From Pelolinea sp. (GTDB taxonomy: Bacteria; Chloroflexota; Anaerolineae; Anaerolineales; Anaerolineaceae), in NCBI GenBank assembly GCA_012797975.1, contig JAAZOD010000006.1, positions 1 through 59,846 on the forward strand: a stretch of DNA of 59,846 nt. Direction: 5' to 3'. Shown here in pieces: positions 1-59,846 of the stretch. The position numbers and the translations under genes were made by a program. Below the pieces are notes generated by a model. The model was not told the origin of the DNA. It ran no database searches and was given only the letters and a program-made list of their open reading frames with translations. How positions within the stretch are numbered: position 1 is the first letter of the stretch; every line of letters starts with the position of its first letter.

Positions 1-85
1 AAGCCAAATCTCCTTGATCGATAATTTTTTGATAGCGATAATAGAATTGATAGGAAATATTTACTTTTTTTATGATTGTTTCCAT
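1..85 (-). CDS. Start of an unidentified protein, cut by the left edge
   Basis: An open frame begins with ATG at 85-83 on the minus strand and runs off the window after 28 codons. The start is well supported because GGAGGA lies 3-4 bases upstream. The visible N-terminus begins METIIKKVNISYQFY and is rich in Tyr, Ile and Lys, with no signal peptide. It follows the 539-aa membrane protein gene in the same direction after about 170 bases. It shares that gene's AT-rich composition, so the two may form one transcription unit. Too little is visible to name a family. Confidence 0.6.
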   Translation of the reverse strand, partial: METIIKKVNISYQFYYRYQKIIDQGDLA

Positions 86-225
86 ATTTCCTCCGTGCTA
101 CAATATTCATAACTGCCTGTCCTGTCATCTGTGTTTATTGGATATCTGGTAATGGATGTCTGATAAGCATAGGTGACAGAGGATACCGAAATGTTCTGAA
201 ATTTGGACATATTCGGGAAGGCGCC

Positions 226-252
226 GATCCTCTCTGGGAGGATCATTTTTTT
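226..252 (+). terminator. Terminator-like hairpin oriented on the plus strand
   Basis: GATCCTC (226-232) pairs with GAGGATC (238-244) around a 5-base loop, and ATTTTTTT follows on the plus strand. Both flanking genes run on the minus strand, where no U-tract follows the stem. If functional it would stop antisense transcription entering the 539-aa gene from the left. It may also be only an RNA-stabilising hairpin. Confidence 0.35.
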
Positions 253-254
253 AA

Positions 255-1874
255 TCACAAATCACCATCCCAGAATAAATAGTTTTCTATCGGGGGAGAA
301 ATTTTCTTTTTACTTGGATCGAGGTGATTGACTCTGCTATATTTCCAATCAATTGAAATTTCTTTGCCTTTGCACTTTATTAGGAGCTCACAAACAAGGA
401 TGAATTTTACGAGAAAATTTTTCTGTTCCATGGGATGCGAACTCTTGTTTACCCACTTTTCAACTAGTGATTGCTTTTTCCCTTTCCTACCCTCTAAATT
501 ACCATTCCTATTGTTTTCTTTCTCCAAAGGTTTGATTACGATGGGAGGGCAATACCAAAGCATCGAAGAATCAGAATCACTATGTCTAAATATTTCAAAA
601 TACATTCCTGGTTCATTTTCAATCGTAAAAGAAGGGAGGGAATAACTTAAATTCATGAAAAGAATTTTCCATATGACTTTCAGGGGAGTATCTTTTTGTG
701 AAGGTGTTTTCATAGATCGAATAAGGCGCGAAACTATGGCAATAAAACATCCCATCAATGCGGAAAAAATTGAAATGTATAAAAGATCTTTTGTATTGAA
801 ATCAGATAATAAGTCGCCTCGGTATCCATCTGGAATCGCTATTTTTTTATAAAGAAATTGAATGAAAAGCGATGTAATAATGGTCGCGATCCAAAAAATT
901 GGTTTATTATCATTGAATAATGAATTTGCTCTACTGAGAAATTGACAAATACTCAAAAAGATGAAACCAGGAAGCAGTAAATAAATAGGGATTCCAAATA
1001 GGGTGAGGATCGATTTTTCTCCTGTGAAAGAACTTGCATCAACCATATATTCAATATTGAATTGACTTGTTTTTTGTATCTCTCCCCATTGAAACGATAA
1101 ATTGAATATGAAAAAGGATTGAATATTTCGATGGGGGTAACTCTGAGCAAGATTAAGGTAAATAGGGACCAAAATACTTCGGCCTGATTCTATGGTCAGT
1201 GAGGATAATAACAAATCATTTGTTTCACATGCATTTTTTGTTTTCGTTAAATCGTAGATACATTTTTCCGGATAGGCAACAATGTAACCGGAATTTAAAA
1301 AAGAGATTTGATCAATGCTTATGGAAAAAGGAGAAAGATTGTTCAATTCAAGGGTGACACTTTTTAGGTTCCCTTCGATGATTGAATTATCTTCTGAATG
1401 AATTGATACTAGCAACAATTCATCTGGGTTCGGATAAGGGATGACATCAAAATCAACCGGTGCAAATTTCTTACGATTTATTGAGGTTGAACTGTCGGGC
1501 GGAGTGAACTCATATTCCACCATCAGACTTACTTGGCCGGACGAAGTGGCAGCTTCAGTACTTGTCAGCTTAAAAGACCCATCCGTCATTTCCAAAGGAC
1601 TCAGGAAGTATGAGAGTAGAGAAATTTCATCAATTGATAGCTCTGAATCATGGACGATTTCAACTTTTATAATTTTGATGGAATTCGTAGAATTGTTGGT
1701 TATGGTGAAAGGGATCGTTTGGGAATTTCCTGCAAGTAAGGATATCTTTTCGATCGGGAAATCAATGGTTATTTCATCACCGCCGTCCTTGATTGGGGAA
1801 AAAGCGGCAGCAAATATCATGAATATGGTTAAAAGGTAAAAAACAAGGTTACCAGAAAATTTCCCCTGCTTCAT
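255..1874 (-). CDS. Unrecognised membrane protein with large extracytoplasmic N-terminal region
   Basis: This 539-aa protein has an N-terminal signal or anchor segment (about 9-26). A Ser/Thr/Asn-rich beta-type region follows, then three hydrophobic segments (about 292-314, 324-342 and 363-386) and a basic, probably cytoplasmic tail of about 150 residues. I do not recognise the family. The architecture resembles a surface-exposed Ig-like or cell-adhesion-type domain on a membrane stalk, but this is only a shape comparison. The gene is visibly AT-rich (many ATA, AGA and AAA codons) compared with the GC-richer genes from 2 kb on, which suggests a different history. The spacing to the divergent arsR-type gene is about 150 bases. 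Confidence 0.7.
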   Translation of the reverse strand: MKQGKFSGNLVFYLLTIFMIFAAAFSPIKDGGDEITIDFPIEKISLLAGNSQTIPFTITNNSTNSIKIIKVEIVHDSELSIDEISLLSYFLSPLEMTDGSFKLTSTEAATSSGQVSLMVEYEFTPPDSSTSINRKKFAPVDFDVIPYPNPDELLLVSIHSEDNSIIEGNLKSVTLELNNLSPFSISIDQISFLNSGYIVAYPEKCIYDLTKTKNACETNDLLLSSLTIESGRSILVPIYLNLAQSYPHRNIQSFFIFNLSFQWGEIQKTSQFNIEYMVDASSFTGEKSILTLFGIPIYLLLPGFIFLSICQFLSRANSLFNDNKPIFWIATIITSLFIQFLYKKIAIPDGYRGDLLSDFNTKDLLYISIFSALMGCFIAIVSRLIRSMKTPSQKDTPLKVIWKILFMNLSYSLPSFTIENEPGMYFEIFRHSDSDSSMLWYCPPIVIKPLEKENNRNGNLEGRKGKKQSLVEKWVNKSSHPMEQKNFLVKFILVCELLIKCKGKEISIDWKYSRVNHLDPSKKKISPPIENYLFWDGDL

Positions 1875-1985
1875 AAAATCATCCCCATTTATTCACGTAA
1901 TTTTAATGTATCATGTTTTGGGTCATTTTCAAGCATGGAATGAAATCTTCCTGATCATAAAGAGAAATAACTTAAAAAAATCTGG

Positions 1986-1991
1986 TATAAT
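1986..1991 (+). promoter_or_regulatory. Probable -10 box for the ArsR-type regulator operon
   Basis: A perfect TATAAT stands 32 bases before the ATG of the regulator, in the 150-base divergent gap. No good -35 box is seen at 16-18 bases upstream. The stretch just downstream holds TTAT-N6-ATAA (about 2001-2014), a small inverted repeat that could be an operator for the autoregulated ArsR protein. Confidence 0.4.
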
Positions 1992-2023
1992 ACATTCGTT
2001 TATCCGCATATAAGGAAAAATAC

Positions 2024-2392
2024 ATGGACACAAAAACATTGGAAAGAGAAGTGACGCTGCTGCATGAACGGGTATGCTCCGCCATGGGCGATCCCACCCG
2101 CATCATGATCCTCTATCTGCTGTCAGAAGGGGAGATGTATGTGAACGATATCGCTGAATCACTGGAGCAGCCCCAGTCCACCATCTCGCGCCATCTCAAG
2201 ATCCTGCGTGAGCGCGGACTGGTGGAAACCGAGCGGCAGGGTACGGCGGTGCTGTACTCTCTGGCCGACCGGCGCATCATCGAAGCGTTGGACCTGATGC
2301 GCTCGATCTTGAATGATCAGGTGAGGGCGGCTGCTGCCATTACCCGCAACATCCCGTACTCAAAAACCATGGAAAAGGAGAAAATGAAATGA
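2024..2392 (+). CDS. ArsR-family winged-helix transcriptional regulator
   Basis: This 122-aa protein is a single winged helix-turn-helix domain (about 12-95). It shows the hallmark GDPTR segment, a recognition helix around QSTISRHLKILRERG and the beta-wing around TERQGTAVLYSL. The metal-site ELCVCDL motif of classical ArsR is absent and the protein has one cysteine (Cys18). A disulfide or tetrasulfide switch within one subunit, as in BigR/SqrR-type persulfide sensors, therefore looks unlikely. The gene overlaps the next gene by ATGA, so the two are translationally coupled. It most likely represses its own operon and the sulfur oxidoreductase in response to a sulfur or redox signal (inferred from context). 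Confidence 0.9.
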   Translation: MDTKTLEREVTLLHERVCSAMGDPTRIMILYLLSEGEMYVNDIAESLEQPQSTISRHLKILRERGLVETERQGTAVLYSLADRRIIEALDLMRSILNDQVRAAAAITRNIPYSKTMEKEKMK

Positions 2393-4842
2393 AAGTGGTC
2401 ATCGTTGGTGGCGTGGCCGGTGGAGCCAGCACGGCAACACGGCTGCGTCGAATGGACGAAAAAGCGGAGATCCTCATCCTTGAACGGGGCGAGTACATCT
2501 CCTTTGCGAACTGCGGGCTGCCTTACCATATTGGTGAGGTGATCACGGAACGCGAGAAACTGCTGGTGGTGACGCCGGAAAAGTTGAAGCAAACCTCCAA
2601 CATCGAGGCGCGCGTGCGCCATGAGGTGCTGCGCATCGACCGCAGGAATAAATCGGTGTTGGTGCGCGATCTGACCAGCGGGCGCGAATATACGGAAAAA
2701 TACGATAAGCTGGTGCTCTCGCCGGGCGCTGCTCCCATCATTCCGCCCATCGAAGGTGCAAACCTGCCGGGCGTGTACGGTCTGCGTTCTATGACCGATA
2801 TGGACCGCATCCGCGATTCCATCCTGGCGCAGAAACCCACACGTGCGGTGGTGGCAGGCGGCGGTTTCATCGGGTTGGAGATCGCCGAGAATTTGCAGCA
2901 GCGTGGCATGGAAGTGACCATCATCGAAATGCTCAAACAGGTGATGGCGCCCATTGATTACGAAATGGCGGCCATGGTGCACCAGCATCTCGATTTCAAG
3001 CATGTTCGCCTGGCGCTGGGCGATGGCATTCAAAAGATCACCCAGGAGCAATCGCTGAAAGTGACCCTGCAGAGTGGAAAGAGCGTGGATGCCGACTTGG
3101 TCATCCTCTCGGTGGGGGTGCGTCCTGAAAGCGCGCTTGCCAAAGAAGCCGGGTTGGAGCTGGGCGTGAAGGGTGCCATCAAGGTGGATGCGCACATGCT
3201 CACCAGCGATCCCGATATCTACGCCATCGGCGACGCGGCCGCCGTGACCAACATCATCAGCGGCAAGGAAGTGAACCTGCCCCTGGCGGGACCCGCCAGC
3301 AAGCAGGCGCGCATTGTCGCCGACCATATCTGTGGGAAGGATGTCTCGTTTGCCGGCGTGCAGGGTACTTCCATCGTCAAGGTCTTTGACCTGACGGTCG
3401 CCAGCACCGGGTTGAACAGCGCTCAACTGAAAGAATTGGGGCTGCCTTTCCGCAATGCTCTCATCCATGCCTCCAACCATGCCGGATATTACCCGGCGGC
3501 CTCCCCTCTGGCCATCAAACTGCTCTTCTCACCCGAAGGCAAAATATATGGTGCGCAGATCGTGGGACTGGAAGGAGTGGACAAGCGCGTGGATGTGATT
3601 GCCACCGCCATCCGTGGCGGAATGAATGTATTTGACCTCGAAAAACTGGAGCTGGCCTATGCACCGCCTTACGGCTCATCGCGCGACCCGGTCAACATCG
3701 TCGGCTTTCTGGCCGGCAATATGCTGCGCGGCGACCTGAAGACAATAGATTGGGATCAGGTGGACGATCTGGACCGCAAGGAATACACCATCCTGGATGT
3801 GCGCAACCCGGAAGAGCTGGCCATCGGTGTGATCGATGATGCGCTCAACATTCCCCTGTCCGAACTGCGCGGGCGTTTGAAGGAGCTGCCGCGCAGCAAG
3901 AAAGTGCTGGTATACTGCCAGGTGGGGCAGCGCGGATATTTCGCAGCCCGCATCCTGACCCAGAACGGTTTTGATGCGTATAACCTGAACGGCGGGTACA
4001 AGACCTATTCGCATGCCGTGTGCCAGCAATCCAATTTCGATACCTTCGAGCATACTTCCATCACCAGCCGCGAAGAGATTCGCGAGATACCGCCTTTCAA
4101 CATTGGCGAAGGACACGAAGTGACGGTGGATGCCTGCGGGTTGCAGTGCCCCGGGCCCATCCTGAAACTGTACAACAAGACCAAGGAAGTGCAGCCGGGG
4201 GATGTGATCACCGTACGTGCCACCGATTATGGCTTCACCAGCGACGTGAAGGCCTGGGCGGACCGCACCGGCAACAAGTTGCTCTCAGTCGATTCCAAAG
4301 ATGGCATCATCACCGCGCGCATCCAGAAGGGAGTGGAAAAGAAAACCGAAGGTGCCCCTGCGGCAGCCGCCAGCCAGGATAAGACCATGGTGGTCTTCTC
4401 CGGCGACCTCGACAAGGCCATTGCGGCTTTTATCATCGCCAACGGCGCGGCTTCCATGGGCCATAAAGTGACCATGTTCTTCACCTTCTGGGGGCTCAAC
4501 ATCCTGCGCAAGGGCGATCCGCCCAAAGTGAAGAAGAACCTTATCGAGCGCATGTTCGGGTTCATGATGCCGCGCGGTCCGGAAAAGCTGACCATCTCGC
4601 AGATGAACATGGGCGGCGCAGGTACCGCCATGATCAAGGGCATCATGAAGAAGAAGAACGTCAGCCCACTGAGTGAGTTAATGAAGAGCGCACAGGAGAA
4701 CGGCGTGGTCATTCAGGCCTGCCAGATGTCGATGGACCTGATGGGCATCAAGAAAGAGGAGCTCATCGACGGCATCGATGTGGTAGGGGTGGCCACCATG
4801 GTGCACGCGTCGGATGACTCCAATGCGACCATGTTTATCTAG
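2389..4842 (+). CDS. CoA-disulfide reductase-type flavoprotein fused to rhodanese, TusA and DsrE-like domains
   Basis: This 817-aa protein joins four domains. Residues 1-445 are a pyridine nucleotide-disulfide oxidoreductase of the CoA-disulfide reductase/NADH oxidase type, with GGVAGGAS for FAD and the single redox Cys42 in SFANCGLPYHIG. Residues about 455-545 are a rhodanese domain with Cys510 in VYCQVGQRG. Residues about 575-645 are a TusA/SirA domain with the CPGP motif (Cys587). Residues about 665-817 are a DsrE-like domain with Cys778 in QACQMSMD. Each domain carries a persulfide-capable Cys, so sulfane sulfur could pass along one chain while the N-terminal module reduces CoA disulfide, CoA persulfide or polysulfide with NAD(P)H. 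CoADR-rhodanese fusions are known; the full four-part chain is the elaborate form. The gene is coupled to the upstream regulator by ATGA. Confidence 0.93.
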   Translation: MKVVIVGGVAGGASTATRLRRMDEKAEILILERGEYISFANCGLPYHIGEVITEREKLLVVTPEKLKQTSNIEARVRHEVLRIDRRNKSVLVRDLTSGREYTEKYDKLVLSPGAAPIIPPIEGANLPGVYGLRSMTDMDRIRDSILAQKPTRAVVAGGGFIGLEIAENLQQRGMEVTIIEMLKQVMAPIDYEMAAMVHQHLDFKHVRLALGDGIQKITQEQSLKVTLQSGKSVDADLVILSVGVRPESALAKEAGLELGVKGAIKVDAHMLTSDPDIYAIGDAAAVTNIISGKEVNLPLAGPASKQARIVADHICGKDVSFAGVQGTSIVKVFDLTVASTGLNSAQLKELGLPFRNALIHASNHAGYYPAASPLAIKLLFSPEGKIYGAQIVGLEGVDKRVDVIATAIRGGMNVFDLEKLELAYAPPYGSSRDPVNIVGFLAGNMLRGDLKTIDWDQVDDLDRKEYTILDVRNPEELAIGVIDDALNIPLSELRGRLKELPRSKKVLVYCQVGQRGYFAARILTQNGFDAYNLNGGYKTYSHAVCQQSNFDTFEHTSITSREEIREIPPFNIGEGHEVTVDACGLQCPGPILKLYNKTKEVQPGDVITVRATDYGFTSDVKAWADRTGNKLLSVDSKDGIITARIQKGVEKKTEGAPAAAASQDKTMVVFSGDLDKAIAAFIIANGAASMGHKVTMFFTFWGLNILRKGDPPKVKKNLIERMFGFMMPRGPEKLTISQMNMGGAGTAMIKGIMKKKNVSPLSELMKSAQENGVVIQACQMSMDLMGIKKEELIDGIDVVGVATMVHASDDSNATMFI

Positions 4843-4845
4843 ATT

Positions 4846-4877
4846 AAAAGGATCGTCAGAATTTGACGATCCTTTTT
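4846..4877 (+). terminator. Rho-independent terminator after the sulfur oxidoreductase gene
   Basis: AAAAGGATCGTCA pairs with TGACGATCCTTTT around a short loop and a T-run follows. It begins 3 bases after the stop codon and closes the two-gene operon. Confidence 0.9.
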
Positions 4878-5022
4878 ACTTAAAGAACAAGGAAATACGT
4901 TTCAAAATTTTGATTTATTGAAACGATCTGTGGATAGATAGAACGGACCTTGATCAGTATTCTGATCATAACTGTACTACACTATCTTCATGATCATTTT
5001 TCTTCTTAATAAGGAGGTTTGA

Positions 5023-5370
5023 ATGCATGAGAAAGTGGCGGAATATCTTAACAAGCAATCCGAGAAACATAAACAAATCTTGAACCAGCTTCGAACGCTT
5101 ATCCTGACAACGTTTCCGGGAATCACGGAGGGTTTTCTGTGGGGGGTACCCGTCTATGATGGAGGCAGGTTTTATCTTGTGTCGCTCAAGAATCAGGTGA
5201 ACCTAGGCGTTTCGATCATCAACCTCAATCAGGATGAGATAGCACTGTTTGAGGGCAGCGGGAAAACAACCCGCCATATCAAAGTGTATGATTTGCTCAA
5301 CGTAGAAGACCAAACAGTCATTGTTAATAAACTGAAGTTGGTAAAGGAAAAGGCCGGACTGCCTAAGTAA
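5023..5370 (+). CDS. DUF1801 / YdhG-like small protein
   Basis: This 115-aa protein matches the DUF1801 pattern (YjbR/CyaY-like alpha-beta fold): an N-terminal helix pair, then TFPGITEGFLWGVPVYDGGR, a strand-rich middle and a C-terminal helical part with KLVKEKAG. Family function is not established. The start is fixed by AAGGAGG seven bases before the ATG. It is monocistronic, preceded by the terminator at 4846-4877, and has an intergenic leader of about 145 bases. The C-terminus is somewhat short compared with typical family members of about 120-140 aa. Confidence 0.8.
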   Translation: MHEKVAEYLNKQSEKHKQILNQLRTLILTTFPGITEGFLWGVPVYDGGRFYLVSLKNQVNLGVSIINLNQDEIALFEGSGKTTRHIKVYDLLNVEDQTVIVNKLKLVKEKAGLPK

Positions 5371-5553
5371 CCTCCAAGTGTGCCTTCGCATTACTCCAAT
5401 GTGGTCATAGTTATACGGATAGAAAAAGTCAGTTTCTCTTGAAAACTGAATTATCACTAAAGCCAAATTTGAAAATTAGTTTATTGATAATTCATTCGGG
5501 TTATTGAAATAAGCTTAGAATTCCCTTGATACTTAATTAGCCACTTATGAGGT

Positions 5554-5712
5554 TTAAACCGAATATCTTCCCGGCAGGTCGGGGATCTGCTTGAGCAAGT
5601 TCCTGATGTAACGCTGGCGGCTTTCGCTCTGGAAGGCGAACCAGATGGCCCCTGCCGCGCTCAATAGGATCAGTTTGTAAAGAAATCGCAAAAAACCATT
5701 CTTCTTGTGCAT
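5554..5712 (-). CDS. Small membrane protein, 52 aa
   Basis: An open frame of 52 codons runs from ATG 5712 to TAA 5554 on the minus strand, with GAGAGAT just upstream of the start. The product begins MHKKNGFLRFLYK, has one hydrophobic helix (about 9-27) and ends in a basic amphipathic tail containing SESRQRYIRNLLKQIP. It lies 22 bases after the stop of the CrtI-like flavoprotein gene on the same strand, so it is probably co-transcribed with it. It has the look of a real single-pass membrane peptide: positive N-terminus, one hydrophobic helix and good codon choice. No function can be assigned. Confidence 0.6.
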   Translation of the reverse strand: MHKKNGFLRFLYKLILLSAAGAIWFAFQSESRQRYIRNLLKQIPDLPGRYSV

Positions 5713-5734
5713 TTATCTCTCCTAGAGCGGTGAT

Positions 5735-7234
5735 CTACTGTTCGTATTTTTCAATGAGATTGGCGGCGATCATGCCCGACGCAATGGTGGAAGGCACCCC
5801 TCCGCCAGGGTGGGCGGATGCGCCGGCAAGGTACAGCCCGCGGATGTTCTTGGAGCGCACCGCCGGGCGGAAGACGGCCAGGGCGGTGAGATCTTCCTGC
5901 AGAGCGTAAATAGCGCCCTGGGGCAGGCATAGGCGCCGTTCGTAATCGAGGGGGGTGGAACATTCCACATACTGCACATGCTCTTTCAAACCGGGAATGG
6001 CAAAGCGCGAGTAATAATCCAGTTCTTTCTGGATGTATTCCTCTTTCAAGTCATCCCAATTGCCATCTGCCAGGTTGTAAAAACCCTCGGGGATGATGTT
6101 GAGCGCATGATTGCCTTTGGGAGCCAGGCTGGCATCAGTATGCGAAGGCCAGCAGATCAAGCCAATGGTCTCGTAATCCAGCTTGCCCTGTTCCACATGC
6201 TTCCACCAGTACTGGTTGACGTCTTCGGGAGTGGCGGCGATCAGGTTGTGGTGTGCCTCTAGCGGGGGCGGGTAATCCACGCCCACATATAGCATGGGCA
6301 CCGCTTTGGAATAGGCGTAGCTGCGGATGCCCCGACGCGCGAGGGGCGATAGATATTCCTCGCCGATCATCTTTTGGTAAAGCGTTCTGGCGTTGATATC
6401 CGATACCACCACCTGTGCGCTGATCTCGCTGCCACCCGCCAGGATCACGCTCTGCGCGCGCTGGTCACGGACGGTCACTTTTTCGACGCGCGCGTTCAGC
6501 CACACCTGCATGCCGAACCGCTCGCCCACGCGGCGCAGCGCTTCGGGGATCTGGAGCATACCCCCGCGCGGGTAATAGATACCCATCTGCTCGGTGTACG
6601 GGATCATGGCGTACGGTCCCGGCACCAAAGCCGGGGGAAATCCGAAATAGAGCGCCTGGTAACCCATGCTCTGCAGCACGCGTTCATCCTTGAAGAAGCG
6701 CTCCAGAACATGCTGGTAGCTGGCGAAAAAGACCGGTAGGTATTTGGCCATGCGCGGCTGTTTGCCCAGCATGGCGAACAGGTCCGTCATCGAATCGGCG
6801 GGCATGTTGAAGAAAGTGTCCAAGGTGACATCCGCCATTTCGGAGCAGAAATCCACGAAATCTTTCCAGCGCCGGCCATCTTCGGGTGAGATGGAGCGGA
6901 TCAGTTCGCCGGTCTTTTCAATGGAGAAGGGGATGGTCATGCGGCTGCCATCCGGGCGGATGATGGACATGACCGGGTCGCAGGGGATGAGGTCCACCTC
7001 TTTCTGCAACGTGGTGCCCAATTTTTGAAAAACTTTTTCAATGGGCTGGATGATCTCCACGATGGAAGCGCCGGTGTCGAAATGGAATCCTTTCCGTTCA
7101 AAAGAAGAGCAGCAGCCGCCGATCTGCGAATATTGTTCAAGAACCAGCACCCTGCGCCCCTGCGCAGCCAGAAGGGCTCCGGCTGAGAGTCCCCCCAGGC
7201 CTGCACCGATGACAATCACATCAAAGTCTTTCAT
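5735..7234 (-). CDS. CrtI/carotenoid-isomerase-like FAD-dependent oxidoreductase
   Basis: This 499-aa protein begins MKDFDVIVIGAGLGG, a dinucleotide-binding fold. It continues with the family segment QIGGCCSSFERKGFHFDTG and ends with the second FAD contact GLYLAGASAHPGGGVPSTIA. Length and both motifs fit the phytoene desaturase/carotenoid isomerase/all-trans-retinol saturase superfamily. The start at 7234 is chosen over the longer frame because GGGAGGG precedes it by 5 bases, and the upstream codons overlap the terminator at 7320-7378. No other carotenoid gene is nearby, so the substrate may be another polyene or lipid. The leader holds two TTGTAC direct repeats. Confidence 0.85.
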   Translation of the reverse strand: MKDFDVIVIGAGLGGLSAGALLAAQGRRVLVLEQYSQIGGCCSSFERKGFHFDTGASIVEIIQPIEKVFQKLGTTLQKEVDLIPCDPVMSIIRPDGSRMTIPFSIEKTGELIRSISPEDGRRWKDFVDFCSEMADVTLDTFFNMPADSMTDLFAMLGKQPRMAKYLPVFFASYQHVLERFFKDERVLQSMGYQALYFGFPPALVPGPYAMIPYTEQMGIYYPRGGMLQIPEALRRVGERFGMQVWLNARVEKVTVRDQRAQSVILAGGSEISAQVVVSDINARTLYQKMIGEEYLSPLARRGIRSYAYSKAVPMLYVGVDYPPPLEAHHNLIAATPEDVNQYWWKHVEQGKLDYETIGLICWPSHTDASLAPKGNHALNIIPEGFYNLADGNWDDLKEEYIQKELDYYSRFAIPGLKEHVQYVECSTPLDYERRLCLPQGAIYALQEDLTALAVFRPAVRSKNIRGLYLAGASAHPGGGVPSTIASGMIAANLIEKYEQ

Positions 7235-7261
7235 GGCACCCTCCCTGATCGCGGATGAATG

Positions 7262-7291
7262 TTGTACATTTTTTACCATCATCATTGTACT
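7262..7291 (-). promoter_or_regulatory. Two TTGTAC direct repeats in the leader of the CrtI-like gene
   Basis: TTGTACA (7262-7268) and TTGTACT (7285-7291), read on the plus strand, lie 23 bases apart, about 30-55 bases upstream of the start codon. They overlap the region where the promoter must be. The spacing of about two helix turns suggests an operator, but the regulator is unknown and no regulator gene is adjacent. Confidence 0.3.
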
Positions 7292-7319
7292 ATCATGATT
7301 TCGGTCCAGTATACTTTTT

Positions 7320-7378
7320 GATGAAAAGAAAAAGAACGCATGGGATGATCTTTCCTCCATGCGTTCTTTTTCTTAGAA
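7320..7378 (-). terminator. Strong terminator after the ferric-reductase-like gene
   Basis: An 17-18-bp stem (7326-7343 with 7357-7374, arms containing AAGAACGCATGG and CCATGCGTTCTT) is followed by a T-rich run on the minus strand. It separates the cytochrome/ferric reductase operon from the downstream CrtI-like gene, so that gene needs its own promoter. Confidence 0.85.
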
Positions 7379-7384
7379 AGGGTT

Positions 7385-8704
7385 CTATGCCATTTCGTAC
7401 TCTTCGGAATGGATCTGTTTTTTGAAAATCCCCAAATGCTTGAGGATGGGCTGCATGGCTTTAAGCATGGGCAGCGGACCGCATTGGAAGAAATACAGGT
7501 CCTGCTTTTCAGCGGGCAGATAACGCTCCAGGATGGCCTGAGAAATGTATCCGTTTTCGCAGGGAATCCGCTTAGCGGGTTTCTCCAACACATGCACCAC
7601 CGTGAGGTTCAGCTCTTTCTTCAACTTCTCAATATCCTGGTATGCAATGATGTTTTCCTCATCATAGCTGCCGTAGAAAAGGAACAGAGGACGCCGGTCT
7701 TTCTGTACAGCCAGCGTGTGCAGGATGCTCAGGACGGGGGCGATGCCAATGCCGCCCGCCAGCATGACCAGTCCTTTCTTTGTCCGCTCATCATCCGGCG
7801 AGAAATTGCCGTAGGGACCATCCACATAGACAGTCTCTCCACCCTTCAGATCACCCAGTGTGGAGGTGAAATCTCCCAGCGCCTTGATGGTGAAGCGCAC
7901 TTCGTCCTTTAAAAGGGCATTTCCCGAGAAGGAAAACGGATTGCGGTGCAAGGTGAAGGGGGAGGTGTTGACCGTGATCCAGGCCACCTGCCCGGCTTTG
8001 AAGGCCATGCCGGCGTGCCCGGCCGGTTTGAGTACCAGCGTCCACACCTGGGGGACCTCTGTGATGATCTGGCTTACGGTGTAGGGATGCTTTTTAAGTT
8101 GCAGAGGTTTCAGCAGGCGGGTGATGACGATCATCACGAGCCACACTGCGATCTCAAAGATCCACGCGATGCGCATAGGCATTGTGGCGGAATAATAATG
8201 CACCTTGAAGATATGGATCAACCCAAAGACCACGATTACCAGCGTGAGCAGAGTGTGGATGGCATGCCAGACGTTGTAGTCCAGCTTGAGCTCCTTGCGG
8301 TACACCGAAGTGATGACGATGAGCAGCAGACTGAACAGCCCGATCCACCCTGCCTGGGTCCACCAGGGGGCAGTAAAAGGGTTGAAAAGCAGCAGGATAT
8401 TCGGGTTATTGACCAGCAGGATGAAAGGATGCACCAGCACGAACGCCACAGAAATGACCGAGAGCAGATGGTGCATTTTATAAACTTTCCCCATATCAAA
8501 GATATCTGCCAAAAAGGTTAGGCGGGTGGTGGGGATGAGCTGGAGGCCTGCCATGGAAAGCCCCAGGAAACCCAGCAGGACCGAAAAATCGCGCCAGAAT
8601 GAGCGCAGATAGGGCAATTCAAATATCACAAAAACCAGCAACGGTAAAAAGATCAGGATCAGATAAATCAGAATGAAGAAAACCGCTTTGTGTTGTTTGG
8701 TCAT
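7385..8704 (-). CDS. Ferric-reductase-like transmembrane flavoprotein (COG4097-type)
   Basis: This 439-aa protein has a membrane part (about 1-200, six hydrophobic segments). Its histidines at about 78/79, 92, 147/150 and 164 fit bis-His heme b coordination of the ferric-reductase/NOX fold. A ferredoxin-NADP reductase-like part follows, with the FAD motif RNPFSFSG (254-261), the NAD(P) motif GGIGIAPV (about 317-324) and a C-terminal CGP (Cys408). It should carry electrons from cytoplasmic NAD(P)H across the membrane. It lies 31 bases downstream of a membrane-anchored five-heme cytochrome gene. This makes a short electron-export chain (NADH to flavin, heme b, then outer cytochrome) a reasonable inference. 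The acceptor is unknown. Confidence 0.88.
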   Translation of the reverse strand: MTKQHKAVFFILIYLILIFLPLLVFVIFELPYLRSFWRDFSVLLGFLGLSMAGLQLIPTTRLTFLADIFDMGKVYKMHHLLSVISVAFVLVHPFILLVNNPNILLLFNPFTAPWWTQAGWIGLFSLLLIVITSVYRKELKLDYNVWHAIHTLLTLVIVVFGLIHIFKVHYYSATMPMRIAWIFEIAVWLVMIVITRLLKPLQLKKHPYTVSQIITEVPQVWTLVLKPAGHAGMAFKAGQVAWITVNTSPFTLHRNPFSFSGNALLKDEVRFTIKALGDFTSTLGDLKGGETVYVDGPYGNFSPDDERTKKGLVMLAGGIGIAPVLSILHTLAVQKDRRPLFLFYGSYDEENIIAYQDIEKLKKELNLTVVHVLEKPAKRIPCENGYISQAILERYLPAEKQDLYFFQCGPLPMLKAMQPILKHLGIFKKQIHSEEYEMA

Positions 8705-8735
8705 TCAATGCCTTCTTTCATACTCTTTTCCACAC

Positions 8736-9857
8736 TCAAGGACGGAGGGAAAGGTCACAATCTACCGCTACCACGTCCGAAAGGTCTTCGATCGAGTCAA
8801 ACAGCAACTGCAGGACATATTTTCCGTTATGCACGTAGCCGGCAGGGTCTTTGAGACTGAACTGGAAATTAAAGGCGGTGCGCATCAACCGCGGTGAAAA
8901 ACTGGAATATGCATTGGAAAATGCGGCTTCCTCTTCTGAAATGACACCGTCGCTGTTGCTATCTTTGAAAAGGTAGGGGTACTGGTCGAGCCAGCCGATG
9001 CTTTCTCCCAATACCTCGCTCGCATAGCGTTGCATGGCCTGATAGAGGATGGAACGTACCCCTTCGATCTCGTGGTACATCCCTTCCACCACCCCATCAT
9101 TGTCATAATCAATACCGCTGAAAGTGATATTGCGGTAATCGCTGTAGCTGGTCACATTGGAATGGCAGGTGGAACAAAGATCGGCGCCTTCCTGGGTGGT
9201 ATTGATGTGCAGACTGTGTGCGTCATGGCACTGGGTGCAGGTCTGCACGCCCACTGCATGTTCAAAACGGCCGACATATTCTTTTTGCGTATATTCATAG
9301 CCGGCGTTGCCTTCGCTGCCCAGCCAGGTGGCGGAAGCAAAGGCGTAGTGCGGGGTGATGAAACTGCCATCCGGGATGATCTCATCATCCGTGAACCCTA
9401 ATGTGGCGTCCACGACCGCCGTGCCGGCATCCAGGCCGCTGTGGCAGGTGGCACACAGGGCATCATTGGGTTCCAATGCAACGCTGGCGCCGGAAGGGTA
9501 ATTGACCGTACTCAACTGTTCGGCCTGCTCGTTATGGCAAACTTCGCAGGAAATGACCGATTCGATGGCTGCCGGTTCATCCACACTGAACGCTTCGCTG
9601 CCATCCTGACCGAGATAGTCGATGAAACCCTGGCCACTGTGGCATTTGGCACAATACTGCGGAACTTCGGCAGGTTCATCCTCATTCCAATGGGTGAAGG
9701 CCTCGGCTGCAATGTCGGCATGGGCGGACCCCCACCATTTTGTGCTGATCTGCTGCACTGGCTCGCTCTGGCTCTTGTGGGCATTGATGGAATAGATCCA
9801 ACCCGTTAGAAGAAAGACTATGATGAGCAGGAAAATGAGAAAAGCATACTTTTTCAT
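8736..9857 (-). CDS. Membrane-anchored pentaheme c-type cytochrome
   Basis: This 373-aa protein starts MKKYAFLIFLLIIVFLL, an uncleaved anchor. It has five CxxCH heme attachment motifs near residues 69, 104, 135, 207 and 228 (CAKCH, CEVCH, CATCH, CTQCH, CSTCH). The C-terminal third lacks heme sites but has two Ca-binding-like loops (DYDNDGVVEG and DSNSDGVISEEE). The start at 9857 is preceded by AAGGAGG, whereas the longer frame has no such signal. The heme part resembles NapC/NrfH- or doubled-CXXCH-type cytochromes, but I cannot name a subfamily. It heads the operon with the ferric-reductase-like gene and should sit on the outer face of the membrane. Confidence 0.9.
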   Translation of the reverse strand: MKKYAFLIFLLIIVFLLTGWIYSINAHKSQSEPVQQISTKWWGSAHADIAAEAFTHWNEDEPAEVPQYCAKCHSGQGFIDYLGQDGSEAFSVDEPAAIESVISCEVCHNEQAEQLSTVNYPSGASVALEPNDALCATCHSGLDAGTAVVDATLGFTDDEIIPDGSFITPHYAFASATWLGSEGNAGYEYTQKEYVGRFEHAVGVQTCTQCHDAHSLHINTTQEGADLCSTCHSNVTSYSDYRNITFSGIDYDNDGVVEGMYHEIEGVRSILYQAMQRYASEVLGESIGWLDQYPYLFKDSNSDGVISEEEAAFSNAYSSFSPRLMRTAFNFQFSLKDPAGYVHNGKYVLQLLFDSIEDLSDVVAVDCDLSLRP

Positions 9858-10042
9858 GCAGACCTCCTTGGTCGGTGTGTTCATCAGCCGGGAGAGACTG
9901 AAGCTCTCATATCCACTAAAGCATTGTAGCAAATTTTAATGGATTTTTTGCAATTATTCCAAAATCGACCGTATTTCTCGTGAGAAAAAGGCGATATCAG
10001 TGTAAACTTAATCATATCCATGGCGGTAGATGAGGTGGATTT

Positions 10043-10555
10043 ATGATCACACTAAGGAAAATGGAACTGCAGGAGTTCAACGATTATATTAAAAATTCAG
10101 TGCCATCCTTTGCCAAAGAATTGGAAAAAACCGGAGAGTTCACAAAAGCGCAGGCCGAAGAAACTGCTCAACGGCAATTCAACGAAATCCTCCCCAACGG
10201 GATTCAGAGCGAAGGGCATTATTTTTTCAATGTTGTGGACGATGCAAAAGGAAAAACCGTCGGCATCGTTTGGGTGGCCATGAAAACGGAAAATGAGCAA
10301 ATGAGCGCGTTCATCTATGATCTGGAAATTTACGAAGAGGAGCGTGGAAAGGGATATGCTTCCGCAGCCATGCGGCAGGTGGATGAATTCTCGCGCAGCG
10401 AGGGCGCCAGCGAGATCTGGCTGCATGTGTTTGCCAACAACAGCATTGCCTTCCACTTGTATGAAAATCTTGGATACCGTATTCGCAAGACGTTCTACGC
10501 AAAAGACGAAAAAACTGCCATGAGCTTTCGCATGGCGAAAAGTCTTCTGGATTAG
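10043..10555 (+). CDS. GNAT-family N-acetyltransferase
   Basis: This 170-aa protein has the GNAT acetyl-CoA motif A with ERGKGYA at about 100-106, followed by the helix AAMRQVDEFSR. Motif B is LHVFANNSIAFHLYENLGY, which contains the typical N..A..LYE.GF/Y pattern. The substrate is not predictable. It has a GAGGTGG ribosome site and lies 35 bases ahead of cdd in the same direction, so the two are probably co-transcribed. Confidence 0.9.
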   Translation: MITLRKMELQEFNDYIKNSVPSFAKELEKTGEFTKAQAEETAQRQFNEILPNGIQSEGHYFFNVVDDAKGKTVGIVWVAMKTENEQMSAFIYDLEIYEEERGKGYASAAMRQVDEFSRSEGASEIWLHVFANNSIAFHLYENLGYRIRKTFYAKDEKTAMSFRMAKSLLD

Positions 10556-10590
10556 TGCCTGAAAATTAAAGGTAAAGGAAAGGATCAACG

Positions 10591-11010
10591 ATGGTAACAC
10601 AGGAAAAAAAGAACGAGTTATTGAAACTGGCCGTGCAGGGGTCGAAAAATGCACATTGCCCTTATTCCCATTTTCGGGTGGGGGCAGCCGTGTTGGCGAG
10701 ATCGGGCAAGGTGTACCTGGGCGGGAATATCGAGAATGTCTCGTACGGGGCTACCGTGTGTGCCGAACGGGTGGCGATCTGGAAAGCGGTATCGGAAGGG
10801 GAAAAGGAATTCGAAGCCATTGCGGTGGTGGGACCCGGGAAAAAAGAGGCCTACCCTTGTGCGCAGTGCCGGCAAGTCATGGTGGAGTTTGGGCTGGATT
10901 GGCTGGTGATCAGCGGCGACGAGGAAGGGAACTATATGGGAGAAAGAACGGTGGGCGAGCTGGTTCCTTTTGCGTTCGTACCTTCCGCACTGCTGGGGGA
11001 AAAGGATTAG
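10591..11010 (+). CDS. cdd: Cytidine deaminase
   Basis: This 139-aa protein is of the homotetrameric type. The zinc site is Cys57 in CAERVAI, with Glu59 as the catalytic proton shuttle, and Cys90/Cys93 in PCAQC. The length is normal for the family. It deaminates cytidine and deoxycytidine to uridine forms in pyrimidine salvage. It converges on the BMP-type ABC importer operon across one shared terminator. This supports a nucleoside substrate for that importer, since import plus cdd would make a salvage module. Confidence 0.95.
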   Translation: MVTQEKKNELLKLAVQGSKNAHCPYSHFRVGAAVLARSGKVYLGGNIENVSYGATVCAERVAIWKAVSEGEKEFEAIAVVGPGKKEAYPCAQCRQVMVEFGLDWLVISGDEEGNYMGERTVGELVPFAFVPSALLGEKD

Positions 11011-11028
11011 CATCCGGGGTAAAGAATG

Positions 11029-11059
11029 AAGAGGACCTCTTTTAAGAGGTCCTCTTTTT
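11029..11059. terminator. Bidirectional terminator between cdd and the BMP importer operon
   Basis: AGAGGACCTC pairs with GAGGTCCTCT around TTTTAA. T-runs lie on both sides, so it can stop cdd transcription from the left and the importer operon from the right. Its right end touches the stop codon of the permease gene. Confidence 0.85.
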
Positions 11060-12014
11060 ATTTCTTCTCTTCCCGCACGAAGGGGGTTCCCAATGCGCTG
11101 GGCGTGCCGAAGCGGTGAGTGTTGCGTTCTGCCCAGGTGATGAACACCAGAACCAGAATGGTGACGATATATGGCAGCATATTCAGGAAGGAGGAGGGTA
11201 GGGTTGTTCCGGCGGCCTGCATGCGGAATTGGATGGCGTTGATGCCGCCGAATAACAGGGCGCCCAGCACGGCGCGCAGCGGATTCCAGGTCGAAAAGAT
11301 GACCAACGCGATGGCGATCCAGCCGCGTCCGCCGGTGATATTATCTGCCCAACCCTGCAGATAACCAAGGGAAAGGTGAGCGCCGGCAATCGCCATAAGC
11401 ACCGCCCCTGCAACCGTGTAGAGGAAGCGCATTTTTGTCACATCCATGCCCAGCGCGTCAATGGCCTGCGGATTTTCCCCAACTGCGCGCAGTTCCAATC
11501 CCTGTCTTGTTTTATAGATATAAAACCACATCAGGGGAATGAGCAGATACAGCGCATATACCAAAATATCCTGGTTGAACAGGGCTTCACCAATGTATGG
11601 AATTTCGCGCAAGTAGGGAATGGGAATGCGTTCAAAGGATGGACCCTGCAGCCCGACCATGGTCGAATTTCCGGGCCCCAGGCGCTGCCCCATGAAGCTG
11701 GCCAATCCGGTGCCGAAAATGGTCATTGCCAATCCGCTGACCACCTGTTCAGCGCGCATTGTGATGGTCAGGAATGCATGGATGACCCCCAGAATGATCC
11801 CTACCAGTACGGCTGTCAACAAACCGATCCAACCATTGTTGGAATGATACGCGGCAGCGAACGAAGCGGCTGCCCCGACCATCATGATCCCTTCCACCCC
11901 CAGGTTTTGAATGCCGGAACGTTCGGTCAGAATTGCCCCGAAGGTGGCATACAGCAAGGAAGTGCCTGCCCGGATGGTGATCACAAGGATGGAAATGACA
12001 AATGCTTCATTCAT
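11058..12014 (-). CDS. BMP-family ABC transporter permease 2 (NupQ/YufQ-like)
   Basis: This 318-aa polytopic protein of the BPD_transp_2 type starts MNEAFVISILVITI. It has the family segments GIQNLGVEGIMM and GLELRAVGENPQAIDALGMDV. The ATG at 12014 is chosen because AAGGAGAAAACGCTC precedes it inside the upstream gene. It overlaps that gene by 8 bases, typical of coupled subunits. With the other permease and the ATPase it forms the membrane channel for the lipoprotein-bound substrate, probably nucleosides. Confidence 0.93.
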   Translation of the reverse strand: MNEAFVISILVITIRAGTSLLYATFGAILTERSGIQNLGVEGIMMVGAAASFAAAYHSNNGWIGLLTAVLVGIILGVIHAFLTITMRAEQVVSGLAMTIFGTGLASFMGQRLGPGNSTMVGLQGPSFERIPIPYLREIPYIGEALFNQDILVYALYLLIPLMWFYIYKTRQGLELRAVGENPQAIDALGMDVTKMRFLYTVAGAVLMAIAGAHLSLGYLQGWADNITGGRGWIAIALVIFSTWNPLRAVLGALLFGGINAIQFRMQAAGTTLPSSFLNMLPYIVTILVLVFITWAERNTHRFGTPSALGTPFVREEKK

Positions 12015-13098
12015 GAGCGTTTTCTCCTTGCTTTTTTGATCGGGTGCGGGTGATGGTGATTTTGTAAGTGTTGAAAATGGAACCGCCCAGCATGAAGAAC
12101 AGGATCGCACCCTGCAAAATGCTGGCCACGGCTGCCGGTGTTTGCATGGCTATCTGCAGTTGATCACCGCCCACCAGCAGTGCGCCCATTAAAAACGCTA
12201 CCACGAGAATTGCCCAGGGGTTGAGATTCGCCAGCCAGGCGATGATGATGGCGGTATATCCATAACCTACCGTCAATCCCATATATAAACGGTGGGCGAT
12301 GCCCGATACTTCAGCCATGCCTGCGAGACCCGAGAGACCGCCGGAGATAAGCATGACCAGAATGATGTTTTTTGTGATATTGATGCCGGCGTAGCGGGCC
12401 GCTTTGGGGTTTTCACCGATCAAACGGATTTCATAGCCGCGTTTGGTGCGGCTGAGAAGAAACCACAGCAACACGGCTGCCGCAAGTGCAAAGAAAATGC
12501 CATAATGAACACGGCCGGTCAAGCGCGGCAGCCAGGCGGCCTGGACGAACTGTGCAGTGCCCGGAAAACCGAATCCTTTGGGATCCCTCCATGGTCCAAG
12601 ATACAGATATTCCACCAGCAGTGTGGCAATATAGTTCATCATCAGGGTGGTCAGGATCTCGTTGACACCGATGCTCGATTTCAACCCAGCCGGGATCAAT
12701 CCCCACACCGCACCTGCCAATCCACCTGCCAGGAACATGGCAGGCAAAAGCAGGGAGGAAGGAATGGCGTCTTTCAAGAATAATGCCACATAGGCGGCTG
12801 CGATACCGCCCATTGCCAGCTGGCCTTCCGCACCAATATTCCAAAAATGCATGTGGAAAGCGATCGAAACCCCCAAGCCGGTCAACATGAGCGGAATGGC
12901 TTTTACCAACGTTTCGGATAACGCATAGGTGCTGCCCAGCGACCCCTTGACCATTACGGAATACGCTTGGATGGGATTGATGTCGAAGAAAAGGAGAATA
13001 AGCGCGCTGAACAGGATGGCAAGGAAAAAGGAAAGGACGGGGATCAAAAAACCAGATAGCCGGTTACGGTCGGTACGTTTCTCAAATTGAATTCTCAC
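12007..13098 (-). CDS. BMP-family ABC transporter permease 1 (NupP/YufP-like)
   Basis: This 363-aa polytopic permease has a long N-terminal membrane part and the segments FHMHFWNIGAEGQLAMGG, GVNEILTTLMMNYIA and GYEIRLIGENPKAARYAGI. These are characteristic of the first permease in BMP-lipoprotein importers (nucleoside and sugar types). The gene overlaps both neighbours: 4 bases with the ATPase and 8 with permease 2. This supports production in fixed ratio. Confidence 0.94.
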   Translation of the reverse strand: MRIQFEKRTDRNRLSGFLIPVLSFFLAILFSALILLFFDINPIQAYSVMVKGSLGSTYALSETLVKAIPLMLTGLGVSIAFHMHFWNIGAEGQLAMGGIAAAYVALFLKDAIPSSLLLPAMFLAGGLAGAVWGLIPAGLKSSIGVNEILTTLMMNYIATLLVEYLYLGPWRDPKGFGFPGTAQFVQAAWLPRLTGRVHYGIFFALAAAVLLWFLLSRTKRGYEIRLIGENPKAARYAGINITKNIILVMLISGGLSGLAGMAEVSGIAHRLYMGLTVGYGYTAIIIAWLANLNPWAILVVAFLMGALLVGGDQLQIAMQTPAAVASILQGAILFFMLGGSIFNTYKITITRTRSKKQGENAHE

Positions 13099-14651
13099 GC
13101 GCTCTGTTCCACCTTTCCATGTTTTTCGATTGCTGAAAGCGGTTGGCCTGCCATCATCAATCCGATGGTTTCCAGGGGAGTGGTTTCCGGATCAACCGTT
13201 CCCATGATCTTCCCTTCGTACATCACGATCACACGGTCGGAAAGCTGATTGATCTCTTCCAAATCTTCGGAAATCAAAAGAATGGCTGATCCTTTTTCAC
13301 GTTGTTCCAGCAGCGTGGAGCGTACAGATTCGGTAGCTCCCACATCCAACCCACGGCTGGGATAGACTGCGATCAGCATCCCTTGGCTGGCAGTGATCTC
13401 TCTTGCCAGGATCAGGCGTTGCTGGTTGCCTCCCGAGAGCAGGCGGGCAGGTGTATCGGAGGAAGGGGTTTTGATATTGAATGCATTGATAAGACGATCT
13501 ACAAATTGAACGATGCTTTTCTTTTTTACCAATTGCCCCTGAACAATGGGTGGGTTGCGATATGCCTTCATCACCAGGTTGTCCGAGACAGGCAGATTGG
13601 ATGCCAATCCCACGCCGATGCGATCACCCGGCACGTGGCTGATGCCGGCACTGATCACTTTGAATGGCGAAGAATTGGTGATATCCTGCCCGTTGGCCGA
13701 TATTTTTCCCTGGTCGATATGGCGCAATCCGGCGATCGCCTCGGCCAACTCACGCTGTCCGTTTCCGGCAACGCCTGCCACCCCCAGGATTTCACCGGCA
13801 CAAATCTGCAGGTTTACATCGACCAAAGCCGGCAAACCCTTATCGTTGGTGGCATGGACATGCTCCAACTGCAAGACCGGATTTCCGGCTTTACATTTTT
13901 TCTTTTCCAAATGGAAGAGAATATCGCGCCCCACCATCAGACGCGCCAGTTCTTTTTTCGTGGTCTCTTTGGTCAACAGATTGGAAACCACATGCCCTGC
14001 CCGCAGCACGGTTACGCGATCGGAAAAAGCGGTGACTTCATTGAGTTTGTGGGTGATCAGGATGACCGCTTTACCTTCATCGGCCATTTTGCGCAGAATC
14101 TTGGCCAGGTCTGTAGCTTCTTCGGGGGTCAACACTGCGGTGGGTTCGTCCAAGATCAAGGTTTCCGCGCCACGGTAAAGCAGGCGCATGATCTCAACAC
14201 GCTGCTGTTCGCCAACCGACAATTGCCAGATGGAAGCATCAGGATCGACCAGCAAGTGATATTGACTGGAGAGTTCCAGAATTCGCTGTTTGACCTGATT
14301 GGCATGCAAATTCATCCCGCTTCTCTGCAAGCTCAGGATGATATTTTCAGTCACTGTCAGGCTTTCAACAAGCATGAAATGCTGATGGACCATTCCGATG
14401 CCATGCTCAATGGCATCTTTGGGGGAATGGAATTCCACTTCGCGCCCTTTGAGAAAGATTTGGCCGCCATCGGGTTTATAAAGGCCTGCCAGGATGTTCA
14501 TCAAGGTGGTCTTGCCGGCGCCATTTTCTCCTAAAAGAGCCAGGATTTCGTGCGAATAGACATCCAGATCGATGCCGTCATTCGCCAGAATTCCTGGAAA
14601 ATGCTTGCTGATCCCGCGCATCTGAACTGCCAGTTCTTTGCTTGTTTTCAT
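13095..14651 (-). CDS. BMP-family ABC transporter ATPase, tandem nucleotide-binding domains (NupO/YufO-like)
   Basis: This 518-aa protein holds two ABC ATPase domains. The first (about 8-235) has Walker A GENGAGKTT, signature LSVGEQQRVE and Walker B LILDEPT. The second (about 262-500) has the degenerate P-loop GVAGNGQRE, signature LSGGNQQRL and YPSRGLDVG in place of a normal Walker B. This pattern is usual for sugar/nucleoside CUT2 and BMP ATPases. It overlaps the first permease by 4 bases. A hairpin in the 94-base gap upstream probably lowers its expression relative to the binding lipoprotein. Confidence 0.95.
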   Translation of the reverse strand: MKTSKELAVQMRGISKHFPGILANDGIDLDVYSHEILALLGENGAGKTTLMNILAGLYKPDGGQIFLKGREVEFHSPKDAIEHGIGMVHQHFMLVESLTVTENIILSLQRSGMNLHANQVKQRILELSSQYHLLVDPDASIWQLSVGEQQRVEIMRLLYRGAETLILDEPTAVLTPEEATDLAKILRKMADEGKAVILITHKLNEVTAFSDRVTVLRAGHVVSNLLTKETTKKELARLMVGRDILFHLEKKKCKAGNPVLQLEHVHATNDKGLPALVDVNLQICAGEILGVAGVAGNGQRELAEAIAGLRHIDQGKISANGQDITNSSPFKVISAGISHVPGDRIGVGLASNLPVSDNLVMKAYRNPPIVQGQLVKKKSIVQFVDRLINAFNIKTPSSDTPARLLSGGNQQRLILAREITASQGMLIAVYPSRGLDVGATESVRSTLLEQREKGSAILLISEDLEEINQLSDRVIVMYEGKIMGTVDPETTPLETIGLMMAGQPLSAIEKHGKVEQSA

Positions 14652-14683
14652 GGTCTCATTCCAAAATAGATATGCTTTTGATT

Positions 14684-14728
14684 ATAAAGAAGCCCCCAGT
14701 TGAAGGCGAGAACCATCCTCTGGGGGCT
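14684..14728 (-). terminator. Intercistronic terminator/attenuator between lipoprotein and ATPase genes
   Basis: AGCCCCCAG (read on minus from 14728) pairs with CTGGGGGCT and is followed by TCTTTATAAT. The weak U-run suggests partial termination, which would give more solute-binding protein than transporter. This arrangement is common in ABC operons. Confidence 0.65.
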
Positions 14729-14744
14729 AAAACGGTCATGAACT

Positions 14745-15893
14745 TTATTCCGTCGGAATTGTTCCGACCACACCCTGCACAAACCAGTTCATGCTGAGTT
14801 GATCCGCGTCGCTGATGCATTCTCCTTCAGCGACCACCAGATCACCGGCCTGGTTGTAGATCGGCCCACAGAAGGCGTCGGTTGTACCGGCAATAAATTC
14901 TGCTTTCTTTGCCTCGACCAGTGCTTTTACATCATCGGGGACCAGCGGGCTGAAGTCAGCCAGTTTGACCACATCATCCGCCATGCCGCCCCAATAGGCG
15001 TGCGGTTCCCAAGTGCCATCCAGTACTGCCTGGACGGTTGAGATGTAATAAACGCCCCAGTTCCACATGGGACTGGTGAGCACGGTGTCGCCGACAAATT
15101 TGGCCATATCCGAGTCGTAGCCGATGCTCAATTTACCGGCTTCCTGAGCTGCTTTTTGTGGCTCGGTGGTATCCTGGTGTTGGGCAATGATGTCAGCGCC
15201 TTCGTCCAACAGGGCAACTGCCGCTTCGCGTTCCAGCACGGGATCATACCAGGTATTGGTCCAAACCACATGCACTTCGGCATCGGGGTTCACACTGCGA
15301 ACACCCAGGGTGAATGAGTTGATGCCGCGAACGACTTCAGGGATGGGGAAGGCGGCTACATATCCGATAAAATTGGATTCGGTCATGCTGCCCGCCACAA
15401 TGCCTGCTAGATAGCGCGGTTGCTCAATGCGGCCAAAATAATTTGCCATATTATCGGCGGTGAGATACCCGGAGCAGTGTTCAAAGATCACATCCGGATA
15501 TTCGGCTGCCACGGCTGCAGTGGGATCCATGTAGCCATAACTGGTGGTAAAGACGATCTTGGCACCTGCTTCAACCACATCACGGATGGCTTTTTCCGCA
15601 TCCGGTCCTTCCGGCACATCCGGAACTGCAACGGTTTCAATCTTATTGCCGAGCGCCTCTTCCAGCATCAGCCTGCCACGATCATGCTCATAGGTCCATC
15701 CCAGATCACCGGGTTGGCCGATGTAGATGAAAGCGACCTTGATCTTCTCTGCCGGTTCTTCAGCAACTTCTTCAGTGGTTGGTTCTTCAGCAGCGGGTTC
15801 TTCGACGGCCGCTTCCTCTGCTTTTCCGCATGCTCCCAGAAGAATCGCAACAATAAGCAGTGCAGACAACAATATCCATCTATTCTTGTGCAT
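14745..15893 (-). CDS. BMP-family substrate-binding lipoprotein
   Basis: This 382-aa protein has a lipoprotein signal (MHKNRWILLSALLIVAILL) and lipobox LGAC at Cys22, then an acidic Glu/Ala-rich linker (about 25-50). The periplasmic-binding-type BMP (PnrA-like) domain follows, with IGQPGDLGWTYEHDRG and FTTSYGYMDP. PnrA-type proteins bind purine nucleosides, and relatives bind other nucleosides. It is the first gene of the importer operon and has AGGAGGAG before its ATG. The adjacent cdd makes cytidine or mixed nucleosides likely ligands (inference). Confidence 0.93.
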   Translation of the reverse strand: MHKNRWILLSALLIVAILLGACGKAEEAAVEEPAAEEPTTEEVAEEPAEKIKVAFIYIGQPGDLGWTYEHDRGRLMLEEALGNKIETVAVPDVPEGPDAEKAIRDVVEAGAKIVFTTSYGYMDPTAAVAAEYPDVIFEHCSGYLTADNMANYFGRIEQPRYLAGIVAGSMTESNFIGYVAAFPIPEVVRGINSFTLGVRSVNPDAEVHVVWTNTWYDPVLEREAAVALLDEGADIIAQHQDTTEPQKAAQEAGKLSIGYDSDMAKFVGDTVLTSPMWNWGVYYISTVQAVLDGTWEPHAYWGGMADDVVKLADFSPLVPDDVKALVEAKKAEFIAGTTDAFCGPIYNQAGDLVVAEGECISDADQLSMNWFVQGVVGTIPTE

Positions 15894-16220
15894 TTTTTTC
15901 TCCTCCTCGATATAAAAAATTGTTGACGATCTTACGGAAAACGAACAAAAAAGCTACTGCCCACCTCCTTTCATACCTGCTCACTATGTTTTCAATGAAC
16001 ATGTGAGAAAAACGAAGTTTAAATATTATATAATGGCAATTTTGCAAAAAATAGTCTTTTTTGCAGATTGTTTTGTCAATTTATAATGTTTGTTCCGATG
16101 AATGGGAAGGGAATACAGTAAAATAGAGACAGTTTTGTTCGGAGATGTGCGTCGATCAATCTTTTCTTTCAGAACAACACCCTTTCAAGGAATTTATTGA
16201 TACGGAATTGAGAAGCGGAA
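15894..16220. promoter_or_regulatory. Divergent 327-base control region of the BMP importer and DUF89 gene
   Basis: No gene is seen here. On the minus strand a TATAAT lies at 16030-16025. The inverted repeat TGCAAAAAA (16043-16051) / TTTTTTGCA (16057-16065) overlaps the expected -35 position and could be a repressor operator for the importer. On the plus strand TAAAAT near 16120 may serve the DUF89 gene. The long minus-strand leader (about 130 bases) carries no terminator-type riboswitch that I can recognise. Confidence 0.45.
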
Positions 16221-17087
16221 ATGCCCATTAAAGTCTATTTTGATTGTTATCCCTGTTTGATGCGGCAGGTGCTGGATGCGATCAAGTACCTGGAACTCGA
16301 TGAAGAGACCTCAAGAGAAATATTGAACGAAACCATGCAGGATCTAATCAGGATGGAAGAGAATGTGAACTCTTCCGAACTGGCTGCTCAAATCCATCAG
16401 CATGTCATCCAAAAATCCGGTGGGGCGGATCCTTATCTGAATGTCAAGGAAATGAGCTTCCATAAAGCGACGGAGCAGTATGATTATGCACGGCAGTTGA
16501 TCATCACAGCCCCTGATCCGTTGGAGATGGCGTTGAAGATCTGCACAGCCGGAAACGTCATTGATTTTGGACCTGCGGCTGATTTTGACCTCCGCGCAGC
16601 CGTGGAGCAGGTGTTGGAAACTCCCTTTTCGCATTTTGATTACAAAGAGTTTAGAAGTGCTCTGGGATACGCGGAGAGGATTCTATTCCTCGCCGATAAT
16701 GCCGGAGAAACCTTGTTTGACAAATTGTTGATCGAGCAGATCAATAAGCCGCTGGTGTATGCGGTGAAAAGTGCACCCATCATGAACGATGCGTTGATGG
16801 AAGATGCATTGGCAACGGACTTTCCGGATTTTGTTACCGTCATGGAGAATGGGACTGCCATTCAAGGGACTGTGCTGGAACACTGCAGCGAGGAGTTTCG
16901 TTACAAGTTTGAGATGGCGGATATGATCATTGCCAAAGGGATGGCGAATTTTGAAACCCTGCCGGATGAGGGAGAACGGGCTTTCTTTTTATTGAAAATA
17001 AAATGTAAACCGATCGCTGCATTAAGCGGTATTCCTTACCGAAGTTATGTGGTGAAGCGGGGCGGATTGTTGAATCATTACTCCTAG
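16221..17087 (+). CDS. DUF89 / ARMT1-like metal-dependent phosphatase
   Basis: This 288-aa protein of the prokaryotic DUF89 group (COG1578) has an N-terminal CYPCLMRQ with a Cys-x-x-Cys pair (Cys9/Cys12). The metal-site segment is DNAGE (159-163), followed by KGMANFETL (about 239-247) and IKCKPIA. Family members are Mn/Co-dependent damage-control phosphatases acting on phosphometabolites such as fructose-1-phosphate or pantetheine-phosphate derivatives. The next gene, 15 bases away, is a HAD-type phosphatase, so both may clean up side-product phosphates (inference). Confidence 0.85.
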   Translation: MPIKVYFDCYPCLMRQVLDAIKYLELDEETSREILNETMQDLIRMEENVNSSELAAQIHQHVIQKSGGADPYLNVKEMSFHKATEQYDYARQLIITAPDPLEMALKICTAGNVIDFGPAADFDLRAAVEQVLETPFSHFDYKEFRSALGYAERILFLADNAGETLFDKLLIEQINKPLVYAVKSAPIMNDALMEDALATDFPDFVTVMENGTAIQGTVLEHCSEEFRYKFEMADMIIAKGMANFETLPDEGERAFFLLKIKCKPIAALSGIPYRSYVVKRGGLLNHYS

Positions 17088-17102
17088 GGCTTGAGGTGAG
17101 AA

Positions 17103-17885
17103 ATGGATGCTTTTCTGAAGGAAATGGAAATCTGGCTTTTGGACATGGATGGTACGATCTATCTGGATGACCATCTGCTTGATGGAGCGCTGGATTTTGT
17201 CCATTTTCTCAGGCAAAAGGAAAAACAGTTCTTGTTCTTGACCAATAATTCATCCAAAAGCGCAGCGGCATATGTACAAAAATTACATGCCTTGGGATTG
17301 GATTTTGTTACCAAGGAAAACGTCTATACCTCCGGGCAGGCCACCATTCGATATGTTCAGCAGCACTTTGCTGATAAAAAGATATTTTTGATGGGAACTC
17401 CCGAGTTGGAAGAAGAGTTCGTTCAATCCGGGGTCTCCATTTCGGATGATGCCGATGTGGTGGTGCTGGCTTTTGATACCACGCTTACCTATAAGAAGTT
17501 ATGGAAGGCCTGTGACAGGATCCGCCAGGGGCTGCCCTATGTTGCGACCCATCCCGATCTGAACTGCCCGATCGAAGATGGATTCATGCCTGATATTGGC
17601 TCCATGATCGCCTTTATTCAAGCATCCACGAACAGGGAACCGGATGTGATCATCGGGAAACCAAATTTTCCCATTGTACAAGCCATCAGCGAGAAATTTG
17701 GGCAGGATCTATCCAGGATTGTGATGGTGGGGGATCGCTTGTATACCGATATTGCTATGGGTAAAAATGGAATTCATACCGTCCTGGTGTTGAGCGGCGA
17801 AACCAAAATAGAAGACCTGCGAACCAGCACCTTTCAGCCGGATCTGGTGATCGGATCCGTCAAGGAATTGATCGAAGCGTTTTAA
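17103..17885 (+). CDS. HAD-IIA phosphatase (NagD/PGP-like)
   Basis: This 260-aa protein has motif I DMDGT with nucleophile Asp14 and Asp16, motif II FLTNNSSKS, the C2-type cap between motifs II and III, Lys in IIGKPN, and motif IV GDRLYTDIAMG. The family includes NagD, 4-nitrophenylphosphatase and phosphoglycolate phosphatase. A second protein of the same family is encoded at 51366-52145. It follows the DUF89 gene by 15 bases with GAGGTGAGAA as ribosome site. The exact substrate is not predictable. Confidence 0.9.
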   Translation: MDAFLKEMEIWLLDMDGTIYLDDHLLDGALDFVHFLRQKEKQFLFLTNNSSKSAAAYVQKLHALGLDFVTKENVYTSGQATIRYVQQHFADKKIFLMGTPELEEEFVQSGVSISDDADVVVLAFDTTLTYKKLWKACDRIRQGLPYVATHPDLNCPIEDGFMPDIGSMIAFIQASTNREPDVIIGKPNFPIVQAISEKFGQDLSRIVMVGDRLYTDIAMGKNGIHTVLVLSGETKIEDLRTSTFQPDLVIGSVKELIEAF

Positions 17886-17932
17886 AACGATTTACAGACA
17901 CAAAAATATTGCCAATGTGAAGAAATTCATGA

Positions 17933-17962
17933 TAGACAAACGTGAAAAATACATGCTAGAAT
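17933..17962 (+). promoter_or_regulatory. Promoter of the cold-shock gene
   Basis: TAGACA (17933-17938) and TAGAAT (17957-17962) are separated by 18 bases. The implied transcript has a leader of about 80 bases before the ATG at 18051. A long AU-rich leader is typical for csp genes, where it acts as a thermosensor. Confidence 0.6.
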
Positions 17963-18050
17963 TAAGTGCTTGTCGAAGTAGTTCTAGAAAGAAAGAGAAG
18001 TCTTTTAATTTGGAACTTGCACAAGAATACTAAGAAAGGAGTTCCAAAAC

Positions 18051-18260
18051 ATGTCCGAGAAAGAACAGGGTACCGTGAAGTGGTTCAATGGCTCAAAAGG
18101 ATATGGATTCATTGAACGTGATTCCGGTGAAGACGTTTTCGTACATTACACTTCTATTCAACAAGAAGGCTATCGTACCCTTACCGAAGGACAACGCGTT
18201 GAGTTCGTCGTAACCCAAGGCGAAAAAGGTCCGCAGGCGCAGGAAGTTGTAATCCTCTAA
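18051..18260 (+). CDS. csp: Cold-shock domain protein
   Basis: This 69-aa protein is a single cold-shock OB fold with RNP1 KGYGFIER and RNP2 VFVHYTSI, plus the usual GTVKWFN start. It binds single-stranded RNA/DNA and acts as an RNA chaperone. It has AAAGGAG upstream of the ATG, its own promoter (17933-17962) and its own terminator (18288-18320), so it is a monocistronic gene. Confidence 0.96.
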
Positions 18261-18287
18261 ATTGTAAATAAAAATCGTCTAAAAAAG

Positions 18288-18320
18288 AAAAGAGCGGCAA
18301 AAAGACCGCTCTTTTTATTT
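18288..18320 (+). terminator. Terminator of the cold-shock gene
   Basis: AGAGCGG (18291-18297) pairs with CCGCTCT (18306-18312), followed by TTTTTATTT. It also lies just beyond the 3' end of the convergent tRNA-Gly gene. Confidence 0.88.
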
Positions 18321-18322
18321 TG

Positions 18323-18394
18323 AGCGGGCGATGGGGCTCGAACCCACAACCTTCTGCTTGGGAAGCAGACATTCTACCATTGAACTACGCCCGC
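18323..18394 (-). tRNA. tRNA-Gly (anticodon CCC)
   Basis: The minus strand folds into a complete cloverleaf. The acceptor stem is GCGGGCG/CGCCCGC with discriminator U. The anticodon stem TCTGC/GCAGA carries the loop TTCCCAA, giving anticodon CCC for codon GGG. The T arm is GTGGGTTCGAGCCCCAT. CCA is not encoded. It closely resembles the E. coli glyU type. Confidence 0.96.
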
Positions 18395-18403
18395 AATAGT
18401 TGC

Positions 18404-18432
18404 ATTATAACGAGGCGTGAAACGTGTGTCAA
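18404..18432 (-). promoter_or_regulatory. Consensus promoter of tRNA-Gly
   Basis: Read on the minus strand, TTGACA (18432-18427), a 17-base spacer and TATAAT (18409-18404) form a perfect sigma-70-type promoter ending 10 bases before the tRNA. This is the cleanest housekeeping promoter in the window and a useful reference. Confidence 0.92.
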
Positions 18433-18552
18433 TACAATGTATTGGAAATGCAACATACTGGAAAGATTGGGGAATCTACAATAAACATGCTAAATCAACA
18501 GTATAATTTTACATGACAATTGTTTTGCATTACATTTATAGAAAGAGACTTC

Positions 18553-20358
18553 ATGCGAAGCCACACTTGTGGGGAATTGAATAAGTCGAATATTGGACAA
18601 ACGGTCGTATTAGCTGGATGGGTGCATCGCCGGAGAGATCATGGAGGAATTGTCTTTGTTGATCTTCGAGACCGTTATGGAATCACGCAAATAAAATTTG
18701 GCATGAAAGGCAATACTGAATTTTTAGAGAATAAAGATGAACTAAGAAACGAATGGGTAATTAAGGTCGTAGGTGATGTTGTAAGCCGGCCCGAAAATAT
18801 GGTTAATCTTAAATTGAAAACGGGGGAGATTGAAGTAGAAGCTAAAGAATTAGCAATACTGAACAAATCCAATGTCCTTCCTTTTGAAATCGATGGAGAA
18901 AAAACAGGATGCGTTAATGAAAACTTACGATTAAGATATCGTTTCCTTGATTTGCGACGGCCGGAAGCTCTTAAAATGTTGGAATTGAAAGATAAATATA
19001 TCCAACACATCAGGAAATACTTTCAAGGGCTCAATTTTCTTGAAGTCCAGACTCCAATTTTAGCAAATTCTTCTCCTGAAGGGGCGAGAGATTTTCTTAT
19101 CCCATCTCGCTTGCATCCAGGTAAGTTTTATGCGCTTCCACAAGCACCACAACAATTCAAGCAGCTCCTTATGGTAGGTGGTATAGATAAATATTTCCAA
19201 ATTGCCCCATGCTTCCGGGATGAAGATCCACGAATGGATCGGCACTATGGTGAGTTCTATCAACTAGATATGGAAATGAGTTTTGTTTCTCAGGACGACA
19301 TCTTTGCAGTAATGGAACCATTGATGGTTGAATTGACCGAAACCTTCTCGAACAAAAAGGTAGTTGGTTTAAGCAGTGACAAGAAGTTCGTGAAAATCCC
19401 TTGGCGCGAATCGATGACAAGGTTTGGCACAGACAAACCCGACTTGAGGTTTGAATTTGAAATGGAGATTAAAGGCATTACTGAACTGGTCGAAAGTTGC
19501 GGTTTTTCAGTCTTTGCTGATGCAATTAAAAACGGCGGAGTAGTTCATGCTCTTAAGGTTCATGGTGGTGGGAGTTTTTCCAGAAAGGAGATTGAGGATC
19601 TAAGTACAATAGCCAAAAGCAAAGGAGTTAATGGATTAGCACACATAATAATCAAAGAAAATGGCGATCTTCATTCTCCGATCTTGAAGTATTTAGGTGA
19701 AGAATTGGGTAAGTCAATTGTTGCTGCAGTTAACGGTGATAGCGGAGATATAGTTTTTTTCGCTGCTGGAAACTGGAATCCGGTATGTTCAAGTCTGGGG
19801 GCAGTAAGAAACGAGTGCGCTGAGAAATTGGGTTTGAAAGATAAAACAAAAGCTGCATGGTGCTGGATTGTTGATTTTCCCATGTATTCTTTTTCAGAAA
19901 TTGAACCAAATAGGATTGACTTCGGCCATAACCCATTTTCGATGCCCCAAGGTGGGTTGAGATCGCTCTATGATTTGGCTCCATTGGACATATTGGCTTA
20001 TCAGTTTGACTTGGTTTTAAATGGATTTGAAGTTTCTAGCGGAGCAATTCGCAACCATGATCCAGAAATTATGTACAAGGCCTTTGAGATCGCAGGGTAT
20101 TCAAGGTCACAAGTAGATTCGAAATTTGGAGGGCTCATTCGAGCTTTTGAGTATGGTGCACCTCCACACGGGGGCAATGCACCTGGCATTGATAGAATTC
20201 TTATGGTTCTACAAGACCTTGAGTCAATACGTGATATTTACGCTTTCCCAAAAGATGGACAAGGTAGAGACCTCATGATGGATAGCCCATGTGAAGTAAG
20301 CCTAGAACAATTGGAAGAAGTTCATATTTCCATAAGCGAGCTTGACAACAAAAGCTGA
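18553..20358 (+). CDS. aspS: Aspartyl-tRNA synthetase (bacterial type)
   Basis: This 601-aa class II synthetase has an N-terminal OB-fold anticodon domain (about 1-110, WVHRRRDHGGIVFVDLRD). Class II motif 2 lies around FRDEDPRMDRHYGEFYQ, followed by the bacterial GAD insertion (about 285-410), and motif 3 is GAPPHGGNAPGIDR near the end. The ATG at 18553 is preferred over an upstream one because AGAGACTTC precedes it and the protein then starts like other AspRS. The gene is clearly more AT-rich, with more ATA and AGA codons, than its neighbours. A transposase remnant follows immediately. Together these suggest replacement or transfer of this gene (inference). Confidence 0.95.
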   Translation: MRSHTCGELNKSNIGQTVVLAGWVHRRRDHGGIVFVDLRDRYGITQIKFGMKGNTEFLENKDELRNEWVIKVVGDVVSRPENMVNLKLKTGEIEVEAKELAILNKSNVLPFEIDGEKTGCVNENLRLRYRFLDLRRPEALKMLELKDKYIQHIRKYFQGLNFLEVQTPILANSSPEGARDFLIPSRLHPGKFYALPQAPQQFKQLLMVGGIDKYFQIAPCFRDEDPRMDRHYGEFYQLDMEMSFVSQDDIFAVMEPLMVELTETFSNKKVVGLSSDKKFVKIPWRESMTRFGTDKPDLRFEFEMEIKGITELVESCGFSVFADAIKNGGVVHALKVHGGGSFSRKEIEDLSTIAKSKGVNGLAHIIIKENGDLHSPILKYLGEELGKSIVAAVNGDSGDIVFFAAGNWNPVCSSLGAVRNECAEKLGLKDKTKAAWCWIVDFPMYSFSEIEPNRIDFGHNPFSMPQGGLRSLYDLAPLDILAYQFDLVLNGFEVSSGAIRNHDPEIMYKAFEIAGYSRSQVDSKFGGLIRAFEYGAPPHGGNAPGIDRILMVLQDLESIRDIYAFPKDGQGRDLMMDSPCEVSLEQLEEVHISISELDNKS

Positions 20359-20400
20359 TTTTTTCGTTTCAAAAAGAATATGTGAGTCACCAGTAAAAAA

Positions 20401-20600
20401 TACCACCATGATACTTTAAAGGTCAAGTGACTGGAAGTAATAAAATTGGTGGAAAATGGGGTAATCAGCGGCGGGTAGGCAGCAAAGACATTGGGACTAT
20501 CACTTGGGTAAACAGGTATGTTATGCAAAAATACTCGCGTAGAGGTGCAATCGTCTTAATATATGGCAATCGTGGAAAGCCCTTGTCCCATTAGTTGGAT
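20401..20600 (+). pseudogene. Decayed transposase N-terminus (helix-turn-helix of ISNCY-like type)
   Basis: No intact gene is seen between 20359 and 20724. Translating 20431-20511 gives LEVIKLVENGVISGG, a stop, then AAKTLGLSLG and a stop. After a shift of frame at about 20512, 20514-20590 reads RYVMQKYSRRGAIVLIYGNR. Joined, this matches the first helix-turn-helix of ISNCY/IS481-like transposases (a V..G..S..EAA..LGLS.RQV.RL..RY...G..GL.HGNRG pattern). At least two stops and one frameshift are present, so it is a dead fragment of about 65 codons. Confidence 0.6.
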
Positions 20601-20724
20601 GAAGGTTATGAATTTTCCTTTGCTGTAATTAATGTCAGAATGTAGTAAATTTTTTTATTCGATCTCCATGAAAGGATTATAATTATGATAATATAGATAT
20701 AAATAGTAATAAAAAGGTGAATCG

Positions 20725-22137
20725 ATGAAAACCTATGATGTTGTTGTGATCGGGGCCGGACCTTCCGGGCAATCCTGCGCAGTGCGGGTGGCGCAGCAGG
20801 GCGGTAGAGCTGCCATCATTGAACGGGATTATATTGGCGGGATCTGCACCAATTGGGGCTGCACTCCCAGCAAATCCATGATCGAATCAGCCAAAGTGGT
20901 ACAGATGGTAAAAGAGAGCGAAAAATATGGCGTGGACGTTGACCTTTATTCTGTGAACTTTTCCAATGTAGCCAAACGCAGAAATCGCGTGGTAGAAACT
21001 GTGCGTGAAGAGATCACCGATCTGCTGAACCAGCATCATGTTGATATTTATTACGGGCAAGCAGAACCACAAGAAGACCGTTCCATCCTGATCCGGGAAG
21101 GAAAACTGGATGCGGACGGTGAAACCATGCATTTCACCGGGAAAACAGAGAGCATTCGAGCCAAGAATATTGTCTTTGCGACCGGATCGCAGCCGCTCGA
21201 ACTTCCTTCATTTAGTAAAGATGATCCAAGCATTATCAGCAGCAATCGTTTGATCTCCATCAATGCCTTGCCGAAATCATTGACCATCATTGGCGGGGGT
21301 GTGATCGGTTTGGAATTTGCCACCATTTTCACTAATCTGGGCAGCCAAGTAACCATCGTTGAATTTCTGGAGCGGGTGGCAGCGGGGATGGATGTGGATA
21401 TTTCCGCAACCATTACCGGCATTTTGGAAAAGAAAGGGGTTACCGTCTACACCAGCCATGAAGCACTATCGGTGGAGAAAGGAGCCATTACCATTCGTGA
21501 TCGAAGAAGTGGAAAAGTGAAAACCATTCACTCTGACCTGGTGCTGGTTGCCATTGGCAGAAAACCGGTCATTCTTCAGGAATCGCTGGAGAACTTGAAG
21601 GTGGAGTATACGAAAAAAGGAATTATGGTCAATGAGTATATGCAGACCAATCAGCCTGACGTGTGGGCGATAGGCGATGCGACCGGTCAATCGATCTTGG
21701 CGCATGTGGGAATTCAACAAGGAATTATTTGCGGCGAGAATATCATGGCAGGCAAAAAAGCCCTGCGTAAAATGGATTATTCCGTCATTCCTGCGGTCAT
21801 TTACTCCATCCCGGAAGTGGCTGTGGTGGGTGCAATTCCTGCAGAAGAAAAGGGTGTGCAAATTGTAAAGATCCCCTTCTCGGTCAATTTGCGGGCAACC
21901 ATCGAAGATTATCCGGAAGGTTTCATCAAGCTTTGGATGTCGGAGGGAAGGTTGCTAGCGGTGCAAGCGATCGGTCATAATGTTTCTGAGATCATCCAGG
22001 AATTTGCGAATATGATCGCATTGAAGACACCCATCGAAGATGTGGCCGCTATCATTCATGCACATCCTTCCTATGCCGAAATTGCCCGATCGGCGTTCAA
22101 CCATGCTCTGGGAAAGGCGGTTGATTTTACTTTGTAG
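20725..22137 (+). CDS. Dihydrolipoyl dehydrogenase-like NAD-dependent flavoprotein disulfide reductase
   Basis: This 470-aa class I disulfide reductase has FAD-binding VIGAGPSGQSC and redox cysteines Cys41 and Cys46 in CTNWGC. It has NAD-binding GGGVIGLEFATIF, a second FAD motif (WAIGDAT) and the C-terminal HAHPSYAE with the active-site His-Glu pair. These are the full set for lipoamide dehydrogenase or close relatives such as mercuric reductase without its extra Cys pair. No 2-oxoacid dehydrogenase or glycine cleavage genes are adjacent, so the partner lipoyl protein is unknown. It has AAAAAGGTG before the ATG and an upstream TATAAT at 20678-20683. Confidence 0.9.
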   Translation: MKTYDVVVIGAGPSGQSCAVRVAQQGGRAAIIERDYIGGICTNWGCTPSKSMIESAKVVQMVKESEKYGVDVDLYSVNFSNVAKRRNRVVETVREEITDLLNQHHVDIYYGQAEPQEDRSILIREGKLDADGETMHFTGKTESIRAKNIVFATGSQPLELPSFSKDDPSIISSNRLISINALPKSLTIIGGGVIGLEFATIFTNLGSQVTIVEFLERVAAGMDVDISATITGILEKKGVTVYTSHEALSVEKGAITIRDRRSGKVKTIHSDLVLVAIGRKPVILQESLENLKVEYTKKGIMVNEYMQTNQPDVWAIGDATGQSILAHVGIQQGIICGENIMAGKKALRKMDYSVIPAVIYSIPEVAVVGAIPAEEKGVQIVKIPFSVNLRATIEDYPEGFIKLWMSEGRLLAVQAIGHNVSEIIQEFANMIALKTPIEDVAAIIHAHPSYAEIARSAFNHALGKAVDFTL

Positions 22138-22164
22138 CAAAAATTGCAACCATCTCGAGGACGA

Positions 22165-22192
22165 TTGGGAAATAGTGGTATCATGTTATAAT
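22165..22192 (+). promoter_or_regulatory. Probable promoter of the mre-min operon
   Basis: TTGGGA (22165-22170), a 16-base spacer and TATAAT (22187-22192) lie 54 bases before the mreB start. Confidence 0.5.
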
Positions 22193-22245
22193 ATTGCCCG
22201 ATTTGTTGGTAGAGAATTTAACACCTTTTACCAAAGGAGTTTTGT

Positions 22246-23310
22246 TTGGTTGCAAATCCATTTAACTGGCTACTGGGCTTATTCTCTCTCGATCTGGGAA
22301 TTGATTTGGGAACGGCCAATACACTGATTTATGTTCGAGGGAAGGGGATCATTGTTCATGAACCATCCTGGGTAGCCATCGAAAAACGAACACGACGACC
22401 TGTAGCAATTGGTACTCAAGCAAAAGAAATGGTGGGGCGTACCCCTGCTAATATTACAACCATCCGTCCTATTCGGGATGGTGTTATTTCGGAATTTGAA
22501 ATCACCCAGGCCATGCTGGCTTATTTTATCGGGCGTGTCCATCAGCAAGCCATTGTGCCCATGCCACGCCCGCGTGTGGTCATTGGAATCCCGACCGGTG
22601 CTACGGAGGTTGAAAAACGGGCCGTTTTTGATGCCACTATGGCTGCCGGTGCACGTGAAGTTTATTTGATCGATGAACCGATCGCAGCAAGCATCGGTGC
22701 CGGATTGCCGTTGGCTGATGTTGCAGGCAGCATGATCGTGGATATCGGAGGCGGCACATCAGAAATTGCGATCAATTCCATGGGTGGCATCGTCGTTTCA
22801 CGGTCGCTGCGCGTTGCCGGTGATGAAATGGACCAGGACATCATTGATTACATTCGCAATAAATACAGTCTGTTCGTTGGCGAAAGGATGGCTGAGCAGA
22901 TTAAGTGGGAAATCGGCTCTGCATTTCCCTTTGAAACCGAAAAGACCATGCAGGTGAAAGGTCGCAATCTGATCACTGGACTTCCGGAATCGATCGAGGT
23001 TTCTTCCATTGAAATTCGTGATGCCTTGAGCAATTCAGTCCAAGTGATCATTGATACGATCAAGAATGCATTGGATGAAGTTCCTCCGGAAATTGGTTCC
23101 GACCTGCTGGATACGGGCATCTGCCTGGCCGGCGGTGGATCTTTGCTGAACGGAATGGTACAGCGGCTGTCAGAAGAGCTGAAGATGCATGTTTGGTTGG
23201 CAGAAGACCCCATGACCTGTGTCGCACGTGGCGCAGGGATCGTGCTTGAAGATCTGGATCGCTTCAAACATTTCCTCATCGACATTGATGGAAACAAGCA
23301 ACGTATGTAA
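22246..23310 (+). CDS. mreB: Rod-shape-determining actin homologue MreB
   Basis: This 354-aa protein has the phosphate 1 loop DLGTANTLIYV, VVIGIPTGATEVEKRAV, phosphate 2 DIGGGTSEIA and the adenosine segment CLAGGGSLLNG, all standard for MreB/Mbl. The start is TTG, supported by AAAGGAG at the proper distance. The N-terminus then includes FNWLLGLFSLDLG, an amphipathic membrane-binding helix. MreB filaments guide lateral wall synthesis with MreC, MreD, PBP2 and RodA, which are all encoded directly downstream. Confidence 0.97.
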   Translation: MVANPFNWLLGLFSLDLGIDLGTANTLIYVRGKGIIVHEPSWVAIEKRTRRPVAIGTQAKEMVGRTPANITTIRPIRDGVISEFEITQAMLAYFIGRVHQQAIVPMPRPRVVIGIPTGATEVEKRAVFDATMAAGAREVYLIDEPIAASIGAGLPLADVAGSMIVDIGGGTSEIAINSMGGIVVSRSLRVAGDEMDQDIIDYIRNKYSLFVGERMAEQIKWEIGSAFPFETEKTMQVKGRNLITGLPESIEVSSIEIRDALSNSVQVIIDTIKNALDEVPPEIGSDLLDTGICLAGGGSLLNGMVQRLSEELKMHVWLAEDPMTCVARGAGIVLEDLDRFKHFLIDIDGNKQRM

Positions 23311-23352
23311 CCCATTCTCCTGATATCATTGGTAAAACAAAACTGGTGAAAA

Positions 23353-24189
23353 ATGCGTTTCAAAAATTCGCGTACCTTTCGAACCGCTGTTACTGCATTG
23401 GTCATTTTGGGTATCGTTCTGCTGGCTTTTAGCGGATTCTTGCGACCTGTGTTGGGAGTGATGATGGATCCTTTTGTAAAAGCACAGGGATGGATTTCCA
23501 ATCAGTTCATGGCGGTGTATGATTTTTTCACCTTGCCACGGGAAGTAACTGATTTGATGGCGGAAAATGCTGAATTGAAAAACGAAGTTGCTCAATTACA
23601 AAGCCAGATCATTGAACTGCAGGAACAATTGAGTGAAGCGGACATCCTGTATGCGCTGCTGGATTTTGCGCGCGCCAAACCGGAAAATACCTATGTGGCT
23701 GCCTCAGTAATCGGAAGGGACCCTAATCCTTTTATGCATTATTTGATCATCGACCACGGTTCTGACGATGGCATTCGCTATGGGATGCCGGTGGTCACTC
23801 AGCAAGGATTGGTTGGAAAAGTGGATGCGGTAACGGCCAGTGCTGCCCGTGTTCAATTAATCAACGATCCGGACTCCAGTATCAATGTGCGCATGCAATC
23901 TCTCAATGAGGAGGCGCAGTTGGTCGGTTCTATCACCGGTGATCTGGAGTTGACCATGATCCCTTCGGATGTTGATCTGCAGCCGGGAGAAATTCTGTTA
24001 ACCTCTGGTTTGGGCGGAAATTACCCTGCTGATGTTGTGGTTGGGCAGGTTGCAACCGTGCAAAAGAAAGAAAGCGATATTTTCCAGACTGCTCTGGTGC
24101 AATCTGCAATCGATTTCTCGACCCTGCGCGCAGTGCTGGTGATCACGAATTTCAATGCCATTGATATTGATCTCCTAACAGGCGATTGA
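23353..24189 (+). CDS. mreC: Rod-shape-determining protein MreC
   Basis: This 278-aa protein has an N-terminal membrane anchor (about 11-33), a coiled coil (about 62-98, LMAENAELKNEVAQLQSQI) and the MreC beta domains. The latter include VIGRDPNPFMHYLIIDHGSDDGIRYGMPV (in two pieces around residue 120) and GLVGKVDAV. It is an extracytoplasmic scaffold that links MreB filaments to PBP2. It lies 42 bases after mreB and 10 before mreD. Confidence 0.95.
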   Translation: MRFKNSRTFRTAVTALVILGIVLLAFSGFLRPVLGVMMDPFVKAQGWISNQFMAVYDFFTLPREVTDLMAENAELKNEVAQLQSQIIELQEQLSEADILYALLDFARAKPENTYVAASVIGRDPNPFMHYLIIDHGSDDGIRYGMPVVTQQGLVGKVDAVTASAARVQLINDPDSSINVRMQSLNEEAQLVGSITGDLELTMIPSDVDLQPGEILLTSGLGGNYPADVVVGQVATVQKKESDIFQTALVQSAIDFSTLRAVLVITNFNAIDIDLLTGD

Positions 24190-24199
24190 GGATCGGCTG

Positions 24200-24700
24200 A
24201 TGGATATTCTGCTCTCTTCCATTCTGGTACTGATTTTTACCTCCTTGCAACTGGGGGTGATCAGTCGTATCCCTTTGCAAAACGGAATGGCAGATATTGC
24301 GCTGTTGTTTGTGGTTATGTGGAGCTTGCATCCCCAGGCAAAGCGGTTTTATATTCCAACCCTGCTCGCGGGTGGTTTGATGACCTTCATCTCATCAGTG
24401 CCGGTCCCGGCAGTTTTGATCAGCTATGTTGTGGCAGCGGTACTGACCCGCTATTTGGTAAACCGTTTGTGGGAAATGCCGGTCTTTTCCATGCTGATCA
24501 TAACCGTCGTGGCAACTTTTCTGCAGCATCTTCTCTATATTCTCATGATGCAGTTCCAGGGATCTTCCATCCCTTTTCTTGCAAGTTTGCAAGAAATCAC
24601 CCTTCCCAGCATCTTTCTGAACATCATCTTTGCATTCCCTATGTATCTTCTGGTGCGTGATGCCCAAAAGCTGGTATATCAAGAAGTAGAAAATGAATAA
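24200..24700 (+). CDS. mreD: Rod-shape-determining membrane protein MreD
   Basis: This 166-aa protein is highly hydrophobic with about five transmembrane segments. It fits MreD by size and position between mreC and the PBP2 gene. Sequence conservation in this family is low, so the call rests partly on context. It overlaps the next gene by 8 bases. Confidence 0.9.
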   Translation: MDILLSSILVLIFTSLQLGVISRIPLQNGMADIALLFVVMWSLHPQAKRFYIPTLLAGGLMTFISSVPVPAVLISYVVAAVLTRYLVNRLWEMPVFSMLIITVVATFLQHLLYILMMQFQGSSIPFLASLQEITLPSIFLNIIFAFPMYLLVRDAQKLVYQEVENE

Positions 24701-26753
24701 GAGTAAAAATTTTTTTGGTGCAGGAAAAAATTGGCGAATCAAAGTGTTATATATTTTGATCCTGCTCATCTTCGGTTTTTACGGGTTTCGCTTATTTACG
24801 CTGCAGATCATCGATGGAGAGGAATATAAAGCTCAGGCAGATGAAAACCGTATCAGCAACATCAGTGTTCAAACAGAACGCGGTATTATTTACGATCGCA
24901 ACGGCATCGTTCTTGCGAAGAATGCGGCTGCCTATAATGTCATGATCACACCGGCTGACCTGCCAGGCGATGAGGGTGCCACCCAGGAAATTTTCCGTCA
25001 GCTTTCAGAGGTTATCGGCATCCCTGTATCCCGTGGAGAATTGACCGATGAAGTGGTTACCACTTTTTCTCCTTGTAATACTGATTTGGGTATTGAACAG
25101 ATCGTGGAAATTGCAGATACCAATGCTCCGTATACCCCAATGGAAATTAAGTGTGATGTAGATAAAGAAGTTGCCATGTTGGTAGAATCGAAATCCGAAG
25201 AGTGGCCAGGGGTGACAATCGAGGTGGAGCCGATCAGGGAATACCCAACCGGCGAACTGACCTCGGAGATCATTGGATTCCTTGGCCCTATTCCTGAGTC
25301 GATGGAGGAATATTACACAGAGCTTGGTTTTGTGGCCGGACGTGACAAAGTGGGCTACGCAGGTATCGAAGCGACCATGCAGGATACTCTGGCAGGAAAA
25401 AATGGCCTGCGGGTTGTGGAAGAAGACGTTGCTGGCAAAGTGATCCGCGACGTGGAGCCACCGGTGGAACCGGAAGCTGGATTGAATATCAAGCTTACCA
25501 TCGACACAAGATTGCAGCAGGCAGCCAAAGCGGCATTGGTCGGCAATATTAAATGGTGGAACCGCTGGTTCAATGATGTGCGTTTTACCAATGGCGTGGT
25601 GATCGCTATGAACCCAAAGACTGGTGAGATCTTGGCGCTGGTTTCCTACCCGACCTACGAGAATAACCGTATGGCGCGTTACATTCCCGCTTATTATTAT
25701 CAGCAGTTGAGTGCGGATCCAAACAGACCACTTTTTAATCACGCCATTTCGGCGGAACATCCCCCAGGGTCAGTGTACAAGATTGTTACAGCGATCGGTG
25801 CTTTGAACGAAGGCGTGGTCACTCCCTATCAGAGTCTTGTCACACCCTATTCCATTTTCATCACCGAGAAATATTCGCAGAATGATACCGGTTATCAGCG
25901 TGAATTCGTGGATTGGAAAGCGGGTGGGCACGGGCAGGCAAACTTCTTTAAAGGCCTGTCCCAATCGGTCGATGTTTATTTTTACAAGATCAGTGGTGGA
26001 TATGGTGATGAAGTAAAAGAAGGGCTTGGCCCCTGGAGGATGAGCGAATATGCCAAAGCATTGGGGTACGGTGCGTTGACCGGAATTGAACTGCCTGGCG
26101 AGGCGGAAGGGCTGGTACCAAATCCAACCTGGAAGCGTATCAACCTTAGCGAAGCCTGGTCAACCGGTGACACCTATATTGCCGGCATGGGTCAGGGTTA
26201 TGTGCTGGCAACCCCGTTGCAGATCCTGGTTTCCTATGCCATTGTTGCCAATGATGGCGTCTATATGAAGCCAACCCTCATTCGAGAGATCATCGATTCG
26301 GATGGAAATGTGGTGAAGGAGTTTACACCCACAAAGGTGTGGGATGTGACAAAAGATCCTTTGATCACAGTCTATGATGATAACGATCTGCCGACGGATG
26401 AAAAGAAGACCATTGAACCCTGGGTGATCGATATGACCCAGCAAGCATTGCGCATGACGGTGACCGAAGGCACGGCCATGACCATTTTTCAAGGGTTTGA
26501 AATTCCTACCTCCGGAAAAACCGGTACGGCCGAGTACTGCGATGATATTGCCCAGGGAAAAGGGTTATGCGATCGAGGTACCTGGCCTGCCCACGCCTGG
26601 TATGTTGGATATGGCCCCAGCGATGATCCAGAAATTGTGATCATTGCTTTTGTGTATAACGGCACGGAAGGTTCCAGTGTGGCAGCACCGATTGTGCGTG
26701 AAGTATTCGAAGCATATTTTGCATTGAAAGAAATTGATGAAGGAAAACAATAG
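24693..26753 (+). CDS. mrdA: Penicillin-binding protein 2, elongation transpeptidase
   Basis: This 686-aa class B PBP has a short cytoplasmic tail and one transmembrane helix (about 13-34), then the pedestal domain starting RGIIYDRNG. The transpeptidase domain has active-site SVYK within PGSVYK, SVD as the SxN-type second motif (PBP2 of E. coli also has Asp there) and KTGTAE. It cross-links peptidoglycan in the elongation machinery with RodA. Size is normal. It overlaps mreD, and its 3' end overlaps the probable minC start. Confidence 0.96.
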   Translation: MNKSKNFFGAGKNWRIKVLYILILLIFGFYGFRLFTLQIIDGEEYKAQADENRISNISVQTERGIIYDRNGIVLAKNAAAYNVMITPADLPGDEGATQEIFRQLSEVIGIPVSRGELTDEVVTTFSPCNTDLGIEQIVEIADTNAPYTPMEIKCDVDKEVAMLVESKSEEWPGVTIEVEPIREYPTGELTSEIIGFLGPIPESMEEYYTELGFVAGRDKVGYAGIEATMQDTLAGKNGLRVVEEDVAGKVIRDVEPPVEPEAGLNIKLTIDTRLQQAAKAALVGNIKWWNRWFNDVRFTNGVVIAMNPKTGEILALVSYPTYENNRMARYIPAYYYQQLSADPNRPLFNHAISAEHPPGSVYKIVTAIGALNEGVVTPYQSLVTPYSIFITEKYSQNDTGYQREFVDWKAGGHGQANFFKGLSQSVDVYFYKISGGYGDEVKEGLGPWRMSEYAKALGYGALTGIELPGEAEGLVPNPTWKRINLSEAWSTGDTYIAGMGQGYVLATPLQILVSYAIVANDGVYMKPTLIREIIDSDGNVVKEFTPTKVWDVTKDPLITVYDDNDLPTDEKKTIEPWVIDMTQQALRMTVTEGTAMTIFQGFEIPTSGKTGTAEYCDDIAQGKGLCDRGTWPAHAWYVGYGPSDDPEIVIIAFVYNGTEGSSVAAPIVREVFEAYFALKEIDEGKQ

Positions 26754-27438
26754 CGTGATCGAAACTCCGAAAGTGAAGGTGCGAGAATTCAAGATCAAGG
26801 GAATCCGCGATGTATTAATGGTCTTCCTGGAAGATGGGGAATGGGAAGAAGAGTTAATGGATTTGTTAACCTACATCCGGGAAAGAAAGGAATTTTTCAA
26901 TAGTGCAAAATTGGCAGTGGATGTTGGAGAAAGAAAGTTGAAAGCCACACAAATTGCCGATTTGCGCGATGGATTGGCAGAACAAGCTGTCAGTCTGGTG
27001 GCCATTTTCTCCGGTTCTGTGCAAACCAAGAATAATGCGCGCACTTTTGGATTGGAGACTGACCCTGAAAATATCCGCATTACCAGCGGCAAAAAAATGC
27101 AACTCCTGCCGGATGGTGGAGAAAATGCAATCATGTACAGCCATACGTTGCGATCGGGTGCGAAAGTGAATTATTCCGGAAGTGTGATGGTGGTGGGGGA
27201 TGTGAACCCCGGAGCTGAGGTCATCGCAGAAGGAAGTGTGCTTGTTTGGGGCTGTATTCGCGGAAAAGTGGTGGCAGGTTCCAGCGGTGATGAACGGGCG
27301 GTGATCTGTGCACTCGAAATAAAGCCACTGCAATTGCGCATAGCCAACAATGAAGCAAAAAAAGGAGTGCAAATAAAGAACCCTGTTAAAATCAATTGCC
27401 AGGAAAAAGAACTAAACTTTACAGAATGGAAACAGTAA
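26737..27438 (+). CDS. minC: Septum site-determining protein MinC
   Basis: About 233 aa. The C-terminal beta-helix MinC domain is clear (about 130-215), with SGAKVNYSGSVMVVGDVNPGAE split across strands and VWGCIRGKVVAGSSGDE. The N-terminal domain (about 10-110) is the FtsZ-binding part. ATG 26737 overlaps mrdA by 17 bases. GTG 26755 just after the mrdA stop, with AAGGA ten bases upstream, is an equally good start and would shorten the protein by six residues. MinC with MinD blocks Z-ring assembly away from midcell. Confidence 0.93.
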   Translation: MKENNSVIETPKVKVREFKIKGIRDVLMVFLEDGEWEEELMDLLTYIRERKEFFNSAKLAVDVGERKLKATQIADLRDGLAEQAVSLVAIFSGSVQTKNNARTFGLETDPENIRITSGKKMQLLPDGGENAIMYSHTLRSGAKVNYSGSVMVVGDVNPGAEVIAEGSVLVWGCIRGKVVAGSSGDERAVICALEIKPLQLRIANNEAKKGVQIKNPVKINCQEKELNFTEWKQ

Positions 27439-27459
27439 TTTCACTTTCAAAGGAGAAGA

Positions 27460-28260
27460 ATGGCAGCTCGCATCATTACAATTACATCCGGTAAAGGGGG
27501 GGTGGGAAAAACAACAGCAACCGCCAATATTGGCGTGGGATTGGCGGAAATGGGAAAGAAGGTCACCTGTATCGATAGCGATATTGGGCTGCGCAATTTG
27601 GATGTGGTTTTGGGATTGGAAAATCGCATTGTCTATGATCTGGTCGATGTCATTGAAGGGCACTGCCGAGTGAACCAGGCAATGATCAGGGATAAGCGTT
27701 TTGAAAACCTTTTTTTGATCCCGGCTGCCCAGACAAGAGAAAAAAACTCGGTAACACCTGCAGAAATGGTCAATTTATGTGAAAGCATTCGAGAAGAAAT
27801 GGATTTCATTTTGATCGATTCACCTGCAGGCATCGAAGGTGGATTTAAAAATGCCATTGCGCCGGCAGATGAGGCGATTGTGGTCACCAACCCCGATGTT
27901 TCGGCTGTGCGCGATGCAGATCGCATCATTGGCTTGATCGAAGCGGCAGAGAAAGGTCCTGCTCGGCTCATTCTGAACCGCATTAACCCTGAAATGATCA
28001 AACGGGGTGACATGATGGAAGCAGGTGATGTGCTGGAACTGCTGGCGATCAAACTACTGGGGGTGGTACCGGACGATGAGCATGTGCTGATCAGCACTAA
28101 CAAAGGTCAACCGGTTGTTCTAAATCAAAAATCTCGTGCAGGGCAGGCATTTCGAAATATCGCTGCCCGCATCACAGGTAGTGAAGTTCCATTTTTGGAT
28201 ATGAGCCAAAAAGATGATTTCATGACGAGATTATCGAAGGTATTTGGCAAGGAAGGGTAA
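27460..28260 (+). CDS. minD: Septum site-determining ATPase MinD
   Basis: This 266-aa ParA/MinD ATPase has the deviant Walker A GKGGVGKTT, switch I IDSDIGLRNLD, switch II DSPAGIEGGF and the C-terminal amphipathic membrane helix (about 253-264, MTRLSKVFGKE). It recruits MinC to the membrane and is displaced by MinE. AAAGGAG lies upstream, and minE begins 2 bases after its stop. Confidence 0.97.
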   Translation: MAARIITITSGKGGVGKTTATANIGVGLAEMGKKVTCIDSDIGLRNLDVVLGLENRIVYDLVDVIEGHCRVNQAMIRDKRFENLFLIPAAQTREKNSVTPAEMVNLCESIREEMDFILIDSPAGIEGGFKNAIAPADEAIVVTNPDVSAVRDADRIIGLIEAAEKGPARLILNRINPEMIKRGDMMEAGDVLELLAIKLLGVVPDDEHVLISTNKGQPVVLNQKSRAGQAFRNIAARITGSEVPFLDMSQKDDFMTRLSKVFGKEG

Positions 28261-28262
28261 CC

Positions 28263-28508
28263 ATGGCTGATTGGTTGAAGATATTGGGCAAAGAAGATAG
28301 CGCCGATACTGCCAAGGAACGCTTGAAACTGGTGTTGATCCATGATCGCACCAATCTCAATGCGCGTGTGTTGGATGAAATGAAGGATGAGCTGATCGAA
28401 GTAATTTCAAGGCATGTAGCCATTGACGCGGCGGAAGTGCAAATTACCATGAAACATGAAGGGCGCGAGCAACGCCTGATCTGTGATATACCGGTGCTGC
28501 CGAAATAG
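28263..28508 (+). CDS. minE: Cell division topological specificity factor MinE
   Basis: This 81-aa protein has an N-terminal amphipathic, MinD-binding region including AKERLKLVLIHDRTN and a C-terminal topological domain with LIEVISRHVAID. Length and motifs are typical. Its presence means a MinE-driven oscillating or gradient system rather than a DivIVA-only arrangement. Confidence 0.95.
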   Translation: MADWLKILGKEDSADTAKERLKLVLIHDRTNLNARVLDEMKDELIEVISRHVAIDAAEVQITMKHEGREQRLICDIPVLPK

Positions 28509-28514
28509 GACCTT

Positions 28515-29609
28515 ATGCGACGGAACCTGTGGCGAAATTTTGATTTTTATTTGTTCGGGGCGGTCGTCTTTATGTGCATTTTTGGCATAATCATGATCCA
28601 ATCAGCGATTGCAGGGAACGCAGAATTGCTTGATTCGCCTCGACGACAAGCGATTTTTGTTGCAGGTGGTATCGTACTGGTGATTATCATGGCAGCCATT
28701 GATTACCACTTATGGGCATCGCTTGCCAAATTCATCTATGCATTTGCCTTTGTGGCGTTGTTTGGGATCTTCGTATATGGGGAAGCGCGGTTTGGTTCAG
28801 CCCGCTGGATCGATACTGGTCTGATATTGATTCAGCCCTCGGAGATTGTTAAAATCCTGATGATCATGGTTCTGGCTGAACATTTCGATCGTACCAAAGA
28901 TGAAAAGCGCGACTTTCGATGGATCGGGAGAAGTTTCATACTGACTTTGGGAGTGGTCGTTTGGATTCTGCTGCAGCCGAACCTCTCAACCTCCATTGTG
29001 ATTTTCGTGATCTGGTTTGCCATGTTGTGGGTATCAGGACTGCCTGCAAAGTACCTGGCGATACTGGGGGTGGTCGCCCTGTTGCTTATTGCTGTAATGT
29101 TCCCATTTTTGGAAGATTATCAGCAAGCTCGTATTTTGAACTTCATTTTTCCAAATCCTGAAGCAAGTTATGGCGAGGAATACAATATCCAGCAGTCAAA
29201 AATTGCCATTGGTTCCGGGGGCTGGTTCGGAGAAGGATACGCGCAGGGCACTCAGGTGCAGTTGCGTTTCATGAAAGTAAGGCACACCGATTTCATTTTC
29301 TCGGTGGTGGGGGAAGAATTTGGTTTTGTGGGGACGATGGCGGTTATCGGCTTGATGGCTTTCATTATTTTGCGCTGTTTGCGCATTGCCCAAACTGCTT
29401 CCGATAATTATGGCTCTCTGCTGGCGTTCGGATATGCCGCCATGCTTTTTTTCCAAACCGCAGTCAACATAGGTGTGAATCTGAACCTGGTGCCCGTATC
29501 AGGGTTGCCGTTCCCGTTCCTTAGCTATGGAGGAAGTTCATTGATTTCCACTATAATGGGGATAGGTTTGGTAGAATCGGTAGCGCTGAGAAAAAAGACT
29601 ATTCAATAG
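28515..29609 (+). CDS. rodA: Peptidoglycan glycosyltransferase RodA (SEDS family)
   Basis: This 364-aa polytopic SEDS protein has about ten transmembrane segments and GSARWIDTGLILIQPSEIVK in the middle, containing the conserved WID/QPSE region. HTDFIFSVVGEEFGFVG and a C-terminal SGLPFPFLSYGGSSL follow. The mre/PBP2 context points to RodA rather than FtsW. It polymerises glycan strands from lipid II for the elongation complex. It lies 6 bases after minE and 9 bases before gltX. Confidence 0.95.
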   Translation: MRRNLWRNFDFYLFGAVVFMCIFGIIMIQSAIAGNAELLDSPRRQAIFVAGGIVLVIIMAAIDYHLWASLAKFIYAFAFVALFGIFVYGEARFGSARWIDTGLILIQPSEIVKILMIMVLAEHFDRTKDEKRDFRWIGRSFILTLGVVVWILLQPNLSTSIVIFVIWFAMLWVSGLPAKYLAILGVVALLLIAVMFPFLEDYQQARILNFIFPNPEASYGEEYNIQQSKIAIGSGGWFGEGYAQGTQVQLRFMKVRHTDFIFSVVGEEFGFVGTMAVIGLMAFIILRCLRIAQTASDNYGSLLAFGYAAMLFFQTAVNIGVNLNLVPVSGLPFPFLSYGGSSLISTIMGIGLVESVALRKKTIQ

Positions 29610-29618
29610 AGGAATGCT

Positions 29619-31115
29619 ATGACAGAAGAATTGAAGCCGGTCCGTGTACGTTTTGCACCATCTCCCACTGGGCATTTACATCTGGGGAGTGCGCGCACGG
29701 CGCTTTATGATTATCTCATTGCACGCAAGACGGGCGGTCAATTCATTTTGCGTATCGAGGATACGGATCGTAAACGGCTGGTGGAAGGCGCAGAAGAAGA
29801 ACTGATGGGCAACTTGCGCTGGTTGGGAATGGAGTGGGATGAAGGTCCTGACGTTGGCGGTCCTTATGGACCGTACCGCCAATCGGAGCGCAAAGAGATC
29901 TATCAGGAATATGGTGAAAAACTGGTGGAATCGGGTTTTGCATATTATTGCTTTTGTACACCTGAACGGCTGGCAAAGGTGCGTGAAGAAAAGCAGCGAA
30001 GAAAAGAGCCGCCGCACTACGATCGCACCTGTCGAAACATTCCCATTGAAGAAGCCCGCAAGCGTATTGCGGCTGGCGAATCGCACGTATTGCGGTTCAA
30101 AACACCCTTGGAAGGCACTACCGTGGTGAAAGACCTGCTGCGCGGAGATATTGCCTTTGAAAACAAAACACTGGATGATTATATTCTGATTAAATCCGAT
30201 GGCTGGGCTCTGTATCACTTGGCAGCCGCAGTGGATGACCATTTGATGAAGATCACCCATGTGGTACGCAGCTCTGAATGGCTGCCAACCTCACCGATCC
30301 ATAGCTTGATCCATAAGGCGTTTGGCTGGGATGAACCGGTGTGGGTACACCTCTCCGTTCTGCTGAAACCCAGCGGCAAGGGCAAGATGAGCAAACGCGA
30401 AGCAGTGGAACTGAGCGGGGAAGGATATTCGATTTTCATAAAGGACATGCAGGGACTGGGATATCTACCGGAGGCGGTGGTCAATTGGGTGGCTTTGATG
30501 GGATGGAGCTATGACGACCATACCGAGTTCTTTAGCATGCAGGACCTGATCGAAAAATTCTCACTGGAAAAATTGAATCCCGCGCCGGCGGCCACGAATT
30601 TCTCCAAATTTGATTATTTCAATAAACTGCACATTAAAGCACTCAGCGATGCGGAACTGGCAAAACGATTGCTGCCTTATTATGAGACTGCAGGTATCTA
30701 TCCTGACATTGCTCTGCTGGAGAGAATTGCCCCCATCGTGAAAGAGCGCATCATTACATTGGATGATGCGGTGGAAATGACACGCTTTTTCTTCACCGAT
30801 ACGGTTACCTATACCAAGGAACGGATGCTGTTGGAAGGATGCAGCGGCCAGGAAACCATGTCCATCGGTAAGCGAATTCTGGAAGCATTGGAAACTCAAC
30901 AACAATGGCAAGCAGCGAGTTTGGAACCGCTGGTACGCGAATTGATGGATGAAGAAGGTAAAGAACCGAAACAGTTCTTGGGTTTCTTGCGCGAAGCGAT
31001 CAGCGGACAGCGCATAAGCCCACCGCTCTTCGAATCCATGCAGATTCTGGGCAAACAAGCAGTCATTCGGCGATTGGAGGACGCTCTGGATTTTATAGGA
31101 AAGAATTTTTCCTGA
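29619..31115 (+). CDS. gltX: Glutamyl-tRNA synthetase
   Basis: This 498-aa class I synthetase has the HIGH-type motif in PSPTGHLHLGSARTA and the KMSKR motif in GKMSKREAVE, with the usual Glu/Gln-binding R..DTD segment (RIEDTDRKR). The C-terminal anticodon-binding helical domain is normal in length. It ends the mre-min operon, and tRNA-Gln follows 48 bases later. No glnS is visible, so this enzyme could be non-discriminating, charging tRNA-Gln with Glu for GatCAB amidation (inference). Confidence 0.96.
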   Translation: MTEELKPVRVRFAPSPTGHLHLGSARTALYDYLIARKTGGQFILRIEDTDRKRLVEGAEEELMGNLRWLGMEWDEGPDVGGPYGPYRQSERKEIYQEYGEKLVESGFAYYCFCTPERLAKVREEKQRRKEPPHYDRTCRNIPIEEARKRIAAGESHVLRFKTPLEGTTVVKDLLRGDIAFENKTLDDYILIKSDGWALYHLAAAVDDHLMKITHVVRSSEWLPTSPIHSLIHKAFGWDEPVWVHLSVLLKPSGKGKMSKREAVELSGEGYSIFIKDMQGLGYLPEAVVNWVALMGWSYDDHTEFFSMQDLIEKFSLEKLNPAPAATNFSKFDYFNKLHIKALSDAELAKRLLPYYETAGIYPDIALLERIAPIVKERIITLDDAVEMTRFFFTDTVTYTKERMLLEGCSGQETMSIGKRILEALETQQQWQAASLEPLVRELMDEEGKEPKQFLGFLREAISGQRISPPLFESMQILGKQAVIRRLEDALDFIGKNFS

Positions 31116-31163
31116 AATTTCAAAAATACAGGGATTGGTGGTAAAATAATCCGCGCGAGCAAT

Positions 31164-31234
31164 TGGGGGCTCGTCTAATGGCAGGACAGCAGACTCTGGA
31201 TCTGTTTGTAGAGGTTCGAATCCTTTGCCCCCAG
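31164..31234 (+). tRNA. tRNA-Gln (anticodon CTG)
   Basis: Acceptor stem TGGGGGC/GCCCCCA has discriminator G. The anticodon stem GCAGA/TCTGT carries loop CTCTGGA, giving anticodon CTG for codon CAG. The T arm is AGAGGTTCGAATCCTTT. CCA is not encoded. No separate promoter is obvious, so it is probably transcribed from the gltX operon and ended by the terminator at 31237. Confidence 0.95.
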
Positions 31235-31236
31235 CA

Positions 31237-31274
31237 AAAAAGACCTTCTCATTTGGAGAAGGTCTTTTCTTTAT
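31237..31274 (+). terminator. Terminator after tRNA-Gln
   Basis: AAAAGACCTTCTC pairs with GAGAAGGTCTTTT around a 5-base loop, then CTTTATT. It closes the long mre-min-gltX-tRNA transcription unit. Confidence 0.9.
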
Positions 31275-31300
31275 TGTGCATTGTGATGTCTTGGTATGTT

Positions 31301-31741
31301 TTATTGGACCACTTCGTATGCGTAGGTTCCAAATTCCACATTATCGATATACAGCTTGAAGCTGTAGCCGCTGTCGACAGGCCATGAGGTGGAGGGGGTG
31401 AGATTAAAACCGATGTAGGTGTTTTCGCCGATCGATACGATCACGCCTTCATTCACAGAAGAAAGATCAACGGAAGCTTCGCTGATGTATTGGTCGCCAT
31501 AATAGAATTTTCCGGTGATGATCCCGGTCTCGGGTCGCCCTTTCACTTCTACGGAAACGTAAATTATATCCGTGGGGCCAAATTGGGTGGTAGGATCGAC
31601 CGGTTGGTAATTTTCGTCGAGATTTTTGGCCAATGTCACATTTTCAACCGTGATCCCTTCCTCTTTTTTCCCACCGCAAGCAGCCAGCAGGATAATGGAA
31701 AGAATTGTACACACTAATAGAATAGTTCTTCGTGCTTTCAT
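31301..31741 (-). CDS. Small lipoprotein of unknown function
   Basis: This 146-aa protein has a lipoprotein signal with lipobox LLAAC (Cys22) followed by GGKKEEG. The rest is beta-rich, with PVDPTTQFGPTDIIYVSVEV and GKFYYGDQYISEASVDL. This resembles small beta-sandwich surface domains seen in other Chloroflexota lipoproteins, but I cannot name a family. It follows a Lys/Ala-rich protein gene by 24 bases in the same direction. Confidence 0.75.
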   Translation of the reverse strand: MKARRTILLVCTILSIILLAACGGKKEEGITVENVTLAKNLDENYQPVDPTTQFGPTDIIYVSVEVKGRPETGIITGKFYYGDQYISEASVDLSSVNEGVIVSIGENTYIGFNLTPSTSWPVDSGYSFKLYIDNVEFGTYAYEVVQ

Positions 31742-31765
31742 CGATACCTCTCTTTGTATTTTGTA

Positions 31766-32218
31766 TTAAAGTCCCAAGATTCTTTTTAATGCAGTTTTTT
31801 GTTCGGGTGTCAGCGCATCAATCTCATCAATGGCCGGACCTTTGTAAAGGCCACCGCGGTTATCTGTGAGATGACCCCACCCAGCAGCTCTCAACAATGG
31901 CCAAGGACCGCCAGGCAGTTTGAGCTCATCGGCCACTTTATAAGCTGCATTGATGATATCTTGATTGGTTTTCTTGGCGATGGCTTCTTTTTGTGCTGCC
32001 AGAAGACTGTTCTTCTTTTGATCTGCGAGCTGTTGCTGGAATTCAGCTTTTCTCTTTGAAACATCAGGGCTGGCCGTTTGTGCGCCTGCTTTTGCTTGGC
32101 CCGCAGCTTTGGCTTTGGTGCCGGTGCTGGTTTTGCCAGAAACGGTGGTCTTTTTCGAATCTGTTTCCGGTGTTTTTTTGGACAGCTTATCCAACAGATC
32201 TTGAACTGGGTTTCCCAT
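31766..32218 (-). CDS. Lys/Ala/Thr-rich hypothetical protein with coiled-coil middle
   Basis: This 150-aa protein has no signal peptide. Residues 10-55 are low-complexity Lys/Thr/Ala/Ser, and 55-85 form a likely coiled coil (KRKAEFQQQLADQKKNSLL). The C-terminal part (90-150) includes GGPWPLLRAAGWGHLTDNRGG and looks like a small helical domain. I do not recognise it. It is read before the lipoprotein gene on the same strand, and a TATAAT on the minus strand near 32255 could be the promoter. Confidence 0.65.
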   Translation of the reverse strand: MGNPVQDLLDKLSKKTPETDSKKTTVSGKTSTGTKAKAAGQAKAGAQTASPDVSKRKAEFQQQLADQKKNSLLAAQKEAIAKKTNQDIINAAYKVADELKLPGGPWPLLRAAGWGHLTDNRGGLYKGPAIDEIDALTPEQKTALKRILGL

Positions 32219-32403
32219 TTCATCTCCTTTTTTAAATTAAGATTTCTTTCATTATAGCAGGTAGAATAATTGATAAAAGCGTTGAATATTAAAAAATTGA
32301 GTAGGAAAAGATAGGAACGAAACCCTTTCCCAAATGTGTGATTATAATAAGTATGCTCTTAGGAAATAATGGAAAATTCATCCTGTGAAGATGTGGAGTG
32401 AAT

Positions 32404-32646
32404 ATGGAAATCGGGTATATCGGAATCACTTTTTTTGTCTTGCTGCTGGTTTTTGCTTTCTACCTTGTTTTTAAGAAGAAAGCAAGAGATCAGAAGGAAT
32501 TTTCCAACCTGGGATTGTTGGGAATTGCCCTGGTGGTTGTCAGCATGTTTTTCAATGAAATCAGTCAACCCATCGGTTATGTGATCATGGGAAGCGGTGT
32601 TATTGTAGCGGTTATCGGTGCGTTTAAAGAGAAGAAAGAGGAGTAA
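32404..32646 (+). CDS. Small two-to-three-helix membrane protein
   Basis: This 80-aa protein starts MEIGYIGITFFVLLLVFAF. It has hydrophobic helices at about 5-24, 36-52 and 56-72, a basic loop KKKARDQKEF and a charged C-terminus KEKKEE. The ATG at 32404 has GTGGAGTG ahead; a GTG two codons upstream is possible. It is monocistronic with a strong terminator overlapping its stop. Function unknown. Confidence 0.7.
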   Translation: MEIGYIGITFFVLLLVFAFYLVFKKKARDQKEFSNLGLLGIALVVVSMFFNEISQPIGYVIMGSGVIVAVIGAFKEKKEE

Positions 32647-32661
32647 AAGTCCTCTTTCTTC
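32631..32661. terminator. Bidirectional terminator between small membrane gene and pckA
   Basis: GAAGAAAGAGGA pairs perfectly over 12 bases with TCCTCTTTCTTC around GTAAAAG. It overlaps the end of the plus-strand gene and lies 12 bases after the pckA stop on the minus strand, serving both. Confidence 0.85.
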
Positions 32662-32672
32662 CAGGAATAAAC

Positions 32673-34175
32673 CTAAATTTGAAGCCCTGCAAATTTCTGC
32701 AAGTACGCATCTCTTTCGATTTTTAATTGTTCTGCAATTTGTTTGTATTCTTCTTGGCGCCCCTGGTTGTTATACAGTTCATACGGATTTAAAAGATCAG
32801 GATCATCGAAACCTGGCAGAATCGCAGCGATCTGATAATGGAAAAAGGGGTCTTCCTTCCAATGGATCGAGTGATTGAGAATGGCTTCGATGATAGTGGA
32901 GCTGTGTTTGATCTTTACCTTCTTTGAATGGGCATCTGTTTCCCCACCACCTACACGTCCTGTGTTTAGCAAATATACTTCCAGATCGGGAATGGTGCGG
33001 ATGAGTTCATGAAAGCGATTGGCTTGCAGGGCATCGTTCATGGTGAAAAAAGGATTGGTGCCGGGAACGCGCAGTGATTTTCCAGCTTCCGCTTTCCCGC
33101 CCGCAGAAGTGCCGGTGGTTTCGCCCAGCATGAAATACTGCGATGCCTGCTGTGCATCCAGCCGCACAACGGCTGGGATGATGCTGAAATTGCGGTTCAG
33201 CAGGAAAATATATTTCACCGGGGGCAAATTGGATGGATCACGGTGGGGAATGGCATCCAGTTGAAAGGTTCCCCGTCCATTGGTGGTACGGCTGCCGTCG
33301 AAAAAGTCGATGCTGCCATCCTCATGCACCATCACGTTTTCCAGCCATGATTCTTGCTGGGTCAATGCTTTATAAATGATTGGCTCATCGTCCGCATCCA
33401 AACCGATGGTTTTGGCAAAGCAGCCATTTTCTGTGGCGTAGACTGTTCCACCGGGGAAAAGCGCGCAAAAATCATCCTGAACTGGCAGACTACCCAACTG
33501 CTGGCGGAAGGTGGTGGTTGTTTTACCGGTTCCGGAAAGCCCAATGATCAAAGCAAGTTCGTCACGGCTTGTAATTTCTGGATACACTTTACAACCAGCA
33601 TGCAGTGCCAGCCCGCCTTGCTGATAAACCCAGTGATTCCACATGCGCAAACCACCCTTTTTGGATTCCCCGAAATAATCAGACCCGAAGACACGGGTAG
33701 TCCAATGTTCCAGATCCACTGCGATCAAACGTCGGTTGGGGTATCCTTCAACATACAGGTTGGGTGTGATGATAATGGTGAATTTTGCTTGAAAATGATC
33801 ATCAGGAGGGAAATATAGCTGTTGCTGCATGGCTGCAATATTGGCATGTGTGCGTTCCACCATCATCCTGCAACCCACTCTGAAGTCAGGATCTGGACCA
33901 ATATACCCTTCAACCAGGACCATATCCTGTGTGGCTATATAGCGATCTTGATAGGCAGCAATTTTTTCGTATACGCTTCTGGAGATGGCAGGTTTCCCTT
34001 GCGGTTCTTCACAAACGAAAAAAGTGGATTCACTGGAACGGGCTGTAACCTGTGTTTGGATGGCATAATTACCCTTTTTTGTTCTTTGTGCGTTGGGATT
34101 CCTTTCCATCATGAGTCGGAAGTCAGATTGGGTTGGATTTACCTGGCAAGAAAGTGTTTTTGGATAAGAATTCAT
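32673..34175 (-). CDS. pckA: Phosphoenolpyruvate carboxykinase (ATP type)
   Basis: This 500-aa protein has the kinase-1a P-loop GLSGTGKT (212-219), the PEPCK signature region around FGSDYFGESKKGGLRMW, and FLLNRNF followed by the glycine-rich GETTGTSAGGKAEAGKS. These fit the ATP-dependent family, though it is somewhat shorter than the usual 520-540 aa. The ATG at 34175 is chosen because AAGGATAG precedes it. The enzyme interconverts oxaloacetate with PEP plus CO2. In a fermentative anaerobe it can run toward oxaloacetate with ATP gain. Confidence 0.93.
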   Translation of the reverse strand: MNSYPKTLSCQVNPTQSDFRLMMERNPNAQRTKKGNYAIQTQVTARSSESTFFVCEEPQGKPAISRSVYEKIAAYQDRYIATQDMVLVEGYIGPDPDFRVGCRMMVERTHANIAAMQQQLYFPPDDHFQAKFTIIITPNLYVEGYPNRRLIAVDLEHWTTRVFGSDYFGESKKGGLRMWNHWVYQQGGLALHAGCKVYPEITSRDELALIIGLSGTGKTTTTFRQQLGSLPVQDDFCALFPGGTVYATENGCFAKTIGLDADDEPIIYKALTQQESWLENVMVHEDGSIDFFDGSRTTNGRGTFQLDAIPHRDPSNLPPVKYIFLLNRNFSIIPAVVRLDAQQASQYFMLGETTGTSAGGKAEAGKSLRVPGTNPFFTMNDALQANRFHELIRTIPDLEVYLLNTGRVGGGETDAHSKKVKIKHSSTIIEAILNHSIHWKEDPFFHYQIAAILPGFDDPDLLNPYELYNNQGRQEEYKQIAEQLKIERDAYLQKFAGLQI

Positions 34176-34230
34176 TTCTATCCTTGTTTTTTCGATTTTC
34201 CTCTGTGAAATCTGGTGTAAAAGGATTTTA

Positions 34231-34239
34231 TGATACAAT
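34231..34239 (+). promoter_or_regulatory. Extended -10 promoter for the riboswitch operon
   Basis: TGA followed directly by TACAAT (34234-34239) forms an extended -10 element. The -35 region is weak. The expected transcript begins near 34246, just before the aptamer. Confidence 0.5.
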
Positions 34240-34250
34240 GCTGAAAGAGT

Positions 34251-34352
34251 GCATCTTCGAGTCTCTTAATCTACGACGATGAATGTTATGGTTTTGAGAC
34301 CGTTAGGGTGTATGTGGAAACACATATGCCTCCCATGCTGGAAAGGAGATGA
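34251..34352 (+). ncRNA. Probable molybdenum-cofactor (Moco/Tuco) riboswitch aptamer
   Basis: P1 is CATCTTC (34252-34258) pairing with GGAGATG (34345-34351). An inner stem is GTCTC (34261-34265) with GAGAC (34296-34300). A long hairpin GGGTGTATGTG (34306-34316) is closed by a GAAA tetraloop and pairs with CACATATGCCT. Then comes CTCCCATGCTGGAAAGG. From memory, the Moco RNA leader of E. coli moaA has the same order: hairpin, GCCTCCC, a few bases, CTGGAAAGG, 3' strand of P1. This match plus the GNRA hairpin is the reason for the call (Rfam MOCO_RNA_motif). The ligand could also be the tungsten form. It controls the ECF operon starting at 34424. Confidence 0.78.
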
Positions 34353-34411
34353 CAGGGATAATTTTCTGAAGATATCCTGATCAGTAAACGCCTTTCCAGG
34401 GCGTTTTTTTT
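34338..34411 (+). terminator. Riboswitch expression platform: antiterminator and terminator
   Basis: The terminator AAACGCC (34386-34392) / GGCGTTT (34400-34406) plus eight T ends directly before the ribosome site GGAGAGG. CTGGAAAGG (34338-34346), part of which is the 3' strand of aptamer P1, is perfectly complementary to CCTTTCCAG (34391-34399) inside the terminator. The two pairings exclude each other. When ligand closes P1, the terminator forms and the operon is off. A small hairpin GGGATA/TATCCT lies between. This is a classical OFF switch. Confidence 0.88.
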
Positions 34412-34423
34412 ATGGAGAGGAAC

Positions 34424-35779
34424 ATGAAAAAGGGTTATTATTTCACCACCAAAGACTTACTCTTCATCGCAGGTTTTTCGGCAATCGGGGGATTAGCAAG
34501 CACCTATCTTAATATGCTGGGCGATTTCTTTCAATCTTTGCTGGGTTTTGCGGGAACGACCCAATGGGCGGCCGGGATCCATATCTTGTGGATATTGCTG
34601 GCGGTTGGTATCGTCAATAAACCCGGCACCGCGGTGCTTCTGGGGATTATAAAGGGGATCGTTGAATTATTGAGCGGAAACACCCATGGGGTTCTGGTTT
34701 TAATCGTGGATGTGGTGGCAGGCCTGATCGTGGAACTGGTGTTTTTGCTCCCGGTTCTCAGTAGATCTGTGAAAAATATCTTGGCCGGCGGGCTGGCGGC
34801 CATGTCGAATGTTTTTGTGTTCCAGATCTTCGCTTCTGTGCCCGCAGATAGTCTGGCGTTTTGGAGTATGCTGGCCGTGGCGGGCATCGCGTTGCTTTCC
34901 GGTGTTATCTTTGGCGGGTTGTTGAGCCAGGTGATTTTAAAGAATTTGGCAAAAACAGGGGTCATTTCACCGGAACTTGAGAAAAGCAAAACAAAGTGGG
35001 CAAAAACCGGTTTTGTATTGCTGGGCATTTTAATCTGCGCGGTAGCCGCTTTTGTTTACGTGCAAACTTCCAAAGGGGAGGGAGCGGTAACCATTTCAGG
35101 GAATGTAGCTGCGGAACAGAGCTTTGTCGTAGCAGATACCTCCATTACCCCCATCACCGTGGAATCCAGCTTGCAAGGGAAAACGGGAACCTATACTGGT
35201 TACCCCCTCCGGCAGATCATTGTCAATGCGCAACCGGGAGAAGGCGCTGATCTTGTTCTGGTCACTGCCACCGATGGGTATAGCTACTTCATCACCATGG
35301 ATGAAGTGAATTCCAATCCCAATCTTATCCTGGTAGTTAGCGGAGAGGGATCGGATGCCATATACAGCGTAGTGGGGGCGGAGAACAGCAAGGCCTGGGT
35401 CAGAGGGGTCGCGGAGGTGACGGTCATTCAAAGTATTCCGATCCCGATCTATTCTGGAGATCATCCAGTTGCGGAGTTCCATGCCCAGGACTGGCAATTT
35501 GAAATGGACAGCGTGCATTTTTCGCTGGAGGAAGGATCAAAAAAGTTACAGGGAGTGGCTGTTAACAAAGTCCTTGCCAGCATTGATAACGCTGCACCTT
35601 ATACGACAATACAATTTCTGAGCGCCGATGGTAGTTTCGATTGTGATCTGGCCAGCGTTCAAGCGGACGATTCCATTCGGATCTTTGTCAACATCGACGG
35701 ATATCAAATGAAATATCTGGTAGGAACAATCCAAGGAGAAGTTTTTCTGATGGATGTGGAGCGGATTGATTTGAAGTGA
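34424..35779 (+). CDS. YkoE-like ECF transporter S component fused to SUOX-like domains
   Basis: This 451-aa protein has residues 8-185 as a YkoE-type S component with about five or six membrane helices (segments VNKPGTAVLLGIIKG and ELLSGNTHGVLVL). Another membrane helix (196-214) leads to an extracytoplasmic part. That part looks like two sulfite-oxidase/molybdopterin-binding-fold (SUOX) modules at about 222-337 and 355-451, marked by GYPLRQII...TATDGYSYFITMDEV and GVAVNKVL. The Moco-ligating Cys is not seen. YkoE proteins usually capture thiamine or its precursor HMP. The fusion and the riboswitch suggest a different, pterin-like substrate here (inference). The ATG at 34424 is set by GGAGAGG. 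Confidence 0.85.
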   Translation: MKKGYYFTTKDLLFIAGFSAIGGLASTYLNMLGDFFQSLLGFAGTTQWAAGIHILWILLAVGIVNKPGTAVLLGIIKGIVELLSGNTHGVLVLIVDVVAGLIVELVFLLPVLSRSVKNILAGGLAAMSNVFVFQIFASVPADSLAFWSMLAVAGIALLSGVIFGGLLSQVILKNLAKTGVISPELEKSKTKWAKTGFVLLGILICAVAAFVYVQTSKGEGAVTISGNVAAEQSFVVADTSITPITVESSLQGKTGTYTGYPLRQIIVNAQPGEGADLVLVTATDGYSYFITMDEVNSNPNLILVVSGEGSDAIYSVVGAENSKAWVRGVAEVTVIQSIPIPIYSGDHPVAEFHAQDWQFEMDSVHFSLEEGSKKLQGVAVNKVLASIDNAAPYTTIQFLSADGSFDCDLASVQADDSIRIFVNIDGYQMKYLVGTIQGEVFLMDVERIDLK

Positions 35780-37251
35780 AGAAGATGGATATAGAAATTT
35801 CTCATCTATCCTATCGATTTCGAGAAAACGAGAAGCTGGTTCTGAATGATATTAATCTACACATTTCCAGCGGGGAATGGCTTTTATTGAGCGGTTGTTC
35901 GGGCAGTGGAAAAACCACTCTAGCGTATGCCATTGCCGGAATTCTTTATCATCAAAAAATAGGTGAATACCAAGGTCATGTGCGGTTTGGAAAGCAATGT
36001 GTTGAAGACATCCCTTTATACTGCGTTTCGGATGAAGTAGGACTGGTGCAACAAAATGCGGACGATCAATTCTGTACGTTGAATGTTGTTGAGGAAATTG
36101 CATTTGGATTGGAGAATCGTTGCATCCCTGAAGGTGAAATCAAAGAACGGATTGCGGATTCATTAAAGATCACCGGCACGGAGGCGCTGCATCAGCGCCC
36201 GCTCTTTGAACTTTCCGGGGGGGAAAAACAGAAAATTGCCATTGCCTCCATTCTGGCACTGCAGCCCTCTATTTTGATTCTGGACGAACCGACATCCAAT
36301 CTTGATTTGGAATCGACCCGCGCCATCTTTCAGTTGTTGCTGAAATTAAAAGAAACCCGGCAGCTTACAGTGATCATCATTGAACACAGGGTGGCTTTTT
36401 TCAAAAAACTTTTTCAACGTTGTATCCATCTTGAATCTGGAAAGATCGTTTATGACGGTACAATCGAAAAATCGCCCTATTTTTCAGCACATTTTGGACT
36501 TGGCTCAATGCTTCAAAGAACAGAGGTAAACAATAGTGGTCCAATTCTCTCTTTGCATGATTGGGCGTATGAGAACGGGGACGGCTTCCGATTGGAAGTT
36601 GAGGACCTGACTATCAATCAGGGGGAGATCATCGCACTGATGGGTGCCAATGGCTCCGGCAAAACAACCTTGTTGAAGACCATCCCTGGCTTGATAAAAG
36701 CAGGGCATGGATGGCTTGTTTTCAAAGGAAAAGAGCAGCCAAAAATTACCCCCCCTGAGGTTGGATTGGTGTTCCAAAATGCGGATGAACAACTTTTCAT
36801 GAATACGGTTCAAGAAGAAATTCATTACGGATTGAAGAATTTTAATTTGGACGATGCGATTCATGAAAAGAAAGCGTCTGATTTGCTTGATCTTTTTGGC
36901 TTGAACGAGAAACTGGCGAACAATCCTCACCAGCTCAGTTATGGGGAGAAGAAACGGCTTAATCTTATTACTACCCTTGTTTTTTCTCCCTCCATTCTGC
37001 TTTTGGATGAAATTTTCATTGGGCAGGATGCCTATCAGGTGAATTACATCATTGAAAAATTGATCTATCTGCGGAACGATGGCACATCCATTATTGTGGC
37101 TATCCATGACCCGGCATTACTGAAAAGAATGGCTGATCGCATTCTCTTTTTAGAGGATGGCAAAATGCGATTTAACCTTCCTTTGCAACAGGCGGTCATT
37201 TGGTGGCAGGTGAATGGGTACAGGGATTATCTGCCGGAGATGGGGTTATGA
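35776..37251 (+). CDS. ECF transporter ATPase, two fused domains (EcfA-EcfA', YkoD-like)
   Basis: This 491-aa protein contains two ABC ATPase domains. The first has Walker A SGCSGSGKTT (about 39-48), signature LSGGEKQK and Walker B ILILDEPTSNLD. The second has GANGSGKT (290-297), signature LSYGEKKR and Walker B ILLLDEIF. Both P-loops are intact. GTG 35776 overlaps the S-component stop, and ATG 35785 is an alternative start. Fusion of both ATPases in one chain matches the YkoEDC arrangement and gives a dedicated (group I) ECF importer, with S, A and T genes adjacent. Confidence 0.95.
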   Translation: MKKMDIEISHLSYRFRENEKLVLNDINLHISSGEWLLLSGCSGSGKTTLAYAIAGILYHQKIGEYQGHVRFGKQCVEDIPLYCVSDEVGLVQQNADDQFCTLNVVEEIAFGLENRCIPEGEIKERIADSLKITGTEALHQRPLFELSGGEKQKIAIASILALQPSILILDEPTSNLDLESTRAIFQLLLKLKETRQLTVIIIEHRVAFFKKLFQRCIHLESGKIVYDGTIEKSPYFSAHFGLGSMLQRTEVNNSGPILSLHDWAYENGDGFRLEVEDLTINQGEIIALMGANGSGKTTLLKTIPGLIKAGHGWLVFKGKEQPKITPPEVGLVFQNADEQLFMNTVQEEIHYGLKNFNLDDAIHEKKASDLLDLFGLNEKLANNPHQLSYGEKKRLNLITTLVFSPSILLLDEIFIGQDAYQVNYIIEKLIYLRNDGTSIIVAIHDPALLKRMADRILFLEDGKMRFNLPLQQAVIWWQVNGYRDYLPEMGL

Positions 37252-38018
37252 GAAAGATCGCTTATTTCCCGGCTGACACAATGATGCACACCCTGCACCC
37301 ATTCACAAAGTTTTTCTTTCTTTTGAGCATCAGCGTTCTGGTTTTTTTTATAGAGTCTCCCTATTTAATGCTGTTCTTTTTCGGCCTCTTGTTTGGTGCA
37401 TTTTTATCTATCTGTAGAAATCCTTTTCGGTACTTTGGCATGCGCACGACCTTTCTCACTGCTCTTGCCATTGCGGTAATTCAATGCCTTTTTTCGAAAC
37501 AGGGAAAGGAAATAACGAATCTGTTCGGATTGTCGATTACCGCTATCGGTCTGCAACGCGCGATTCTGATCTCCCTGCGGTTTCTGATCATTATTCTGGG
37601 CAGTTATTTGTTCATCTTGACAACCTCGCCTTCCGATTTTACGTTTGCTTTCATGCAGCTGGGGGTGCCGTATCGCTATGCGTTCATGATCGTCACTGCT
37701 ATGCGGCTGGTTCCGATTTTCTCGATTGAAGGGGAGCGCATCAATTTTGCTCAGCGGTTGCGTGGAGCGCAATATGATGTTCGCAAACCACGCGAGTTAT
37801 TTTTTCACATGAGCGCTTTTCTTGGCGCAATTTTATATTCCTTGGTGGATCGGGTGAACAAATTGGCGGTTTCAATGGAGGGGAGAAGTTTCGGAAGATA
37901 TTCGATACGGACTTATCAAAAGCGTCTTTCTTTTACATTTCGAGATGGAATACTTTTAGGTTCATTAGGGTTAGCAATTCTTTTATTTTCTTATCTGAAT
38001 TGGAGAGGAATTCTATGA
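37248..38018 (+). CDS. ECF transporter transmembrane component EcfT (YkoC-like)
   Basis: This 256-aa protein has an N-terminal HPFTKFFFLLSISVLVFF and about five membrane helices. The coupling-helix region includes AMRLVPIFSIEGERINFAQ and LRGAQYDV and fits the EcfT ATPase-contact region. The ATG at 37248 overlaps the ATPase stop by ATGA. EcfT joins the S component to the ATPases. Confidence 0.93.
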   Translation: MRKIAYFPADTMMHTLHPFTKFFFLLSISVLVFFIESPYLMLFFFGLLFGAFLSICRNPFRYFGMRTTFLTALAIAVIQCLFSKQGKEITNLFGLSITAIGLQRAILISLRFLIIILGSYLFILTTSPSDFTFAFMQLGVPYRYAFMIVTAMRLVPIFSIEGERINFAQRLRGAQYDVRKPRELFFHMSAFLGAILYSLVDRVNKLAVSMEGRSFGRYSIRTYQKRLSFTFRDGILLGSLGLAILLFSYLNWRGIL

Positions 38019-38944
38019 AGTCAGCGAAAACAAGAAAAATAATCAGGATTGTCGCCATCATTGTTGCAGTGATGGCCTTGGTTGCGCTTATTTTTTATCT
38101 TTCTCTGAAACAGCTTCCTGTTCGGGTATTGACCGAATATTCCTTTGATACATTGTGGGAAGAAGGTACAACCATGCATGATTGTGCGGAATGTCATGAC
38201 ACAAAGGAAGAGTTTCATACCTGCAGCACCTGCCATGATGAGCATGGTTCCGTGGAACTACCAAACTTGTCTTTTTACAATATGATCGAACTGACGGGGG
38301 ATGTGAAAGAAGTGACCTTCATCCCTTGGAATCACTTTTTCAACAGCTATTCCGCTCTTCCGAATACGTTCATCACCGTGGATGAATTCATGACCAAATG
38401 GGAGATCTCGGATTATGAAAGCATCACCCTCTACACACGCGATGGGGAATTTGTCACCATCAACAAGAGTGACATCACAACTAATGCCATGTTCTTGCCA
38501 TATGAAGATGGGATCCGCTTTGCATCCGATGACTTGCACGAGTCGACTTGGGCAAAAGGGATCGCAAAGATCATTATCGTGGGAAAGGAAAAACCACTGC
38601 AAATTGGGGATGAATCGACATCCATCGGAAGATTATTGTTGGGGAAGACAACTTCCATCTCAATTGAAGAAGCGAAGGTGATGTTCCGCAATGAGGAAGA
38701 TGGAGTGACCCGTGAAGCATTTACTTCGGGCAGGGTGGAAGGAGTTGCCATGGATGACCTGCTTGATTTGGATCGGTATCAGGATATCGCTTTTACCTTG
38801 CAGAATGGAGAGAAGGTGGTATTGCCAGTTGATACGGTACGCGAGGCAGTGCTGACCAAACAAAATGCTTCCGTGGTTCTGGTAATTCCGGATCAGGGGC
38901 GCAGCGACTGGGTGTTCGATATTGTACGTGTGGAAGGGAATTGA
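38015..38944 (+). CDS. Membrane-anchored CxxCH protein with two SUOX-like modules
   Basis: This 309-aa protein has an N-terminal anchor (about 9-30), then two CxxCH motifs (CAECH 57-61, CSTCH 70-74), so it is probably a diheme or zinc-type extracytoplasmic segment. Two modules follow (about 85-195 and 200-309) with the pattern LPNTFITVDEFMTKW, TLYTRDGEFVTI and GVAMDDLLDL, LQNGEKVVLPVDTV. This is the short molybdopterin-binding/SUOX-like fold repeated elsewhere in this operon. The ATG is coupled to ecfT by ATGA with GGAGAGG upstream. It may bind or redox-prime the imported cofactor at the surface; no family function is established. Confidence 0.75.
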   Translation: MKSAKTRKIIRIVAIIVAVMALVALIFYLSLKQLPVRVLTEYSFDTLWEEGTTMHDCAECHDTKEEFHTCSTCHDEHGSVELPNLSFYNMIELTGDVKEVTFIPWNHFFNSYSALPNTFITVDEFMTKWEISDYESITLYTRDGEFVTINKSDITTNAMFLPYEDGIRFASDDLHESTWAKGIAKIIIVGKEKPLQIGDESTSIGRLLLGKTTSISIEEAKVMFRNEEDGVTREAFTSGRVEGVAMDDLLDLDRYQDIAFTLQNGEKVVLPVDTVREAVLTKQNASVVLVIPDQGRSDWVFDIVRVEGN

Positions 38945-38946
38945 TC

Positions 38947-40083
38947 ATGAAACGTTTTTTCAATGTGGTTCTTTTCATTGGAATCATACTGGGATTAAGC
39001 GCGTGCTCGCAAGCCAGTCAGGATCTGGTCTTTTCCATCGATGGGCAGGAGAACGTTGTGACAAAACAGACCTTCCAAGAAATTGAGAAACAGGTCAATG
39101 TGGATGAAGAAAAAGATTACGATCTTTCACTGGAATATCTATTTTATAAATATGGTGTAAAAGCGGTGGATGAGATCAACATTGTTCAAGGGGATACCAC
39201 GACAACATTTCCATGGAGTGAAGTTGCTGACGCGGCTTATTGGCGTAATGTAAGAGAAGTAGAAATAAATGGGAAGGAATATCTTGCCGATAAGATCCTG
39301 ATAAGCTGTAGTGAACTTGAAATGCCTGTTGCCTATTCCGTTACAGACATTGCGCCTATATCGGCGGCGGCACTGGGAATACCTTTTGGAAATGAACCGT
39401 TGCCAGATCTCCCGTACAGTTCGGCAGGCCATGTGGTATGGTTTTTTCTGGACGGGTTTGGGTATGAGGGATTCCAATATGCAAAGCAAGCGGGGTTAAT
39501 TCCCAATCTCTCGACGATTGGCCAATTCTATCCATCCTATACGGTCTATCCGTCAAAAACAAGTGTGGTGACGGCTGCATTGCTTTCTGGGCTTGATTCT
39601 CAGCAAAACGGTGTATGGGCGAGCGGCATTCGCAATCTCACAGTTCCCAGCATCATCGAAACATTGGTTGATGCAGGGAAAAAGGTGACGGTCATTGAAG
39701 GAAGCAGTACCCCTTTCAATTATCCCGATGCGGAGATCATCCTTTCTGGAGATCGGAATGGGGATGGTTCGACCGATGACAACGTTGCCGCTAATGCCCA
39801 GGAATTTATTGCCATGGGAATACCGGACCTGCTCATGATCCATTTTCATGGCGTTGATGATGTGGGGCATACCTATGGGCCGTATACGCCGGAATGGAGA
39901 GCGAAGGTTGCAGAAGTGGATGCGATGGTGGCGGAACTTATTATGAAATTGCCTGAAAACACATTGATTTTTATCTTCCCGGATCATGGCATGCATGCAA
40001 TTAACGAAGATTCCGAATTGGGAAATCATGGGAATCTTCTTTTGGAGGATATGGCAACCTATATCATCCTGTTTCAAAAATAG
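38947..40083 (+). CDS. Lipoprotein with SUOX-like domain and nucleotide pyrophosphatase/phosphodiesterase domain
   Basis: This 378-aa protein has a lipoprotein signal with lipobox GLSAC (Cys20). Residues about 25-125 form a SUOX-like module. Residues about 155-378 are a type I phosphodiesterase of the alkaline phosphatase superfamily. The metal and nucleophile pieces are DGFG (about 168), the Thr in YPSKTSVVTA (about 203), HGVDDVGHTYGP (about 301-312), PDHGM (about 345) and GNHGN (about 360). Such enzymes split phosphodiester or pyrophosphate bonds of nucleotides. In this Moco-regulated operon it may cleave molybdopterin dinucleotides outside the cell to release the importable form (inference). 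It starts 2 bases after the previous stop. Confidence 0.85.
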   Translation: MKRFFNVVLFIGIILGLSACSQASQDLVFSIDGQENVVTKQTFQEIEKQVNVDEEKDYDLSLEYLFYKYGVKAVDEINIVQGDTTTTFPWSEVADAAYWRNVREVEINGKEYLADKILISCSELEMPVAYSVTDIAPISAAALGIPFGNEPLPDLPYSSAGHVVWFFLDGFGYEGFQYAKQAGLIPNLSTIGQFYPSYTVYPSKTSVVTAALLSGLDSQQNGVWASGIRNLTVPSIIETLVDAGKKVTVIEGSSTPFNYPDAEIILSGDRNGDGSTDDNVAANAQEFIAMGIPDLLMIHFHGVDDVGHTYGPYTPEWRAKVAEVDAMVAELIMKLPENTLIFIFPDHGMHAINEDSELGNHGNLLLEDMATYIILFQK

Positions 40084-40116
40084 GTAGTTCGAAAGCCAAA
40101 ATTGAAAGGAGAAAAT

Positions 40117-40596
40117 ATGACAAAGAAAAATACTGCACTTCTTACCGTTGTATTCTTGATGGCTTTCTTGGTTGGTTGTGGTCCCAAAGCCCCAGACGTG
40201 GATTGGACGTTGAAGATTTCTGGGGATGTAACGACCCCGTTGGATTTATCCTTTGCAGATCTGGCAGCGATGGATCAGATCGAACTGAATGATATTCTGA
40301 TGGAAAAATCAACCGGGGAGGATGTGGTCACCTCGTGGTCGGGTGTTTCATTGGATGCAATCCTTACCAAAGCCGGCGCACCTGCTGACTTCATCTCGAT
40401 CACCGCGATTGCTTCTGATGGCTATTCCATTGAGATTACCAAAGAAGAATTGACGGGTGGCATAATCGCCTTAAAAGACAGTGGTGAGTGGATCGTGGAA
40501 GTCTCCCCTGATAAGGGGCCCATCCGCTTGGTTACCCCATCGACACCTGCCAATCGCTGGGTTTATTCCATCACAGAAATTCAGGTCAATCAATAA
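40117..40596 (+). CDS. SUOX-like (molybdopterin-binding fold) lipoprotein
   Basis: This 159-aa protein has a lipoprotein signal with lipobox FLVGC (Cys21). The single short domain shows the family line clearly: DWTLKISGDV, LSFADLAAMDQIEL, SWSGVSLDAILTKAGAP, AIASDGYSIEITKEEL, GPIRLVTPS and VYSITEIQV. It lacks the Cys that binds Mo in true sulfite oxidases, so a ligand-binding rather than catalytic role is more likely. AAAGGAG precedes the ATG. It is the last gene of the operon, closed by the hairpin at 40630. Confidence 0.85.
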   Translation: MTKKNTALLTVVFLMAFLVGCGPKAPDVDWTLKISGDVTTPLDLSFADLAAMDQIELNDILMEKSTGEDVVTSWSGVSLDAILTKAGAPADFISITAIASDGYSIEITKEELTGGIIALKDSGEWIVEVSPDKGPIRLVTPSTPANRWVYSITEIQVNQ

Positions 40597-40629
40597 GCAA
40601 GAATTTAACAATCGGCTTTCAGAACGAAG

Positions 40630-40662
40630 AACGAACGGGATGTGATGTTCATCCCGTTCGTT
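40630..40662. terminator. Bidirectional terminator between the ECF operon and relA
   Basis: AACGAACGGGATG (40630-40642) pairs perfectly with CATCCCGTTCGTT (40650-40662). TTTATT follows on the plus strand. It separates the convergent ECF operon and (p)ppGpp synthetase gene. Confidence 0.85.
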
Positions 40663-40664
40663 TA

Positions 40665-42893
40665 TTAACCAGGTCGAAACCGGAACGCCTCCATGATATT
40701 GGGAAGCGATTCGATGCGTGTTAATACGCGGCTGAGCTGGCTGATATCCGTGATATCCAGCGTAAGATTGATAACCGCTAGATTATTGGAAAGGTTGATC
40801 TTGATATCTCTCAAGTTGATATTCTCATTGCTGATGATCGTGGAAATATCATTCATCAGACCCTGGCGATCATAGGCTTTAATTTGGATGTCAACGGGGA
40901 ATGTGCGGTGGGCTTCTCCCCAATTCACTTTAATGATCCGTTCATGGTCTTTGACCGAAAGCATATTGGGGCAATCCTGCCGGTGGATGGTCACACCGCG
41001 TCCGCGGGTGATATAACCGACGATCGCGTCTCCCGGTGCTGGGCTGCAACAGCGGGCAAAATGGGTTAGGATGCCTTTCAATCCCAGCACGCTGACCGTG
41101 TCAGATGCTTCATTTTCTGTGACCGGGGCGTGGATCTTGAAGAGCGGGTCTTCGGTACCCTTTTCAACATCATCCAGTTTGCTGACAAGTTTGCGGATGG
41201 AGAGGTCCCCGGTGCCCAGAGAAATGTACAATTCTTCTTCGTTTTTGAGATCCAGAGAATGCGCTAAATTTTCTACATTCACGTTCTCCAGCCCGAGTCG
41301 ATGAAATTCCTTATCCAGGATATTGCGGCCTTGATTAAGGTTTTGTTCTTCATCCTGTTTCTTGAACCACTGTCTGATCTTGGAACGGGCACGCTGGGTT
41401 TTTACCAATCCCAGGTTGATGTTCAACCAGTCTCTGGAAGGACCGCCATGTTTAGCAGTCAGGATTTCCAACTGGTCACCTGTTTGCAAGTGGTAGTCAA
41501 GGGAAACCAGTTTTCCATTGACTTTTGCACCTCTGCAACGGTTCCCAATTTCGGTATGGACGTGGTAAGCAAAATCAATGGGCGTAGAACCGCGCGGAAG
41601 GTCAATGATGTCGCCGCGGGGAGTAAAGACATAAACACGGTCTTCAAAAACATCACTTTTCATCCCATCCACGAATTCTTGCGCATCGTCCACGTCCTGC
41701 TTCCAGTCCATCAGCTTGCGCAGCCAGTTGATGCGCTGTTGATAGGTATCTGTGAAGGGTTTTTTCTCTTTATAGATCCAGTGGGCGGCAATACCGAATT
41801 CAGCATTCTCGTTCATTTCCGGAGTGCGGATCTGCACTTCGAGGGTTTTTCCATCTGAATAGAGCACTGCGGTATGCAGAGAACGATAAAAATTATCTTT
41901 TGGAGCTGCAATGTAATCATCGAATTCGTTGGGAATGGGACGCCAGTGGGTATGGATCAATCCAAGTGCTGCATAACAGGATGGAATATCTGGCACGATC
42001 AGGCGCACGCCGCGCAGGTCGCGTACCATTTCAAATGGCATACCCTTATCGGTCATTTTTCGATAAATGGAGTAGATATGTTTGGGTCTGCCGGTGATCT
42101 CCGCCTCGATCTTCCCCTTCTTCATGACGGAATCCAGGTCCTTAATGATGAGCGCGATTTCTTCTTCGCGGTCCTTTCGGCGATCGGAAAGTTTTTGGGC
42201 GATTTCCTTATAAATATCCGGTTTCAAATACCGCAACGAAAGGTCTTCCAGTTCCCACTTGAGCTGCCAGATACCTATGCGGTTGGCAAGCGGTGCAAAA
42301 ATATCCAAGGTTTCTTTAGCAATGCTGTAGCGTTTCTTTTCAGGCATGTGGCTCAGGGTGCGCATATTGTGCAGCCGGTCAGCCAGTTTGATGACAACCA
42401 CCCGGATGTCATCACCCATCGCCAGCAACATTTTTCTCAGTGTCTCATTCGCCAGCTCATGATGCCGACTGCGCGCCAGTTGCGATGCGGGGCTATCATC
42501 GTCTTCATCTTCGGTATCCGCACTTCTCGAAGCAATGGCCTTCTCTCCAACCATTTGGTCGGCTCTGGAGACACGCGGTAGATTGGTGAGTTTGGTCACG
42601 CCATCAACCAGTTTGGCGATCTCGGGGCTGAATTTGTTTTCAAGGTCTTCAAGCGTGACTGGCGTATCTTCCACGGTATCGTGCAATAACGCCGCTGCGA
42701 TCATTTCAGGGGGAACCTGTAAATCAACCAGAATCTCTGCGACTGCCAGACAGTGGGTGATATAGGGTTCACCGGAAAGACGTTTTTGTCCCTCGTGCGC
42801 TTTTTCTGCAAACTTGTATGCGCGCACGATCAGATCGCGGTCTACCACCGTGTATGATTCTGGCAGTTTCGAGATCAGAGTATCGATATCCAT
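40665..42893 (-). CDS. relA: Bifunctional (p)ppGpp synthetase/hydrolase (RelA/SpoT homologue)
   Basis: This 742-aa protein has an HD hydrolase domain (about 30-190, with LLHDTVEDTPVT and VVIKLADRLHNMR) and a synthetase domain (about 215-370, with YRSLHTAVLYSDG and EVQIRT). The TGS domain is around 400-460 (VFTPRGDIIDLPRGSTPIDFAY, in parts), a central zinc-finger-like part has CCSPAPGD, and the C-terminal domain is ACT. Hydrolase residues are intact, so it should both make and degrade the alarmone. The ATG at 42893 is chosen because proteins of this family begin just before the first helix; the ribosome site is weak. Confidence 0.96.
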   Translation of the reverse strand: MDIDTLISKLPESYTVVDRDLIVRAYKFAEKAHEGQKRLSGEPYITHCLAVAEILVDLQVPPEMIAAALLHDTVEDTPVTLEDLENKFSPEIAKLVDGVTKLTNLPRVSRADQMVGEKAIASRSADTEDEDDDSPASQLARSRHHELANETLRKMLLAMGDDIRVVVIKLADRLHNMRTLSHMPEKKRYSIAKETLDIFAPLANRIGIWQLKWELEDLSLRYLKPDIYKEIAQKLSDRRKDREEEIALIIKDLDSVMKKGKIEAEITGRPKHIYSIYRKMTDKGMPFEMVRDLRGVRLIVPDIPSCYAALGLIHTHWRPIPNEFDDYIAAPKDNFYRSLHTAVLYSDGKTLEVQIRTPEMNENAEFGIAAHWIYKEKKPFTDTYQQRINWLRKLMDWKQDVDDAQEFVDGMKSDVFEDRVYVFTPRGDIIDLPRGSTPIDFAYHVHTEIGNRCRGAKVNGKLVSLDYHLQTGDQLEILTAKHGGPSRDWLNINLGLVKTQRARSKIRQWFKKQDEEQNLNQGRNILDKEFHRLGLENVNVENLAHSLDLKNEEELYISLGTGDLSIRKLVSKLDDVEKGTEDPLFKIHAPVTENEASDTVSVLGLKGILTHFARCCSPAPGDAIVGYITRGRGVTIHRQDCPNMLSVKDHERIIKVNWGEAHRTFPVDIQIKAYDRQGLMNDISTIISNENINLRDIKINLSNNLAVINLTLDITDISQLSRVLTRIESLPNIMEAFRFRPG

Positions 42894-42961
42894 ACTATAA
42901 ACCACTCGTTGATTACGAATAAGTATAATCTTCAAATATAAAAATCGATCAATTCCATGGA

Positions 42962-43624
42962 TCAGTTTTCCAAATTTCGTATAATTTCGTGTAGGTCAAC
43001 TTCTGTGAAAGAGTTAAAAATGACATCGGCGTGTGATATGTCCATTTTTGCAGTAATTGGGTTGGGTATGGCTGCGCAATAGATTCCGGCATTTTTTGCT
43101 GCCTGCACGCCAGTAGGGGAATCTTCGAATGCGACCACCTGTCGAGGTGTAAAATTCCATTTTTTAAGCACCAGGTTGTAGATCTCCGGGTCTGGCTTTG
43201 AGTTGGAAACCTCATCACGGGTGCAGATAGGGTCAAAGTATTGGGATAAATGCAAGTTTTGCAGGTGTCCAATTACCCAAGGCCGGTACGAATTCGAAGC
43301 GATGCCCAATTTCAAATGAGTATCCCTGGTCGAAAGAATGAATTCGCGAACGCCTTCGCGCGGTGTATCGAAGGAACCGTCAACCAGAAAGTGCTGCTCG
43401 AATTTATCCATCGCCGACCGGATTTGTTCGGTGGACATTCCCAGATCATGCATAATATCTTGCACAAAAAGATTATCGGTGGCACTCCCGACATGCTGCA
43501 TGTAACGGTCGAGAGGAAAGGTCAATCCAAACTGTTGAAAGACCATTTCCCATATATGCACTTCAGCACTTTCGGTATCCAGGATCAAACCGTCAAAGTC
43601 AAAAATGAGCCCTTTAATTTTCAT
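42962..43624 (-). CDS. HAD-superfamily phosphatase/phosphomutase (beta-PGM-like)
   Basis: This 220-aa protein has motif I FDFDGLILDTE (Asp9, Asp11) with a helical C1 cap. Motif II is the Ser in ASNSYRPW, and motif III/IV lies around KWNFTPRQVVAFEDSPTG. It belongs to the beta-phosphoglucomutase/phosphatase group (pseudouridine-5-phosphatase, sugar phosphatases). The second Asp of DxD is kept, as in phosphatases and mutases alike. It starts 4 bases after the Ldh-family gene stop without a clear ribosome site, so translation is probably coupled. Confidence 0.88.
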   Translation of the reverse strand: MKIKGLIFDFDGLILDTESAEVHIWEMVFQQFGLTFPLDRYMQHVGSATDNLFVQDIMHDLGMSTEQIRSAMDKFEQHFLVDGSFDTPREGVREFILSTRDTHLKLGIASNSYRPWVIGHLQNLHLSQYFDPICTRDEVSNSKPDPEIYNLVLKKWNFTPRQVVAFEDSPTGVQAAKNAGIYCAAIPNPITAKMDISHADVIFNSFTEVDLHEIIRNLEN

Positions 43625-43628
43625 GATA

Positions 43629-44729
43629 TTAAAAAATGGTGTCTGCAAGCTTCAGTTCTTTTTGAAGGTAGAGAATATCTTTCTTAAGATTTTCATTCAC
43701 CGGGACACCCTGTATGGCAACCAGTTTTTCCATTTCAAATTCTTTTTCACCAGCCGTATAGATGCGCGGTGCATCAGGGGCTTTGCGTGTAGTACGCAGC
43801 GTGCGCAGCAGGTCTCCAATATTTTTCTTGAACTCTTCAACAGGGAGGAAACTCTCGATATTCATCGCCATGAAGAAATGGCCAACACGGAAGCGCGCGG
43901 GTTCATTGTTTTCATCTAATCCGGAAAGTTGGAACAAAAAAGCGCCGCTTTGCAGCGCGGAGGATAGGATTTCCACGATGGTGGATAAACAATAGCCCTT
44001 GTGACTTCCGGTATATTCATCCATACCGCCTAATGGCAAAAGCGCGGCATTATCAAGAACGATCTCCTGCAGTATCTTCTCCGCATCGATCATCGGCTGA
44101 TTATTTTGATCGATCACCCAGCCGGCAGGAACCGGTTTCTCAGCCCGTGCCAGCACTTCAATTTTGCCGCGTTGGGTTATGGAAGTTGCGCCATCATAGA
44201 GGAAGGGGCATTCTTCGTCGGTCGGGGCGCCAAAACTGATGGGATTGGTACCCAGGGTGGGTTGGGTCCCGTGCGTCGGTGAAACACACGGACGGGCATT
44301 GGTAAAGCTCATGCCGATCATATTTTGCCGAAGTGCCATGAGGGGATAGAAGCCATCGATCCCGAAATGGGTTGAGTTGCGCACTGCAACCGCACCCATG
44401 CCCAATTCCTTGGCTTTATTGATCGCAAGCTGCATCGATTTGGTGGCGATCACCATTCCCAGCCCGTGATTTCCATCGATCACGGCAGTGGTAGGTGATT
44501 CGCGTACGATCGTCAGGTTGGCATGTTTTTCAATCAGCCCACTTTTCAAACGATCATAGTACATGCGCAATCGGCCGATGCCGTGTGATTCGATGCCGCG
44601 CAGGTCAGAGCGAATGAGCACATCCGCACACAGAATGGCTTCTTCTTCGGGAACTCCCGCTTTTGTAAAAACTGAAAGCATAAAATCATACAGTTTTTTA
44701 ACAGGTACATAAACGCTATCTTGTTCCAT
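43629..44729 (-). CDS. Ldh-family (malate/L-lactate/imine) NAD(P)H-dependent oxidoreductase
   Basis: This 366-aa member of the Ldh_2/MDH type II family is unrelated to classical Rossmann lactate dehydrogenases. It shows LIRSDLRGIESHGIGRL near the start, the HFG segment (NSTHFGIDGFYP) and TLGTNPISFGAP. Family members reduce 2-oxoacids (malate, lactate, ureidoglycolate, sulfolactate) or cyclic imines such as delta-1-pyrroline-2-carboxylate. The adjacent sarcosine-oxidase-like pair makes an amino-acid/imine role plausible (inference). Confidence 0.9.
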   Translation of the reverse strand: MEQDSVYVPVKKLYDFMLSVFTKAGVPEEEAILCADVLIRSDLRGIESHGIGRLRMYYDRLKSGLIEKHANLTIVRESPTTAVIDGNHGLGMVIATKSMQLAINKAKELGMGAVAVRNSTHFGIDGFYPLMALRQNMIGMSFTNARPCVSPTHGTQPTLGTNPISFGAPTDEECPFLYDGATSITQRGKIEVLARAEKPVPAGWVIDQNNQPMIDAEKILQEIVLDNAALLPLGGMDEYTGSHKGYCLSTIVEILSSALQSGAFLFQLSGLDENNEPARFRVGHFFMAMNIESFLPVEEFKKNIGDLLRTLRTTRKAPDAPRIYTAGEKEFEMEKLVAIQGVPVNENLKKDILYLQKELKLADTIF

Positions 44730-44759
44730 CGAGAATCCTTTAATCTAAAAGAGTTTGGA

Positions 44760-45920
44760 TTATTTTAGCATCTCTATCTGAGATATGGACCTGGAAAGTG
44801 AAAGGTTTTGAAGAATTTCCTGTTGGACATCGTCAAGTGAGCCGGTGATGGCAGCCGTGATCAATTCACCAACTCCCGGACCCAGCATGAATCCTTGGCC
44901 GCACATTCCGGTGGCGAGCATCATCCCGGGCATTTCAGGCACAAAACCCAAAAATGGTGAGCCGTCCGGGGTCATCGGGTAGAGCCCACGCCAGGTGCGG
45001 CGGACGCGAACACTTTGAAGTCTCGGGATCAATTCCAACAGCCGTTTGGCAGCGGTGGGGAGAAAATCAGAAGTGACCTGCCTGTCGAACCCGTGGATGG
45101 GCGGTTCTGGAGAGTAACAGAACAGCACCTGCCCGGTGGCATGCTGGTAAAAATAGAAATTGGACGTGATGCCCATGGGCCGAATATCCACGATCATGGG
45201 GTGCATGAAGGTTTGAACCGGCTCTGTGATGCCGGCTTCGTGTGACTCAGGAATAATGGGAATGTTCATGCCAGCTAGTTTTCCCAATTCTCCCGACCAG
45301 GCACCGGCGGCATTGACGATGATGCTCGCAGAATAATTATCTTTGTTGGTTTGAATTCCGCTGATTTTCCCATTTTGTTTGGTGAATCCGGTCACCGTTT
45401 CATTGAAATGGAATTCACAGTCTTGTTCCCGAGCATGTTTGTAGGATGCAAACAAGGAAAGAAGAGGAGAGGCGTGCCCATCATCCGGGGAATAAGTTCC
45501 CCCAAGCAAACCCTCTGCGTTGAGATCAGGTATGACCGATAACAGATCGTTTGGGCTTAACCAGTCGATGTTCATTTTCCATGCTTTTTGCCTGATCAGA
45601 AGATTGTTCAGGGTTGTTTTATCCTCTTCTCGGTAGACTGCGTATACATAGCCGCCTTTTTTCCATTCGATTTCATCACCATACTGTTCTTTCCAGGTGG
45701 AAAAAATTTGAAGACTGCGCTGGCAAAGCCAGGCCTTGGATGGATCAGAATGGGTGGCGCGAATTCCGCCAATGGCGGCTTTATTGGATGCCTGCCCGAT
45801 GCTGGATCTTTCCTCGATCACCAGCGTTTTCACCCCTGATTTTGAAAGAAAAAATGCCGTGGGAACCCCGACGGAGCCAGCTCCAAGGATGATCACATCG
45901 TACGAGTTTTGATTCATCAT
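44760..45920 (-). CDS. FAD-dependent amino-acid oxidase/dehydrogenase, SoxB-like (DAO family)
   Basis: This 386-aa protein starts MMNQNSYDVIILGAGSVG. It has the FAD dinucleotide fold, the substrate-domain pattern of sarcosine oxidase beta/D-amino-acid oxidases (RIRATHSDP-like GIRATHSDPSKAW) and the C-terminal TRRTWRGLYPMTPDGSPFLG-type segment (VRVRRTWRGLYPMTPDG). It lies 4 bases after the gene for a SoxA-like subunit, with ATAAGGTC before the ATG. The pair probably forms a heteromeric dehydrogenase for an N-methyl, D- or cyclic amino acid (similar to sarcosine, opine or hydroxyproline dehydrogenases). Confidence 0.88.
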   Translation of the reverse strand: MMNQNSYDVIILGAGSVGVPTAFFLSKSGVKTLVIEERSSIGQASNKAAIGGIRATHSDPSKAWLCQRSLQIFSTWKEQYGDEIEWKKGGYVYAVYREEDKTTLNNLLIRQKAWKMNIDWLSPNDLLSVIPDLNAEGLLGGTYSPDDGHASPLLSLFASYKHAREQDCEFHFNETVTGFTKQNGKISGIQTNKDNYSASIIVNAAGAWSGELGKLAGMNIPIIPESHEAGITEPVQTFMHPMIVDIRPMGITSNFYFYQHATGQVLFCYSPEPPIHGFDRQVTSDFLPTAAKRLLELIPRLQSVRVRRTWRGLYPMTPDGSPFLGFVPEMPGMMLATGMCGQGFMLGPGVGELITAAITGSLDDVQQEILQNLSLSRSISQIEMLK

Positions 45921-45924
45921 GACC

Positions 45925-48033
45925 TTATTCACCTTTGTTCGTACCATGATCTAAAAAGATCTTCAATGGCACTTCAACCGATAATGGTCTTTTTGAGAAA
46001 GGGACGATCTCGTCCTGAGCAACACCTTCTTCTCGCATGATCTGTAGGATCAAGGATTCGCACGTTTTCCCGCCACAGGCACCCATGCCCGCACGGGTGA
46101 TGGCTTTGATCTGGTTCATGTCATGCATGCCACTCTGTATCAAGGCGCGGATTTCTTTTTCGGAAACTCTTTCGCAACGGCAGATCATCGTTTCCTGATC
46201 TGATTCATTCCCTTTTCTCCGATCAGTGCGGATTTCGTTCTTCTTCAACTGGATACCGGCAATGCGCTCTGCGATTTCAACCGGCGCGATGAGCTTTATC
46301 AGAGAAGTATGATCCATCTTTTCTGATTGAATGACATGCACGACTTCTGCAACGCCGATCACATGCCCTTCTTGCTCCGTTACCGGGAGAGATCGCCCAA
46401 CGATCTCATCTTTGTTCACGGGCAGTTCATAGGGGAGGGTAACCATGGGAAAACGCTCATCTTTTCGATAGTCCACCAACGTGATGGCTAAACCGGGGCA
46501 CCCGATCACACATTGCGAACAACCGGTGCATTTCCCGTCCGGACCGATAAAATCGGGCATGGCGAGAATATCATCGACAGGGATGTGAATCAAATGCTGA
46601 ACACAAAGTCCGGAACAGGGATTGCAGGGTATTTCTTGTGTGCAGTGAATTACGGGTTTTACACCGCTGTGGTCCGGTGAAAGTTTTTGTTTGCTAATTC
46701 GTCCCGGTTTAGAAGAAAGGACCTGCTTTAAATGATATAGATCACTTATTTCTTGTTCAGGGAGCGGTACATTTCGGATCTCGGAAAGGACTCTTTTTGC
46801 AGTAAGTCTGCCTGATACGATGGCGGCTGAAGCTTCGGCGATCTCTTCCGCATCACCCGCAGCGAACACTTTAAAACCAAATTGTTGCGCCTGCAGGAAA
46901 AATTCATTTACCGGGTTCAACCCTGCAGCGATCAGGATGCCGTCGCATGCCACAGTTTTCTCGCTGCCGGAAATTGGCCGGTAGTGTTCATCCACCCTGG
47001 CAATGGTTGCGGCATTGACCTTTTCAACACCGTGTGCCTGCAGAATGGTATGGGAAGTGTAAATTGGCACACCCAAACGGCGGATCTTATCGAGATGGAC
47101 TTTATATCCGCCACATTGCGGCAATAACTCTGCCAACCCGGTGATCTGAATGCCGGCCTGCAAAGCATGATAGGCTGCAATCAGACCAACATTGCCACCA
47201 CCAACTACAAAGAATGTTTGACCAGGGATTACCAGATCGCGATTGAGCAAAGTTTGAAAAGCTCCTGCGCCTAAAATTCCGGGCAAGGTATTCCCCGGGA
47301 AGCGCAGCGACCTCTCCCGGGCCCCGGCGGCGACGATCAGTATTTCCGGTTCGATCAAGGCATACTGTTGATTTTCTTTGAAAACTCCTACCTTGTGATC
47401 ACTGAACACTGCAACTGCAGGGGAATTCAACCAGGTTTCGATCGATGAATGCCGGCCCAATTCAAAGGAGAGCTGTTTGGCGATTTCAATTCCACGCGTG
47501 CCTGCGTAAACAAATTCCTTGGAACCAAAAAAACGATGAGTTTGCAACAAAAGCTTCCCGCCGGGCTGCTCCTTGTCATCCACCAGCAGTGTTTCAATTC
47601 CTTGTTTCCCTAGTTCAATGGCAGCCGAAAGCCCGGCCGGCCCGGCACCGATGATCAGGACAGGGGTACGTTTATGAAGAATGGGGAGCGCTTTGTTATC
47701 GGCTACGTATTCTGGCAGTGAATAAAAGCCGTGCAATGGTTGCACCTGCATTCCTGCACCAATACGTTCCATGCAAGCCTTTTTAGGAAAACCATTCACC
47801 AAAACCAGGCATTGAGAACATTGCCCATTGGCACAAAAGAGACCTTGTGGAGAGTGATCCTTGTGGTGATATTGAAAGATCTGGATCCCATTCGCAACCA
47901 ATGCGGAAGCGATGGTTTCATTTTCATAACCCTCACAGGAGCAACCATTCCAGGAAAAACTAACCTTTTTTCCGCGTTGCACATTCAGGATCGGGTGGGT
48001 TTGTATGCGATTGTTTTTTTCTGTCATTTTCAT
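45925..48033 (-). CDS. SoxA/HcnB-like iron-sulfur flavoprotein subunit with added 4Fe-4S ferredoxin segment
   Basis: This 702-aa protein carries, in order, an N-terminal 2Fe-2S ferredoxin domain (about 15-105, LFCANGQCSQC), a pyridine nucleotide-disulfide-type FAD domain (about 120-440, IGAGPAGLSAAIEL), a Cys-rich segment with CNPCSGLC then CTGCSQCVIGC (4Fe-4S-like, about 475-530), and a C-terminal BFD-type 2Fe-2S domain (about 625-690, CRCERV and GACGGKTCES). It matches sarcosine/opine oxidase alpha and HcnB-type subunits but with an extra ferredoxin module. Electrons from the SoxB-like partner would leave through these clusters rather than to oxygen, as expected in an anaerobe. The 5' leader looks very short. 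Confidence 0.88.
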   Translation of the reverse strand: MKMTEKNNRIQTHPILNVQRGKKVSFSWNGCSCEGYENETIASALVANGIQIFQYHHKDHSPQGLFCANGQCSQCLVLVNGFPKKACMERIGAGMQVQPLHGFYSLPEYVADNKALPILHKRTPVLIIGAGPAGLSAAIELGKQGIETLLVDDKEQPGGKLLLQTHRFFGSKEFVYAGTRGIEIAKQLSFELGRHSSIETWLNSPAVAVFSDHKVGVFKENQQYALIEPEILIVAAGARERSLRFPGNTLPGILGAGAFQTLLNRDLVIPGQTFFVVGGGNVGLIAAYHALQAGIQITGLAELLPQCGGYKVHLDKIRRLGVPIYTSHTILQAHGVEKVNAATIARVDEHYRPISGSEKTVACDGILIAAGLNPVNEFFLQAQQFGFKVFAAGDAEEIAEASAAIVSGRLTAKRVLSEIRNVPLPEQEISDLYHLKQVLSSKPGRISKQKLSPDHSGVKPVIHCTQEIPCNPCSGLCVQHLIHIPVDDILAMPDFIGPDGKCTGCSQCVIGCPGLAITLVDYRKDERFPMVTLPYELPVNKDEIVGRSLPVTEQEGHVIGVAEVVHVIQSEKMDHTSLIKLIAPVEIAERIAGIQLKKNEIRTDRRKGNESDQETMICRCERVSEKEIRALIQSGMHDMNQIKAITRAGMGACGGKTCESLILQIMREEGVAQDEIVPFSKRPLSVEVPLKIFLDHGTNKGE

Positions 48034-48171
48034 CTATTTGTATTGTCAATAGTATAGGAAATAATTGAAACAGAACATCCATAGATTTACCAGTTAATAA
48101 GGTCATAAAACTATATAGAAAATGGTATGACTATGTTAGAATTCATTGATTTTTAAATCTGGAGTATGGCT

Positions 48172-49140
48172 ATGAAAAGAATAGCAGTGTTAACAAGTGG
48201 TGGAGATGCTCCTGGAATGAATGCTGCCATCCGTGCCGTTGTACGCACCGGAACTCAGAAAGGGATGGAAGTATTTGGCGTGTCTCTGGGTTATTCCGGC
48301 TTGATCGATGGAAAATTTATTCCCATGGGACCGCGTGACGTGGGCGGTATCATCCAAAAAGGTGGGACGATCTTGGGAAGTGCACGCTGCGAGGAATTTA
48401 AAACCGAAGCAGGAAGGATGAAAGCACTGCGTGCCTTGAACGGGAATGGTATTGAAGGGTTGGTTGTAATCGGTGGAAATGGATCACAAACCGGTTCTTA
48501 TGCACTTTCAGAAATGGGCTTTCCGGTGGTCGGTGTGGCATCCACTATTGATAATGACTTGGTTGGATCCGATATCACGATTGGCGTGGATACTGCATTG
48601 AATATTGCCCTGGAGGCGATTGATCGATTGAAAGTGACAGGTTCTTCACATCAACGCGCTTTCCTGTTGGAAGTGATGGGCCGCAAGTGTGGATATCTGG
48701 CGCTGATGGCGGCTATTGCGGGGGGTGCTGAAACGGTCATTTTACCCGAAGTGGATGTTGACCCTCATGAGATTGTGGAAATTCTTGCCAATGCATACGA
48801 GAGAGGAAAATCGCACGCCATTGTGGTTGTAGCAGAAGGTGCCAAGTATAATGCCACGAAACTGGCCGAATTCTTTGAAGAACATAACGAAGAGATCGGT
48901 TTTGCATTGCGGGTGACAATTCTTGGGCATGTACAACGTGGTGGATCACCCAGCGCACAGGATCGCATTCTCGGAAGCCGGCTGGGTGCCGGTGCAGTGG
49001 ATTGTCTTGCAAAGGGAGAGTATGGCGTCCTGGTTGGTTGGGTAAGCAATGCCTTGAAAGCCACTCCTCTGAAAGATGTGGTAGGGAAAACCAAGCCCAT
49101 TGATATGGAACTGTTTGAACTTGCACGAATATTGGATTAG
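48172..49140 (+). CDS. pfkA: 6-phosphofructokinase (PfkA type) with unusual nucleotide-site residues
   Basis: This 322-aa protein starts MKRIAVLTSGGDAPGMNAAIR, with catalytic TIDND, MGRKCGYLAL and SSHQRAF as in bacterial PFK1. The usual GGDGS is GGNGS, so the Mg-ATP Asp (103 in E. coli) is Asn. The residue at the E. coli Gly124 position, just before TIDND, is Ser (VASTIDND). ATP-type enzymes have Gly-Gly at 104/124 and PPi-types have Asp-Lys. Here 104 is Gly, so ATP is more likely, but the phosphoryl donor should be tested. GGAG favours the ATG at 48172. Confidence 0.93.
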   Translation: MKRIAVLTSGGDAPGMNAAIRAVVRTGTQKGMEVFGVSLGYSGLIDGKFIPMGPRDVGGIIQKGGTILGSARCEEFKTEAGRMKALRALNGNGIEGLVVIGGNGSQTGSYALSEMGFPVVGVASTIDNDLVGSDITIGVDTALNIALEAIDRLKVTGSSHQRAFLLEVMGRKCGYLALMAAIAGGAETVILPEVDVDPHEIVEILANAYERGKSHAIVVVAEGAKYNATKLAEFFEEHNEEIGFALRVTILGHVQRGGSPSAQDRILGSRLGAGAVDCLAKGEYGVLVGWVSNALKATPLKDVVGKTKPIDMELFELARILD

Positions 49141-49146
49141 AACGAG

Positions 49147-49176
49147 AACTCCTGCAATTGTGCAGGAGTTTCTTTA
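49147..49176. terminator. Terminator between pfkA and prfB
   Basis: AACTCCTGCA pairs with TGCAGGAGTT around ATTG, followed by TCTTTAT on the plus strand. It lies in the gap between the two convergent genes and reaches the prfB stop codon. Confidence 0.85.
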
Positions 49177-50260
49177 TCGTTTATAGTATTTCAGATACGA
49201 TTGGATGAAGCCATCGATCTCTCCATCCAAAACTGCCTGCGTGTTCCCTTCTTCATAATCCGTGCGATGGTCTTTGACCATCTGATAGGGGTGCAGGACA
49301 TACGAACGAATCTGGCTGCCCCATTCGATCTTTTGAAATTCACCTTTAAGGGCAGAAATTTGTTTTTCCTGTTCTTCCAGTTTTATTTGGTATAGCCGGC
49401 CTCGCAACACTTTCAACGCATTTTCTTTGTTTTGAAGCTGCGAACGTTCATTTTGACAGGTGACCACAATACCGGTTGGTTTATGGGTGATGCGTATAGC
49501 TGTAGCATTCTTTTGCACGTTTTGCCCGCCAGCGCCGGCCGATTTAAAGACATCGATTTCCAGATCATCGGGATTGATCGTAATTTCCGGGTCTTCTGCT
49601 GTCACTTCGGGAAGGACCTCGACCTGCACAAAAGAGGTATGCCGGCGGTGGGCTGCATCAAATGGCGAAAGCCGCACCAGGCGATGCACACCTTTTTCGG
49701 CGCGTAGATAACCGTAGGCATATTTACCTGTTATGGCAATTGTGATACTCTTGATACCGGCCTCTTCGCCCTCGGTCAAATGAATGATCTCGGTTTTAAA
49801 TCCTGATCGTTCTGCCCAGCGCAAGTACATGCGTTCCAGCATGGCAGCCCAATCCTGCGCATCAGTTCCACCTGCTCCGGCATTGAGCGATAAGATGGCA
49901 TTCCCTTTGTCGTAGGGACCCGAAAGAAGAGTATCAAACTCCAGCGTGTTAATGCGTTTCTCAATTTTCTGGATTTCTTCTTCCAGTTCACCGCACAGTG
50001 ATTCATCATTCAATACAGCCAGATCATGCAATGCTTGGGTCTGTTTGTAGAGGTTCTCCCATTCTCCAAGCTCGTCACTGAGATCGGAAATGGTTTTCAT
50101 CGTTTCGCGTGCGTGGTTGGAATTATCCCAGAATGTGGGTGACTCAGATTCCTGCGTCAGTTTAGCAAGCTGTGCTTTCTTTGAATCCCAGTCAAAGATG
50201 CTCCTTGAGGGCGACCAATTTTGATAAACCAACATTTGCTCGATCGGCTAAATCTTGCAC
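49174..50260 (-). CDS. prfB: Peptide chain release factor 2, with programmed +1 frameshift
   Basis: Frame 0 starts at GTG 50260 (AGGAG six bases upstream) and reads 22 codons, ending KLVALKEHL, then meets an in-frame TGA at 50194-50192. The site is CTT TGA C with an internal AAGGAG just upstream. This is the classical prfB arrangement: ribosomes slip +1 at CTT and continue GAC TGG GAT to 49174. The joined product is 361 aa, normal for RF2, with the SPF recognition segment (RLSPFDAAHRRH) and the GGQ motif (GAGGQNVQ). RF2 reads UGA, so low RF2 favours slipping and more RF2 is made. Annotation from the second frame alone would lose the first 22 residues. Confidence 0.95.
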
Positions 50261-50318
50261 AATGAACTCCTGAACAATAGGTGATAAATGAACCAATATT
50301 ATATGCGGAAATAGCAAA

Positions 50319-51356
50319 TCAGGATAGCTTACCAGCCAACTGTCCGCAGCCAGCGCGGATCTGTGTTCCTTTGCTCGAACGGATCGTAACGGGCACGTGA
50401 TGATCGATCAAAATATTCCGAAATGACCTGACCGCTTCTGGCGCAGGCGGAAATCGGTGAAAATGCTCCGTTGGATTCAAAGGAATCAGGTTCACATGGC
50501 AAAGTAGCCCGTGCAAAAGGTTTCCAAGCCGGATGGCATCTTCGGGACCATCGTTGAGATCTTTTATCAAAATGTACTCAAATGTGACCCGTCGGTTTGT
50601 TACTGCAATGTATTGTCTCACGGCTTCCAGAATCTTTTCGATAGGATATTTCTTATTTATCGGAACCAGCTCATCGCGTTGTTGATTGTTGGATGCGTGA
50701 AGACTGATGGCAAGATTGACTTGGGAAAAATCTTGCCCAAAACGGAGAATCTGCTCCGGGATTCCGATGGTTGAAACCGTAATGCGCCGTGATCCGATGT
50801 TCAACCCATCATGATCGTTCATCGTGAGAATGGCTTTCTTGAGCTGTTCATAGTTCAAAAATGGTTCACCCATTCCCATGATCACAATATTGGTGATCTT
50901 CTGTTGATCTTCATTCAATTCCCGGACGAAATAGAGAACCTGAGCCAGAATCTCACCGCTGGAAAGGTCGTGCTTCCAACCAAGTTTTCCGGTCGCGCAG
51001 AACTTGCATCCGACCGAGCAGCCGGATTGGCTGGAGATGCAAATTGAGATCCTTTCACCAGAATACATCAACACTGATTCCAACGGATTTCCGTCGGGAA
51101 GCTGGAAAAGCATTTTTTTGGTGAAGCCATCGGGAGTTTGAATGGCAGTGACTTCGCAGAAAGGTTGAATGGAAAAATCCTCTTCAAGATGATGGCGCAG
51201 ATTGGATGGTAGGGTGGTGAATTGGTCCCAACGGTTGAAATACGAACCGTACAAACCACTCCATAATTGACCGACGCGGTAATCCGGTTGACCCAGAGAT
51301 CGTAGATAAGTATGCAGTTCCTCTTTTTCCAGATCAAGAATGTTTCTCATGGGCAT
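50319..51356 (-). CDS. rlmN: Dual-specificity RNA methyltransferase RlmN
   Basis: This 345-aa radical-SAM enzyme has the cluster motif CSVGCKFCATG, an N-terminal helical RNA-binding part (LRSLGQPDYRVGQLW) and the C-terminal catalytic Cys region (GTQIRAGCGQL). It methylates C2 of A2503 in 23S rRNA and A37 in some tRNAs. It starts 9 bases after the HAD-IIA gene stop; an ATG two codons later is an alternative start. Confidence 0.95.
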   Translation of the reverse strand: MPMRNILDLEKEELHTYLRSLGQPDYRVGQLWSGLYGSYFNRWDQFTTLPSNLRHHLEEDFSIQPFCEVTAIQTPDGFTKKMLFQLPDGNPLESVLMYSGERISICISSQSGCSVGCKFCATGKLGWKHDLSSGEILAQVLYFVRELNEDQQKITNIVIMGMGEPFLNYEQLKKAILTMNDHDGLNIGSRRITVSTIGIPEQILRFGQDFSQVNLAISLHASNNQQRDELVPINKKYPIEKILEAVRQYIAVTNRRVTFEYILIKDLNDGPEDAIRLGNLLHGLLCHVNLIPLNPTEHFHRFPPAPEAVRSFRNILIDHHVPVTIRSSKGTQIRAGCGQLAGKLS

Positions 51357-51365
51357 TCCATTGGA

Positions 51366-52145
51366 TCAATCAAATAGTTGCATCACATTTTCCAGGATGA
51401 AGTCCGGTTTCCGGGTCAAACCTTCCAGATCACTGGAGGAAGAGACCCCGGAAAGCACCAATGCGGTTTTGCAGCCGGCTCGGAAACCACCTATGATATC
51501 TGTCTCAATGCGATCTCCAACCGTCAACGTTTCTTCCGGCAGGGTACCCGTTCTTTGCAAACAAGCTTCAAATAAAAAGGGCATGGGTTTCCCGGCGATC
51601 TTGGCTTTCACACCCGAAGCAGTTTCCAATGCTGCCAGAAATGTCCCAGCTCCCGGACAAAGACCCTCAGGGGTCGGGTAGGTTGGGTCGGTATTCGTGA
51701 AATAAAAAGGGACTCCTGATTGAATGAAGAGAGATGCCTTTTTCAAGCGATCATACGAAACATTCGGATCCAGACCGCCTACTACGGCGATGGGATCATC
51801 TTCGGTAAAGGTAAAACCATATTCTTTGAGCGTGGCTTCCAATGCAGGAGAACCCATGATATAGATGGGACCGCCATGAGGAAAATCCTTTGCGAGCAGA
51901 TACCCCGTGGCAATTGCGGAGGTGAGTATTTGTTCTTTCGATACCTGAACGCCAAGGCTTTTGAACTTTTCCACATACTGTGCCACTGTGCGCAGTGCAT
52001 TGTTGGTAGCAAATAAAAACTGTAAATGATTGGCTCTGAATTTTTGAAAGAGCTCATTCAAATCACAAAGCGGCTCGTTGCTTTTCCATAAAACCCCATC
52101 CATATCGAGGATGACAGCTTTAATACCAGTATTGATAAAATTCAT
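51366..52145 (-). CDS. HAD-IIA phosphatase (NagD-like), second copy in the window
   Basis: This 259-aa protein has motif I LDMDGVLW, motif II FATNNALRT, a C2 cap with VGGLDPNVSYDRL, IAGKPMP and motif IV GDRIETDIIGG. It is paralogous to the protein at 17103-17885, but the two are clearly diverged. It is probably co-transcribed with rlmN downstream. The terminator at 52156-52194 separates it from clpP. Confidence 0.9.
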   Translation of the reverse strand: MNFINTGIKAVILDMDGVLWKSNEPLCDLNELFQKFRANHLQFLFATNNALRTVAQYVEKFKSLGVQVSKEQILTSAIATGYLLAKDFPHGGPIYIMGSPALEATLKEYGFTFTEDDPIAVVGGLDPNVSYDRLKKASLFIQSGVPFYFTNTDPTYPTPEGLCPGAGTFLAALETASGVKAKIAGKPMPFLFEACLQRTGTLPEETLTVGDRIETDIIGGFRAGCKTALVLSGVSSSSDLEGLTRKPDFILENVMQLFD

Positions 52146-52155
52146 GCTTGATCTC

Positions 52156-52194
52156 CAAAAGAAAAATGCCGTACATCTGTAAAAGGTACGGCAT
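52156..52194 (-). terminator. Terminator after clpP
   Basis: On the minus strand ATGCCGTAC pairs with GTACGGCAT around an 11-base loop, followed by TTTTTCTTTT. It ends the tig-clpP unit. Confidence 0.88.
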
Positions 52195-52223
52195 TATTGT
52201 ACTTCATTCAGCGCAGAAAAATC

Positions 52224-52826
52224 CTATTGGGGCGGGGTGAGGACTTTATCCACCAGTCCATATTCCACTGCCTGGTCAGCGCTCAGATAAAGGTCACGTT
52301 CTGTATCCTTTTCGATCACTTCAATCGATTGGCTGGTGCATCCGGATAAGATTTCGTTCAAACGAGCTCGAAGGCGCAGGATTTCTTTTGCTTGGATCTC
52401 AATGTCGGATGCCTGCCCTTCTGCTCCGCCCAGTGGTTGGTGCATATGGATGGTGGCATGCGGTAGTGCATAACGTTTCCCTTTTGTCCCGGCAGCCAGC
52501 AAAACGGTACCAAATGAAGCGGTCACGCCAACTGCGACGGTGCTGATGGGGTTGGGGATCATTTTCATGGTGTCATAGATTGCCAGACCGGAGTAAATCT
52601 GCCCCCCCGGTGAATTAATATACATGTGGATCTCTTTTTCTGAATCTTCACGGTTCAGATAGAGCAATTGAGCCACGGTCAGGTTTGCGATCTGATCATT
52701 GATCGCAGAACCTACGAATACGATACGTTCCCGCAGAAGAAGTGAAAAGATATCGTAGGAGCGTTCTCCCCGGCTGGATGATTCGATCACCATCGGGATG
52801 ACATCGGAAAAATCACGATTCTGCAT
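52224..52826 (-). CDS. clpP: ATP-dependent Clp protease proteolytic subunit
   Basis: This 200-aa protein has the serine protease triad: Ser in GVTASFGTVLLAAG, His in IHMHQPLGG and Asp in ERDLYLSADQAVEYG. The YINSPGG oxyanion segment is present. The start lies 14 bases inside the 3' end of tig, so the two are co-translated. No clpX is adjacent in this window. Confidence 0.96.
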   Translation of the reverse strand: MQNRDFSDVIPMVIESSSRGERSYDIFSLLLRERIVFVGSAINDQIANLTVAQLLYLNREDSEKEIHMYINSPGGQIYSGLAIYDTMKMIPNPISTVAVGVTASFGTVLLAAGTKGKRYALPHATIHMHQPLGGAEGQASDIEIQAKEILRLRARLNEILSGCTSQSIEVIEKDTERDLYLSADQAVEYGLVDKVLTPPQ

Positions 52827-54306
52827 TCTTTTTTATCTCTTTCTCCTGAGATTTGGGTTCTTTGGTTGTTTTCTTTTCTTTCCCCTTTACCTCAGGCTCT
52901 GTTTGCTTGTCTTGCTTCTGGGAGTTTTTCCCTTCAGCTGCTTCTTTCTTCTCCTCCTTGGAGTTTTCTTTCTTTTCTTTTGATTCACCATTCGCCAATT
53001 GTTTAATGCGATCCAGTACCTGTCGATTCATCAGGCGTGAAGCGGCTTGCATAAGAATGGAATTGGCCAGTTTTTTGGGAGAGAGTTCTCTTTTAATTTT
53101 GTTGAAGTCATCGCGTGTCTGATACTCATACATGGTTTGGCGATAGACTTGTTCGAGCTCTTCCTGCTTCAATTCAATCTTTTCCGCCTTGGTGATCTGC
53201 TCGAGCACCAGAGAATGTTCCAACTGCTGTTTAGCCACTGGCTTGATCTCTTTTTCGATGAAATCATCTTTTTCCATCTTATTTAATTTCAAGAAAGTTT
53301 CCAGGTCCATGTTCTGATGCGTGAGATTATGTTCAAAGTCATGCAGCACCTGTTCGCTTTCATCCTCTAAAAGGACGGGGGGATAGGAGAGTTTGGATAT
53401 CTTGATGATCTCATCGATCAATTCGTTGTAGTATTTTTCCTCATAATCGGTATTTTTTGTATAGGCAAGCTGGTTCTTGATGGAAGTTTTCAACATTTCC
53501 ACAGTATTCAACCCGCTGATGCTTTTCACAAAATCATCGTTCACGTCCGGCAATTTCAATTCTTTCACATCCAGGGTTTCGATGGAAAAATTCACTTCTT
53601 TTCCCTGCAGTTTTTCAAATGTTGAGTCTTTGGTGTATTTATGGGATAACTCTTTTTTGTCGCCTGCTTTCAAGCCAAGCAGTTCTTTGTCAAAACCCTC
53701 ATACGGGAACTCTTCGCGCTGTTTTTCGCCAATGATCATTTGATAAGGAGAGTCTTTCAACAGCTCGTTCGATTCGTCCTTTTCGGGATTTTTCACGATC
53801 GCAGTGAGTTTGAAATTGACCAGGTCACCTTTTTGGGCTTCGCGTTCCACTTTTTCTGCGGTTGCATAATTCAATTGCAAATTGTGAATTACCTCATCGA
53901 TCTCCTTGTCTTCCACTTGTGGTAACTCATATTTCTTTTGAATCTCCTGGTATTTGCCCAATTCAATGGACGGTTCCAAAGGAACAACGAATACCAGCTC
54001 GGGAGGATTCAATTTTTCCACCTTTTCCAATTTTCCGGCTGCGGCGGGTTCTATCTCGGCTTCTTTGAGCAGAAGAGGATATTTCTCATTGACAAGTAAT
54101 TCCAATGCTTCATCATTGAGATATCCTTCGCCATAGATCCTCTTTACAACATCCAGAGGAGCCTTGCCGGGGCGAAAACCGGAGACTTTTGACCGAGAAG
54201 AAATGCTGCGCGCAGCTTGAATTTTGTAATGCTCGAATGTTTCCTGGTCAAAATTGACAGTTAATTGAACCTGATGATCTTTGAGGAGTTTCTTTTCGAA
54301 TTTCAA
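52813..54306 (-). CDS. tig: Trigger factor, ribosome-associated chaperone/PPIase
   Basis: About 497 aa. The start is TTG 54306 with AAGGA nine bases upstream; the longer frame would run through the tRNA-Leu gene and is rejected. The N-terminal ribosome-binding domain has the signature GFRPGKAP, the middle PPIase domain lies about 150-240 (KAGDKKELSHKY), and the C-terminal helical arms follow. The last 58 or so residues are an extremely Lys/Glu-rich tail (ESKEKKENSKEEKKEAAEG and onward) that is absent from E. coli trigger factor. This tail overlaps the clpP start. Confidence 0.94.
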   Translation of the reverse strand: MKFEKKLLKDHQVQLTVNFDQETFEHYKIQAARSISSRSKVSGFRPGKAPLDVVKRIYGEGYLNDEALELLVNEKYPLLLKEAEIEPAAAGKLEKVEKLNPPELVFVVPLEPSIELGKYQEIQKKYELPQVEDKEIDEVIHNLQLNYATAEKVEREAQKGDLVNFKLTAIVKNPEKDESNELLKDSPYQMIIGEKQREEFPYEGFDKELLGLKAGDKKELSHKYTKDSTFEKLQGKEVNFSIETLDVKELKLPDVNDDFVKSISGLNTVEMLKTSIKNQLAYTKNTDYEEKYYNELIDEIIKISKLSYPPVLLEDESEQVLHDFEHNLTHQNMDLETFLKLNKMEKDDFIEKEIKPVAKQQLEHSLVLEQITKAEKIELKQEELEQVYRQTMYEYQTRDDFNKIKRELSPKKLANSILMQAASRLMNRQVLDRIKQLANGESKEKKENSKEEKKEAAEGKNSQKQDKQTEPEVKGKEKKTTKEPKSQEKEIKKNAES

Positions 54307-54341
54307 GATATGATTTCCTTGCTTTTCATAATATTTGCCTG

Positions 54342-54423
54342 TGGGGAAGGAGGGACTTGAACCCTCACGCCTTGCGGCACATGATCCTAAGTCATGCCTG
54401 TCTGCCAATTCCAGCACTTCCCC
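54342..54423 (-). tRNA. tRNA-Leu (anticodon TAG)
   Basis: The minus strand has acceptor stem GGGGAAG/CTTCCCC with discriminator A. The anticodon stem CATGA/TCATG carries loop CTTAGGA (anticodon TAG, codon CTA and wobble). The variable arm GTGCCGCAAGGCGT is long, as in class II tRNAs, and the T arm is GAGGGTTCAAGTCCCTC. CCA is not encoded. It lies directly upstream of tig. Confidence 0.96.
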
Positions 54424-54513
54424 AATAGCCAAGAAATTATATGCGATTGATGAAAACGCGTCAATGCAGAGTATAATCTCTCTTTTATTTTGTTAATAAT
54501 TCTGAGGAAAACC

Positions 54514-54945
54514 ATGGCTCCTGTGATCAATCGCAATAATTATTCAAACCAACGTAGTTCCTATTTGCGTTTTATTTCTACCGCATTGTCTGCATTGGAA
54601 AATGCAAAAACTGTTGATGAGAGTTTCAAAGACCGATGGGTGTTCATCTATCTGACCTTGCAGGAGATACAAAAATCCGTTCACAGCACCGTACAGCCAT
54701 GGGAGAAACGTGGTTATTGGGTGAAAGCGGATCAATTTCGTGCAGAATGGAAATGGCTGGAACCATTGGTGAGCTCGATCGGCAGAAAAATCATGGCCCA
54801 AGATTGGAAATCTCTTGCGACGGATGGAAAGACATTGAAAGAAATATGCCAGGATTTCCCACCATACCAGCGCATGCAGGTACAGGACCCGTGGACGGGG
54901 GCATGGAAGAAATGGGAGAAGAAAAAAAAAGCGGCTGGTTCGTAA
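54514..54945 (+). CDS. Hypothetical basic, Trp-rich helical protein
   Basis: This 143-aa protein starts MAPVINRNNYSNQRSSY after TGAGGAAAACC. It is helical and soluble with many Trp and Lys residues (WVFIYLTLQEIQKS, EWKWLEPLVSSIGRKIM, DPWTGAWKKWEKKKK). I do not recognise the family. The basic C-terminus suggests nucleic-acid or membrane-surface contact, but no motif proves it. It is monocistronic, lies between the tRNA-Leu gene and a bidirectional terminator, and is convergent with the acyl-CoA synthetase gene. Confidence 0.7.
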   Translation: MAPVINRNNYSNQRSSYLRFISTALSALENAKTVDESFKDRWVFIYLTLQEIQKSVHSTVQPWEKRGYWVKADQFRAEWKWLEPLVSSIGRKIMAQDWKSLATDGKTLKEICQDFPPYQRMQVQDPWTGAWKKWEKKKKAAGS

Positions 54946-54960
54946 ACCAGCCGCTTTCTA
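54925..54960. terminator. Bidirectional terminator
   Basis: AAAGCGGCTGGTT pairs over 13 bases with AACCAGCCGCTTT around CGTA, with A-run and T-run flanks. It overlaps the end of the plus-strand hypothetical gene and ends the acyl-CoA synthetase transcript from the right. Confidence 0.88.
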
Positions 54961-54974
54961 TTTCATCAATGGAA

Positions 54975-57086
54975 CTATTTTTTCTTCAAGAGCATGCGGG
55001 CATCTGCGACTTTTAATCCTTTTCCTTGTTCATAAACAAGTACAGGATTTGCATCGGATTCACTGATTTCATCGGCGAGATCAAGAACCATGTGCGCATA
55101 TTTGCAGATCGTATCTGCCAATGCGTCCATATCGCGCGGTTGTTCTCCGCGAACGCCACGCAAAATGGGTGCTCCCTTGATCTCGGCCATCATTTCAAGG
55201 GCCTGTTTCTTGGAAAAGGGTGCCACACGGAAGGTGACATCTTTCAAAACTTCTACAAAAATGCCACCCAATCCAAACATGACGGTAGGCCCAAAGGTGG
55301 CATCGTTGACAGAACCTAGAATAACTTCGGTTCCCATTGGTGCCATTTCCTGAACAAGGATACCGTGGATGTCGGCATCTGCCTTGTACGCTTTTGCATT
55401 TTTCAAGATCTGCTGATAAGCACTGCGGACCGCCGCCTCGTCTTTGATATTGACTTTTACACCGCCAGCATCCGATTTATGCAGAATTTGGGGGGAGACG
55501 ATCTTCATCACCAGCGGATAACCGATCTCTTTGGCCAGTTTTACTGCTTCGTCTTCCGACTTGGCGACCCTGGAATGGGTCACGGGCATCTGGTAAGCTT
55601 CAAAGACCTGTTTGGCTTCCATTTCCGTCAACGCACTGCGTCCATCTTGGCGGGCCTTTTCGATCACTGCCAATGCCGCTTTCTTATCGAAATTTCCTGT
55701 TTCTGCAATTTCGGTATGATTGTTCTCCTTGTTTCGGGCAAATTCACGCAAAGCTGCAATCGCATTGACGGCCAGGTCTGGGGCGCCATAGGCCGGAATG
55801 CCGTTCTCGACCAGCCAGCGCATGGCTTCTTCCGATTTTTCTCCTCCAACGTACGAGACCGTTACGGGTTTGTCTTTGATGCCCGATTCTTGCAACGCTT
55901 TTTGAATACCTTGAGCAATTTCAAGAGGGTTGGTCATGGCAGTTTCGCAGTACAGAACCACCAGGCCATCCACCCACGGGTGCTGAATGGAATATTTTAC
56001 AGTTTCACTGTACCATTCGGTACCTGCCATGCCGGTGAGATCGACAGGATTCTTGGCTGAACCAAATTCGGGCATATGTTTTTTCAGTTCGGCCTGAACA
56101 TCTTCCGGAGCGAATTTCAGCGGAACACCGTACTTTTCTGCAGCATCGGTTGCCAATACACCAACGCCACCCCCATTGGTCAAAACAAGCAAATTATCGC
56201 CCTTCATGGGTGGTTGCAGGGATAGTGCCAGGGTGCGGTCGAACAGATTGTTCAGATCATTTGCCCAAATGATCCCCGCCTGTTTGAAAGCTGCATCATA
56301 GATCTTCGATGCCCCGGCCAGCGAACCGGTGTGGGAAGCAGCCGCAGCTGCGCCGTGAGCGGAGACACCAGCTTTCAGTCCGATGATCGGTTTCTTGGCT
56401 TTCTGTGCGGCTTCGATCACTTTGCGACCCTGCTTGAACCCTTCGATGTAAAGGGAAATACACTTGGTCTTTTCATCCATATCCAGCCATTCGATGGTAT
56501 CTGCGAAATCGACATCCGACATATTCCCGATGGAGATCAATTTGTCGAAACCAACCCCTCGTAAATAGGTGGCAGCATCAATTCCGATCAACAGGGCGCC
56601 GCTTTGTGAGACCAGCGAGCTGCTCCCTTTAAGGGGAAGGAAAGGAGCGAAGGAGCCGTTGAATTTATCGGAATTTGAGAGAACGCCCACGATGTTGGGA
56701 CCTAAAATGCGCATTCCATAGGAATGAGCGGTCTTGACTAATTCTTCTTCCAGCGCTTTTTCACCAACTTCGCTGAAACCGGAGGTGATGATGATGGCTC
56801 CCTTTACACCTTTTTCACCACATTCTTTGATAGAATCCAAAACGATCTTGGCCGGCACAGTAATAATGGCTGCGTCAACCTGGGCGGGAATTTCAGAAAC
56901 CGTATGGTAGCATTTCAAGCCGAGAATATCATCGGATTTCGGATTCACCGGATAGATTTTGCCTGCATAATTGCTTTCAACAAGATTTTTCACTACGGTA
57001 TGCCCAATTTTTCCGGGCGTTGCGGATGCACCAATGATTGCAACGGACTTGGGTGTTAGCAAGCCATTCATCACTTTATTATCCAC
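54975..57086 (-). CDS. ADP-forming acetate/acyl-CoA ligase, fused alpha and beta subunits
   Basis: This 703-aa protein has an N-terminal CoA-binding Rossmann domain (about 5-130, SVAIIGASATPGKIGHTV) and succinyl-CoA-ligase-like domains with the phospho-His loop AAAASHTGSLAG. A C-terminal ATP-grasp domain (about 480-703) has YPLVMKIVSPQILHKSDAGG. This is the alpha-beta fused NDP-forming synthetase. It converts acyl-CoA, ADP and phosphate to acid plus ATP, so it is a fermentative energy-conserving enzyme. GTG 57086 is chosen because AGGAGG lies eight bases upstream. Acetate is the most likely acid; branched or aryl acids are possible. Confidence 0.94.
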   Translation of the reverse strand: MDNKVMNGLLTPKSVAIIGASATPGKIGHTVVKNLVESNYAGKIYPVNPKSDDILGLKCYHTVSEIPAQVDAAIITVPAKIVLDSIKECGEKGVKGAIIITSGFSEVGEKALEEELVKTAHSYGMRILGPNIVGVLSNSDKFNGSFAPFLPLKGSSSLVSQSGALLIGIDAATYLRGVGFDKLISIGNMSDVDFADTIEWLDMDEKTKCISLYIEGFKQGRKVIEAAQKAKKPIIGLKAGVSAHGAAAAASHTGSLAGASKIYDAAFKQAGIIWANDLNNLFDRTLALSLQPPMKGDNLLVLTNGGGVGVLATDAAEKYGVPLKFAPEDVQAELKKHMPEFGSAKNPVDLTGMAGTEWYSETVKYSIQHPWVDGLVVLYCETAMTNPLEIAQGIQKALQESGIKDKPVTVSYVGGEKSEEAMRWLVENGIPAYGAPDLAVNAIAALREFARNKENNHTEIAETGNFDKKAALAVIEKARQDGRSALTEMEAKQVFEAYQMPVTHSRVAKSEDEAVKLAKEIGYPLVMKIVSPQILHKSDAGGVKVNIKDEAAVRSAYQQILKNAKAYKADADIHGILVQEMAPMGTEVILGSVNDATFGPTVMFGLGGIFVEVLKDVTFRVAPFSKKQALEMMAEIKGAPILRGVRGEQPRDMDALADTICKYAHMVLDLADEISESDANPVLVYEQGKGLKVADARMLLKKK

Positions 57087-57220
57087 GTTAAAACCTCCTG
57101 CATAACTTGATAGTTTTTGATAGGTTTCAGGATTAAAACCCGAACACAAAATAGTATTTTACTATTTTAATGGAAAACTTGCAGTGGCGATAATGTAACG
57201 TTTGTGATTAGAATATCATC

Positions 57221-58579
57221 ATGGTTAAGAACATTCCTATCAATTCACCTTATTTGAAAAATATACCGATCGCTCCAGCGATCGTTTCCATTCTTCAATC
57301 CGCTTTTGGGCGTGTGGAACCCTGCAGTGCGGTTCAAAATGCTGTAAAAGTATCCGATGATTCCATGAATATCCTGGGCCATCATGTTCCTATCCAGAAG
57401 AATGGAAGACTGATGGTGTTGGGATTGGGCAAAGCTGCTCAAACCATGGCAATCGGCTTGAAATCAGCACTCCCGGAAAGGATCTGCGCAGGGGCTGTGA
57501 TTACCAAACACTCGCTCAAAGAACTGGAAATGCAGCTTCTTCCTGAAATCCTTTCTTATGAAGGAGATCATCCTGTGCCCACAGAGAAAAGTGTCAGTGC
57601 TGCTCGATGCGCAATCAGAAGAATAGGAAAACTAACCAGTGAAGATATATTGATTTCGCTGATCTCTGGTGGAGGGTCTGCCTTGGCTGTGCTGCCCCGA
57701 CCGGGAATCACGCTGGCCGAATATCAGGTAATGACGAAATTGCTTTTGGGATGCGGAGCGTCGGTACAGGAAATCAACGCCATTCGCAAGCAGGTAGATC
57801 TGATCAAGGGGGGAGAATTGCTTAATACCTTTTCCCCTGCGTCGGCGATTTCCCTGATCCTCTCGGATGTGGTGGGTGATCCATTGGATGTGATTGCCTC
57901 CGGGCCGACCGTTTTTTCCGGACAAACAAGGCAGGATGCGCGGAATGTGATCGCAAAATATCATTTGCAGTCAAAAATACCGGCATCCATACGTCTGTTG
58001 CTTGAATCGGAACCCGAGAAGGGGAGAGAGAAAGCGGATGAACAGAGGGACGGAAGGTATATTTTGAACGTTTTGGTGGGCAATAGCAGCATCGCTGCCG
58101 ACGCAGTTAAGGAAACTGCCCAAAATTATGGTTTTCGCGCCCAGGTGGTATCAACCACGCTTCAAGGGGAAGCACGCGAGGTGGGTGCAAGGTTGGGAAA
58201 AGAGTTAAAAGATGAGGTCCAAGGAAAAAATAGAAAAAGCTGCCGGATTTTTGGAGGGGAAACGACCGTTACCATCCATGGGAACGGGAAAGGCGGGAGA
58301 AATCAGGAACTGGTGCTTTCGGCTGCACAGGAAATTGCAGGAATTGAGGGAGGATGCATCTTGTCCATCGCTACGGATGGCGAGGATGGTCCGACCGATG
58401 CTGCTGGTGCGATCGCAGATGGGAAAACGGCCATGGTCGGTGCAGGTATGGGGCTGGATTTGCGAAAGAACTTAGAGAATAACGATGCATATTCTTATTT
58501 TGATGCGGTCGGTGGTTTGGTCAAGACCGGCCCCAGTGGCACCAATGTCAACGACCTGGTAGTGTTATTTACTTACTGA
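57221..58579 (+). CDS. Glycerate 2-kinase (MOFRL / GckA type)
   Basis: This 452-aa protein has an N-terminal DUF4147 domain (LVLGLGKAAQTMA-type MVLGLGKAAQ, GDHPVPTEKS, SLISGGGSALAVLP) and a C-terminal MOFRL domain (GGETTVTIHGNGKGGRNQEL and SIATDGEDGPTDAAGA). Together these are the class II glycerate kinase family, giving 2-phosphoglycerate. The ribosome site is weak. Its 3' end overlaps the convergent dehydrogenase gene by 15 bases. Confidence 0.93.
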   Translation: MVKNIPINSPYLKNIPIAPAIVSILQSAFGRVEPCSAVQNAVKVSDDSMNILGHHVPIQKNGRLMVLGLGKAAQTMAIGLKSALPERICAGAVITKHSLKELEMQLLPEILSYEGDHPVPTEKSVSAARCAIRRIGKLTSEDILISLISGGGSALAVLPRPGITLAEYQVMTKLLLGCGASVQEINAIRKQVDLIKGGELLNTFSPASAISLILSDVVGDPLDVIASGPTVFSGQTRQDARNVIAKYHLQSKIPASIRLLLESEPEKGREKADEQRDGRYILNVLVGNSSIAADAVKETAQNYGFRAQVVSTTLQGEAREVGARLGKELKDEVQGKNRKSCRIFGGETTVTIHGNGKGGRNQELVLSAAQEIAGIEGGCILSIATDGEDGPTDAAGAIADGKTAMVGAGMGLDLRKNLENNDAYSYFDAVGGLVKTGPSGTNVNDLVVLFTY

Positions 58580-59593
58580 TCGATACAGCGCTTTCACAGA
58601 AGGCAGAAGGTATTCATCAAAAGAACGCTGTATGTCAAAATCGGGTTTCCATCCCCAATCGTTGCGGGCGGCGGAGTCATCGCAATCTTCAGGCCAGCTA
58701 TCCACGATGGCCTGACGCGGTTCATTCACCTCAAACGTGATATCGGCGGAAGGATAGGCGTTCTTTACAACCCTGTAGATTTCCTGTGCGGTGGGTGAAT
58801 AACTGGTGACATTGTAAACGGAGCGGGTCAGCGTATCGCAGGAAGCGCTTTCAAGCATAAGCAGCGATTTGATGGCATCGGGCATTGCCATAAAAGGAAT
58901 GCGCGTGTCGGGGCGTACAAAGCAGGAATAATGTTCCCCTTTTGCAGCAGAATGAAGCATTTCGGGCCCATAATCGCTGGTTCCACCGGTAGGAATGGTA
59001 TCGGCGGAGATCAAGCCGGGAAAGCGGATGCAACGGAAGTCAATGGAATGTTTTCCACGATCTTTGGCAAGCTGCCGATAATGCGCAGTATAGTATTGCC
59101 CCAAGTTCTCACAATATAGTTTATTGCAGCCGTACATGGTGATGGGGTTGCACCACATCCATTCCTTTACTTTTCCCTCTTTTTGTTTGGTTGCCAGATC
59201 CGGCAACCCATATACCGCAATGGAACTGGGGTAGATGAATTTAACTGAAATGCCTTGCCACGTGGAAAGTTCCACACCCATGCGCAGCAAGTTCAAGGTG
59301 CCTTCTACATTGATCTTGTGGGCTGTTTCAGGGTTATATTCTGCTTTTGTCGAGAGAATGGAAGCCAAGTGATAGATGGTTGTGATGTCATATTCTGCCA
59401 TCAATCTGCCCAGCAGCATGGAATCGAGAATATCTCCCTGGATGAAACGATCACAAAATGGGACCAAACTTTCATCCAGTGGTTTCAGATCAAGGGCAAC
59501 CACGCGGGTATCATCCCGTTTGGCAAGGGCCTTGATCAACCCGTGGCCAATTTCGCCATTCGCACCCGTAATCAATACAACTTCATTTCTCAT
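58565..59593 (-). CDS. SDR-type L-threonine 3-dehydrogenase-like NAD-dependent epimerase/dehydratase
   Basis: This 342-aa extended SDR has the NAD motif VLITGANGEIGHGL, catalytic Tyr-x-x-x-Lys as YGCNKLYCE and Ser in YPSSIAVYG. The C-terminal pattern RQAIVDSWPEDCDDSAARND, followed by WGWKP, is characteristic of SDR-type threonine dehydrogenases (threonine to 2-amino-3-ketobutyrate). UDP-sugar epimerases lack this pattern. The ATG at 59593 has GGAG nine bases upstream; a GTG five codons earlier is the alternative. No kbl gene is in view. Confidence 0.85.
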   Translation of the reverse strand: MRNEVVLITGANGEIGHGLIKALAKRDDTRVVALDLKPLDESLVPFCDRFIQGDILDSMLLGRLMAEYDITTIYHLASILSTKAEYNPETAHKINVEGTLNLLRMGVELSTWQGISVKFIYPSSIAVYGLPDLATKQKEGKVKEWMWCNPITMYGCNKLYCENLGQYYTAHYRQLAKDRGKHSIDFRCIRFPGLISADTIPTGGTSDYGPEMLHSAAKGEHYSCFVRPDTRIPFMAMPDAIKSLLMLESASCDTLTRSVYNVTSYSPTAQEIYRVVKNAYPSADITFEVNEPRQAIVDSWPEDCDDSAARNDWGWKPDFDIQRSFDEYLLPSVKALYRSVSK

Positions 59594-59699
59594 ACCATTA
59601 TTCTCCACTATACATGGTTATAATCGATTTTTTCTTGAGAAAAAAGGTTGACCTTCATAGATAGTGAATCTATTTGTCATGACCATAAAGAGAACAGAA

Positions 59700-59846
59700 A
59701 TCGTTTTGTCAAGGCTAAGTAGAAAGATCCTAAAGGTGAGCAAAGTAGAGAGATCCTAATGGTCTACAATAAGCACGGGACTACCATCGAGTTTTTTACC
59801 ATAAGTACGCCAGGGATGATTGGCGGGTGGAGAAAAGGAATGGGGA
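59700..59846. repeat. Direct repeat pair at the right edge, possible insertion-sequence end
   Basis: AAGTAGAAAGATCCTAA (59717-59733) and AAGTAGAGAGATCCTAA (59743-59759) are the same 17-mer with one change, 26 bases apart. They follow TTTTGTCAAGGC. Paired subterminal repeats of this type are typical of transposon ends that bind transposase, and the remaining sequence to the edge shows no convincing gene. No gene is seen from 59594 to 59846. Confidence 0.4.

Follow-up and report, generated by a model that had tools for sequence, protein, structure and literature searches.

The usual view is that every cell in need of a molybdenum or tungsten cofactor makes its own, and one operon in the window (the whole stretch of 59,846 nucleotides analysed here) raises the question of whether some bacteria might take such a cofactor up from outside. 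The operon consists of six tightly coupled genes at positions 34424-40596, all on the + strand and downstream of an RF01055 riboswitch, and a candidate of this size makes the question of cofactor uptake directly testable. An earlier note had read it as an importer that captures the molybdenum cofactor (Moco) at the surface, cleaves its dinucleotide form and is controlled by feedback. We consider it likely that the operon encodes a group I ECF importer that salvages a pyranopterin metal cofactor from the surroundings, and that the tungsten cofactor (Tuco) is its most probable cargo.

The first gene (34424-35779) encodes an ECF S component, in which a YkoE-type membrane domain is joined to SUOX/PruR-type domains (PF09819, 1.6e-15). 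Three genes follow, each overlapping its predecessor by 4 bases: the fused double ABC ATPase EcfA-A', whose A and A' parts form a single gene (35776-37251; PF00005 in two stretches, 5.7e-52), the T component of CbiQ type (37248-38018; PF02361, 7.6e-26), and a protein anchored in the membrane that combines a SUOX/PruR-type domain with two CxxCH motifs (38015-38944), for which the Pfam search gave no family above the cut-off. After a gap of 2 comes a phosphodiesterase lipoprotein of the NPP/alkaline phosphatase superfamily (38947-40083; PF01663, 2.2e-21), and after a gap of 33 a Cys-less SUOX/PruR-type lipoprotein, a candidate for pterin capture (40117-40596; PF00174, 4.9e-13). The gene calls and spacing thus match the earlier description of six coupled genes with overlaps of 4 or gaps of at most 33. 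For the phosphodiesterase gene, an alternative TTG start upstream would give an overlap of 4. The presence of S, T, and ATPase parts in one operon identifies the system as group I among ECF transporters. Four of the related operons (L060, L065, L075, and L078) contain an additional Fe-S/CCG gene (Fer4 and CCG). A gene for an aldehyde oxidoreductase (AOR) within the operon had been suspected from a gene of ~640-700 aa between the T and CxxCH genes, and was rejected when Pfam assigned Fer4 and CCG to it.

The S protein comprises the YkoE-type domain at residues ~6-188, a SUOX/PruR-type domain at ~215-340 and, judging from a model (pLDDT 85) in which the strand/helix pattern is repeated, what appears to be a second, similar-looking domain of this type at ~345-451. 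YkoE (5edl) is both its only solved relative found by sequence (1.6e-15) and its best match by fold (Z 20.1, with 179 residues of the stretch 6-188 aligned at an rmsd of 3.4). Model residues 220-335 superimpose on PruR 7rkb with a Z of 14.1, and residues 221-450 give a profile match to the family of the last lipoprotein of the operon, some of whose members have two domains. The profile of the first SUOX-type domain alone retrieved no relevant solved relative by sequence, so that its fold match comes from the model only. No Cys column reaches 50% in the S family, and the Mo-ligating Cys of the sulfite oxidase enzymes is therefore missing. The thiamine-contacting residues of YkoE are W49, E77, Q95, D131, and Y46 (PMC5037267). 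Four of these five are replaced in the S protein (W49 to H, Y46 to A, Q95 to A, and D131 to Q) and only E77 is kept; a pocket identical to that of thiamine/HMP-binding YkoE proteins, which the earlier note had named as grounds for abandoning its reading, is thus not found. Among 32 sequences, conservation at the YkoE pocket positions is 32 for E77, H53, and Q134, and 31 for A50 and A99. The pocket has probably been remodelled and is probably larger than that of YkoE.

The last lipoprotein matches PruR 7kos by sequence, its D101-G102-Y103 being aligned with the N-D-Y of PruR, and these three residues are invariant in 16 sequences, in keeping with the N/D-x-Y motif of pterin contact. W148, a possible counterpart of the pterin-contacting Trp160 of PruR, is also invariant and lies beyond the printed alignment. 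The lipobox Cys is the sole conserved Cys of the family, there being no Mo-ligating one, and the protein fits the description of PruR as a small secreted SUOX-type fold without that ligand. PruR is a periplasmic pterin binder; according to a review of it (PMC13259868), its pocket is likely too small for the larger Moco, which speaks against a cargo of this kind. The CxxCH protein model resembles PruR as well (residues 187-309 versus 7kou, Z 11.6). A molybdopterin-type fold had been claimed for four of the six products; it holds for the S and CxxCH proteins by their models and for the last lipoprotein by Pfam, and the N-terminus of the phosphodiesterase gives only a weak profile match (hhalign probability 75%).

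The CxxCH protein was found by tblastn in 20 of the 21 loci that extend far enough beyond the T gene, and among its homologues the Cys pair of one motif is kept in 21/21 and that of the other in 16/21. Cytochrome c assembly genes (PF01578) are present in 29 of the 34 genomes bearing the operon, G000 included; together with the CxxCH motifs, they make the protein a candidate c-type haem protein as far as sequence can indicate. In the phosphodiesterase, D169, T205, D304, H308, D346, H347, and H361 are invariant in 15 sequences, and we take them to be the catalytic Thr and the metal ligands of the superfamily active site. Its best solved relative is 2gsn (2.6e-12), and tblastn did not find it in four of the 21 long-enough loci. 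The proposed cleavage of a dinucleotide form is not supported as stated, because PF01568, the domain of MGD-type enzymes, occurs in only 15 of the 34 bearers.

The riboswitch aptamer (34243-34364, + strand) scores 67.6 bits in cmscan (E 3.8e-14), compared to a curated RF01055 cut-off of 36 bits. Its P3 stem is absent: the P3 columns are deleted in the alignment and the linker reads CC-GTT-AGGG. Downstream lies an intrinsic terminator (34386-34406, + strand) with a 9-pair stem and a U tail, whose 5' half (CCTTTCC) is complementary to GGAAAGG of the aptamer; the alternative pairing of the aptamer 3' CUGGAAAGG with this half covers 9 bases. Complementarity of at least 7 bases between aptamer and terminator is seen in 18 of 29 leaders (shuffles: mean 1.9, maximum 8). 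Folding of the full 70-base expression platform does not stand out from that of shuffles (z -0.84), although the hairpin in it is well defined. The terminator and the alternative pairing make an OFF switch, as proposed earlier, plausible. RF01055 lies upstream of the operon in 32 of the 34 Chloroflexota bearers, and the association therefore exceeds chance; for L062 and L066, relaxing the threshold still brought up no RF01055. Moco riboswitches are also absent from the loci of eight distant relatives (Bipolaricaulota, Phycisphaerae, and Fermentithermobacillaceae), and our claim is therefore restricted to the Chloroflexota bearers. In eight bearer genomes, SUOX-type proteins encoded elsewhere sit behind Moco riboswitches of their own.

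The survey of operon against lost biosynthesis that the earlier note had suggested was carried out on these 34 genomes, and on a class sample of 14 bearers and 235 others. Both moaA and moaC are missing in 21 of the 34 bearers; the remaining 13, among them the genome of the window, retain both, which counts against the salvage reading. In the class sample the two genes are missing in 9/14 bearers versus 20/235 others (Fisher P 1.5e-6, family-stratified P 0.0013), where G219 is counted as a bearer though only S residues 158-451 were found in it, and the count without it is 8/13. When the moa state is mapped on a tree of 32 importers, a minimum of 10 changes is needed. AOR genes, encoding tungsten-type aldehyde oxidoreductases, occur in 33 of the 34 bearers (G260 being the one without a detected AOR) and in 20 of the 21 moa-less ones; they are also present in all 15 moaA-positive non-bearers tested, and are therefore common in this class. 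PF00384 was dropped as a marker of Moco enzymes since it also matches NuoG-type subunits, and the only match in G000 is such a protein (PF10588, Fer2_4). AOR or PF01568 proteins occur in 17 of 20 moa-less non-bearers, so that either the importer is not the sole answer to missing moa genes or the losses are partly artefactual; some of them may be assembly gaps or missed genes.

The riboswitch, pocket, and moa-loss evidence agree in supporting cofactor salvage by ECF import with cofactor feedback, as the earlier note had it. As to the cargo, a pterin metal cofactor is still the preferred candidate, and the more likely metal shifts from molybdenum to tungsten, because P3 is absent in 29 of the 32 aptamers read, that of the window included (the other three have extra sequence at this position), and 33/34 bearers have AOR. 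The tungsten reading leans on a published correlation between the absence of P3 from these RNAs and the use of the tungsten cofactor (PMC2408646). The cargo is probably already metalated, as suggested by MoeA: among genomes without moa, just 4 of the 21 bearers have it, versus 13 of the 20 non-bearers. Import of an unmetalated precursor (molybdopterin or cPMP) by the same transporter and its completion inside the cell is an unlikely alternative: it would serve bearers without moaA and moaC equally well and suits the four that keep moeA, but no MoeA was detected in the other 17. The lack of MoaE in all 21 speaks weakly against it and is in itself uninformative, since 11 of the 13 moa-positive bearers lack it too.

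ECF systems having an S component are importers, which makes it rather improbable that the operon exports pterin or, as a surface-assembly system, loads it onto SUOX/PruR-type and haem proteins outside the cytoplasm, with a redox or signalling function. The frequent CxxCH protein, the cytochrome c assembly genes and the Fe-S/CCG gene inside four operons would suit this reading, which however leaves the loss of moaA and moaC unexplained. An ECF-type importer of tungstate or molybdate is very unlikely. Moco riboswitches control molybdate transporters (PMC2408646), and several in this class precede ABC transporter genes; however, the binding domains of the operon look like pterin binders, and without moa genes, and without detected MoeA in most moa-less bearers, a bare oxyanion would be useless. 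That the operon imports thiamine/HMP in the manner of YkoEDC is, despite the kinship with YkoE, scarcely credible given the replaced contacts and RF01055 in place of a TPP riboswitch. In neither the window nor the 38 loci scanned did a TPP riboswitch reach the gathering score; the TPP control of homologous operons that the earlier note had named as refuting its own reading was not seen.

For the cofactor importer that we prefer, the following steps can be proposed. The Cys-less SUOX/PruR-fold surface lipoproteins and domains would bind the pterin part, the phosphodiesterase would perhaps trim a phosphoester-bearing form of the cofactor, and the haem-type CxxCH protein would perhaps keep the pterin reduced. 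The YkoE-like S component, with its remodelled pocket, would accept the cofactor and the ATPase/T module would drive it inward, where it would load aldehyde oxidoreductases. When internal cofactor is plentiful, the P3-less riboswitch would stop the operon by transcription termination. The most complete version, in which anaerobic Chloroflexota without moaA, moaC, and mostly moeA live on the finished tungsten cofactor of their neighbours by means of PruR-type capture, a surface haem chain that keeps it reduced, an ECF pump, and a tungsten-cofactor riboswitch, is put forward tentatively, at somewhat below even chances. If true, a new cargo class would be added to those of ECF transporters, capture would become a function of the Cys-less sulfite-oxidase fold, members of anaerobic communities could share the tungsten/molybdenum cofactor, and there would be cofactor auxotrophs that lists of enzyme genes miss.

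No Moco/Tuco importer of this kind was found in the portions of the open-licence PubMed Central literature covered, in line with the earlier note, whose author knew of none described. Caenorhabditis elegans takes up dietary mature Moco by a membrane transport mechanism described as unknown in an excerpt of PMC9793310; it shares with our proposal a mature cofactor from outside, and is an animal rather than a bacterium with an ECF system. Compared to known RF01055 regulons, the aptamer, its P3-less subtype and feedback on cofactor genes are common to both, whereas the targets published so far comprise genes for biosynthesis, for molybdate transport and for enzymes using the cofactor, with no Moco/Tuco uptake system named in the excerpts of PMC2408646 and PMC3766115; here, the target is an importer operon. 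The NPP family member 2GSN shares the invariant superfamily active-site residues with the phosphodiesterase, which differs in being a lipoprotein encoded in a cofactor operon. PruR (7KOS, 7RKB) has the Cys-less SUOX-type fold, secretion, and the N/D-x-Y motif in common with the domains described here, but stands by itself with a DcpA-type regulator as its partner, whereas they are part of an importer operon headed by a cofactor riboswitch; no DcpA/DTB-type partner domain was seen among the six proteins of the operon. YkoEDC, the group I ECF thiamine/HMP transporter, likewise combines the S fold, a CbiQ-type T component, and a double ATPase in one operon; unlike it, the present system carries SUOX/PruR-type domains and replaced pocket residues in its S component, a Moco/Tuco riboswitch, and three extra surface proteins.

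Import of a tungsten or molybdenum pterin cofactor by the six-gene operon, and binding of the pterin by its domains, are predicted from sequence. The six open reading frames occupy 34424-40596 on the forward strand; each of the first three junctions is a 4-base overlap, and the fourth and fifth are gaps of 2 and 33 bases. They encode an S protein (PF09819), a single A-A' chain with two PF00005 stretches, a T component (PF02361), a CxxCH protein with no Pfam family above the cut-off, a phosphodiesterase (PF01663), and a last lipoprotein (PF00174). The operon is real and arranged as in the earlier note, and a match to RF01055, the Moco/Tuco riboswitch, lies upstream. In the window it is flanked by genes for an ATP-type PEP carboxykinase (PF01293; 32673-34238) and a RelA/SpoT-type protein (PF04607; 40665-42935), both on the reverse strand.

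The RF01055 aptamer lies at 34243-34364 on the forward strand (67.6 bits), and a terminator-like hairpin is located 3' of it at 34386-34406. The aptamer 3' end, CUGGAAAGG, could form a 9-base pairing with the terminator 5' half. The cofactor-bound aptamer would hold its 3' end and leave the terminator free to form, and for this reason the switch logic appears to be OFF. A terminator-like hairpin is present in 19 of 29 leaders examined, and a complementary stretch of 7 or more bases in 18 of 29 (shuffles: mean 1.9, maximum 8); the full 70-base platform folds no better than shuffles.

A search of 249 genomes of the class with the S protein, which combines YkoE-type and SUOX/PruR-type domains, found 13 full-length proteins and one partial protein (G219). 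The GTDB species collection, scanned with an alignment of these 13 proteins, yielded 40 loci, of which 32 are full-length and all from Chloroflexota (one Chloroflexia, most Anaerolineae or lower groups), while the other 8 are partial, more distant, and belong to other phyla. Since 12 of the 32 are judged to be class-sample contigs again, 34 bearers of the importer are known (14 from the class sample and 20 further). RF01055 lies upstream on the same strand in 14/14 class-sample bearers, mostly less than 200 bases from the gene (328 in G091 and about 530 in G059), and in 18/20 further bearers (none upstream in L062 and L066); none was found in any of the 8 distant loci. Related operons with SUOX-type sequence in S, ATPase and/or T genes, and no Moco riboswitch were seen in L081 and in four Bipolaricaulota genomes (L083, L084, L085, and L088), in which moaA was not found. 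Two class genomes have unusually many Moco riboswitches, G053 (9 matches) and G126 (7 matches).

MoaA (PF06463) was detected in 209 of the 249 class genomes and 8 of the 20 further bearers. Most of the genomes are drafts, and those 20 come with no completeness figures. MoaC (PF01967) was sought in 80 genomes, namely the 34 bearers, 31 moaA-less non-bearers, and 15 moaA-positive non-bearers. The two proteins are concordant in all 34 bearers (13 have both and 21 have neither), and MoaC is present in 11 of the 31 moaA-less non-bearers, where the lack of MoaA is therefore probably a gap. Both are missing from 9/14 bearers in the class sample compared to 20/235 others (P 1.5e-6), and the association gives P 0.0013 when only within-family differences are used. 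One inherited loss does not account for it, because a quick tree of 32 importers requires 10 or more changes of moa state. Against the salvage reading, 13 bearers still carry moaA and moaC. The Pelolinea genome itself (G000) retains MoaA, MoaC, and MoeA genes on a contig other than that of the window, and thus the importer would be a supplement there. MoaE was not detected in several class genomes with MoaA, MoaC, and the tungsten-type aldehyde oxidoreductase AOR (G000, G036, G068, G095, G115, G182, and others), in which molybdopterin synthase may be unusual. Four other genomes (G038, G070, G136, and G216; family f39, genus g45; 94-98% completeness) contain PF00384 proteins with an in-frame TGA, PF01568, and MoeA; MoaA, MoaC, and an ECF system of this kind were not detected in them.

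The AOR family (PF01314) is present in 33/34 bearers, none being found in G260, and in 20/21 of those lacking moa genes. AOR is known to carry a tungsten bis-pyranopterin that has no nucleotide and whose metal has no ligand from the protein. PF01568, a domain of MGD-type molybdenum enzymes, occurs in 15/34 bearers, and 18 bearers, including G000 with 3 AOR matches, have AOR without it. PF00384 was dropped as evidence because it also matches NuoG-like subunits, as in G000. MoeA is present in 4/21 moa-less bearers, 13/20 moa-less non-bearers, and 12/13 moa-positive bearers. Metal insertion is not expected in a cell without MoeA, so the rarity of MoeA in moa-less bearers favours the finished cofactor as the cargo. 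AOR is not special to bearers, since all 15 moaA-positive non-bearers tested have it. Moreover, 17/20 moa-less non-bearers have AOR or PF01568 (AOR in 9, PF01568 in 15), so there must be other routes of salvage, undetected enzymes, or gaps.

The absence of P3 is the published mark of tungsten-cofactor sensing; the figures taken from Regulski et al. (2008, PMC2408646) are 58 of 176 Moco RNAs without P3 and tungsten-cofactor genes in 17 of 19 organisms having such RNAs. Read by eye, P3 is absent from 29/32 operon leaders; those of L053 and L060 have extra sequence at the P3 site in which a stem is possible, and that of L071 has a repeat insertion, also hairpin-capable. Aptamers shorter than 130 bases make up 12/14 of those upstream of S in the class sample, compared to 38/98 others among the matches listed (P 0.001).

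The targets that could be named behind 45 other riboswitches of the class, in 40 regions, include moaA/moaC/moeA genes, SUOX-type proteins, an AOR gene (in L122), and ABC transporter genes. The last resemble the permease and binding protein adjoining the moa cluster of G000 (PF00528 and PF13531). In a sample of genomes, SUOX-type proteins stand behind separate Moco riboswitches in eight genomes (G000, G100, G043, G075, G134, G007, G091, and G235), all of them bearers; in G007 the gene is third, after transporter-like genes. The second riboswitch of G000 (G000:C11:44830-44949, reverse strand) is P3-less and precedes a lone 150-aa lipoprotein (L048 4271-4723, reverse strand) similar (7e-10) to P0006, the Cys-less SUOX-type lipoprotein ending the operon. 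Its SUOX-like part contains no other Cys, and Pfam at 1e-5 names nothing in it.

Operon variation was counted by tblastn in 21 loci extending at least 1800 bases past the T gene. The CxxCH protein is present in 20 (missing from L079), the phosphodiesterase in 17 (missing from L055, L065, L070, and L079), and the P0006-family lipoprotein in 16, on the opposite strand in two. Four operons have an extra protein of ~640-700 aa with 4Fe-4S and CCG domains between the T and CxxCH genes (L060 8942-10870, L065 9289-11217, L075 9929-12043, and L078 11716-13611); their CxxCH proteins have one CxxCH motif, not two, as does that of L070, which has no Fe-S/CCG gene. Cytochrome c assembly (PF01578) was detected in 29/34 bearers, including G000. 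A surface redox step keeping the pterin reduced would be a guess fitting these parts. Immediately 5' of the riboswitch, one clade (L057, L058, L063, L064, L067, L072, and L076) has two conserved, very large ORFs of about 1650-1680 and 880-890 aa.

The S protein model (pLDDT 85) matches YkoE over residues 6-188 (Z 20.1) and, at about 215-340, PruR (7rkb, Z 14.1) and sulfite oxidase (2blf, Z 14.9). A second SUOX/PruR-type fold probably follows up to residue 451, where the same secondary-structure pattern repeats and structure-match rows hardly cover the chain. In the CxxCH protein, residues 187-309 match PruR (Z 11.6). PMC13259868 describes PruR as a pterin-binding protein of the periplasm whose sulfite-oxidase fold lacks the Mo-ligating Cys, and the contacts named there are Tyr104 and Trp160, with Asn or Asp at position 102. 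D101 and Y103 of P0006 align with positions 102 and 104 and are invariant in its family, as is W148, a candidate counterpart of Trp160. The same review considers Moco likely too large for the PruR pocket, which speaks against simple capture by one domain.

Full-text searches of open-licence PMC papers turned up no Moco, Tuco, or molybdopterin importer. The functional categories of a riboswitch regulon survey covering five Chloroflexi genomes among others (PMC3766115) include Mo/W transporters and Moco biosynthesis, and Moco uptake is not one of them. Compared to YkoE, the S component of a thiamine/HMP transporter, the S pocket retains only E77 and is changed at W49, Y46, Q95, and D131; the Y-to-A and Q-to-A replacements would enlarge it. 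The system is classed here with a known kind of importer, the group I ECF transporters; its predicted cargo and its attached domains are new.
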